A stretch of DNA of 45,996 bases from Streptosporangiaceae bacterium (GTDB lineage: Bacteria > Actinomycetota > Actinomycetes > Streptosporangiales > Streptosporangiaceae), in assembly GCA_030041135.1 (NCBI GenBank), contig JASHOL010000373.1, positions 1-45,996 on the forward strand. The letters run 5' to 3'. A program made the translations under genes and the position numbers. Positions 1 through 45,996 of this stretch are shown piece after piece. Each line of letters starts with the position of its first letter. Position 1 is the stretch's first letter. A model generated the notes under the pieces. The model had not been told where the DNA came from. It worked only from the letters and a program-made list of their open reading frames with translations, and did no database searches.

Positions 1-98
1 CGCTGACCCTGTTCGGTGATATAGATGACCTCACCGCTGGCCGCCTCGCGGGCTAGCTCGGCCACGGCGGGCGTGCTCTCCACAGCAAGGTCGCTCAC
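1..98 (-). CDS. Partial CDS, likely Phd/YefM-type antitoxin N-terminus (runs off the window edge)
   Basis: Reverse strand reads GTG AGC GAC CTT..., giving (M)SDLAVESTPAVAELAREAASGEVIYITEQGQR, preceded by a GGGGAGG ribosome-binding site. It resembles the N-terminus of Phd/YefM antitoxins. Only 32-33 residues are visible. Confidence 0.45.
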   Translation of the reverse strand, partial: MSDLAVESTPAVAELAREAASGEVIYITEQGQ

Positions 99-876
99 AG
101 TTCACACGCCTCCCCAGGTAGCTTGTCACGGGCCAGACACAGCCCTGTCACATGAAAACCTGCCCCGAGTGTATGACGCTCACCCTAGGTTGTTGTACAG
201 CGTCACAACGCCTGCATGTAACCGCAGGTCAGTGGCTCGCAAATTCCGCGCGGATATCGTCGCTGAACGGCAGATTACTGCCGGTTACGGCGTATATCTA
301 GCGGTTATACCCGTCTGTCTTGACGCCAAGAGACTCACGCGTCCGGCGCGTAAACAAGCGCGAGGCGAAGTTCGTACGTCGCCATGTAACACCGGCCCGG
401 TCGAATACGGCAGCCACGGCATCCCCACGGCCTCCAGCTGACCATCCCAGCGGCCTGGCTTCCGCCGGGCCTGCCAGGGCACCTCAACCCACATAGTCCG
501 CTCAGCCGCGGTCGGCCCCTGACCCGAAAATTTTGTACCCCCCCAGAGGGACGGACGGGCCGATGTTCGGGAAGAAAATCGCGAGTTAGCGGTCACGTTC
601 ACAGTCGACACGGTAACCGTTCCCGAGACCAGGCGACTGGTGGTCTAGGGTCGTTGCTGCGGGTCAAGGGCATGCGGCGGCCCGCGTTGCTTACGGGGGG
701 ATGGATGGGCCGCAAGAGGAACGCTCTATGGCGGTCCACGTCAGTCCAGAACGCCCTATGCTGTGCAGGTCACAGGTATGCGGGGGCGGCGGACTGGTAT
801 GGTGCCAGATCCGGCGATACTGGGAATGCAGCCCGCACAGGGCCGCAATGTTCTGGCGACCGAGTGAGGTCTGTCC

Positions 877-2151
877 ATGAAGGTTTCGGTGGTCAAGGAG
901 ACCGCGCCTGGCGAGCGACGGGTAGCGCTCGTGCCCGAGGCCATTAGCAAGCTGACCGCGGTCGGGCTTGATGTGCTCGTCGAGTCTGGCGCGGGCGACG
1001 GGGCGTGGCTGACCGACGACAGCTATGCCGATGCCGGCGGCAAGATCGTCAGCCGGAGCGAGGCCCTGGCGGCCGACGTGCTGCTGATGGTGGGCAAGCC
1101 CGACGAGGCAACCGTCGCCGCGATGCAAACGGGCCAGGTCGCGATCGGACTGTTCGGGCTGCTGGCCGATCCCGGCCTCGCTGAAAGGCTGGCGCGCGCC
1201 GGGGTCACGGCCGTCAGCCTGGACATGATTCCGCGGACGCTGCCGCGAGCCCAGCCCATGGATGCGCTGTCCTCCCAGGCCAACATCGCCGGCTACAAGG
1301 CGGCGATCATCGCGGCCGCTGAATTCGGCCGGTTCTTCCCGCTGCTGATTACCGCGGCCGGCACCGCGCGGCCGGCCAAGGTGCTGGTCCTCGGCACGGG
1401 CGTAGCCGGGCTCCAGGCAATCGGGACCGCACGGCGGCTCGGCGCCGTCGTCAGTGCCTATGACGTCCGGCCAGAAACCAAGACAGAAGCCGAGTCGGTC
1501 GGAGCAACATTCATCGAGTTGACGTCCGTGGGGTCAGCGTCGGGCGAGGGCGGTTACGCCCGAGCCCTGACCGATGACGAGCGCCAGGCACAGCAAGACG
1601 AGCTAGCCGGGCACATCGCCCGGCACGACGTGGTCATCACTACGGCCCAGGTGCCCGGACGCCGGCCACCGCTGCTGGTGACCGAGGACGCGCTGAAGGC
1701 AATGGCCGCGGGCTCGGTCATTGTCGACATGGGAGCGAGCGATCTCGGCGGCAATGTGGCGGGCTCGCGGCCGGGCGAGACGGTGGTGACAGAGCACGGC
1801 GTGACGATCGTCGGTGCCAGCGGCCTGCCGTCCTCGATGCCCGCGGCGGCGTCGGCGATGTACGCGCGCAATGTCAGCGCGCTGCTGCTGTCCCTGGTCA
1901 AGGACGGCGAACTCGCGCTCGATCCGGAGGACGAACTGCAAGCGGGCGTGATCGTCACCCGGGGCGGCGCGGTTGTACATCCGGCGCTGGCGCCGCCAGG
2001 CCCGGCAGGCGCTCCGGCCGGCCAGGACACCAGCGTGGACGGCGAACCGGCCGCTCCCGCCGCCGCAACGGCCGCCCAGGATACCGCCGACTCTGCCTCG
2101 GCCGGATCGGAAGAAGGGAGCGCCAGTGCAGTACCCGGCGCTGCTAGTTGA
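877..2151 (+). CDS. pntAA: NAD(P) transhydrogenase subunit alpha part 1 (PntAA)
   Basis: MKVSVVKETAPGERRVALVPEAISKL... with AlaDH/PNT N- and C-domain motifs; followed by pntAB and pntB. Confidence 0.93.
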   Translation: MKVSVVKETAPGERRVALVPEAISKLTAVGLDVLVESGAGDGAWLTDDSYADAGGKIVSRSEALAADVLLMVGKPDEATVAAMQTGQVAIGLFGLLADPGLAERLARAGVTAVSLDMIPRTLPRAQPMDALSSQANIAGYKAAIIAAAEFGRFFPLLITAAGTARPAKVLVLGTGVAGLQAIGTARRLGAVVSAYDVRPETKTEAESVGATFIELTSVGSASGEGGYARALTDDERQAQQDELAGHIARHDVVITTAQVPGRRPPLLVTEDALKAMAAGSVIVDMGASDLGGNVAGSRPGETVVTEHGVTIVGASGLPSSMPAAASAMYARNVSALLLSLVKDGELALDPEDELQAGVIVTRGGAVVHPALAPPGPAGAPAGQDTSVDGEPAAPAAATAAQDTADSASAGSEEGSASAVPGAAS

Positions 2152-2491
2152 TGTCACCATCTTCGTGCTGGCCCTATGGGTCGGCTTCGAGGTGATCAGC
2201 AAGGTTCCCGCCACGCTCCACACGCCGCTGATGTCTGCGGCGAACTCGATCCACGGGATCGTGCTAGCGGGCGCGATGTTGATCGCGGTCACGGCCAACA
2301 ACGCGGTCGGCTACGTGATCGCGTTCATCGCCGCGGCATTCGCGGCGGCAAACGTGGTCGGCGGCTACGTCGTCACCGGCCGCATGCTCAAGATGTTCAA
2401 GAGGCGCCCAGCGGTGCCCGCGGCCGGCGAGGCCCCGGCGGCGGTGAACGTCGCTGCCAACGGCAGCAGCCGCAAGGGCACCGCGACATGA
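2126..2491 (+). CDS. pntAB: NAD(P) transhydrogenase subunit alpha part 2 (PntAB)
   Basis: GTG start at 2126 after GAAGAAGGGAG, in frame with ORF 1973..2491. Encodes VQYPALLVDVTIFVLALWVGFEVISKVPATLHTPLMSAANSIHGIV. Confidence 0.9.
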   Translation: MQYPALLVDVTIFVLALWVGFEVISKVPATLHTPLMSAANSIHGIVLAGAMLIAVTANNAVGYVIAFIAAAFAAANVVGGYVVTGRMLKMFKRRPAVPAAGEAPAAVNVAANGSSRKGTAT

Positions 2492-3888
2492 GCGTCTTCG
2501 ACTGGGTCATCCAGCTGATCTATGTGCTGGCGGCGTCGTGCTTCGTACTCGGCCTGCACCTGATGAACAATCCTGCCACCGCCCGGCGAGGCAATCAGGT
2601 GTCGACCTCGGGCATGGCCACGGCGGTCGCGGCCACGCTGGCGATCATCATCCATGGCCACGGGATCAGCGCCACCGGCTGGATCGTGATGATCGCCGGT
2701 GCGCTCGTCGGCGGCGGGGCAGGCATGTACGCGGCCAGGACCGTCCAGATGACCGCGATGCCGCAACTGGTCAGCATGTTCAACGCCGTCGGTGGCGGCG
2801 CGGCCGCGCTCGTCGCCGTGCATGACTACATGAACGCCGGCGCGAGCGTTTCGGCCACTACCAGCGTCACGACGCTGCTTGACGTGATCATCGGCTCGGT
2901 GACGTTCTCCGGATCGATCATCGCCGCGGGCAAGCTGCAAGGCGTCATCAACTCGGCGCCGGTCACTTTTCCCGGCGCGCGCATGGTCAACATGGTGCTC
3001 GCGGCCGTCGCTGTCGGTCTCGGCGCCTACCTGATCGCCTCGCCGAGCACGGCGCTACTCGTGATCGTGATCGTCGCCGCGCTGGCCTTCGGCGTTTCCA
3101 TGGTGATGCCCATCGGCGGCGCCGACATGCCGGTCGTGATCTCGCTGCTGAACGCGTTCACCGGCACCGCCGTCGCGATGGCAGGATTCGTGATCGGGAA
3201 CTGGGCGCTGATCATCGCCGGCGCGCTGGTCGGGGCCTCCGGCGGGATCCTGACCAAGCTGATGGCTGATGCCATGAACCGCTCGATCCGCAACATCATC
3301 GTGGGCGGCTTCGGCACCGGCGATTCCGTCGCCGCGATCGCCGGCCCCACCGGCAGCGTCCGGTCGATCGCCGCTGATGACGCCGCCATCCAGCTGGCGT
3401 ACGCCTCCAAGGTCATCATCGTGCCTGGCTATGGACTGGCCGCGGCACAGGCACAGCACGAGGTGGCCGCGCTCGCTGACCTGCTGGAGTCACGCGGCAT
3501 CGACGTCAGCTACGCGATTCACCCGGTTGCTGGCCGGATGCCAGGGCACATGAACGTGCTGCTGGCGGAGGCTAACGTGCCTTACCCGCAGCTCAAGGAG
3601 ATGGACGACGTCAATCCCGAGTTTGCGCGCACGGACGTGGCGCTGGTGATCGGCGCGAACGACGTGACGAATCCGGCGGCCCGGCGGCCGGGCACGGCGA
3701 TCTCCGGCATGCCGATCCTGGACGTGGATCAGGCCAAGAGCATCATCGTGATCAAGCGGTCGATGGGCCACGGCTACGCGGGCATCGACAACGAGCTGTA
3801 CGTCGACCCCAAGACCAGTATGTACTTCGCCGACGCCAAGAAGGCGCTGACGGAGATGACCGCCGCGGTCAAGACGCTCGTCGGCTAG
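2488..3888 (+). CDS. pntB: NAD(P) transhydrogenase subunit beta (PntB)
   Basis: ATGA overlap with the pntAB stop. MSVFDWVIQLIYVLAASCFVLGLHLMNNPATARRGNQVS... GYGLAAAQAQHEV... IKRSMGHGYAGIDNELY. Confidence 0.95.
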   Translation: MSVFDWVIQLIYVLAASCFVLGLHLMNNPATARRGNQVSTSGMATAVAATLAIIIHGHGISATGWIVMIAGALVGGGAGMYAARTVQMTAMPQLVSMFNAVGGGAAALVAVHDYMNAGASVSATTSVTTLLDVIIGSVTFSGSIIAAGKLQGVINSAPVTFPGARMVNMVLAAVAVGLGAYLIASPSTALLVIVIVAALAFGVSMVMPIGGADMPVVISLLNAFTGTAVAMAGFVIGNWALIIAGALVGASGGILTKLMADAMNRSIRNIIVGGFGTGDSVAAIAGPTGSVRSIAADDAAIQLAYASKVIIVPGYGLAAAQAQHEVAALADLLESRGIDVSYAIHPVAGRMPGHMNVLLAEANVPYPQLKEMDDVNPEFARTDVALVIGANDVTNPAARRPGTAISGMPILDVDQAKSIIVIKRSMGHGYAGIDNELYVDPKTSMYFADAKKALTEMTAAVKTLVG

Positions 3889-3929
3889 CCACGCGCACGG
3901 CTCTGGGCAAGCTCCGCCGGGTAGAGCCC

Positions 3930-4643
3930 CTACTGCGGCGCGGGCGGGGGCGGCAACCGTCGCAGGTCCTCGTCGGTCAGCTCGCCGGTTGAGATCAGCA
4001 GCGCTGCCAGTTCCTCCAGGGCGCGGGGACCGCGCAGCCCGGGCACCCCGATGCGCACGTAGCGGTTGCGTATGTTCTCGCACCGCTTGGAAACGGTGTG
4101 GGGCTGCCAGCCGATCCGGTCGGCCGCTTCCTTGGCGCTCCGTGGCTTGGCCGGACCAGAATGCCGCCAGGTCAGGTACTCCTCGAACCTGGCCGCCAGT
4201 ACGAGCCGGTCAGAAGCGTTGAGCGGAGCCCGCAGCTTGGTGCTGGTGACAAGCCGCTCTGACCCGACCGTTCTGGGGACCGACTGCTCTCCGGTGTCGG
4301 CCGCGGGCTCTTCCTGCGGCTCTTCCTCGTCGAGATGCGGCAGCCGCAGCCGGATCGTGTAGCTGGAGTGGAGGCCGTCGAGCCGCACCTTGGCGTGCCA
4401 CTGCTGCAGCGGGACCCGCAGCCCCGGCGGCAGGTCGGCGCGGAACCCGCGATCGCCGGAGAGGTAGAGCATCGACGAGGCGCTGTCGTTGCACATCCAC
4501 CAGGTCCCGGCTGAGCACTCGAAGCTGCCCGCCCGTCTGGAGATCCCGCGGTCTTCGGCGGGCAGCTGAAGCGAGCACGTCGGCGCCCGGCCGAACGTGA
4601 ACTGGCCGTCCGGCTTCACCCGCCACAAGCCCGTTTCATACAT
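3930..4643 (-). CDS. FHA-like domain protein with C-terminal helix-turn-helix-like region
   Basis: Within ORF 3930..4718; the domain begins around MYETGLWRVKPDGQFTFGRAPTCSLQL...ISRRAGSFEC. The C-terminal SAKEAADRIGWQPHTVSKRCENIRNRYV looks like an HTH. Exact start uncertain (4643 or 4718). Confidence 0.6.
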   Translation of the reverse strand: MYETGLWRVKPDGQFTFGRAPTCSLQLPAEDRGISRRAGSFECSAGTWWMCNDSASSMLYLSGDRGFRADLPPGLRVPLQQWHAKVRLDGLHSSYTIRLRLPHLDEEEPQEEPAADTGEQSVPRTVGSERLVTSTKLRAPLNASDRLVLAARFEEYLTWRHSGPAKPRSAKEAADRIGWQPHTVSKRCENIRNRYVRIGVPGLRGPRALEELAALLISTGELTDEDLRRLPPPPAPQ

Positions 4644-5312
4644 AACGATCAGCAACACGGCAAACCCCACGCTTGACGTTGCTATCCGGACGATAGGGCG
4701 GCTCAGCATAGCGGTCAATCGACCACGGCCGACCGGCCAGGCCGGGTATCGCCCGGCCTGGTCATGGCGAGCGCGAGCTGACCTGGCATCCGGCCTCGCC
4801 GCCGGTCATGGTTGCGGAATAAATCCCCAGCGACTGGACGACTAGACTCGCCCGCCGGACCCGTGAGGAGGAGGTCGTGCCCGAGCGCGAACTCATGACG
4901 CAGCGCCTGCGGGGCTCGCTAACCGCGGACGAGCACATCATCGCCGGCTTGCGCGGCTACACCGGGCCTAGCGCAGGCTGGGACTTGGCAGCCGGAACGC
5001 TAGTCGCGCCCAGCGCCGCGTTCCGGCTGGACCGGCAACGGCCGGCTCGGGCGGCGGACCGTGACCTTGGCTGCCGCGGACGGAGGCAGGCTGCTTGTCC
5101 GCGGCAAGTACCGGGCCCGGCTGCGGGTCAGGGCGATCAGCAGCCGGTCGGGGTTCAGCGAGGCGATCGACGCCGTCCGGGCGCAGGGCGGCTCGGTGGA
5201 CCTGCCGTCGCTCCCGCCTGTCCTAGCCCCGGGCCCGCCGTAGACGTCGGCCCGACGGCCGGCTGCGAGAATTGGCTCTTCGCACGGGCGACGCCCGAAG
5301 GGAGGCAAGCCG

Positions 5313-6257
5313 GTGAGCACAGTCGATGCAGACGTGGAGATCGCGGGCGACGACCCCGTTCCCGTCTTGGATCTTGAAGTCACCGTCGCGAGACAGGCGC
5401 GAGTCGGTGATATCACAGTGCGCCGGATGCTGCCCCTCCGTCAGCGCCGCAGCGTCGGCCCGTGGTGCTTCATCGACCACTACGGGCCCCAGGATGTTGA
5501 CGGCACGACCGGCATGCTGGTGCCGCCGCACCCGCACATCGGGCTCCAGACCGTCACATGGCTGGTCGCCGGGAACGTGCTGCACCGCGACAGCCTGGGC
5601 AGCGAGCAGATGATCAGGCCTGGTCAGCTGAACTTGATGACCGCGGGCGCCGGCATCGCGCACGCCGAGGAGTCGCCGGAGCAGCCCGACCCGGTCCTCC
5701 ACGGTGTGCAGCTGTGGGTCGCGCTGCCCGAGGCCAGCCGACGGGTCGCGCCGGCCTTCGAGCATCATGCCGAATTGCCCGACGCGGCCGTGCCGGGCTT
5801 CCAGACGACGGTGTTCATGGGCGAGCTGGCGGGGAGTCAGTCGCCGGCTACCGCGTTCTCGCCGATCGTCGGGGCTGAGCTCAGCGCGGCCGGCGGCGCC
5901 GCGACGAGCTCGGTGCCGCTGCGGCCCGACTACGAGCACGTGGTGTTCGTCGTCACCGGCCGGGCCGATGTTGACGGCGCTGTCCTGGCGCCAGGTCAGC
6001 TGCTGTACCTGCCGACCGGGCGGCAGCGGGCGAGCATGTCCGCGCCGGCCGGCAGCAGCCTGATGCTGCTCGGCGGCGAACCGCTCGGTGAGCCGCTCCT
6101 GATGTGGTGGAACTTCGTGGCCAGGACTCCCGAGGAGATCGAGGCGGCGACGGCGAGCTGGAGGGAAGGCGGGTTCGGCGAGGTGGGGGGCTATGAGGGC
6201 GAGCCGATGCCGGCACCGGACCTGGACGTCGCCCGGCTGCGGCGCCCGCGCAGCTAG
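5313..6257 (+). CDS. Pirin family protein
   Basis: PHPHIGLQTVTWLVAGNVLHRDSLGSEQMIRPGQLNLMTAGAGIAHAEES, a classic pirin cupin signature. Confidence 0.92.
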   Translation: MSTVDADVEIAGDDPVPVLDLEVTVARQARVGDITVRRMLPLRQRRSVGPWCFIDHYGPQDVDGTTGMLVPPHPHIGLQTVTWLVAGNVLHRDSLGSEQMIRPGQLNLMTAGAGIAHAEESPEQPDPVLHGVQLWVALPEASRRVAPAFEHHAELPDAAVPGFQTTVFMGELAGSQSPATAFSPIVGAELSAAGGAATSSVPLRPDYEHVVFVVTGRADVDGAVLAPGQLLYLPTGRQRASMSAPAGSSLMLLGGEPLGEPLLMWWNFVARTPEEIEAATASWREGGFGEVGGYEGEPMPAPDLDVARLRRPRS

Positions 6258-6569
6258 GAGCAGGCAAGGGCGCCCGGCGGCAGCTAGGCAGAACTACTCA
6301 GGCCGGCTTGAGTACGCCCGCTCTGCCGACGGCCTGGCCAGAACCTGCAGGCTACGGGCATGGGCAGTCAGACTAAGGGCACCGTCGGGCCTGGCTGTCC
6401 CGTCCGGCGGCCGCCCGGTGCGAGCAGTGTCGAAGCCCTCGCACAGGGGCCGTGGCGCTGGAGGCAGCGCGACGTCGCGCCGGCCGGCGTGCTCGCGATC
6501 CAGGCGGCCGCTCGGGTAGACGTCCGCCGGGGCCGGCAAACCCACAGAAACTGTCGTAACGTCACGCCT

Positions 6570-7676
6570 ATGTCGAGCCAGTTGTGGCGTGCTGTCGCGG
6601 TCTACCGCCTCGTCACCCTCGCCTACGCGGCGATCTGGATTCTCCGGGATGAGAGCTACTTCGCCCATCCGCTCGGCGGTTTCCTGGCCCTGGCCGTCAT
6701 GGCGGTCTGGACGATCGCCACCGTGGCGGCGTACTCGCGCCCGGCGGGCCGCAACCGGTGGCTGATCGCAGCCGACGTGGCCGTGGCGACGATCTTGATC
6801 ATCAGCACGAGGTGGATCGACACCGCATACCGGATCGACCATGGCGCGCCGACGATCCCGGTGATCTGGGTAGCGTCGTCGATACTGGCGTGCGCGGTGG
6901 CCGGAGGACCCTGGGCTGGCATGGCCGGCGCGGTCGTGGTCTGGTTTGGCGACGTGATCGAGCGGCGGGAATTCCTGACCGAGAGCCTGATCGCCGGGCT
7001 CGTGCTGCTGCTGGTGGCGGGCGGCGTCGGTGGCTACGTGGTCAGGCTGACGCTGCGGGCCGAGGCCGCCGTCGACCAGGCCGCGCGGCGTGAGGCGGCG
7101 ATCGCCGAGCGCGAGCGGATCGCTCGCGGCATCCACGACTCGGTGCTGCAGGTACTCGCCCTCGTCAGCAGCCGCGGTCGCGAGATAGGCGGCGAGGCGG
7201 CCGAACTCGGTGTCCTCGCGGCCGAGCAGGAGAACGCACTGCGCTCGCTCGTATCCCGTGACACCGCGGAACCGGATACCGAGACTGGCATGGTGGACGT
7301 TCGCAGCCTCGTCGAGCCACTGTCCGGCAGCCGTATTACCATCTCATGCCCGGCTACGCCGGTGATGGTCCCGCATACCGCCGCTCGCGCCCTGAGCGGC
7401 GCCGCGTCGGCGGCGGTGGATAACGTTCGCCGGCACGCGGGCGAGTCCGCCCGCGGCTGGGTTCTGGTCGAGAACGACGACTCTGGGGTGCGGATCAGCA
7501 TCCGCGACGACGGCCGGGGCTTCGTGCCTGGCCGGCTCGCGGCTGCCGCCTCGACCGGGCGTCTCGGCGTCTCCCACTCGATCGTCGGCCGGATCCGCGA
7601 GGTCGGCGGCACGGCCACGATCACATCCCGCCCTGGCCAGGGCACTGAGGTGGAGTTGCATGTCCCCCAGCCCTGA
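6570..7676 (+). CDS. Sensor histidine kinase (NarL/MacS-like)
   Basis: ATG at 6570 (MSSQLWRAVAVYRL), TM segments, ERERIARGIHDSVLQVLALV H-box, C-terminal ATPase DDGRGFVPGRL...GRLGVSHSIVGRI. Confidence 0.9.
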   Translation: MSSQLWRAVAVYRLVTLAYAAIWILRDESYFAHPLGGFLALAVMAVWTIATVAAYSRPAGRNRWLIAADVAVATILIISTRWIDTAYRIDHGAPTIPVIWVASSILACAVAGGPWAGMAGAVVVWFGDVIERREFLTESLIAGLVLLLVAGGVGGYVVRLTLRAEAAVDQAARREAAIAERERIARGIHDSVLQVLALVSSRGREIGGEAAELGVLAAEQENALRSLVSRDTAEPDTETGMVDVRSLVEPLSGSRITISCPATPVMVPHTAARALSGAASAAVDNVRRHAGESARGWVLVENDDSGVRISIRDDGRGFVPGRLAAAASTGRLGVSHSIVGRIREVGGTATITSRPGQGTEVELHVPQP

Positions 7677-8361
7677 GAACCAGGTCAGCGTCCTCGTCGT
7701 CGACGACCACCCGATCTGGCGCGACGCGGCGGCCCGGTCGCTCACCGAAGCCGGCTTTCGTGTCGCCGGCACGGCCGGCAGCGGCGCCCAGGCACTGCGG
7801 ATTGCCGCTGCGACCAGGCCCGATGTGGTGCTGCTCGATCTCAATCTCCCCGATTACCCAGGTGCCGAGGTAACGAGGGGTCTCCTGGCCGCACTGCCGT
7901 CCGTCCGGGTACTGATGCTCTCGGCCAGCGGCGAGCGGCAGGACGTGCTGGACGCGGTGACCGCCGGCGCGAGTGGCTACCTGCTGAAATCGGCCGAGGT
8001 GCGCGACCTGGTCGACGCCGTGCGCGCTACCGCGGCCGGCCACGCGGTCTTCACGCCTGGCCTGGCCGGCCTGGTCCTCGGTGAGTACCGCCGGCTGGCT
8101 CAGTCCGCGACCGGGCCGACCGGCGGGGCGGCTACAGGCGGATCGGCGGCCGGAGGATCGGCGCCGGCTCCGCAGCTAACTGAACGAGAGACTGAAATCC
8201 TGCGGCTCGTCGCGAAGGGCCTGACCTACCCTCAGATCGCCGAGCGGCTAACGTTGTCTCCGCGCACCGTGCAGAACCACGTGCAAAACACGCTGAGCAA
8301 GCTGCAACTGCACAACAAGGCGCAGCTCGTCCGTTACGCGCTGGAGAGCGGCGTGGACTGA
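7660..8361 (+). CDS. LuxR/NarL family response regulator
   Basis: VSVLVVDDHPIWRDAAARSL receiver plus LTERETEILRLVAKGLTYPQIAERLTLSPRTVQNHVQNTLSKL. Overlaps the 3' end of the kinase gene. Confidence 0.93.
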   Translation: MSPSPENQVSVLVVDDHPIWRDAAARSLTEAGFRVAGTAGSGAQALRIAAATRPDVVLLDLNLPDYPGAEVTRGLLAALPSVRVLMLSASGERQDVLDAVTAGASGYLLKSAEVRDLVDAVRATAAGHAVFTPGLAGLVLGEYRRLAQSATGPTGGAATGGSAAGGSAPAPQLTERETEILRLVAKGLTYPQIAERLTLSPRTVQNHVQNTLSKLQLHNKAQLVRYALESGVD

Positions 8362-8416
8362 CCGGTCTCACTCTCCAGCGGCGCGGTGTCAGCCAGCCCC
8401 GCGCCCCGCCCGAGTC

Positions 8417-9256
8417 TCAGATTCCGTCGGGGCCGGACTTCAGCAGATCCAGCAGGCGGCCATACGGCACGTCCGGCCCTGAAGGCTCGGCACCCGCACG
8501 AGCCGCGATCGCGGTTGCCAGCCCCGCCGCCAGAGCCCGCCGGTAAGGCGCCGACCCAGTACTCACCCTGGCCACGCCCGCTGCCGCCAGCCGCGCCATG
8601 TCCTGCCCTGGTCGCCAGAGCACGTTCAGCGGGAGCGTGACCTGATCGGTGACGGCGGCGACGGACGCGATCTCAGGCAGCGCTGGCACGAAGACCCCGC
8701 TGGCCCCCGCGTCCTCGTACGCCTTGAGCCGCGTGATGGTTTCCGCGAGGCGGCTTTCCGGCGGTCCGGCCTGCAGCCAGTAGGTGTCAGTTCGCGCGTT
8801 GAGGAACAGGTCAGGCGCCGCGGCGACGACCGCACCGACTATCTTCGCCTGCACGTCGCGCGGCCTGAGCTCGCCGCCGGCAGCGGCATCCTCCAGGTTG
8901 ATCCCGGCGGCGCCGAGGCTCGCAAGCTCCGCGGCCAGCTCCGCCACGGCCGAGGCCTCGTCGCTGTAGCCCCCTTCCAGGTCGACCGTCACCGGCACGC
9001 GAAGCCGGGGGACGATCGCCGCAGCCAGGGCCAGGGTGAACGCGCGTCCGGTCCCGGCACCATCGACGAGGCCTGCTGCCGCGGTCACGCCGAGGCTGGT
9101 CGTACCGACAGCCGGAAATCCGGCCTCGGCCAGCAGCAGAGCGGACGCGACGTCCCAGGCGTTCGGCAGGACGAACGGCTGTCCACGCCGGTGTAGTGCC
9201 GCGAAGTTGTGCGTCCTGGCCGTCATGGCTGCGCCGTTCATGACCGGGCCGTTCAT
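8417..9256 (-). CDS. Isocitrate lyase/PEP mutase family protein
   Basis: LPNAWDVASALLLAEAGFPAVGTTSLGVTAAAG...VPVTVDLEGGYSD...GINLEDAAAGGELRP...LFLNARTDTYW. ATGA overlap with the upstream P450 gene. Confidence 0.9.
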   Translation of the reverse strand: MNGPVMNGAAMTARTHNFAALHRRGQPFVLPNAWDVASALLLAEAGFPAVGTTSLGVTAAAGLVDGAGTGRAFTLALAAAIVPRLRVPVTVDLEGGYSDEASAVAELAAELASLGAAGINLEDAAAGGELRPRDVQAKIVGAVVAAAPDLFLNARTDTYWLQAGPPESRLAETITRLKAYEDAGASGVFVPALPEIASVAAVTDQVTLPLNVLWRPGQDMARLAAAGVARVSTGSAPYRRALAAGLATAIAARAGAEPSGPDVPYGRLLDLLKSGPDGI

Positions 9257-10296
9257 GACCGGGTCAACAGGACGCGCACCGGCACCCTGATATTAGGCCG
9301 CGGCTCGTAATCCACCCGCTGGGGCCTTACCGGCCGCCAGCCCTCGGCGTCGATGACGGCGATGACCTGGCGGGCGATGGCGGTGGCGTGCGCGGCTCCC
9401 GGGCATCCGTGCGGCCCGCTGCCGAAGGTGGCAGGCGCTCCCGAACCCCGCTCGGCCGTGGCCAAGAAGATCCACACCGCAGATCCAGCGGGCACGGTCA
9501 CGTCCGCGAGCCCGGCGTCGGCCGCCGCAGTCCGGCGAGTGCACTGGACCGGCGCGTCATGGCGCAGGACCTGCTCGACCCGCCGGCCGGGCGAGCGCGG
9601 ATCGCCTGGGTCGCCTGGCCCGCCGAGGACCGCCGTCCCGATCAGTGCCGCGGTCGCGTCTCTGGCCTGGAACAGGATGCTGATCGCGGCGGCCAGCAGC
9701 TCAGGATCTGCGGAGTCCAGGCACCGGGCGAACAGCGCAGCCAGTTCGTCCGCCGCCGCATCGGCCGCGCCCGCCGGCAGTTCGCGCGGCTGAAGTGCAG
9801 GGGTCAGGGCGTCGCAGAGCACGCTGGTCAGGACCGCGGCCCGGTCGGCGTCGGCCGGGGGCAGGCCGAGGCCGCGCGCAAGCACCTCGGCCGGCACCTG
9901 GCGGGCCATCGGCATGACGTCGAACGCCGATAGGCGCCGGACCAGGTAGTCGTTGACGCGGTCCGCGGTAATCGTCGTGATCCGCGGGACCGATGGCAGC
10001 AGCCGGCTCACGACTGCGCGCCTGCGGCGGTGATCCTCCCCGTCGGAGAACCTGGCCATCCTCGCGACCAGGCCGGCCGCGGCCCCTTCGGGCTGGCCGC
10101 CCGCCGGGGCGACACTCAGGGCTGGTGATGCAAGCGCGGCGGCGACCGCCCGAGGGCCGGACACAACCCAGGCTCCGCCACGCCGGTGCGTGCCCAGCGA
10201 CTGCAGTCGCCCGTGCCAGCGGCGTGGCGGCGCACTAGTGACTATGTGGTCCACCGGCAGCTCAGCCAGCAGATCTGGACGCGGCGAAGTGCTCAT
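9253..10296 (-). CDS. Cytochrome P450, non-canonical (short; ExxR Glu replaced by Gln)
   Basis: FGSGPHGCPGAAHA heme-ligand loop, DHRRRRAVVSRLL C-helix-like segment, QARDATAALIG I-helix-like segment. The K-helix reads VEQVLRHDAPV (QxxR) rather than EExxR. Confidence 0.85.
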   Translation of the reverse strand: MSTSPRPDLLAELPVDHIVTSAPPRRWHGRLQSLGTHRRGGAWVVSGPRAVAAALASPALSVAPAGGQPEGAAAGLVARMARFSDGEDHRRRRAVVSRLLPSVPRITTITADRVNDYLVRRLSAFDVMPMARQVPAEVLARGLGLPPADADRAAVLTSVLCDALTPALQPRELPAGAADAAADELAALFARCLDSADPELLAAAISILFQARDATAALIGTAVLGGPGDPGDPRSPGRRVEQVLRHDAPVQCTRRTAAADAGLADVTVPAGSAVWIFLATAERGSGAPATFGSGPHGCPGAAHATAIARQVIAVIDAEGWRPVRPQRVDYEPRPNIRVPVRVLLTRS

Positions 10297-10391
10297 GACC
10301 GGAGCCTAGGCGCCCGATAGTGCGGTGCCGGCCGAACCATTGCGGGCCTAAGGTTGGTAACCGGTCTGACCTGCGGGTGGAAGGAGAGGCG

Positions 10392-11117
10392 ATGATCCTC
10401 TCGCCTGATTCGGTGGCGCGGTTCGCCGCCATGCTGGGCGATCGCAGCCGGGCCGCGATGTGCCTGGCGCTCATGGACGGCCGCGCATGGACGGCCGGCG
10501 AGCTCGCCCGGCACGCCGGGATCGCCCCACCCACCGCGAGCGAGCATCTCAACCAGCTTGTCCAGGCCGGCCTGCTCGCCGAGGAACGGCAGGGCAGGCA
10601 TCGCTACCTGCGGCTGGCGAGCCCGGACGTGGCCAGGCTGCTGGAGGACCTCGCGGTTGCAGCCGGGCAGCCTGCGCCGACACGTTCGCTGCACGCCGTC
10701 CGAGCGGCCGAGGACCTGGCTGCGGCCAGGACCTGCTACGACCATCTGGCCGGTGCGCTGGGAGTCTGGCTGTTCGACGCCATGGTCGCCGGCGGCCTGT
10801 TCAACACTGCCGACGGCCTGGTCCTCACTACCGCGGGCCGATCCTGGTTCACCGACCTGGCCGGGCCCGATGCGCTGCGCCCGCCTCGGTCGCGGCCACT
10901 GGCACGCGCGTGCCTTGACTGGACCGAACGCAAGCCGCACCTGGCCGGCGCGCTCGGCGCGGTGCTGCATCAGCAGCTGGTGAGCAGGTCATGGGTCCGG
11001 CCGGGCCGAGACAGCAGGGCGGTCAGGCTCACGCCCGAAGGGGAGCTGGCGATCGCTGAACTACTCGGCGCCGAGCTGCCCAGCCTCTGCGCGACAAAGC
11101 CGGCAAGCCCCATCTAG
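10392..11117 (+). CDS. ArsR-like winged helix transcriptional regulator
   Basis: MILSPDSVARFAAMLGDRSRAAMCLALMDGRAWTAGELARHAGIAPPTASEHLNQLVQAGLLAEERQGRHRYLRLA; divergent from the P450 operon; RBS AAGGAGAGG. Confidence 0.9.
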   Translation: MILSPDSVARFAAMLGDRSRAAMCLALMDGRAWTAGELARHAGIAPPTASEHLNQLVQAGLLAEERQGRHRYLRLASPDVARLLEDLAVAAGQPAPTRSLHAVRAAEDLAAARTCYDHLAGALGVWLFDAMVAGGLFNTADGLVLTTAGRSWFTDLAGPDALRPPRSRPLARACLDWTERKPHLAGALGAVLHQQLVSRSWVRPGRDSRAVRLTPEGELAIAELLGAELPSLCATKPASPI

Positions 11118-11572
11118 CCGGCCGCGCGACGCCCGCGGGAGTGCCCGCCTAGCTGAGCCGACGCGGAGCCCATCAATCGCGACGACGGCAAGTCTGTGGT
11201 AGATGCGAGCCAATGACCGATCCCGAGGTGCCGCTCGCAGCGCTTGTGCCCCGCTTCCGCCGTGACCGAGCAGCACCGTCGGGGGCCTGGCCGGGGTATC
11301 GGGCGACCACAGCATCCCCGGGACGGCAGCCGAACGACGGCTCAGCCAGGTCGGAAAACCGCTTGAGCCTTGCTTCCGGGTTCCCGTAGCTTTGCTGCGG
11401 CCCGTCGCAGTGAGGACAGAGGACAACACCGCATGCCTGCTCTTTAGACCTGACACCTTCCGCTCGCCTGTAGCCGACACTCCCGTCGGTTCTGCCGGGG
11501 TGCCTGTGTGCGCCCGGTCATACAGCGTCTGAGGTCGCGCGTAACCGGCCTCGTGTCAGGTCTAGAGAGCTC

Positions 11573-12133
11573 ATGTCTTCACAACCTCATATTGTGCTGC
11601 GCTGGGTCGTGCGCCGGACCAGGTTGCCTAGGGTGTCGCTGCGGTGTGTGGACTGCCGGTCGGAGTCGGCCACTATCGGCGAGGGCAGGTTCCGCGTCAA
11701 CGCCAACGGCAAGCTGCTGGACATTTGGCTGCTGGTCCGCTGCGTGTCCTGCGGTCGGACGAGCAAGCTCACCGTGCACGAGCGGGCACCGGTCAGGTCC
11801 TTCGATCCGGCCGAGCTCCACGGCTACCACGTCAACGATCCGGAACTGGTGGCCTGCTGGCTGCTGGATCCGCGGCTCGCCCGCCGCAACCGCTTTACCC
11901 TGGACTGGACGGGCGCCTGGCGGTTAGACGCCCCGCCCGCGGGGTTCGTCGAGGCGTGGCCGGTCCAGGTGGAGGTCGTGTTCGAAGATCCGGTCCCGGT
12001 GCGCCCGGAACGGCTCATCGCGCAGGGGCTCGGCCTCAGCAGGAACGAGGTGCTGCGCCGGATCACGTGCGACATTCCGCTTCGCCGTCCGACGAGCGCC
12101 GGGTTCATTTTTACCGTGACAGCCGGGGACTAG
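11573..12133 (+). CDS. DUF1062 domain-containing protein
   Basis: Two CxxC pairs (RCVDCRSES..., RCVSCGRTS) and the RPERLIAQGLGLSRNEVLRRI tail typical of DUF1062. Confidence 0.8.
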   Translation: MSSQPHIVLRWVVRRTRLPRVSLRCVDCRSESATIGEGRFRVNANGKLLDIWLLVRCVSCGRTSKLTVHERAPVRSFDPAELHGYHVNDPELVACWLLDPRLARRNRFTLDWTGAWRLDAPPAGFVEAWPVQVEVVFEDPVPVRPERLIAQGLGLSRNEVLRRITCDIPLRRPTSAGFIFTVTAGD

Positions 12134-12814
12134 CGGGGGAGGTAGCTGCAGCGGGCTCGTCGGGCACTTGGGGTGAAGCAGCTGGTCTGGTTGTGAGCTG
12201 GGCAGTCCAGGCGAGGAGCGGTGGCCTCCGGCTTCACGTGCTTGCAGCGTGCCGTCAACAGCCCGGCCGGGCGTCCTTGTCGGCCTGCGCTTGGGCCGCG
12301 GGGGGCCGCGTCGCCTTGGGGCCGGACACGTCTGGTGCGCTGGCGGTGGCGGCTGCGTGGATGTCTGGCCGGGCGAGCGCGGCGCCTCGAGGTGTGGGAC
12401 ACATGGGCTGGCGGAGTGGAGGGATGGTAGAGCTGGGCGCCGATGTCGCGTTCGAGGGCGCCTGAACTGGTGGATGAGTGCGGACTGGTGGGCGCCTATA
12501 TGGGCGGCGGCGGCGGCGAGAGAATGTCGCTTCTTTGTTCGCCGACAGCAGGCTGACCGAGCCCTCGCCCGCCGGCATGACCGGCCAGTCAGGAGCCCGT
12601 GACAGCCAGGGATCCGCCGCCCACCCTCCGAGCAGTGGCAGCCGGCCGACGAGCCGGAGCGCCTCGATGGCCGAGCCGGCGGCGTCGCCGACTCCCCCGG
12701 GCGGAGTTCAAAATGGCTCCGTACTCCTCGGACTTGGATGCCTAAGACGCCCGATCGGTGATGGCCAGCCTCGTGGTGGTTGATTCCGCCCACATTCTGC
12801 CCCTACAAATGATC

Positions 12815-12849
12815 AAGGCCCGGCCACCGCAACCCGGCGACCAGGCCTT
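12815..12849 (-). terminator. Inverted repeat downstream of tRNA-Glu, candidate terminator
   Basis: AAGGCCCGG (12815-12823) pairs with CCAGGCCTT (12841-12849) with one mismatch; lies immediately 3' of the minus-strand tRNA. Confidence 0.45.
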
Positions 12850-12869
12850 CGACCTGCTACAACCTTTCG

Positions 12870-12942
12870 TAGCCCCGACCGGATTTGAACCGGCGCTACC
12901 GCCTTGAGAGGGCGGCGTCCTGGGCCGCTAGACGACGGGGCC
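12870..12942 (-). tRNA. tRNA-Glu (anticodon CTC)
   Basis: RC: GGCCCCGTCGTCTAGCGGCCCAGGACGCCGCCCTCTCAAGGCGGTAGCGCCGGTTCAAATCCGGTCGGGGCTA. Anticodon loop CTCTCAA; cloverleaf arms pair. Confidence 0.95.
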
Positions 12943-13236
12943 AAGTACTCCTATTCTGCGGGTGATCCGGCTTCGCGCGGCGACCGGGGCTAACCCGCAG
13001 AATGGCTGGAAGACACGACCCAAGCGGGCAGCCGTTCCATCCCAGCCGGGGCTCAGGTTAGCGCACCCTGCCGGACCGCGCCAAACCGCGCTCGCCGGCC
13101 ACCCTACGCGGCCCGTCCGCTTGGCCCAGTCCCAGCCCCAAGTCAAACGCGGCCAGCCAGCCGGCCGGCCGCCATCCTGGCCGGCCCGGCCGGCTGCGCA
13201 TGCATGGCCGTCGTCAAATCTGGTAGCTGAAACTGC

Positions 13237-13524
13237 ATGTTGGCTTTCGTAGTAATTCTCCTCGTCATCGGACTCATCGCCGGGCTCGTGGCCCGCCTGC
13301 TGCTGCCAGGTCGCGACAACATCGGCATTCTCGGCACGATCGCGGTAGGCGTCGTCGGCTCGTTCGTCGGCGGGTTCTTGTGGGACCTCGTGGAATACCA
13401 CACCGTAGAGACCCACACGTTCCGCGCCGCGGGCGTTCTCGGCTCGATCGTCGGAGCGTTCGTGGTCCTGCTGCTCATGCGGGTGACCGGCCTGGAGCGC
13501 GGCCACCGCCGGCGCCGCTACTAG
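13237..13524 (+). CDS. GlsB/YeaQ/YmgE family stress-response membrane protein
   Basis: LIGLIAGLVARLLLPGRDNIGILGTIAVGVVGSFVGGFL...GVLGSIVGAFVVLLL. Confidence 0.88.
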   Translation: MLAFVVILLVIGLIAGLVARLLLPGRDNIGILGTIAVGVVGSFVGGFLWDLVEYHTVETHTFRAAGVLGSIVGAFVVLLLMRVTGLERGHRRRRY

Positions 13525-13560
13525 CCGGGCCGGAACGTCCCCGCAGGTCACAAACACGAT

Positions 13561-13595
13561 GAAGCGCGACTGCCTGCCGCAGGCGGTCGCGCTTC
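13561..13595. terminator. Perfect inverted repeat, candidate terminator shared by glsB-like gene and tRNA-Gln
   Basis: GAAGCGCGAC (13561-13570) and GTCGCGCTTC (13586-13595), 10-bp perfect arms between convergent genes. Confidence 0.65.
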
Positions 13596-13604
13596 TGCAT
13601 GTCG

Positions 13605-13676
13605 CTGGGGTACCAGGACTCGAACCTAGACTAACTGGGCCAGAACCAGTCGGGCTGCCAATTACCCCATACCCCA
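13605..13676 (-). tRNA. tRNA-Gln (anticodon CTG)
   Basis: RC: TGGGGTATGGGGTAATTGGCAGCCCGACTGGTTCTGGCCCAGTTAGTCTAGGTTCGAGTCCTGGTACCCCAG. Loop TTCTGGC, anticodon CTG. Confidence 0.95.
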
Positions 13677-13808
13677 TGGGATCCGCGCCTCCGGCCGACG
13701 CTGGCGCGCCTGTGCAGTGTAGCCGAACTCAGCTTCGGCAACCAACGCGATCGTCCTGGCCGCAGGCAAACACGTGCCGCCGGCCATGATCTCGGCGATG
13801 AATGGCAT

Positions 13809-13845
13809 GTAGGTACTGCTGGGCCGCCCTCGCAGCAATACCTAC
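13809..13845 (-). terminator. Hairpin 3' of the fumarylacetoacetate hydrolase gene, candidate terminator
   Basis: GTAGGTAcTGCTG...CAGCAaTACCTAC: 12-bp arms with one mismatch, 11-nt loop, about 80 bp downstream of the minus-strand stop. Confidence 0.4.
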
Positions 13846-13924
13846 TTCACACCCATGCTCAAAGTGCTGGCCCAACTCCGGGCCGGTCAGCCGAATATAT
13901 TATGATTTATCCGTATTTCGATGC

Positions 13925-14746
13925 CTAACTAGAGTCGACGACCGGGTTGGTCAGCGTGCCGATGCCGTCTACATGAACTGACACCTGGTCGCCGGCGGTC
14001 AGCGGGCCAATCCCTGCGGGCGTTCCCGTCAGCAGCACGTCGCCCGGCAGCATCGTCATGACCGCGGTGGCGTAGGTCACCAGCGCGACGATGCCGTGAA
14101 TCAACTCAGAGGTGCTGGCTTGCTGCCTGACCTCTCCGTTCACCGTCGTGGTCAGCTGAACGTCGCTTGGATCCAGCCCGGTCTCGATCCACGGACCTAG
14201 CGGGCAGAACGTGTCGAATCCCTTCGCCCGTGCCCACTGCCCATCGCTAGCCTGCAGGTCACGGGCCGTCACGTCGTTGGCGCAGGTATAGCCGAAGATC
14301 ACTTCGGGAACCCGGGCGGCGGGCACATCCCGGCAGAGTCTCCCGAACACGACCGCCAGCTCGCCCTCGAAGTCGACTCGCTTCGACAGCTGCACCGGAC
14401 GGACGATCGGGTCGCCCGGCCCGATCACGGCGGTCGACGGCTTGAGGAAGATCAAGGGCTCGGCCGGAGGCTCCGAGCCGGTCTCGCGAGCATGCTCGGC
14501 GTAGTTCCTGCCGATCGCCACGACCTTGCTAGGCAGCACCGGAGCCAGCAACCGCACATCGGCTACCTCGTGACGAGCGCCGGTGAGCTGGACATCCTCG
14601 CCAGGGCGGAAGGGGTGACCCGCGATCTCGGCGATCGTCAGATTGTCGGTGCCGTGTCCGTTCGCGGCTGCCGACGTCCCGGATCCCGAGTCGTCCACGA
14701 TCCCGTACCGGACCTCGCCATCCGCGGCGAACCTCGCAATGCGCAT
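13925..14746 (-). CDS. Fumarylacetoacetate hydrolase family protein
   Basis: VVAIGRNYAEHARETGSEPPAEPLIFLKPSTAVIGPGDPI...DFEGELAVVFGR...GYTCANDVTARDLQ...GDVLLTGTPAGIGPL. Confidence 0.95.
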   Translation of the reverse strand: MRIARFAADGEVRYGIVDDSGSGTSAAANGHGTDNLTIAEIAGHPFRPGEDVQLTGARHEVADVRLLAPVLPSKVVAIGRNYAEHARETGSEPPAEPLIFLKPSTAVIGPGDPIVRPVQLSKRVDFEGELAVVFGRLCRDVPAARVPEVIFGYTCANDVTARDLQASDGQWARAKGFDTFCPLGPWIETGLDPSDVQLTTTVNGEVRQQASTSELIHGIVALVTYATAVMTMLPGDVLLTGTPAGIGPLTAGDQVSVHVDGIGTLTNPVVDSS

Positions 14747-14761
14747 CTGCTGCTCTCCCGG

Positions 14762-15031
14762 CTACTGCTGGTATCCCTCGACCTCAGAGACCGGCCGGGC
14801 GGCCGTCCCGTCCGGATCTTCCCCGAATTCGCGCCTGGCCCGGCGCTGCCGCAGCAGATCCCAGCACTGGTCGAGCGCCTCCTCGGCAGCGCTCAGCTGA
14901 GCGCGCTCCTCCGGCCCGGACAGCTCACCGGCAGCAAGCCTCTGCCGCAGATCATGCTCGGTCTTGATGAGCTCGTCGATGCGACCAAGGATGTCCTTGT
15001 CGTCCACTTGATGACCTTTCCTCGCCTGCAC
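14762..15031 (-). CDS. DUF2630 family protein
   Basis: DKDILGRIDELIKTEHDLRQRLAAGEL...EERAQLSAAEEALDQCWDLLRQRRARREFGEDPD; typical DUF2630. Confidence 0.88.
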   Translation of the reverse strand: MQARKGHQVDDKDILGRIDELIKTEHDLRQRLAAGELSGPEERAQLSAAEEALDQCWDLLRQRRARREFGEDPDGTAARPVSEVEGYQQ

Positions 15032-15138
15032 AGGGGTGGCGCTCCGTTCATCCTTGCATTGACGGCCGGCTGGGTCGGCGACGGAGGCTACGCAGGCCGC
15101 GGACCGGCAATGTCCGACGTGCTGCGTACGTTTTATGC

Positions 15139-15693
15139 ATGCGGCTGACTCGTAATCAGATCATCGGTACTGCGATCGAGCTGATAGAACGCGACGGCGT
15201 GGCTGCCTTGTCTATGCCGGGACTCGCCTCCGAGCTTGGCTGCGGCATCGTGCCGCTGTATGACCGCGTCCCCAGCAAGGCGGCTCTGCTCGAACGCGTC
15301 GCGGCCGCGGTCATGGGCGAGATCGAGCTCGCTGTCCGGCGGGCGCGGCAGCCCGCATGGAATGACCGCGTTCGGGCCCAGGCCAGGGCGCTCCGCGACG
15401 TGGGCCGGGCGTATCCGCGGTGCACCGTGCTCGCCACCGCCCGGCCCGCCGCCTCGGGTGCGCCGCAGACTGCCGGCGAGCATGCGCTTGGGGCACTCTG
15501 CGACGCCGGCTTCGGCGGCCCGGACTCCGCGCGGATCGCGAGCACGTTCTTCGCCTATGTCCTCGGTGCGGTCCTTCGTGACGCGTGTCAGGCACCCGGT
15601 CTGCCCGGCGAGCGGAATGACGAAGATTTCGAGTTCGGGCTGGATCTCCTCCTGCGCGCCACTGCCGAGCTGTTGCCCGCCCAGGCCTCATAA
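15139..15693 (+). CDS. TetR/AcrR family transcriptional regulator
   Basis: LTRNQIIGTAIELIERDGVAALSMPGLASELGCGIVPLYDRVPSKAALLERVAAAVMGEIEL; TetR N-terminal HTH. Confidence 0.88.
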   Translation: MRLTRNQIIGTAIELIERDGVAALSMPGLASELGCGIVPLYDRVPSKAALLERVAAAVMGEIELAVRRARQPAWNDRVRAQARALRDVGRAYPRCTVLATARPAASGAPQTAGEHALGALCDAGFGGPDSARIASTFFAYVLGAVLRDACQAPGLPGERNDEDFEFGLDLLLRATAELLPAQAS

Positions 15694-15767
15694 GCCGGGA
15701 ATCGGGTCGAGGACCAAGTCCCTGGAGGACCAAAAGTCGTTTGCGCCGCGCTCAGGACCGGTCGACG

Positions 15768-16418
15768 ATGACACCGGTGAGCGCTGTCCAGATCACGGGC
15801 TGTTCCGGTGCGGGGAAGACGACGATCGCCGAGGAGCTTGCGCGCCAGGGCCTGACGTCCATCGATGCCGACGAGGACCCATTGCTAGCGCGGTCAGTTG
15901 ACGCGGCCGGCAACATGGTGGAAGAGCCGGCAGCGCCCGACTTCGACTGGCTCTCCCGGCACAGCTGGGCATGGGATCCGGTCCGCCTGGATGAGCTGAT
16001 CATGGGCGCACTGCCAGCGACGCTGTACGTCTGCGGCGGCGCGGACAATGAGCTAGAGCTGGCCGGCCGCTTCAGTCACGTGTTCCTGCTGGAGATCGAC
16101 GAGCCCACGATGCTGGCGCGGCTGGATGAGCGCCGGGAGTACCACGACTGGGGCCGCATCGGGGACACCCGCGAGTACCTACGCCGCAAGCTGCCGGAAT
16201 TGCAGAACCGCCTGCGCGCATCCGGCGCGATATGCATCGACGCGCGACAGCCCGTCGACCAGATCGTCGCGGCGATACTCTGCCGCACGCTAACCCCGAG
16301 GACCGCCCGCGGCGCGGACACGGCAGAGCGGCGGCACGGCGGCACGGCGGCCCATGGTCTCAGCGCTGTCCAGCACCAGGAATCCGGCTGCTGCAGGCAG
16401 GCATCGCCTGGTGGGTGA
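15768..16418 (+). CDS. P-loop NTPase / nucleoside-kinase-like protein
   Basis: ATG at 15768; Walker A GCSGAGKTTIAEEL; LID-like RREYHDWGRIGDTREYLRRKLPELQ. Confidence 0.75.
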   Translation: MTPVSAVQITGCSGAGKTTIAEELARQGLTSIDADEDPLLARSVDAAGNMVEEPAAPDFDWLSRHSWAWDPVRLDELIMGALPATLYVCGGADNELELAGRFSHVFLLEIDEPTMLARLDERREYHDWGRIGDTREYLRRKLPELQNRLRASGAICIDARQPVDQIVAAILCRTLTPRTARGADTAERRHGGTAAHGLSAVQHQESGCCRQASPGG

Positions 16419-16905
16419 GGATGTCCCGCAGTTCGTGCGTTGCCTCGTCCGGGTAGCGGTCAAGCGTCGCTACGAAATCGGCCCGCTGGGCCGCGGTTGA
16501 GTATCCGGCCAGCTCGCGTTCCAGGTCAGAGTGCCGCCTACGGTCCGCCTCGGGGCAGCCGGGAATGAGCACGGCATACCACAGGGAATAGACCCCAGCC
16601 ATGCCAGCAACTCCCCACGCGCTGCCGTGCAGCATGATGCCGGTCGCCATGAGCACCCCGCCCGCCAGCAGTGGCTGCCAGCGGTATCGTGCGCCGCGTG
16701 CCAGCCGGGTGGCGCCGAGCAGCGCGAGTAAAGCGAGGAGGCGGAGCGACCTGCGGATGCGCCTGGTACGTGCCGGCCGCCTGATAGCAGGCTCGATGTA
16801 CCGGCGCGTTGAGTTGACCGACAGGCTCCAGGTCGCCAGGTCACGCCGACGTGAGCGCAGTCTCATCGCAGCCTCCTGCACGGCTTCGCGCTGCGTGTGC
16901 ACCAT
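16360..16905 (-). CDS. Hypothetical membrane protein
   Basis: 181-aa ORF with two hydrophobic segments (LLALLALLGATRLA; AGGVLMATGIMLHGSAWGVAGMAGVYSLWYAVLIPG). Overlaps the 3' end of the kinase tail to tail. Confidence 0.5.
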   Translation of the reverse strand: MVHTQREAVQEAAMRLRSRRRDLATWSLSVNSTRRYIEPAIRRPARTRRIRRSLRLLALLALLGATRLARGARYRWQPLLAGGVLMATGIMLHGSAWGVAGMAGVYSLWYAVLIPGCPEADRRRHSDLERELAGYSTAAQRADFVATLDRYPDEATHELRDILTHQAMPACSSRIPGAGQR

Positions 16906-17028
16906 CGTACGCTCTGCGCCCCCTTATCAGGGATCCTCGCCAGTCGCCCACCCTTCGCGACGCCGGGCACGGCAGCCAAATGCTGACCTGCTGTGCCGGT
17001 CGCCGCGGCCGCCCGCCAGGATGGCGGC

Positions 17029-18270
17029 ATGAACTACGACTATTCCGCCCTCAGTCACCTTGACTGCTCTCGCTGCGGAACCCAGCTTGATGCCGGCAGG
17101 CTGCAGGGCACGTGCGAGTGCGGCGCGCCGTTGCTGGCCCGCTACGACCTGGGCCGGGCTGCCGAGCTGGCTGGGCCGGACGAATTCAGCAGCCGGCCAC
17201 CGTGCCTGTGGCGATATCACGAGTTGCTGCCGGTCACCAGACCGGAGAACGTGGTCAGCCTCGGCGAGGGAATGACGCCGCTGATCCCCATGCCGCGCCT
17301 CGGACGCGAGATCGGGCTGCCTGGCCTGCTGATGAAGGACGAGGGCGTCCTGCCGACCGCGACGTTCAAGGCCCGCGGGGCGGCCGTCGGAGTGTCGCGC
17401 GCAGCCGAACTTGGCGCGGCCGGAGTGGCAATGCCGACCAACGGCAATGCGGGCGCAGCCTGGGCCGCGTTCTGCGCCAGGGCCGGACTTCCGCTGCTGG
17501 TGGCGATGCCGGCCGACGCGCCCGCGATCACCCGCTCGGAATGCGTCGCGGCTGGCGCGGAAACGTATGTGGTGGACGGGCTCATCGGCGATGCCGGCCG
17601 GATGCTCGCCCCGGTCGTCCGCGAGCGCGCGGGCTGGCTCGACGTGTCCACCCTGCGAGAGCCGTACCGGCTGGAGGGCAAGAAGACGATCGGCCTGGAG
17701 ATCGCCGAGCAGCTTGGCTGGCGCGTGCCCGACGTGATCTTGTGCCCGTCCGGCGGCGGCGTCGGGCTCATCGGAATCTGGAAGGCGCTGCAGGAGCTGG
17801 CCAAGCTTGGCTGGATCGAATCTAAAGTCCCGCGCCTGGTCGCCGTGCAGGCCGCAGGCTGCGCGCCGATCGTCGCAGCGTTCGAGCGGGACGAGCCGAC
17901 GACGTCGGCATGGCCCGATGCGCGGACGGCGGCATTCGGGCTGACGGTGCCTGCTCCACTCGGCGGCTTCCTCGTGCTGGAGGCGGTGCGGGCGACCGGC
18001 GGCTGCGCCATCGCGGTCACCGACGCTGAGTTGCTTGTGGCCCAGGCGCTGACGGCCCGCCTTGAGGGGGCCTGGATCTGCCCCGAGGGAGCCGCATGCA
18101 TCGCTGCGGCAAGCCAGCTGCACGAGTCCGGCTGGCTCGGTGCCGGCGACGAAGTGGTCGTCCTCAACACCGGAGCCGGGCTGAAGTACCCGGAAACCGT
18201 CACGGCAGACCTGCCGGTGCTACCGCTCGACTCCCCGATACCCGCACCGGACCCGGCCGTCGTCAGCTGA
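17029..18270 (+). CDS. thrC: Threonine synthase
   Basis: Zn-ribbon LDCSRCGTQL...CECGAPLL; LGEGMTPLIPMPRLG; LMKDEGVLPTATFKARGA PLP-lysine region; ILCPSGGGVGLIG. Confidence 0.88.
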   Translation: MNYDYSALSHLDCSRCGTQLDAGRLQGTCECGAPLLARYDLGRAAELAGPDEFSSRPPCLWRYHELLPVTRPENVVSLGEGMTPLIPMPRLGREIGLPGLLMKDEGVLPTATFKARGAAVGVSRAAELGAAGVAMPTNGNAGAAWAAFCARAGLPLLVAMPADAPAITRSECVAAGAETYVVDGLIGDAGRMLAPVVRERAGWLDVSTLREPYRLEGKKTIGLEIAEQLGWRVPDVILCPSGGGVGLIGIWKALQELAKLGWIESKVPRLVAVQAAGCAPIVAAFERDEPTTSAWPDARTAAFGLTVPAPLGGFLVLEAVRATGGCAIAVTDAELLVAQALTARLEGAWICPEGAACIAAASQLHESGWLGAGDEVVVLNTGAGLKYPETVTADLPVLPLDSPIPAPDPAVVS

Positions 18271-18305
18271 CCCCAGCCGCCAAGCAGTCCGGCCGGACCA
18301 TTTCT

Positions 18306-18354
18306 TGATCATGTAATGATATGGCTCTACTGGCGCCCAGAAACTACATGATCA
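18306..18354. terminator. Inverted repeat between convergent thrC and ilvE
   Basis: TGATCATGTA (18306-18315) and TACATGATCA (18345-18354), perfect 10-bp arms, 29-nt loop. Confidence 0.4.
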
Positions 18355-18371
18355 TGGAAGAGGGCCGACCG

Positions 18372-19511
18372 TCAGCAGATCTTGTGCACCCAGCCGTGCG
18401 GATCCGGGAGCTGACCGTACTGGATACCGAGAAGCTGATCACGCAGCCTCATCGTCACCTGCCCAGGTTCGTTGCCGATCGACCAGCCGCCGGCAGACCC
18501 CTTGACCTCGCCGACCGGCGTGATAACGGCCGCGGTCCCGCAGGCGAACACCTCGGTGATCTCGCCTGACTCACAGCCCGCCCGCCACTGATCCACCGAG
18601 ATCGGCTCTTCCGAGGCGGGGATGCCAAGGTCAGCCGCCAGGGTCAGCAGCGAGTCCCTGATTACCCCTGGCAACAGCGTGCCGGTCAGCGGCGGGGTCA
18701 CGATCCGCGCGTCGTCACCGGAGCCGAAGACGAAGAAGAGGTTCATACCGCCCAGTTCCTCGACCCACCGGCGCTCTGCGGCATCGAGCCAGACGACCTG
18801 GTCGCAACCATGGTCCATCGCCTGCCGCTGCCCGATCATCCCGCCCGCGTAATTCCCGCCTGTCTTGGCCGCGCCAGTGCCGCCGACCGCGGCCCTGATG
18901 TAGCCATCGGCGAGCCAGACTGACACCGGCCGGAGCCCGCCGGCGAAATAGGCGCCCGCCGGCGACGCAATGACGACGAACAGGAAGGACGAGGATGGAT
19001 GGCTCACGCTCAGCCCGACGTGCGTGGCGATCATGAAGGGGCGCAGGTAGAGGCTGCGCTCGCTGACGGTGGGTACCCAGTCCCGGTCCTGCGTCACCAG
19101 CAGCTCGAGTGCGTGAATGAACGTGTCCTGTGGCAGCTCGGGCATCGCCATCCGGCGGGCGGAGTTGATGAGCCTCGCAGCATTGGCGGCCGGCCGGAAC
19201 ATCACGATGGGACCGCCGGCCTGCCGGTAGGCCTTCAGCCCTTCGAAGATCTCCTGGCCGTAGTGGAAGACGTGGCTTGCCGGATTCAGGCTGAGCGGAC
19301 CGTACGGGCGCAGCTGGGCGTCATGCCAGCCGACCTCGGCCGTCCAGGCGATCGTCATCATGTGATCGGTGAACACCCGGCCGAATCCTGGATCGGCCAT
19401 GAGCTCGGCTCGCCGGGCCGCAGGAACGGGCTCAGCGGTCGGGTTTAGGGCAAATGAGATGTCATGATTCGCATCTGCGGTCATCGATGCACCTTCCCTG
19501 AGTCCGGCCAT
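18372..19511 (-). CDS. ilvE: Branched-chain amino acid aminotransferase
   Basis: HVFHYGQEIFEGLKAYRQAGGPIVMFRP...SLYLRPFMIAT...GGNYAGGMIGQRQAMDHGCDQVVWLDAAERRWVEELGGMN. Confidence 0.97.
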   Translation of the reverse strand: MAGLREGASMTADANHDISFALNPTAEPVPAARRAELMADPGFGRVFTDHMMTIAWTAEVGWHDAQLRPYGPLSLNPASHVFHYGQEIFEGLKAYRQAGGPIVMFRPAANAARLINSARRMAMPELPQDTFIHALELLVTQDRDWVPTVSERSLYLRPFMIATHVGLSVSHPSSSFLFVVIASPAGAYFAGGLRPVSVWLADGYIRAAVGGTGAAKTGGNYAGGMIGQRQAMDHGCDQVVWLDAAERRWVEELGGMNLFFVFGSGDDARIVTPPLTGTLLPGVIRDSLLTLAADLGIPASEEPISVDQWRAGCESGEITEVFACGTAAVITPVGEVKGSAGGWSIGNEPGQVTMRLRDQLLGIQYGQLPDPHGWVHKIC

Positions 19512-19542
19512 GGCGCCGTTGCCAAGACCGTCACTGCCAAAG

Positions 19543-20592
19543 CTAGCTCGCCACCCGCTCTGCTATGTCGTCCCCGATCTCCGGCGTTGCCCGCGGGGAC
19601 CACGCCCCCTGTCGTTCCAGCAGGTCATCGGATACGGCCTGCTCGATCCTGGCGGCCTCGGCCGTCAGTCCAAGATGCTGGCAGAGCATGGCCGCGGAAA
19701 GGATCGCCGCCGTCGGATCAGCCTTCTGCATGCCCGCGATGTCCGGAGCGCTGCCGTGGACCGGCTCGAACGTGCTCGGCGCCGTGCGCTCCGGATTGAT
19801 GCTTGCCCCGGCGGCGAGACCGATCCCGCCCGCCACGGCCGCGCCGAGCGAGGTCAGGATGTCGCCGAAGAGGTTGTCGGTGACGATGACGTCGAAGCGC
19901 TCTGGCTTGGTGAGGAAGTAGACGGCCGCGGCGTCCATGTGGCAGTACTCGGTGCTGATACCGGGGAACTCCGCCGCGGCCTCGGTGACCGCGCGCCGCC
20001 ATAGGTCGCCTGCATACGCGAGCACGTTGGTCTTGTGCACCAGCGTGAGCTTGCGCCGCGGCCGCTGGGCCGCGCACTGCAGCGCGTACCGCGCCACCCG
20101 CTTGACCCCGAAGGCGGTGTTGATGCTCTCCTGCGTCGCCACCTCTTCTGGGGTCCCGCGCCTCATGATCCCGCCTGCCTCGATGTAGGGACCCTCGGTG
20201 CCCTCGCGCACAACGAGCATGTCGATCGACTCGCTCCGCACCCCGGCCAGCGGGGTTGCCACGCCAGGGTAAAGGCGCACGGGGCGGAGGTTGACGTACT
20301 GATCGAACTCGAACCTGAGCTTGAGCGGGAGGCCGCGCTCCAGCACACCGCTCGGCACGGTCGGGTCACCGACCGCGCCGAGCAAAATCGCATCCTGGCC
20401 GGATAGTTCGGACAGGACGGCCTTCGGCAGCACCTCGCCGGTCCGGTTGTAGCGCTCCGAGCCCAGGTCATAGCTGGTCGGGTCGATACCGACGGTGCCG
20501 AGCGCGCCCAGGACCTTGATCGCCTCGGCGACAACTTCCGGGCCGATCCCGTCGCCGCCGATGACTGCAAGCCTGATGCTCCGCTCTGCCAC
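19543..20592 (-). CDS. leuB: 3-isopropylmalate dehydrogenase
   Basis: [25 protein letters not shown]...[15 protein letters not shown]...[35 protein letters not shown]...[13 protein letters not shown]. Confidence 0.97.
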
Positions 20593-20687
20593 GGCAGTAC
20601 CTTACTGGCCGGCCTGAGCCGGATGGCAATATCGGCATCCGGCGCCGACATCGGCGACCTCCGCCGCCGCCGCCGGTCGGCCGGCCA

Positions 20688-20722
20688 GGTCGGCTGGCCC
20701 GGTCGGCTGGCCCGGTCGGCTG
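20688..20722. repeat. 13-bp tandem repeat (ggtcggctggccc x2.7) in the serA-leuB intergenic region
   Basis: Read directly: ggtcggctggccc ggtcggctggccc ggtcggctg. Confidence 0.85.
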
Positions 20723-20748
20723 CTTGTCGTAGGCCGCAGGCGAACCGG

Positions 20749-22338
20749 TCAGGTCCCGTCGAGGTCGACGACCGTCGCCAGCGTGGCGCCTGTCCCATCG
20801 GCGATCTCGGTGAGCACCTCGGGCGGCACAGCCGAGTCAACCGAGAGGACGATCATGGCGTCGCCGCCCTGGGCATGCCGGCAGACCTGCATCTGGGCGA
20901 TGTTGATCTGCCGGCTGCCGAGCCGCTGGCCGACGGTTCCCACCACGCCGGGCCGGTCGACGTAACCCAGGAAGATCATGTGCGCGGCCGGGGCGATCTC
21001 GGCGGCGAGCCCGTTGACCTCAACCAGGCGCTCGGACTGGCGCAGTCCGCTCAAGGTGCCGCCGAGCGAGACGAGCCTGCCGTCGGGAGCGGTGCCGCGG
21101 ATCGTGAGCAGGTGCCGCCAGTCCTGGCTCACCTCGTCGGCGGTCATCGTGACCTCGACTCCGCGTTCCTTGGCGACCAGCGGCGCGTTGACATAGGTGA
21201 CCGGCTCCTCGGTCACGTCCGCGAACAGCCCCTTCATCACGGCCAGCTCAACGACCCTGATATCGAGGCTCGCGATCTCGCCCTTGACCTCGATGGCGAC
21301 CGCGGCGGTTGCACCCCCGGCGAGGGCGGCAAAGATCCGCCCCAGTTTTTCGGCGAGCGGTAGCCACGGCCGCAGTTCCTCGGCGACGATGCCGCCCTGC
21401 ACGTTGACGGCATCCGCCACGAACTCGCCGTCGAGGGCGAGCCGGACCGACCTCACGACCTGAGTGCCAGCCTTCTCCTGAGCCTCGGAGGTGCTGGCGC
21501 CGAGATGCGGCGTCACGACTACGTTGTCGAAGCCGAACAGAGGGCTGTCGGTGCACGGCTCCTTGGCATACACGTCGATGCCCGCGCCCGCAACGCGGCC
21601 CTCCCGCAGCGCCGCCGCCAGCGCGACCTCGTCCACGATCCCGCCCCGCGCGGCATTGATGATCCGGACCTCGGGCTTTACCTGATGCAGTTCGCGGTCG
21701 CCGATCAGGCCGACGGTCTCGGCGTTCTTCGGCAGGTGCACGCTGATGAAGTCGGCCTCAGCCAGCAGTTCGTCCAGACCGACCATGCGCACCCCGAGCT
21801 GAGTCGACCGGGCGGCGGAGACGTACGGATCGTAGGCAATCACCCTCATCTCGAAGGCGGCCAGCCGCTCGGCCACCATCGCCCCGATCCGCCCGAGGCC
21901 AAGGATGCCGATGACCTTGTCCTGAAGCTCCACTCCCGTGTAGGCGGAGCGGTCCCATTGGCCGCTCCTCAGCGACGCCATTGCCTGCGGAACGTTGCGG
22001 GCCAGCGCGAGCAGCAACGCGATGGCATGCTCGGCCGCGCTGACGACGTTAGAGGCGGGCGCGTTCACGACCATGACGCCGGCCTTCGTCGCGGCCTCGA
22101 CATCGATGTTGTCGAGCCCGACGCCCGCCCTGGCAATTACGCGCAGCTTTGGCGCGTGGCTGAGGGCCTCGGCATCGATCTTCGTTGCACTGCGCACGAT
22201 GACGGCGTCAGCGTCGCCAAGCGCCGACAGCAGTTTGTCCCGATCGCCACCGTCGGTATAACGGACTTCGTAGGAGGACTCAAGTAGCGCGATTCCGGCT
22301 GGGGAGAGCGCCTCGGCCACGAGTACGACAGCAGGCAC
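20749..22338 (-). CDS. serA: Phosphoglycerate dehydrogenase
   Basis: 529 aa; KLRVIARAGVGLDNIDVEAATKAGVMVVNAPASNVVSAAEHAIALLLALARN...GILGLGRIGAMVAERL...; C-terminal ACT domain. Confidence 0.97.
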   Translation of the reverse strand: MPAVVLVAEALSPAGIALLESSYEVRYTDGGDRDKLLSALGDADAVIVRSATKIDAEALSHAPKLRVIARAGVGLDNIDVEAATKAGVMVVNAPASNVVSAAEHAIALLLALARNVPQAMASLRSGQWDRSAYTGVELQDKVIGILGLGRIGAMVAERLAAFEMRVIAYDPYVSAARSTQLGVRMVGLDELLAEADFISVHLPKNAETVGLIGDRELHQVKPEVRIINAARGGIVDEVALAAALREGRVAGAGIDVYAKEPCTDSPLFGFDNVVVTPHLGASTSEAQEKAGTQVVRSVRLALDGEFVADAVNVQGGIVAEELRPWLPLAEKLGRIFAALAGGATAAVAIEVKGEIASLDIRVVELAVMKGLFADVTEEPVTYVNAPLVAKERGVEVTMTADEVSQDWRHLLTIRGTAPDGRLVSLGGTLSGLRQSERLVEVNGLAAEIAPAAHMIFLGYVDRPGVVGTVGQRLGSRQINIAQMQVCRHAQGGDAMIVLSVDSAVPPEVLTEIADGTGATLATVVDLDGT

Positions 22339-22381
22339 GGGTCCTCCGTAGCGCGTCGGGCTTCACAGTCTATCGGTGAGC

Positions 22382-22399
22382 TTGTGAACCTCTTCACAA
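22382..22399. promoter_or_regulatory. Palindromic operator candidate upstream of serA
   Basis: TTGTGAA-cctc-TTCACAA, perfect 7-bp arms. It lies just upstream of the -10-like TAGACT of the minus-strand serA promoter. Confidence 0.45.
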
Positions 22400-22417
22400 C
22401 CGCCGGGCCCGCCCGGC

Positions 22418-25087
22418 CTAGCCGGCCGGCGCCGTCGCGGCCGCGTCGGAGGCCGACCCGGCAAGTCCGGCCTCGCCATCGTGAGCGATCGGCTCGCGTG
22501 GCTCGTCCTCATGGTCCGCGCTTTGTTCAGCTGGCTCGCCGCGGGCGTGCCTGAGGTCGGCGAAGCTCTCGACGCCTGGCGCGGTCATCGGCTTGGCTAC
22601 CAGGAATCCCTGTCCGAGGCCGCAGCCCATGGCTCGCAGCAGCTCAAGCTGTTCCGGCCGCTCGATGCCCTCGGCGACGACCTCGATGCCCAGGTCGTGC
22701 CCGACCTGCACGATCGTCCTGGTCAGCATCGCCAGCGTCCCGTCGGTACCGAGCCCGGCGACAAATGACGGATCGATCTTGATGATGTCGACCGGGAGCT
22801 GACGAAGATAAGCGAGCGAGGCGTAGCCCGTGCCGAAGTCGTCGATGGCCAGCCGCACGCCGAGCTGCCGGAGCCCGCCAAGCTCGTCGAGTATCGGCCC
22901 GGCCACCTCTATGAGCACGCGCTCGGTGACCTCGAGGGTCAGCGCGGATCGAGGCAGCCCGGAGTCGTCGATGGCAGTGAGCACCAACTCCGCGAACCGG
23001 GGCGCGCTCACCTGGCGGAGAGAGAAGTTCACCGACAACCCGATCTGCCAGCCTGTCTCCCGCCACTGCGCCGCCTGCTGGCAGGCCTCGCGTAGCACCC
23101 AGTCGCCGAGCGCGACAATCAGTCCCGACTCCTCGGCAATGCTGAGGAACTCAGCCGTCGGCACCTGCTCACCGCGGCGAGACCAGCGCACGAGGGCCTC
23201 TACGCCGGCCACCCGCGAGGTCGAGAGCTCCACCAGCGGCTGATACTCGATGGTCAGGCCGCCCTCCGCGATGGCCTGGCGCAGGTCGGTCGCGAGCTCC
23301 AGCCGCCTGATGACATCGGCATGCATGTGGGCCGCGAAGACCTCAACCTTGTCGCCGCCGGCCTCCTTAGCCCTGGCCATGGCCAGGTCGGCGTTGCGCA
23401 GGAGGTGCTCGCCGACGTCCGGGCCGGCGAAGGCGACGCCCAGGGCGGCCGTCATGGTGACGTCGTGGTCTGCGACCTCGAACGGGGCGGATGCGATGGC
23501 ACTGGCCAGCCGCTCGGCCATGTCAACGATCTCCTGCGGGCTAGCCGGGTGCTCGACCAGGATCGCGAACTCGTCATCAGCCCAGCGGGCGACGGTGTCG
23601 TGCGCCGGGACCAGGCCCCGCAGGCGCCGCCCCACCTGGGCCAGCAGCAGATCGCCGGCCCCGTGGCCGACCGAGTCGTTGATGGCGGTGAACCCATCGA
23701 GATCGACGAAGATCGCCCCGGGGCGCTCCAGCCGATTGGCGCTCGCGCCGACCGGCTGCCGGGCGAGGAGATCCTTCGCCCGCTCCTCCAGGTAGGCCCG
23801 GTTGGGCAGGCCGGTGAGCCCGTCGTGGAAGGTCAGGTGAGTCACCTGCTTGCGCAGCGCTATCTGGTCGCTGACGTCCCTGGCCGTGACGAGCATGGCG
23901 TTCTGCCCGCCGCCTGCATACCGTGAGACGGTAGCCCGCACGTCCCGCCAGGTACCGTCCGCGGCTCGCACCTGGCAGGCGAGGCTCGCGGCCGGAGCCG
24001 TTGCGCCTGACGTGGCCAGCGCCGCGGCCCGCATCGCGCCGACCCGGTCATCGGGGTGCACCAGATCGGTCAGCCGCCGTCCGGCGAGTTGCTGCGGTTC
24101 GTACCCATAGCGCGACACGGCCTGACTGGCGTAGGTGACCAGTCCGCCCGCGTCACACAGGAGCACGACGTCGCTGGTCCGCTCGGCCAGTTGCAGGAAC
24201 TTGCTGCCCGACAGCTCGGCCAGCTCCGTCGTGGCGGCTGCTCGCAGGACCAGGCCGCCGGCCCTGGTGGCCAGGGCCAGGATCAGGGCGCACCCGGCGA
24301 TCACCGGGACCTGACCGCCGTTTCCCCCGGTCACAAGCGCGAACATCAACATAACGACGGCGGCCACGCTCGCGACGGTCAGCCCGAGCGCGGTCCCAAG
24401 CACAGCCGGCCAGCCTGGACGCGAGTCATCGGCCTGCTCGCCCGCGGCCGCGGGCGTGCGGTCGGGCAGGCCGCTGGCTCCGAGCACGCAGATCGCGAGC
24501 AGCCAAGCCAGCTGCGGCCCGGTCCCAGCAGGCGCACCCGAAGCGCGGGCCTGGACGGCAAGCAGATCACCGAGCGTCGCCGCCCCGAGGGCGAGGTAGG
24601 GCGGCAGCGCGGCGCGCCCGCCCCGCAGCACCACGGCCAGCGTGCCGCCGAGAACGACCAGGTCGATTAGCGGGTGGATGAGATCGACGATGAACGACCC
24701 AGCCCCGATGTCCGCAGCGAGGTAAGCGGACCGCAGCACGGCGATCCAGAAGATGCCGAAAGTCCCGAGGCTGAGCAGGGAGCCGTCAACCAGTTGGCCG
24801 AAGCGGTCGGCCGCTCGGTCGGCCGGAGCCAGCCTGATCATGCCGATGACGAGCGGGATCAGCCCAAGCAACGCGAGGAGATCGGTGAGAGACAGCTGGA
24901 CTGCGGTGGGCGATGCCGACCCGACGGCAGCGACCTGGGCAATGAACGCCGCGCCCCATGCCGCAGCCGAGGCGGCGAGCCACCGGTAGGCGGGCCCGCC
25001 CGCACGCGCGTGCCGGAGCAGCAGCCCGGTCGCCGCCAGCGCGACTAGCGCGCCGACGACCGTCCATGCTGGGGACCCAGGGCTCAT
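22418..25087 (-). CDS. Membrane PAS-GGDEF-EAL composite protein (GGDEF motif degenerate: ADDEF)
   Basis: Multi-TM N-terminus, PAS (FLQLAERTSDVVLLCDAGGLVTYAS), GGDEF domain with RWADDEFAILVE, EAL domain with GVEALVRW and DDFGTGYASLAYLRQLPVDIIKID. Confidence 0.9.
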   Translation of the reverse strand: MSPGSPAWTVVGALVALAATGLLLRHARAGGPAYRWLAASAAAWGAAFIAQVAAVGSASPTAVQLSLTDLLALLGLIPLVIGMIRLAPADRAADRFGQLVDGSLLSLGTFGIFWIAVLRSAYLAADIGAGSFIVDLIHPLIDLVVLGGTLAVVLRGGRAALPPYLALGAATLGDLLAVQARASGAPAGTGPQLAWLLAICVLGASGLPDRTPAAAGEQADDSRPGWPAVLGTALGLTVASVAAVVMLMFALVTGGNGGQVPVIAGCALILALATRAGGLVLRAAATTELAELSGSKFLQLAERTSDVVLLCDAGGLVTYASQAVSRYGYEPQQLAGRRLTDLVHPDDRVGAMRAAALATSGATAPAASLACQVRAADGTWRDVRATVSRYAGGGQNAMLVTARDVSDQIALRKQVTHLTFHDGLTGLPNRAYLEERAKDLLARQPVGASANRLERPGAIFVDLDGFTAINDSVGHGAGDLLLAQVGRRLRGLVPAHDTVARWADDEFAILVEHPASPQEIVDMAERLASAIASAPFEVADHDVTMTAALGVAFAGPDVGEHLLRNADLAMARAKEAGGDKVEVFAAHMHADVIRRLELATDLRQAIAEGGLTIEYQPLVELSTSRVAGVEALVRWSRRGEQVPTAEFLSIAEESGLIVALGDWVLREACQQAAQWRETGWQIGLSVNFSLRQVSAPRFAELVLTAIDDSGLPRSALTLEVTERVLIEVAGPILDELGGLRQLGVRLAIDDFGTGYASLAYLRQLPVDIIKIDPSFVAGLGTDGTLAMLTRTIVQVGHDLGIEVVAEGIERPEQLELLRAMGCGLGQGFLVAKPMTAPGVESFADLRHARGEPAEQSADHEDEPREPIAHDGEAGLAGSASDAAATAPAG

Positions 25088-25215
25088 CGCAGACTGCCGA
25101 CGGCAAATTCGTCCGCTGGGGACGCGAAGTGCCCGGACACAGTGCCCGCCGGCACCGAACGTCCGATCACCTGACCTCCTTGGTGAACAGCCTCGTCGCG
25201 GCGCGGCCACCCCGC

Positions 25216-25243
25216 CCTGCGGGCCTGCCTGCAGGCCCGCAGG
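25216..25243. repeat. Perfect 12-bp inverted repeat with 4-nt loop
   Basis: CCTGCGGGCCTG-cctg-CAGGCCCGCAGG upstream of the GGDEF-EAL gene. Confidence 0.8.
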
Positions 25244-25582
25244 CGCGTGTCACCGCGACGGGGAGGCCAGCGGCCTACTCGGCCTGGTGGGTATTGCTGC
25301 CGTGCCTTGGCTCCTCATCGAGCTTCTGAAAGACACGACTCGCCAGCAGCCGCCATTTGTTCCAGCAGGCGTGCGTGATTCGTCAGTGAACCTAGCGCGC
25401 TTCTCGCAAAGTGCGCGGAGCACATTGCTTAAACACTGTACGGGTCGCAGGTCACGCTTCGATTGAGGAAGGGCCTACACAAGGCGACAACTGGACGCCT
25501 CCCCGTGACGAGTCGGAAATGCGAGCCTGTGGCTGGTTATCACGGTGTGACGGAGTCGTATTGATCACGGTGCGACCAGCGG

Positions 25583-25928
25583 CTAGCAGTCGCCGGTGAT
25601 CACGTTGGCCAACGGCTGACCGGCCAGGTAGCGGTTCCGACGTGCTGGCATCGTGGACGCCGCGTGCATTGCACAGCACGGCTCCGGGGGGAACGAAGGG
25701 TCGGACCCGGTCGAAGCCGGCCGTCAGCGTTTGCACCACCTTCAGCCGCCCCATCTGCGCCATGGCAGTGACGGCCTCGAGCGCGGGAAAGAACGGCGGC
25801 ACGTAGAACTCGAGCTCCGGCGCGCTCTCCGGCAGGCTGCCGCCATCGGGCACGACGACCTCGACGGCCACGTCGTCTAGACCGTCCGTCGCGTCAGCTA
25901 CTTGCTGCACGGGGACCCAGATCAGCAT
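25583..25928 (-). pseudogene. D-2-hydroxyacid dehydrogenase remnant: N-terminus joined to C-terminal tail (internal deletion)
   Basis: N-terminal MLIWVPVQQVADATDGLDDVAVEVVVPDGGS...LKVVQTLTAGFDRVRPFVPPGAVLCNARGVHDASTSE runs directly, in a shifted frame, into RNRYLAGQPLANVITGDC* (25583-25639), which resembles the extreme C-terminus of the same family. Confidence 0.7.
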
Positions 25929-27612
25929 GCGCAGACCTCGCTCTACCGGTTCGGCCGCCCGCAGTCGCGAGCTTGCGTTCCGCCGCGCCCGGGTCCGTTG
26001 CCGTCGCAGGATACTGCCGGGTCTCGATGCGCGGAAAGAGCGGTCTGGGCCGGGGCAGGATGCCGGCCGAGTCGTCGCAGGCGGCGGCGATGCGCGCGGC
26101 CAGGTCGGGCAGGAACGGCCAGATTTCGGCGGCCAGGATCTGGCACGCCGACACGAGCGCGCCAAGCACCGCGTCCAGCCGGGTTCCGGCGGAGGCGTCG
26201 CCGGCCCGCTCGGCCCTGGCCAGGTGCCACGGCTCGGTCGCGTCCACGTAGCGGTTGGCCTGCTCGACGATCCGCCAGACCGCCGCGGCGGCGGCGCGGA
26301 AGTCGAAGTCTGCCAGCGCCGCCCGCACGCCCGCGGGTGCCCGCTCGATCGCGGTTCGCAGGCCGGCCGCGTCCTCGGGCCAGTCCGGCGCGCCGGCCGC
26401 GGAACCGGGCCCGCCCGGAACCGCGGCCAGCCACCTGGTCGTGCCGGCCGGCCACGGGCAGGGCCTGATGACCCCGGCCCGGCTTGAATGGACCAGCGCG
26501 ACGACCCGGCTGACCAGGTTGCCAAGGCCGTTGGCGAGATCCTCGTTCGCCCTGGCGATCAGCCGCTCAACGCTGAAGTCGGTGTCGCCCGTCCTCGGCA
26601 CCTCGCGCAGCAGCCACCAGCGCAGCGCGTCGACCCCGTACTCGCCGGCCAGCTCGACCGGGTCGGTCCGGCGACGGCTGGACTCGGGCGCCGACTTGCT
26701 GATCTTGTGGCCGTCCACGGTGAGATAGTCGTGCACGAAGATCTCGGTCGGCACCGGTTCCCCCGCCGAGAGCAAGATGGCGGGCCAGTAGACGGCATGG
26801 AACCGCAGGACGCCCTTGCCGACCAGGTGCACCCGCCGGTCGGCGCCCGTCCACCACCGCTCGTAATCCTCGCCGCGGGTGCCGTAGCCGAGCGCGGTGA
26901 CGTAGTTACCGAGCGCGTCCCACCAGACGTAGATCACCTGACCGGGGTCGCCGGGAACACCGATCCCCCAGCCCCGCGCGCGGGCCACGGAGCGCGAGAT
27001 GCTGAAGTCCTCGAGGCCGCCGGCGATGAACCCGAGCACCTCGTTGCGGCGTTCGGCCGGCTCGATCCTTAGCCGGCCGGAGCTGATCAAGTCGTGCAGC
27101 CTGCCGGAATATCTGGACAGCCGGAAGAACCAGTTCTCTTCGGCCACCAACTGCGGCGGCGTGCCGTGCTCCGGGCAGTTGCCGCTATCCAGCTCGGCCT
27201 CGGTATAGAACTGCTCGCACCGGACGCAATACAGCCCTTCGTACGACCTGCGGTACAGGTCACCGCTGGCCTCGCACGCGCGCCACAGCCGCTCCACGCC
27301 CGGCCGGTGCCGTGGGTCGGTGCTCGTTCGGATGAAGTCATCGAAGCTCAGCGACAGATCGCCGCGCAGCGCCGCGAACGCGCTGGCGTTGCGGTTCACC
27401 AGTTCCCTGGTGGTGATCCCCTCCGCCTCCGCCGCGAGGACGTTCGTGAGCGAGTTGTCGTCGGTGCCGCTTTGCAGCCGGACCTCGTCGCCGATCCGGC
27501 GATGATGGCGGGCTAGCACGTCGGCTTGCACGAGCTCGAGCGCATGCCCTAGATGCGCGCGCCCGTTAACGTAAGGGATGGTGGTGCTGAGGTAAAGCCT
27601 GGTTGCGGTCAT
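25894..27612 (-). CDS. Methionyl-tRNA synthetase-like protein (class I)
   Basis: STTIPYVNGRAHLGHALELVQADVLARHHRRIGDEVRLQSGTDDNS; Zn knuckle YCVRCEQFYTEAELDSGNCPEHG; KISKS (KMSKS-type) motif; 572 aa. Confidence 0.88.
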   Translation of the reverse strand: MTATRLYLSTTIPYVNGRAHLGHALELVQADVLARHHRRIGDEVRLQSGTDDNSLTNVLAAEAEGITTRELVNRNASAFAALRGDLSLSFDDFIRTSTDPRHRPGVERLWRACEASGDLYRRSYEGLYCVRCEQFYTEAELDSGNCPEHGTPPQLVAEENWFFRLSRYSGRLHDLISSGRLRIEPAERRNEVLGFIAGGLEDFSISRSVARARGWGIGVPGDPGQVIYVWWDALGNYVTALGYGTRGEDYERWWTGADRRVHLVGKGVLRFHAVYWPAILLSAGEPVPTEIFVHDYLTVDGHKISKSAPESSRRRTDPVELAGEYGVDALRWWLLREVPRTGDTDFSVERLIARANEDLANGLGNLVSRVVALVHSSRAGVIRPCPWPAGTTRWLAAVPGGPGSAAGAPDWPEDAAGLRTAIERAPAGVRAALADFDFRAAAAAVWRIVEQANRYVDATEPWHLARAERAGDASAGTRLDAVLGALVSACQILAAEIWPFLPDLAARIAAACDDSAGILPRPRPLFPRIETRQYPATATDPGAAERKLATAGGRTGRARSAHADLGPRAASS

Positions 27613-27660
27613 CGGAACCTCCTGGGGAAGAAGTCAGGGGCACCGACCCCGCACATGAAT

Positions 27661-27680
27661 CGAGGCCCCCGGGGGCCTCG
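27661..27680 (-). promoter_or_regulatory. Candidate attenuator terminator hairpin (segments 3:4) in the MetRS-like gene leader
   Basis: CGAGGCCCCCGGGGGCCTCG, a perfect 20-nt palindrome about 50 nt upstream of the MetRS-like start. Confidence 0.6.
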
Positions 27681-27716
27681 TGCGGACTACGTCCGAGCGT
27701 ACTGAGATGGCCCCGG

Positions 27717-27755
27717 CTAGCGGGGCATCATCACCGAATACGCGCAGATCTGCAT
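27717..27755 (-). CDS. Candidate leader peptide MQICAYSVMMPR (tandem Met codons) upstream of the MetRS-like gene
   Basis: ATG CAG ATC TGC GCG TAT TCG GTG ATG ATG CCC CGC TAG. The ATG is 7 nt downstream of a -10-like TATAGT (leaderless). Confidence 0.65.
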   Translation of the reverse strand: MQICAYSVMMPR

Positions 27756-27761
27756 GCGCTC

Positions 27762-27767
27762 ACTATA
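27762..27767 (-). promoter_or_regulatory. -10 element TATAGT of the leader promoter
   Basis: RC of actata; spacing puts the predicted transcription start on the A of the leader-peptide ATG. Confidence 0.55.
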
Positions 27768-27797
27768 CCTGACGTCGGCCCCTGCCGGCCTCTGGCT

Positions 27798-28652
27798 CTA
27801 GCCGGTGGCCGGTGCCAGCGTGAAGTCCACGTCGACGACGTAGCGGACGTCCGGCGGATCATCGGGCGCCGCGGGACGGAACTCGCTGATCAGGGAGTCG
27901 CGGACGCCGAAGACCGCATCGCTGCCCAGGTGCTCGTTGGCCGAGTCGAATATGTGGGTCGTGACCGGCTCGTAGCCTTGGCCCGACAAGATCACGTGGA
28001 CGTGCGCCGCCCGGTAGTTGTGCCGTCCGGTCGCACGGTAGATGTTACCGACCGGACCATCGATCGGAACGGGGTAGCTCACCGGCCGCGAGGTCCGGAA
28101 GGCGAAGCCGCCGTCCGGGCCGGTCGTGAAGACCCCGCGCAGGTTGAAGTCCGGCTGCTGCGGATCCTGGATGTCGTAAAGCCCGTTGCCGCTGCCCTGC
28201 CAGACGTCGAGCGTGGCGCCATCGACCGGATTCCCTGCCGTGTCCGTGACCCGGCCGCGAATCAGCGCCACGGGGCCGTCCTCCGGACGCCCGATGTGCT
28301 CGCCCATCTCCCGGCGCGGCGCGCCCGGCCGGTAGAACGGCCCGAGCACCGTGGGCTCGGTGGCGCCAGCCACCGCATTGATGGTCTCGACCAGCGATGA
28401 GAGCCCGAGCGTGTCGGACAGCAAGATGAATTCCTGGCGCTCCGGGTCGCACTTCTGCCCCACCGCGGTCAGGAACTCCAGGCCCGCCATCCACTCCGCC
28501 GTGGTCAGGCCGGTCTCGGTCGCGAACGCGTGCAGGTGCGTGATCAGCGCGGCCAGCAACTCGCGCAGCCGCGGATCTGGCGTCGCGGCGTAGGCCTGCA
28601 AGACCTCGGCGGTCACTTTCTCTGCGGCGACACCGCGGGCATTCATGGTCAT
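27798..28652 (-). CDS. Intradiol ring-cleavage dioxygenase (hydroxyquinol/catechol 1,2-dioxygenase family)
   Basis: EPTVLGPFYRPGAP...GATLDVWQGSGNGLYDIQDPQQPDFNLRGVFTTGPDGGFAFRTSRPVSYPVPIDGPVG...HNYRAAHVHVILSGQGYEPVTTHIFD; the Tyr/Tyr/His/His ligand pattern is evident. Confidence 0.92.
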   Translation of the reverse strand: MTMNARGVAAEKVTAEVLQAYAATPDPRLRELLAALITHLHAFATETGLTTAEWMAGLEFLTAVGQKCDPERQEFILLSDTLGLSSLVETINAVAGATEPTVLGPFYRPGAPRREMGEHIGRPEDGPVALIRGRVTDTAGNPVDGATLDVWQGSGNGLYDIQDPQQPDFNLRGVFTTGPDGGFAFRTSRPVSYPVPIDGPVGNIYRATGRHNYRAAHVHVILSGQGYEPVTTHIFDSANEHLGSDAVFGVRDSLISEFRPAAPDDPPDVRYVVDVDFTLAPATG

Positions 28653-28758
28653 CTCCCTCGCAGCCTAGCCGCGGCCGGCCCCGACGGCCAGGCCGCCTGC
28701 CGAGGCGGGACGTGGATCTTCAGCCTCGGCGCCGCGGCTCAGCCGACGCAAACGGCGG

Positions 28759-30255
28759 TTAGCTCAGCCGCTCCAGGATGAGTTGGCGCGCCCTGCTCGC
28801 GTCGGCCCGGCCCTTGGTCGCCTTCATCACCGCGCCGACGAGTGCCCCGACCGCGGCCGTCTTGCCGTCGCGGATCTTCGCCGCGATGTCCGGGTTGGCC
28901 GCGATGGCAGCGTCGACGGCCTCGGTCAGCGCGCCGTCGTCGCTCACCACGGCCAGGCCGCGGGCCGCGACGACCTCATCCGGCGAGCCCTCGCCGGCCA
29001 GGACGGCCTCCAGCACCTGCCTGGCCAGCTTGTCGTTCAGCGCCCCCGCCTTCACCAGCGCGCTGACCCTGGCCACGTTGGCCGGGGTCACCGGCAGCGA
29101 AGAGAGCTCCACACCGGACTTGTTGGCGTGCATGGCCAACTCGCCCAGCCACCATTTGCGCGCGTCGGCTGGCGAGGCGCCGGCGGCAATGGTCTGGGCG
29201 ACTAGGTCGATCGCGCCGGCGTTACGAAGCCAGGTCATCTCCTGGTCGGAGAAGCCCCACGCCTCCTGCAGCCTTGCCCGCCGGGCGGCGGGCAGTTCCG
29301 GCAACGAGGCACGCAACTGCTCCACCCACTCGGCAGGCGGCGCGACCGGCACCAGGTCGGGCTCGGGGAAATAGCGATAGTCCTGCGCCTCTTCCTTGCT
29401 GCGCCCCGATGTGGTCGTCCCGTTGTCTTCGTGGAAGTGCCGGGTCTCCTGCACGACGCGCCCGCCCGCATCGAGAATCGCTGCCTGCCGCTCGATCTCG
29501 AACCTGACTGCTCGCTCGACCGACCGGAGCGAGTTCACGTTCTTGGTCTCCGTCCGCTTCCCCCACTCCGCGGCGCCGATCGGCGCGAGTGAAGTGTTCA
29601 CGTCGGAGCGCAGTGAGCCTTCTTCCATCCGCACGTCGGACACGTCGAGGGCCTGCAACAGGCCGCGCAGCTCGGTCACGTAGGCCCGGGCGACCAACGG
29701 CGCCAGCGACCCGGTCCCGGTCACTGGCTTCGTCACGACCTCGACCAGGGGTATGCCCGCCCGGTTGTAGTCGACCAGCGAGTACTCGGCACCGTGGATC
29801 CGGCCGGTCGCGCCGCCGACATGCAGGGTCTTGCCGGTGTCCTCTTCCAGGTGCACCCGCTCGATGCCGACGCGGAATTCCTGCCCTTCCACCGTCACGT
29901 CCAGGTAGCCGTCGGTGCACAACGGCTCGTCATACTGGGAGATCTGAAAGTCCTTCGGCATGTCCGGGTAGAAGTAGTTCTTCCGCGCGAAGCGGCACCA
30001 CGTCGCGATCGAGCAGTTCAGCGCCAGCCCGATCTTGATCGTGTACTCGATCGCGGCCCGGTTGGTCACGGGCAGCGACCCTGGCAGCCCGAGGCACACC
30101 GGGCACACGCTGGTGTTAGGCGGCGCGCCGAACTCGATCAGGCAGCCGCAGAACATCTTCGTCATGGTGCCGAGTTCGACGTGCGTCTCGAGCCCGATGA
30201 CCGGCTCGTACCTGGACAGCGCCTCGTCGTAGGGCACCAGTTCGGCGACGCTCAT
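28759..30255 (-). CDS. gatB: Asp-tRNA(Asn)/Glu-tRNA(Gln) amidotransferase subunit B
   Basis: [23 protein letters not shown]...[31 protein letters not shown]...[19 protein letters not shown]. Confidence 0.98.
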
Positions 30256-30361
30256 GGCCGTATCTCCCGCTCGCCTCGGGGGCGCCAGAAGGTGACGCCT
30301 TCCCTCGTCGCTCGTTCCTCGCTCCTCAGCCCAGACGCCACCGCGCCACCGCGCTCGCTCA
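30256..30361 (-). repeat. Diverged copy of the ~97-nt dispersed repeat, gatA-gatB intergenic
   Basis: RC TGAGCGAGCGCGGTGGCGCGGTGGCGTCTGGGCTGAGGAGCGAGGAACGAGCGACGAGGGAAGGCG...GGCGCCCCCGAGGCGAGCGGGA aligns end to end with the 43738-43932 copies. Confidence 0.7.
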
Positions 30362-31861
30362 TTTCCCCAGTCCCTTCGCCTGAGCCAGCAGCGGGCCGCC
30401 CCAGCGCTGTTCGAGCGCCGTTTCGAGCGCCGCCGCGACCCGATAGGTTCGGTCGTCGGCCATCGCGGGGGCCATCACCTGGAGCCCGACCGGGAGACCG
30501 TCCTCCGGCGCTAGACCGCAGGGCACGGAGATGGCCGCGTTCCCCGCCAGGTCGGAAGGAATCGTGCACAGGTCGGCCAGGTACATCGCCATCGGGTCGT
30601 CCACGCGCTCCCCGATCGGGAAGGCCGTGGTCGGGGTCGTCGGTGATATCAGCACGTCAACCTGCTCGAACGCGGCGTCAAAGTCGCGCGTGATCAGCGT
30701 GCGGACCTGCTGCGCCTTTCCGTAATAGGCGTCGTAGTAGCCGCTGGACAGCGCGTACGTGCCGAGCATGATGCGGCGCTTGACCTCAGGCCCGAAACCG
30801 GCCTCCCTGGTCAGCGACATGACCTCCTCGGCGCTGGCCACGCCGTCGTCGCCGACCCGCAGCCCGTAGCGCATCGCGTCGAACCTGGCCAGGTTGGACG
30901 ACGCCTCACTGGGCGCGATCAGGTAGTAGGCCGGGAGCGCATAGGTGAAGTGCGGGCATGAAACCTCGACGACCTTCGCGCCGAGCGACTCGAGCAGCTC
31001 GACCGACTCATTGAACCGCGCCAGCACACCGCTCTGATAACCCTCGCCGCTGAATTCCGCTACCACCCCGATGCGCAGACCGCTTACGTCTGCCTGCCTG
31101 GCCGCCGCGACGACAGGGGGAACGGGGGCGTCCACCGACGTCGAGTCTCGCCAATCGTGACCCGACATGGCCTCATGCAAGAGCGCCGCGTCGAGCACGG
31201 TGCGGGCCAGCGGGCCCGGGGTGTCAAGCGACGACGCGAACGCCACCAGCCCGTACCTGGACGAGCCGCCGTAGGTGGGCTTCGTCCCGACGATCCCGCA
31301 GACCGCGGCGGGCTGGCGGATCGAGCCGCCGGTGTCGGTGCCGATGCCCAGCGGAGCCTCGTGGGCAGCAACCGCTGCGCTCGAGCCGCCGGACGACCCG
31401 CCTGGTACCCGGCTGAGATCCCACGGGTTGCGGGAAGGACCAAACGCGGAATTCTCCGTGGACGAGCCCATCGCGAACTCGTCCATGTTCGTCTTGCCGA
31501 GGATGATGATTCCCGCCGCGCGGAGCCGCTGCGTGATCGTCGCGTCGTAGGGCGGCTGCCAGCCCTGCAGGATCTTCGATCCGCACGTGGTCGGCATGTC
31601 CTCGGTGGTGAGCACGTCCTTGAGCGCCAGCGGTACCCCGGCCAGCGGGCCGAGCGGCTCGCCGGCTGCGCGCTTGCGGTCGACGTCCTCGGCCGCGGCC
31701 AGCGCTTCCTGCCCGGCCACGTGCAAGAACGCGTGCACGTCCGGCTCGACCGCGACGATCCGGTTCAGGTGCGCCTGGGTGACCTCGACCGCCGATGCCT
31801 CACCGGAGGCGACGACCGCGGCGATCCGCGCCGCCGTCAATTGCGTCAGCTCAGTCGCCAT
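30359..31861 (-). CDS. gatA: Asp-tRNA(Asn)/Glu-tRNA(Gln) amidotransferase subunit A
   Basis: Amidase signature [45 protein letters not shown]. Confidence 0.98.
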
Positions 31862-31864
31862 CGG

Positions 31865-32158
31865 TCACTCCTCCGTGAGGATGCGCGGGACCCGAAACCT
31901 GGCCTGCTCGGTCGCGGGCGCTCCGGCCAGGGCCTGCTCCGGGGTCAGGCACGGCACTTCGGTGTCGTCGCGGAACACGTTGTTGACCGGCACGGCATGC
32001 GTCATCGGCGGGATGCCCTCGGCCACGACCTCCTGTACTCGCGCCACCGCGGCGATGATCTGGTCAAGCTGGCCGGCGAAGTGATTGAGCTCAGCGTCGG
32101 TCAGGGCCAGCCTCGACAGCCTGGCCAGGTGCGCTACCTCGTCCCTGGTGATGGACAT
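31865..32158 (-). CDS. gatC: Asp-tRNA(Asn)/Glu-tRNA(Gln) amidotransferase subunit C
   Basis: [35 protein letters not shown]. Start at 32158 preferred: a -10-like TAGGAT ends 7 nt upstream. Confidence 0.95.
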
Positions 32159-32239
32159 GCAGGCCATCCTATTGGCCGCGTTACGCCCAGGCCGAAGGCA
32201 TTACCAGGGCCGGGCTGGCAGGCCGCTCTCATGGTTTTG

Positions 32240-34357
32240 TCAGAGGCGCCAGCCGGATGGTGGCATCACCGCGGGCCGGCGCGGTCCGGGGCGGTGGCCG
32301 TTGATCGGCCGGGCCTGCCGATCGCGCTCGCCGTGCTCGGCCAGCCAGGCGGTCGCCGAGACGGCGTTAAGCGGCCGGCAGAAGTGCCAGCCCTGCGCGG
32401 CTACGCATCCCATGGCCAGCAGCGCGGCGGCGATATCCGCGGACTCCACGCCCTCGGCGACCGATCGGATGCCGAGAGCCGAGGCGAGGTCGACGATCGA
32501 CTTGACGACGACCTCGTCGTCCGGCGACTCGAGTATCCGGCCGACGAAGGAGGAGTCGACCTTTACCTCGCACACCGGCAGCCGCTTGAGCCGAACCAGC
32601 GAGGAGTACCCCGTTCCGAAGTCATCAAGGCTCAGCGCGACGCCAGCCTCGGCCAGCGCCTCCGCGGTCGCCACGGCATGGGCGGGCTCGCTCGTGAGGA
32701 CCCGCTCGTCAATCTCGATCAGCAGCGTTTCTGGCGGCAGGCGATGCCGGGCGAGGCCCTCAGCGACCAGGTCGGCCAGCCCGCTGTCGAGCAGGTCCCG
32801 GCCTGACACGTTCACCGACACCTGGGTGGTCATGCCCGACTGGCGCCAGAGCGCGGCCTGGGTCAGGGCACCGTCGATGACGAACGCGGTGACCTCACGC
32901 ATCAGGTATGACTGCTGCACCTGCGGGATGAAGTCGTCTGGCGCGATCACGCCTCGCTCCGGATGCTGCCAGCGGACGAGTGCCTCCATGCCGGCCACGC
33001 GCCGGTCGGTGAGATAGACCTTCGGCTGGTAGTGCAGTTCGAGCTCACCGCGGTCGAGGGCCCGGCGCAGGTCGCCGAACAGGGCGAGCCGCGCCGGCGA
33101 GTTGCGGTCGAGGTCGGCCACGTACCGCTCGACCCCGCTCCGGCGCTGCTTGGCCAGGTACATGGCCACGTCCGCCCGCTGCATCAGCAGTTCGCCGGCG
33201 GTCGCGTCGTCGGGGTACATGGCGATGCCGATGCTGACCTCGATGACGAACGACATGCCTTCGAGCCGGATCGGCTCGGCCACCGCGGCCCGGAGCCTGG
33301 CGGCGACCTCGCGGGCGACGCTGGCCTCCTTGACCGCGGGCAGCAGCACGGCGAACTCGTCGCCACCGAGCCTGGCCACCATGTCGCCGGGCCTGATGCT
33401 GTGCGTCAGGCGGTGTGCGACCAGCCGCAGCAGCCGGTCGCCGACCGCGTGGCCGAGCGTGTCGTTGACCTCCTTGAGACCGCGGTCAAGGTCGAGCAGC
33501 AGGAAACCGACCTTGGTGCTGGAGACGGTCGCCTGGGCCAGCATGTCGTCCAGCTTCCTGATCAGCATCTTGCGGTTGGAGAGTCCGGTGAGCTCGTCGT
33601 GATGCGCCTGGTGCTCGCGCTGCACCGACATCGCGGCGTTGGCGTAGATAGCGGCCAGCGGGAAGGCGAACAACAGTACGAACTGGGCGGACCCGGTGGC
33701 GATGGCCAGCGCCGCCAGCGGCGCGGTCGCGACTAGGACGAGGTTGACGAAGGCCTGATAGCCGATCGTGCGCCGGATGGCCGTCAGGGCGCCCTCGCGC
33801 GAGTGAAGCCCGATGGCGACCGTGATGATCAGGAAGTTAACCGCGAAGTACGCGACGCCCGCCAGCAGGATCTTCGGCACGGCCCATATGCCCTCGTCGC
33901 CGAAATGCCAGGGATTCGCCGGCGAGTACCTGAAGTCAAGCCCGTACAGCACCGCCCAGGCAGCCGCCGTGCTCAGCGTGGCCGAGGCCGCGTTGAACGC
34001 GGCCCGGTGCACGGCCTTGCGCTGGGCCACGAGTACGCCAAGCAACGAGGTGGCCCGCAGCAGCACGGCAATCGGCAGGCCCCAGACGATCAACACGGCC
34101 AGGCAGAACGTGTTCGAGGCCTTAGGAGCCTCGAGCCGGGACCGGCCGGGTGTGACGATCGGCCAGATCTGGCTCAGCACGACCATCGCCGCCAGAACCC
34201 AGAACAGCGGGTGGTCGGCTATGCCGTTCAGGCCCGTGAGGCGGGACATGCTCAGGGCGAAGACGAACGCGCCGGCCAGCGTGAACACGGCCATGTGAAA
34301 CCACAACGGAGACCCGACCCGCGGGCCGATGTCCCTGGTATCGCTGGGGTCCCTCAT
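32240..34357 (-). CDS. Membrane GGDEF-EAL composite cyclic-di-GMP protein
   Basis: TM N-terminus; ARLGGDEFAVLLP intact GGDEF; GMEALVRWQHPERG and LDDFGTGYSSLVRLKRLP EAL motifs; lies between gatC and ligA. Confidence 0.93.
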   Translation of the reverse strand: MRDPSDTRDIGPRVGSPLWFHMAVFTLAGAFVFALSMSRLTGLNGIADHPLFWVLAAMVVLSQIWPIVTPGRSRLEAPKASNTFCLAVLIVWGLPIAVLLRATSLLGVLVAQRKAVHRAAFNAASATLSTAAAWAVLYGLDFRYSPANPWHFGDEGIWAVPKILLAGVAYFAVNFLIITVAIGLHSREGALTAIRRTIGYQAFVNLVLVATAPLAALAIATGSAQFVLLFAFPLAAIYANAAMSVQREHQAHHDELTGLSNRKMLIRKLDDMLAQATVSSTKVGFLLLDLDRGLKEVNDTLGHAVGDRLLRLVAHRLTHSIRPGDMVARLGGDEFAVLLPAVKEASVAREVAARLRAAVAEPIRLEGMSFVIEVSIGIAMYPDDATAGELLMQRADVAMYLAKQRRSGVERYVADLDRNSPARLALFGDLRRALDRGELELHYQPKVYLTDRRVAGMEALVRWQHPERGVIAPDDFIPQVQQSYLMREVTAFVIDGALTQAALWRQSGMTTQVSVNVSGRDLLDSGLADLVAEGLARHRLPPETLLIEIDERVLTSEPAHAVATAEALAEAGVALSLDDFGTGYSSLVRLKRLPVCEVKVDSSFVGRILESPDDEVVVKSIVDLASALGIRSVAEGVESADIAAALLAMGCVAAQGWHFCRPLNAVSATAWLAEHGERDRQARPINGHRPGPRRPAVMPPSGWRL

Positions 34358-34830
34358 GGCTCCTCACCGGACATCCGGTCGCTGAGTGTGCAGGTCTCGG
34401 TGCTTTCCGTGAATGCTACGGCAGAAAGCGTACTTCCCGCAGCCAATCGCACACTATCCGTTACAACCGACGACCCTCGCCGGTCGGCCGATAGCCGTCT
34501 TGCTTCTCTGTGCACAAGCGTCCTCGGCATCTAGGACCTGGCCCTGGCTCGTTGCGCCGTCCACCACCCGCTGCGGCCGTGCCCGGTTGTGAGCAATCGG
34601 TTGCAGCGGCGAGCGCGAGCCTGGGTGGGGTGCAGCGGCTGCCGGGTCGGGCAGGTCGGCAGCTACCCGTCTGATGGCAGCACACACATACCGTTATCGT
34701 CCAGCACCGCCGCGTGTTGCGTGGCCGATTCAGCGACCAGGACCCGAATTGGGCGGCCGGCGGGCCTGACCGGCAGCCCGAGCCGTGGCCTGGCGACCGT
34801 TCGCCGTTCGGGCCGCAGGCGCGGCGGTCA

Positions 34831-34888
34831 GGCCGAGCCCTCGCGTGGCCGCCAGGCCGAGCCCTCGCGTGGCCGCCAGGCCGAGCCC
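34831..34888. repeat. 24-bp tandem repeat (2.4 copies) downstream of ligA
   Basis: ggccgagccctcgcgtggccgcca x2 plus ggccgagccc. Confidence 0.85.
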
Positions 34889-34907
34889 GCAGGCGCAATC
34901 GCGGCCG

Positions 34908-37037
<2,130 letters not shown>

Positions 37038-38084
37038 TCAGATCGGGTTGATCATCTCGGGCGCGATCCGCGCCGCTTCACGGCAGTGCTCGAGCGCCGC
37101 CCGCGCCGCCGCGGACGACACGCCCGCCAGCCCGCACCCAGGCGTGATCACGACCAGGGCAGCCAGCAGCTCGGATGCCAGCCCGGTCTTGCGCCACAGG
37201 TCCACCACCGCCTGGGCGGTCTGTCGCGCGGGCAACGGCGGGCCGCTGACCAGCCGCACCGCGGCGGACGTCGGCAGCGCCCCGACCATCAGCGCGACCC
37301 CGGCCTCGGCCAGCTCGGCCACCAGGTCGATATCGGCGTTGCGGAGCAGGCCGAGATCGAAACCGACGGCCTGCGCGCCAGCATCGGCTATTTCACGGAA
37401 CGAGGTGTGGTCGGCACAGCAGTGCACCGCCGTGCTGGCTGCGGCCGAGGCGGCTGCCAGCACTTCTGCGAGCCGCTCGCTCGCCGTCACCGGCTCCAGC
37501 GCCCGGACGAAGTTCAGCCCGCTCGCCGTCGGAACCCGGCCCGCCAGCGCGGCCGGCAGCGAGGGCTCGTCGAGCTGGAGTACCACCGCCGCGCCCGGCA
37601 CCCGCTTGCGGACGTCGGCGACATGCGCGGCGAGCCCTTCGGCCAGCGAGGCGGTCAGGTCGGCCAGCGCCCCCTGGTCGGACAGGGCGGGGTCCAGGCT
37701 GTGGGTCAGCTCGAGCGCCGCGGCCAGCGTGACCGGGCCGCAGGCCTGAATCTTCAGCGCCCCTTCGTAGCCGTCCGCGATCTCCTCGAGCGTGTCGAGG
37801 TCGTGGGAGAGGAATCCGGCCGCCCGGCTCGCGTCCCGGCCGGGCCGGTCGGCCAGCTTCCAGCCCCTGGTCGTCGTCTGCACCGGCATGTCGACCAGGA
37901 ACGCCGCAGTCCGGCCGGTGAGGTCGGCGCCAGGGCCGCGGGCGGGCAGCTCGGGCAGGTACGGCAGGTCAGGCAGTTCCCCGAACACCACCCGGCAAGT
38001 CTGAGCCGGATCGGTGCCCGGCATCGAACCGACGCCGGTCGCGCTCGCCGCCGGCCAGGCGAAATGCTGGCTCTGCTCATCCAC
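37038..38084 (-). CDS. Methionine synthase (cobalamin-independent, MetE C-terminal-like) family protein
   Basis: ATGVGSMPGTDPAQTCRVVFGELPDLPYLPELPARGPGADLTGRTAAFL...LQLDEPSLPA...HCCADHTSF...VVITPGCGLAG; synteny with ligA and mnmA. Confidence 0.85.
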   Translation of the reverse strand: MDEQSQHFAWPAASATGVGSMPGTDPAQTCRVVFGELPDLPYLPELPARGPGADLTGRTAAFLVDMPVQTTTRGWKLADRPGRDASRAAGFLSHDLDTLEEIADGYEGALKIQACGPVTLAAALELTHSLDPALSDQGALADLTASLAEGLAAHVADVRKRVPGAAVVLQLDEPSLPAALAGRVPTASGLNFVRALEPVTASERLAEVLAAASAAASTAVHCCADHTSFREIADAGAQAVGFDLGLLRNADIDLVAELAEAGVALMVGALPTSAAVRLVSGPPLPARQTAQAVVDLWRKTGLASELLAALVVITPGCGLAGVSSAAARAALEHCREAARIAPEMINPI

Positions 38085-38249
38085 GCTCAGAGCCTAACGG
38101 CGCGGGCCGACATACCGCCTGCTCGCTGTTAGTCCTGGCTGCTGCACCGCCGGGCCCCGGTGATCGCGGCGGTGCAGCAGCGGCGGCCGGGCGCGGTGCT
38201 AGCTCGGGGACAGCCCCCAAGCCCCGGCCGGCGCAGCCGATAAGGCCGG

Positions 38250-38504
38250 CTACGACCTCGAACTGGTGCTGTGCTCGCGCGAGCCATTGGGCTCGTCGCG
38301 GCCGGTGACCCCGTCCTGTTCCTTGCGGACGTAGCGGCCGAGGATGATTCTGGCCAGCTGGGCCATCGCGCCAGGCGCGCTCCTGTGCTCCAGCGTCATG
38401 TAACGCTCTTCCTGCCTGATGCCGATGATCACTACAATCGTGACCACCACCACAAGTCCGAACCCCGCTCCGGCGGCGAAAATAATCGCACCGAGTGCTG
38501 CCAT
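38250..38504 (-). CDS. Small membrane protein, hypothetical
   Basis: MAALGAIIFAAGAGFGLVVVVTIVVIIGIRQEERYMTLEHRS..., one TM helix; RBS GGAGG upstream; divergent from the GntR gene. Confidence 0.7.
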   Translation of the reverse strand: MAALGAIIFAAGAGFGLVVVVTIVVIIGIRQEERYMTLEHRSAPGAMAQLARIILGRYVRKEQDGVTGRDEPNGSREHSTSSRS

Positions 38505-38800
38505 GGCTGGCCTTACCTCCAACCAGCGTTCGTCCTATTTGATCTAGTGGGCCGACCGGTCTGTTGGCGGGCGGGTCGCGACTCCCCGGCGAGTCGCGAA
38601 CCCGGCGGTGACCAGAACTTGTAGTCTCATCCCTATCAAACCTATAGTTCTAGCCATCCCTACGTTTGGATCCTCTCCCAGGGTGACATGTCATCGGTTG
38701 CAGGGCAACAGCTCCAGGCCAAAGATTTGGATTGCTAGGCTGATTCCACTAGGTCCAGTCTCCCCATTTGTAGGGACACGCGGGCACCTGGAGGTGCGTA

Positions 38801-39631
38801 ATGTTCGGCCCGCTCTACCGGCAGATAGCCGATGACCTGCAGCGTCAGATCGAGGAAGGCATCCTTGCGCCGGGCCAGCGCCTCCCGACCGAGCCCGAAC
38901 TGCGAGCGCACTATGGCGCCTCTCGCAACACCGTCCGCGACGCGGTGCGCTGGCTCACCACGCGGGGGCTCGTGAGGACCAAGCCGGGCCAGGGCACCTT
39001 CGTGGTGGAGCGGGCGGAGCCGTTCATCACGACCCTGTCCTCACACCCCGAGACCGGGCTCGGCGGCGGCGAGGGCCAGGCGTTCCAGGCCGAGGTCGTG
39101 GCCCAGGGCAGGAGTCCGCGCGCCAGCCAGCCGCGAGTGTCCGTCCTGCAAGCGGCCGGCGTGGTGGCCGATGAGCTGCGGGTGGCGGCGGGCTCGTCGG
39201 TCGTCTCCAGGCACCAGGAGCGCTTCATCGACGGATCGCCGTTCTCGCTCCAGACGTCGTACTACCCGATGGGGCTCGTCCAGGCCGGCGCCGTCCGGCT
39301 GCTCGAGGCCAGCTCGATCCACCCCGGCACCGGCGCGTACCTGGGCGAGATACTCGGTTTGCGCCAGGCGAGGTACAGCGACCTGATCACGGTCAGGACC
39401 CCGACGGTCAGCGAGACGACGTTCTTCGAACTGCCAGACAGCGGCCGCGTGTCGGTCTTCGAGACGTTCAGGACGGCCTTCGACGCCGAGGACCGGCCGT
39501 TCAGGCTGACCGTTAGCGTGTTCGCAGCCGACCGGAACGAGTTCGCCGTGTTTTCAGGGGTCGTCCCGACGGAGGCCCGCACGGTGCGGAGCCCCAGGTC
39601 GGCCGAGGCCGGGACGGGTCGCGATGCCTGA
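38801..39631 (+). CDS. GntR family transcriptional regulator (UTRA effector domain), copy 1
   Basis: LYRQIADDLQRQIEEGILAPGQRLPTEPELRAHYGASRNTVRDAVRWLTTRGLVRTKPGQGTFV plus UTRA domain. Confidence 0.93.
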   Translation: MFGPLYRQIADDLQRQIEEGILAPGQRLPTEPELRAHYGASRNTVRDAVRWLTTRGLVRTKPGQGTFVVERAEPFITTLSSHPETGLGGGEGQAFQAEVVAQGRSPRASQPRVSVLQAAGVVADELRVAAGSSVVSRHQERFIDGSPFSLQTSYYPMGLVQAGAVRLLEASSIHPGTGAYLGEILGLRQARYSDLITVRTPTVSETTFFELPDSGRVSVFETFRTAFDAEDRPFRLTVSVFAADRNEFAVFSGVVPTEARTVRSPRSAEAGTGRDA

Positions 39632-40397
39632 TCCGATCTACCGGCAGATCGCCGACAGCCTGCAGCGGGATATTGAGACCGGCAAGTTCTCCGAGGGCGA
39701 CCAGCTGCCGACCGAGCAGGAGATCTCTGACGTCTGGGGTGCCTCGCGCAGCACCGTCCGCGACGCGATCAAGCAGCTCACCACCAGAGGGCTGGTAGAG
39801 GCCCACCCTGGGCAGGGCACCTTCGTCCGGCGCAAGATCACCCCGATCGTCACCAACCTGTCCGCGACGCACGACCTGGGCACCGGCGATGAGGCCCAGT
39901 ACTACATCGACGTGCGCCGCCAGCACCGCGCGCCCAGGAGCACAGTCCCGCGAGTAGAAATACAGCCCGCCACCAAACTCGTGGCCAGCGAACTGCGCCT
40001 GCCGCCCGGCAGTCAGGTCGTACTAAGACATCAGCAGCGCTTCGTCGATGAGGACCCCTACTCACTGCAAACCTCCTTCTACCCCATGGAACTGGTCACG
40101 GCCCGCGGCGCGAGCCGGCTGATCGATGCAGTCGACGTCGAGGAGGGGACCGTTCAGTACCTGCGTCGCGAGTTCGGTATCGAGCAAGTCGGCTATCGGG
40201 ATGTCATCACCGTCCGGTCGCCGGAATCCGCCGAGATAATGTTCTTCAAGCTGCCCGAAGACGGGCATATCGCGGTATTCGAAAACTTTCGCACGGCATA
40301 TGACCAGCACGGCAACCCGATTAGGGTAACTATTACGGTGTATCCGGCTGATCGGAATTGGTTCGTTATCAACGGCACTGATCCAGCCACCAGGTAG
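39624..40397 (+). CDS. GntR family transcriptional regulator (UTRA effector domain), copy 2
   Basis: IYRQIADSLQRDIETGKFSEGDQLPTEQEISDVWGASRSTVRDAIKQLTTRGLVEAHPGQGTFV; start overlaps the stop of copy 1 by 8 nt; clear paralog. Confidence 0.93.
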   Translation: MPDPIYRQIADSLQRDIETGKFSEGDQLPTEQEISDVWGASRSTVRDAIKQLTTRGLVEAHPGQGTFVRRKITPIVTNLSATHDLGTGDEAQYYIDVRRQHRAPRSTVPRVEIQPATKLVASELRLPPGSQVVLRHQQRFVDEDPYSLQTSFYPMELVTARGASRLIDAVDVEEGTVQYLRREFGIEQVGYRDVITVRSPESAEIMFFKLPEDGHIAVFENFRTAYDQHGNPIRVTITVYPADRNWFVINGTDPATR

Positions 40398-40573
40398 GAT
40401 GCCGGGCGGCGGCGCTAGGCAGGCAAGTCACCGGTTAGCCCTCGCGGGATGTCCGGAAAGCTCTAAGCTAGGCTCCCACCAAGCGATGCGCCAGGCTACG
40501 CCAATGCCGTCGCGGCCTTTCGGTTATGCGCTCGTCTGCACCAGCCAGCGACCAGCAGAAAGTGGCAAGCCCG

Positions 40574-41278
40574 ATGCTTCATGTCCGGCCCGCCGGGAAA
40601 GCTGACATGCCGGTCATCCTCGGCTTGATCGCCGAGGCGGCGGCCTGGCTCGCCGACAAGGGCACCGATCAGTGGTCGAAGCCGTGGCCCGACGAGCGCC
40701 AGCGTGACGGCCGTGTCAGGCGTGGAATCCGTGACAAGTGCACCTGGATGGTCGAGGACGACGGCCGCCCGATCGCCACGATCTCATGCCGGCCGCGCGG
40801 CAATCCCAAACTCTGGACTGATACGGAGAGCGCCGAGCTGGCCGTGTACGTGTCTCGGCTGATTGTGTGCCGTGACTACGGCGGCCAGGCAATCGGGAAT
40901 GAGTTGTTCGACTGGGCGGGTAAGTGGGCAGCGGCGCAATACGGCGCCCGCTGGATCAGAATTGATGTGTGGACAACGAACGCGATGCTTCACGAATATT
41001 ACGAGAAGCGCGGGTTTTCGTTTATCAGAGAGTGCCATTACGTCGATTGTCCCTCGGCCATGCTTTTTCAGAAGCCGACCGCTGCCATCACAGATGCCGA
41101 CGTGCCGCGGCTGCTCGAGATACCGACGCTCGCTGCGCCCAAGTCGCGCCGGCCGTCGTTAACACGCGCAATCCGCGAGCGCAGCCCAGCTCGGCAGCTG
41201 GCCGGGGTCGCCGCGATCCGGATCGCGGCCCGCTTGCTGCTGACCCATCAGGACCGCGGATCGAGCGCCCGGCGCTGA
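40574..41278 (+). CDS. GNAT family N-acetyltransferase
   Basis: [26 protein letters not shown]...[60 protein letters not shown]. Confidence 0.85.
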
Positions 41279-42363
41279 GTCGCGACGATGGTGGCGCTGC
41301 CGAGGACGGCATCGCCGTCGTAGAAGACGGCGGCCTGGCCCGGCGCTATCCCTCGGGCCGGCTGACGCAGCGTGATCCTCAGGCCGGAGCCATCCGCCTC
41401 GCAGACGGCCGGGCGCGGCTCGCCGTGCGCGCGCATCTGAACCTGGCAGTCGAGTGGCCCGCCCGGCGGCTCGCAGCCAGACCAAACCGGATCGCTCGCC
41501 TCGATCTCCAGCACGTCAAGTGCCTCGGCGGGTCCGACTGTCACCGTCCGGGACACTGGCTCGATGCTCAGCACGAACCGCGGCCTGCCATCGGGAGCGG
41601 GCCGGTCCAGGTGCAGGCCCTTGCGCTGGCCGATGGTGAAACCAAAACTCCCTTCGTGCGTGCCGAGCACTGTGCCTTCGGCATCGACGATCTCGCCGGG
41701 CGCGCTGCCAAGCTGGCCCTCCAGGAAGCCGCGGGTGTTGCCATCGGCGATGAAGCAAATGTCGTGGCTGTCTGGCTTGCCGGCCACGCCCAGGCCCCGG
41801 TCGGCCGCCTCCTCCCGCACCTGCATCTTCGTGCTGCCCGCCAGCGGGAACATGGCCCGGCCCAGTTGTTCGCTGGTCAGCACCGCGAGCACGTACGACT
41901 GATCCTTGGCTGCGTCGACACTGCGCACAAGCCGGGTCAGGCCCGCCGCGCCGGGCACGGGCTCCAGCCCGGCATAGTGACCGGTGCAGACCGCGTCGAA
42001 CCCGAGGGCAACCGCCCGGTCGAGCACGGCCGCGAACTTGATCTTCTCGTTGCAGCGCAGGCAGGGATTGGGTGTGTGGCCGGCGGCGTACTCGGCGACG
42101 AAGTTCTCGACGACCTCGGCGTGGAATCGCTCGGCCATGTCCCAGACATAGAAGGGGATGCCGATGACGTCTGCGGCACGGCGGGCGTCGCGGGCGTCCT
42201 CGAGCGTGCAGCAGCCGCGCGCACCGGTACGGTAGGAACTCGGGTTGCGCGAGAGAGCCAGGTGCACGCCGGTTACGTCGTGGCCGGCCTCGGCGGCCCT
42301 GGCCGCCGCGACGGCCGAATCGACGCCGCCGGACATCGCGGCCAGCACACGGATCGTAGTCAT
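41248..42363 (-). CDS. mnmA: tRNA-specific 2-thiouridylase MnmA
   Basis: Internal start [62 protein letters not shown]. Confidence 0.97.
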
Positions 42364-42427
42364 CGCGCCCAGGATACGCAGCGGCTGGCGGGAGCGGCGA
42401 CTAAGCCCGTGCTGGCCGGGCCGACGG

Positions 42428-43657
42428 CTACCGAGCAGCGCCGCGGGCCCGCTCCACGACCTCGCTGATGACGGCGCCAACCGCGTCCACGTCCGCCTGC
42501 TCACTGCAGTGGCCGAGCGAGAACCGCAGCGAACCGCGCGCCCGCGCCTCGTCGGCCCCCATCGCCAGCAGCACGTGGCTGGGCTGGGCGACGCCCGCGG
42601 TGCATGCGGACCCGGTCGAGCAGGCGATGCCCTTGGCGTCAAGGAGCATCAGCAGCGCATCCCCTTCACAGCCAGGGAACGAGAAATGCGCGTTCCCCGG
42701 CAGCCGGCCGGGTCCGGGCGGCGGGCCATTGAGCACGGCATCCGGCACCGCCGCCTTGACCTGCTCGATCAGGTCATCACGCAGGCCTGACTGTCGCTTG
42801 ACCTCCTCGGCGCTCCGCTCGCGTGCTACCTGGACGGCCACCGCGAAGGCCCGGATCGCGGGCACGTCCAGCGTGCCCGACCGCACGTCGCGCTCCTGGC
42901 CGCCCCCGTGCAAGACCGGGACCGGTTCCACGCCCTTGGCCAGCAGCAGGGCTCCCACGCCGACCGGGCCGCCGATCTTGTGTGCGGTGATGGTGAGAGC
43001 GGTCGCGCCCGTCCCGGCCAGGCTGACCGGCAGCTGACCTGCCGCCTGGACGGCGTCGCTGTGGAACGGGATCTGGTGCTCTCGGGCGAGCCCGGCCAGC
43101 TCGGCGATTGGCTGCACGCTGCCAACCTCGTTGTTCGCCCACATCACGCTGATCAGGGCGACGTCGGCCGGATTGCGGCCGACCGCCTCGGCCAGCGCCG
43201 GGGCGCTCACCCGCCCGGCTGCGTCGACCGGCAGCCAGTCGGAGTCGGCATCCTCGTGCTCGGCCAGCCAGCGAACGCTGTCCAGCACCGCGTGATGCTC
43301 GGTTGCGCTGGCCAGGACCCGCCGCCGCGCGGGATTGGCGGCCCGCCTGGCCCAGTACAGGCCCTTGATCGCGAGGTTGTCCGCTTCGGTCCCGCCGCTG
43401 GTGAAGACCACCTCACTGGGCCGGGCGCCGTAGGCCTCGGCGATCAGCTCCCTGGACTCCTCGACCACCCGGCGGGCCCGCCGCCCCGCGTTGTGCAGGG
43501 ACGACGCGTTGCCGAGCTGGGCCAGTTCCTCGGTCATCGCCGCGAGTGCCTCGGGCAGCATGGGTGTTGTCGCCGCGTGATCCAGGTAGACCTGAGATCC
43601 CGGTGCGGGATGAGCTCCCAGCATCGGGGCATTCCCCCCTGCGTTGGCGTTTGACAT
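42428..43657 (-). CDS. Cysteine desulfurase
   Basis: [19 protein letters not shown]...[17 protein letters not shown]...[10 protein letters not shown]...[17 protein letters not shown]...STGSACTAG. Confidence 0.97.
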
Positions 43658-43679
43658 GGCGTGTCCAGCGTAACCGTGT

Positions 43680-43949
43680 TTCCCGCTCAGCCGTCGCGGC
43701 GCTGTGCTTCCCGCTCAGCCCTCGGGGCGCTGTGCTTCCCGCTCAGCACTCGGGGCGCGTTAGCGCGCCGCCTTCCCTCGTCGCAAAACCCGCTCCTCAG
43801 TCCAGGCGGCGCCGCGCCCCTCCGGCTCGCTCGGCCCCGCTCAGCCCTCGGGGCGCGTTAGCGCGCCGACTTCCCTCGTCGCAAAACCCGCTCCTCAGTC
43901 CAGGCGGCGCCGCGCCCCTCCGGCTCGCTCGGTCCCGCTCAGCCCTCGG
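43680..43949 (-). repeat. Nested tandem repeat array: 28-bp unit (2.5x) followed by 97/98-bp unit (2x), abutting the etfA stop
   Basis: ttcccgctcagcc(g/c)tcg(c/g)ggcgctgtgc at 43680 and 43708. 97-bp copies cccgctcag...ggctcgctcgg at 43738-43834 and 43836-43932. The start of the next unit (43934-43949) overlaps the etfA 3' end. Confidence 0.9.
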
Positions 43950-44895
43950 CCCGCTTGCCGATCTCCTCGATAAGCTGCGGCACGACCTTGAACAGGTCGC
44001 CTACGACCCCGAAGTCGGCAAGCTCAAAGATTGGCGCCTCCGGGTCCTTGTTCACCACCATGATCGTCTTGGACGTCTGCATCCCGGCCCGGTGCTGGAT
44101 GGCGCCGGAGATGCCGATTGCCATGTACAGCTGCGGGGACACCGTCTTGCCGGTCTGGCCGACCTGGAACTGATGCGGGTACCAGCCGGCGTCGGTGGCG
44201 GCCCGCGATGCGCCCACGGCCGCCCCAAGCGCGTCCGCCAGCTGCTCGATCAGCGCGAAGTGCTCGCCGGAGCCGAGGCCGCGGCCCCCAGAGACCACGA
44301 TGGAGGCCTCCGTGAGCTCGGGGCGCTGGCCGCGCTCGGCGACCACCCGGTCCGTCACCCTGGCCGTCTTGGCGGCGTCGCTGATCTCAGCGGTTACCGG
44401 CTCGATCTCGGCGGCACCGGGCGCGGGCTCGGGCGATACCGCGTTCGGCCGGACGGCGATGATCGGCGTGCCTGCCCGCACCTTTGACTGAACGGTGATC
44501 GCGCCGCCGAAGATCGACTGTTCGCCGACCAGGCCCTCGGAGATGCCCGTGACGTCGGTCAGGACGCCTGAGCCGGTCTTGACCGCGAGCCTGCCCGCGA
44601 TCTCTCGGCCCTCCGAGGTGGCGGCGACGAGGACGGCCGCCGGGGTCTTCTCCGCGACCAGCTTCGCCAGCAGTTCGGCCTTGGGAGCAACGACGTAGTC
44701 GGCGTAGTCGGGGCTGTCGGCGACATAGACCTTCGCCGCGCCGAACTCGGCCAGCCGCGCCCTGGCACCCTCGGCACCCTGTCCCGTCCACACCACCGAA
44801 GGCTCACCGTTTGCGCGGGCCAGGGTCAGCAACTCGAGGGTGACCTTCTTGACGGTCTCGGCGTCGTGCTCGGCAAGTACCAGGATCTCAGCCAT
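43939..44895 (-). CDS. etfA: Electron transfer flavoprotein subunit alpha
   Basis: [90 protein letters not shown]. Confidence 0.98.
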
Positions 44896-44931
44896 GTCGG
44901 CCAGCCTTCCGCGATCAGCCTAGGGGGTTGC

Positions 44932-45711
44932 TCAGATGAACTTGCGGGCCGCGAGGAACTCGGCCGCCCTGATGCCGCCGTCACCTTCGTCGGTCACGAT
45001 CGTGCCTGCCGCCCGCGAAGGGCGCTTGGCGAAGCTGACCACCTCGGTTGCGCTGGCAGCCAGGCCGGCTTCGCCCGGGTCGAACCCGATGTCGGCAAGC
45101 GTTAGCGTCTCGACCGGCTTCTTCTTCGCCGCCATGATCCCCTTGAAGGACGGATACCGGGGCTCGTTGATCTTCTCGACCACGCTGACGACGGCCGGAA
45201 GCGTCCCCTCGACCGTGTCGTAGCCATAGTCGGCCTGCCGGTGGATTGTGATCTTCGACCCGTCCGTCTCCACCTTGCTGGCGAACGACATCTGCGGCAC
45301 GCCCAGGCGCTCGGCCAGCATCGCGGCCATCGTGCCCATCCGGGCATCTGTCGACTCAGAGCCGAGGATGACCAGGTCAAAGTCCGTGCGGCCGAGCACG
45401 GCAGCCAGCACGGCGGAAGTCACAAGGCCGTCAGATCCGCGCAGGGCCTCATCGCTGACGTGAACCGCCTTGTCGGCACCCATGGACAAGGCCTTGCGGA
45501 TGACCTCGGCGGCCTTTTCCGGGCCCATGGACACGATCGTGACCTCGCCACCATGTGCCTCGGCCAGGCGCAGGCCCTCCTCGATCGCGTACTCGTCGAG
45601 CTCGTTCGGAACGCCGTCGGCCGCGTCGCGGTCCAGCGTGTTGTCCGCGGGCCGCAAGGTGCGCTCCGACCAAGTGTCGGGTACCTGCTTCACCAACACG
45701 ACAATGTTCAT
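44932..45711 (-). CDS. etfB: Electron transfer flavoprotein subunit beta
   Basis: MNIVVLVKQVPDTWSERTLRPADNTLDRD...VPNELDEYAIEEGLRLAEAHGGEVTIVSMGPEKAAEVIRKALSMGADKAVHV. Confidence 0.97.
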   Translation of the reverse strand: MNIVVLVKQVPDTWSERTLRPADNTLDRDAADGVPNELDEYAIEEGLRLAEAHGGEVTIVSMGPEKAAEVIRKALSMGADKAVHVSDEALRGSDGLVTSAVLAAVLGRTDFDLVILGSESTDARMGTMAAMLAERLGVPQMSFASKVETDGSKITIHRQADYGYDTVEGTLPAVVSVVEKINEPRYPSFKGIMAAKKKPVETLTLADIGFDPGEAGLAASATEVVSFAKRPSRAAGTIVTDEGDGGIRAAEFLAARKFI

Positions 45712-45996
45712 GGCCTGCTGCCGACCTCCGCTTCGACACAATGTGGCGTCCTGACCTGCAGAACGCTGCCCCGGGGCCAGCCTTGGGGAAGCTGGCCGAC
45801 CCTGTCAGCCCGGCCGCCTGTGGCGGGCGGCAGGTTAAGCCTGCCAAAACGACCGGGCGGGCCGGAAGCCGGGGTGTACCTGGGCATCTACGAGTATGTT
45901 ACCCGCCAGTACGAACCGCGGGGCTACACGGCGGGCGATGCCACGCCCGCGCGAGAGCCATGCCCGCGCGTGCCCACCCCGCCCGCGGGCCGGCGC

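What the first reader, a model, noticed from the sequence alone, without database searches (positions are those of the whole stretch)
27612..27767. Candidate ribosome-mediated attenuator sensing Met-tRNA upstream of a MetRS-like gene
Seen directly on the minus strand: TATAGT, then 7 nt later ATG CAG ATC TGC GCG TAT TCG GTG ATG ATG CCC CGC TAG (MQICAYSVMMPR*). Four complementary segments follow. Segment 1 is GATGCCCCG and overlaps the second Met, Pro and Arg codons. Segment 2 is CGGGGCCATC and pairs with 1. Segment 3 is CGAGGCCCCC; its GGCCCC can pair with GGGGCC of segment 2. Segment 4 is GGGGGCCTCG and forms a perfect 20-nt palindrome with 3 (27661-27680). This is the trp/his/leu attenuator layout. 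A ribosome stalled on the tandem AUG codons would mask segment 1, allow 2:3 and disrupt the 3:4 hairpin ahead of the MetRS-like ORF. Internal AUG codons would report elongator tRNA-Met charging, separately from initiator tRNA. Inference: I do not recall a Met-codon leader attenuator controlling a MetRS gene in actinobacteria, where aaRS control is better known through T-boxes. The hairpin has no clear U-tract, which is common in high-GC actinobacteria but weakens the terminator call.
Basis: partly seen in the sequence, partly recalled or inferred. Interest (0 to 1): 0.88.

Follow-up and report, generated by a model that had tools for sequence, protein, structure and literature searches.

The report
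Methionine-sensing leader controls spare MetRS
A tiny gene with two methionine codons sits in front of a second, spare methionyl-tRNA synthetase gene in many soil actinobacteria and, to judge by its conservation, lets a stalled ribosome switch the spare enzyme on when charged methionine tRNA runs short.

Summary
On the minus strand, TATAGT is followed after 6 nt by a 12-codon ORF, MQICAYSVMMPR*, then hairpins 1:2 and 3:4, then the MetRS-like gene (25894-27612). Of 80 named actinobacterial relatives of this gene, 76 carry the same arrangement. Across 82 distinct leader ORFs, 66 keep tandem Met codons and 16 keep one; none has lost both. The Met site stays in frame although it lies 5 to 12 codons from the start. 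All 24 genomes checked also hold another MetRS, so this is an auxiliary enzyme, from a clade with altered active-site motifs. Hairpins 1:2 and 3:4 covary. The antiterminator 2:3 is always possible but does not covary. Best explanation: ribosome-mediated attenuation by elongator Met-tRNA, acting on transcription, translation initiation or both. It works like the attenuator of the auxiliary TrpRS of Streptomyces; no Met/MetRS case was found in Rfam or the papers held. A putative Met leader before metNIQ in S. lividans is the nearest Met precedent. No experiment was available, so function is inferred.

The parts
27762..27767 (-). -10 box TATAGT of the leader promoter; start codon of the leader ORF 6 nt downstream, so transcript predicted leaderless
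   Evidence: Sequence. TANNNT at 6 or 7 nt from the leader start in nearly all relatives: spacer 6 in 43 and 7 in 39 of 82 distinct leaders. TAnnnT is the reported Streptomyces -10 (PMC8079986). No TSS data.
27717..27755 (-). Leader ORF MQICAYSVMMPR*
   Evidence: conserved in 76 of 80 named relatives
27726..27731 (-). Tandem Met codons ATG ATG, the predicted regulatory codons
   Evidence: 66 of 82 distinct leaders keep MM, 16 keep a single M, 0 lack both; always in frame at 5-12 codons from the start
27721..27726 (-). Segment 1 (GCCCCG), within the 12 nt that a ribosome with the first Met codon in its A site is assumed to cover
   Evidence: 84 of 85 leaders by the footprint test
27706..27715 (-). 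Segment 2 (CGGGGCCATC), pairs with 1 or with 3
27671..27680 (-). Segment 3 (CGAGGCCCCC), 5' arm of the terminator-like hairpin
27661..27670 (-). Segment 4 (GGGGGCCTCG), 3' arm of the terminator-like hairpin
   Evidence: T-rich tail across relatives
27637..27645 (-). Segment 6 (CGGTGCCCC), can pair with segment 7; possible alternative partner of segment 4
   Evidence: 6:7 own versus swapped partners: 0 of 5000 permutations as good; 4:6 only marginal, 245 of 5000
27613..27623 (-). Segment 7 (AGGAGGTTCCG), Shine-Dalgarno region of the MetRS-like gene
25894..27612 (-). Auxiliary methionyl-tRNA synthetase gene (572 aa)
   Evidence: TIGR00398 metG above cut-off, PF09334; separate canonical MetRS in the same genome at G000:C206

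Best explanation
The leader is a ribosome-mediated attenuator that reads the charging of elongator tRNA-Met and controls an auxiliary MetRS. Transcription starts at or next to the leader ATG (inferred from the -10 spacing), and a ribosome translates the leaderless ORF behind RNA polymerase. With enough Met-tRNA the ribosome passes the Met codons; hairpin 1:2 forms behind it, or the ribosome covers segment 2 at the stop. Hairpin 3:4 then forms and stops transcription, and/or hairpin 6:7 hides the Shine-Dalgarno. With little Met-tRNA the ribosome stalls on the Met codons and covers segment 1, so segment 2 captures segment 3 before segment 4 is made. Then 3:4 is lost and the MetRS gene is expressed; segment 4 may in turn hold segment 6 and leave the Shine-Dalgarno open. 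Shown: anatomy, conservation, in-frame Met codons, covariation of 1:2, 3:4 and 6:7, and the auxiliary status of the gene. Inferred: stalling, the 2:3 and 4:6 switches, and the level of control.
For: Leader present in 76 of 80 named relatives from Streptomycetaceae, Streptosporangiaceae, Thermomonosporaceae, Micromonosporaceae, Saccharothrix, Kribbella, Nocardia, Catenulispora and others. Met codons kept, in frame, at eight different spacings; the other codons before them vary freely. In 84 of 85 leaders segment 1 ends within 12 nt of the Met codon (+1 nt tolerance), and the assumed footprint at the stop overlaps segment 2 in 77 of 85. Covariation by swapping partners among 34 clusters: 1:2, 3:4 and 6:7 each 0 of 5000 permutations. 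With the leader up to the Met codons masked and segment 4 not yet made, 2:3 pairing has median 0.68. A covariance model finds one leader in the whole window genome, and every genuine hit in a 396-genome class sample lies before this MetRS subfamily. A second MetRS is present in 24 of 24 genomes checked. The leader occurs over the full depth of the subfamily tree, and 4 of the 5 leaderless members form one Pseudonocardiaceae clade.
Against: 2:3 shows no covariation (own -14.4, swapped -14.4 kcal/mol). Equilibrium folding restores 3:4 even when segment 1 is masked, so the switch must be kinetic. Locking 2:3 hardly frees the Shine-Dalgarno at equilibrium (0.25 to 0.30 unpaired). Free-fold 3:4 or 1:2 probability is low in several Actinomadura and Streptomyces leaders, where other pairings win. 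No clear U-tract in the window. No transcript, ribosome profiling or expression data.
Confidence: 0.87

Rival explanations
1. Translational attenuation only (erm-like): hairpin 3:4 is not a terminator; stalling at the Met codons reshuffles the hairpins so that the Shine-Dalgarno held by 6:7 is freed.
For: 6:7 covaries strongly and covers the Shine-Dalgarno, e.g. GGGGCTCC/GGAGCCCC in Actinomadura madurae, CGTCTCC/GGAGACG in Micromonosporaceae, GGTCC/GGACC in several Streptomyces. Many 3:4 hairpins lack a U-tract. Mycobacterial Cys leaders are described as translation attenuation (cited in PMC13236596).
Against: 3:4 is the most conserved and strongly covarying hairpin and is followed by T-rich sequence in relatives, with a run of 8 T in L040. 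4:6, needed to open 6:7, is only marginally supported, and equilibrium folding does not free the Shine-Dalgarno when 2:3 is locked.
Confidence: 0.3
2. Classical transcription attenuation only; 6:7 just sets a low basal translation rate.
For: Layout 1:2/2:3/3:4 as in trp and in the Streptomyces trpS and leuS leaders (PMC1262725); T-rich tails after segment 4.
Against: Does not explain why 6:7 covaries; weak U-tracts.
Confidence: 0.3
3. A conserved RNA element bound by a protein or small molecule, in which AUGAUG is only part of an RNA motif and the ORF is incidental.
For: The core AUGAUGCCCCG...CGGGGCC is very conserved in sequence.
Against: Met codons stay in frame with a leader start that sits 6-7 nt from a -10 box at eight different spacings, and single-Met variants lose either codon but never both; Rfam finds no known family.
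Confidence: 0.06
4. Chance: a random short ORF and GC-rich hairpins.
For: High GC makes hairpins common; the folding z-score is only -1.75.
Against: Conserved in 76 of 80 relatives; unique in the window and absent from shuffles.
Confidence: 0.01

Closest known systems
Auxiliary, antibiotic-resistant TrpRS gene of Streptomyces coelicolor under ribosome-mediated attenuation (Vecchione and Sello 2010; seen here only as a citation in PMC4787780)
   Same: A spare aminoacyl-tRNA synthetase in an actinobacterium, preceded by a leader peptide reading its own amino acid.
   Different: Met codons and MetRS instead of Trp; inhibitor resistance of this MetRS is untested; the Shine-Dalgarno hairpin described here was not compared.
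Streptomyces trpS and leuS leader-peptide attenuators (Seliverstov 2005, PMC1262725; S. lividans trpL2, leuL2, thrL, alaL, PMC8079986)
   Same: Short leader ORFs, mostly reported as leaderless, with regulatory codons before synthetase genes; several also lack U-tracts.
   Different: No Met case before a synthetase; Seliverstov states that no conserved structures were seen upstream of methionine operons.
S. lividans metL, putative Met leader before metNIQ (PMC8079986)
   Same: Leaderless leader ORF with Met codons, proposed attenuator.
   Different: 29 codons, non-tandem Met codons, before a Met importer; reported for one genome; no relation in sequence seen by eye.
Leaderless poly-Cys short ORFs of mycobacteria (Canestrari 2020, cited in PMC13236596)
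   Same: Leaderless short ORF whose codons read amino-acid supply.
   Different: Cysteine; controls biosynthetic operons.
T-box leaders of aminoacyl-tRNA synthetase genes
   Same: Report uncharged tRNA to a synthetase gene.
   Different: Bind tRNA directly with no leader peptide; no T-box match here.

Membership tests
Ribosome-mediated (leader-peptide) attenuators | Short translated leader ORF with codons for the amino acid relevant to the downstream gene | tested here: met
   Met codons in all 82 distinct leaders before MetRS genes. Translation itself not tested.
Ribosome-mediated (leader-peptide) attenuators | Mutually exclusive RNA hairpins 1:2, 2:3, 3:4 with the regulatory codons at segment 1 | tested here: met
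   Complementarity present across the set; 1:2 and 3:4 covary, 2:3 does not.
Ribosome-mediated transcription attenuators (trp type) | Segment 3:4 is an intrinsic terminator with a U-tract | tested here: inconclusive
   Strong hairpin (median -18.9 kcal/mol), T-rich tail (35%), but runs of 4 or more T in only 5 of 74 and none in the window.
Ribosome-mediated attenuators | Expression rises when the cognate charged tRNA is limiting, and depends on the regulatory codons | not testable with these tools
   No expression data.
Translational attenuators (erm type) | Alternative structure sequesters the Shine-Dalgarno of the controlled gene | tested here: met
   6:7 covers it and covaries; release on stalling not supported at equilibrium.
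T-box | T-box sequence and specifier loop recognised by the Rfam model | tested here: not met
   No match up to E 5.
SAM riboswitches | Match to an Rfam SAM family | tested here: not met
   No match up to E 5.
Methionyl-tRNA synthetase | metG family score over the curated cut-off | tested here: met
   TIGR00398 367.9 bits against a cut-off of 336.35.
Methionyl-tRNA synthetase | Standard active-site motifs | tested here: inconclusive
   HLGH/HLGF and KISKS present, but GTDEHG is replaced by GTDDNS/A and VHG by VHD nearly throughout the subfamily.

The most novel reading that the evidence does not exclude
A widespread actinobacterial relay switch in which one stalled ribosome on Met codons controls both transcription termination (3:4) and Shine-Dalgarno access (6:7, through 4:6) of a spare MetRS with a remodelled active site. 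The spare enzyme would serve as an inducible replacement when the main MetRS is blocked, for example by an as yet unknown natural MetRS inhibitor.
Probability: 0.3. Interest if true: 0.85.

Novelty: new variant of a known kind. Interest (0 to 1): 0.72.

Why it matters
It would be, as far as the papers held and Rfam show, the first conserved attenuator that reads elongator Met-tRNA and controls a MetRS gene. It gives a ready sensor for Met-tRNA charging, and it dates to the base of an auxiliary MetRS clade. The leader also gives independent evidence that this divergent clade is tied to methionine although its active-site motifs are altered, and it raises a testable question: is there a natural MetRS inhibitor that such spare enzymes answer?

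Tried and rejected
Rfam for a known riboswitch or T-box: nothing. Weaker covariance-model hits (E above about 1e-9, such as L120-L128) as leaders before other genes: inspected, look like coding sequence or unrelated hairpins and none has MetRS downstream; one exception, L133, is genuine. A leader on the canonical MetRS gene of the window genome: none; that gene itself looks leaderless. Covariation of 2:3: none found. Simple equilibrium model for Shine-Dalgarno release: not supported. A conserved neighbourhood for the MetRS gene as a clue to function: neighbours differ between genomes. The alignment A3 from the covariance search was set aside because palindromic minus-strand matches contaminate it. 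The original papers on MetRS inhibitor resistance and on the TrpRS attenuator are not held.

Full report
What is there. On the minus strand the sequence reads TATAGT-GAGCGC-ATG CAG ATC TGC GCG TAT TCG GTG ATG ATG CCC CGC TAG-CCGGGGCCATC...CGAGGCCCCCGGGGGCCTCG...CGGTGCCCC...AGGAGGTTCCG-ATG, the last ATG starting a 572-aa MetRS-like protein. The gap between the -10 hexamer and the leader ATG is 6 nt.

Is it more than chance? Within the window, the pattern 'TANNNT, 6-7 nt, ATG or GTG, 5-25 codons' occurs once on both strands, and it is this ORF. Forty dinucleotide shuffles of the window gave no such ORF with internal Met-Met. Stems as good as both hairpins arise together in 0.6% of shuffles of the local 80 nt. 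Folding energy alone is unremarkable (z -1.75).

Conservation. Whole-genome search with the MetRS-like protein gave orthologs in the same genus, family and wider class. Nineteen of the twenty orthologs of this subfamily inspected carry a -10 box followed after 6-7 nt by a short ORF with internal Met. A scan of named genomes gave 80 loci, including Streptomyces, Actinomadura, Saccharothrix, Streptosporangium, Planobispora, Kribbella, Nocardia brasiliensis, Micromonospora, Catenulispora and Trebonia. Seventy-two have the strict pattern. Four more (L094, L103, L104, L106) have the leader with a weaker -10 box. Four lack it: Saccharomonospora, Actinokineospora, Amycolatopsis and a Pseudonocardiaceae MAG, and in the protein tree these form one clade. 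L018, from the first set, also lacks it.

The Met codons are the signal. Over 82 distinct leader ORFs, 66 have tandem Met and 16 a single Met (MVPR, MAPR, MSPR, MTPR, MIRP, TMPR, RMPR and so on); none has lost both. The site lies 5 to 12 codons from the start, always in frame. The search pattern asked for an in-frame Met, which could bias this, but only 4 of the 80 loci failed it, and these show no leader at all. Met has a single codon, so no synonymous test is possible; the in-frame spacing and the either-codon losses are the argument that codons, not RNA letters, are kept.

RNA structure. Hairpins 1:2 and 3:4 were found in nearly all leaders. In 84 of 85 leaders segment 1 ends within reach of a ribosome with the first Met codon in its A site. 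The stop codon lies either just before segment 2 or just after it, so that a terminating ribosome would overlap segment 2 in 77 of 85 (the footprint of about 15 nt upstream and 12 nt downstream is an assumption). A swap test over 34 clusters of leaders compared the pairing of each segment with its own partner and with partners of other leaders. Result: 1:2 z -6.2, 3:4 z -9.0 and 6:7 z -3.8, each with 0 of 5000 permutations as good; 4:6 had 245 of 5000; 2:3 had 2686 of 5000. For 1:2 and 3:4 the segment limits were chosen by pairing, which favours the own partner; for 6:7 they were not. Permutations do not remove relatedness. Clear compensated examples are 3:4 with CAGGCC/GGCCTG in L091, L103 and L106, AAGC/GCTT in L133 and CGGGGCC/GGCCCCG in L098; 1:2 with ACCCGC/GCGGGT in L107; 6:7 with GGGGCTCC/GGAGCCCC in L089 and CGTCTCC/GGAGACG in L103.

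Third hairpin. Segment 6 (consensus CGGAGCCCC) can pair with GGAGGTTCCG, which includes the Shine-Dalgarno of the MetRS gene. This was not in the finding. It makes translational control likely as a second layer or the main one. At equilibrium, however, locking 2:3 frees the Shine-Dalgarno only slightly (mean unpaired 0.25 to 0.30), so the proposed relay 2:3 to 4:6 to open Shine-Dalgarno rests on kinetics and is unproven.

Terminator. The 10 nt after segment 4 are T-rich over the family (35% against 19% between segments 2 and 3 and 14% further downstream), but runs of T are short; the best is 8 T in L040. In the window the tail is ATTCATGTGC.

The gene. The protein passes the metG model TIGR00398, and its best solved relatives are single-knuckle MetRS (Brucella, Aquifex, Mycobacterium; organism names from memory of the entries). 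The window genome has another MetRS at G000:C206, of the archaeal/E. coli type, which looks leaderless and has no such attenuator. In all 24 genomes checked there are at least two metG matches, so this is an auxiliary enzyme. Its subfamily forms a fully supported clade apart from the canonical single-knuckle MetRS of other actinobacteria and carries GTDDNS/A-L-K-N where canonical enzymes have GTDEHG, and VHD where they have VHG; most have HLGF at the HIGH position. The changed loop lies at the substrate and inhibitor pocket region (PMC9071491 places SaMetRS Lys56, which by my own alignment lies beside it, at the ATP site). Altered inhibitor sensitivity is therefore a plausible reason for keeping the enzyme, but this is inference.

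Specificity. The covariance model built from 16 leaders finds one match in the window genome that stands out (1e-36; next real competitor 0.04). In a class-wide sample of 396 genomes, all hits at E of 4.5e-10 or better lie before this MetRS subfamily, as does one weaker genuine hit (L133); the other weak hits inspected are coding sequence or unrelated hairpins. The leader thus belongs to this gene, not to a regulon.

Literature. A 2005 survey reports trpS and leuS attenuators in Streptomyces and no conserved structures for methionine (PMC1262725). Vecchione and Sello (2010) described an auxiliary TrpRS under ribosome-mediated attenuation (title seen in PMC4787780). S. lividans annotation lists leaderless leader peptides for trpS, leuS and thrS, an alaS leader, and a putative Met leader before metNIQ (PMC8079986). 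Full-text searches for a Met leader or attenuator with MetRS returned nothing. Many subscription papers are not held, so absence is weak evidence.

Verdict.

Noticed in passing
window 27613-27645 (-) and relatives: Covarying hairpin 6:7 over the Shine-Dalgarno of the MetRS gene, not in the original finding.
   Followed up: yes
window 25894-27612 (-): Auxiliary MetRS subfamily with near-invariant GTDDNS/A instead of GTDEHG, VHD instead of VHG, and HLGF instead of HIGH in most members.
   Followed up: partly
L145:29-1822 (-), G000:C206: Canonical MetRS of the same genome has TAGGCT 6 nt before its ATG, so its own mRNA looks leaderless.
   Followed up: no
window 27798-28652 (-): Intradiol (catechol 1,2-) dioxygenase-like gene lies between gatB (28759-30255) and the MetRS leader.
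   Followed up: no
window 22418-25210 (-): Large PAS-GGDEF-EAL protein, likely cyclic-di-GMP turnover.
   Followed up: no
L019:2629-2785 (-) and L022:1339-1500 (+): Most divergent leaders (MQRARMAMMPSRMMMFSGLSRVP* and MLRHDAFAGRMEMSLSGQLGMS*) have more Met codons and unrelated hairpin sequences; not aligned with the rest.
   Followed up: partly
L040 (+), after the 3:4 hairpin: This leader has a run of 8 T after hairpin 3:4, a textbook intrinsic terminator, unlike most relatives.
   Followed up: no
L022, G038:C1:9632-11184: MetRS of this subfamily is split over two frames, either a frameshift or an assembly error.
   Followed up: no
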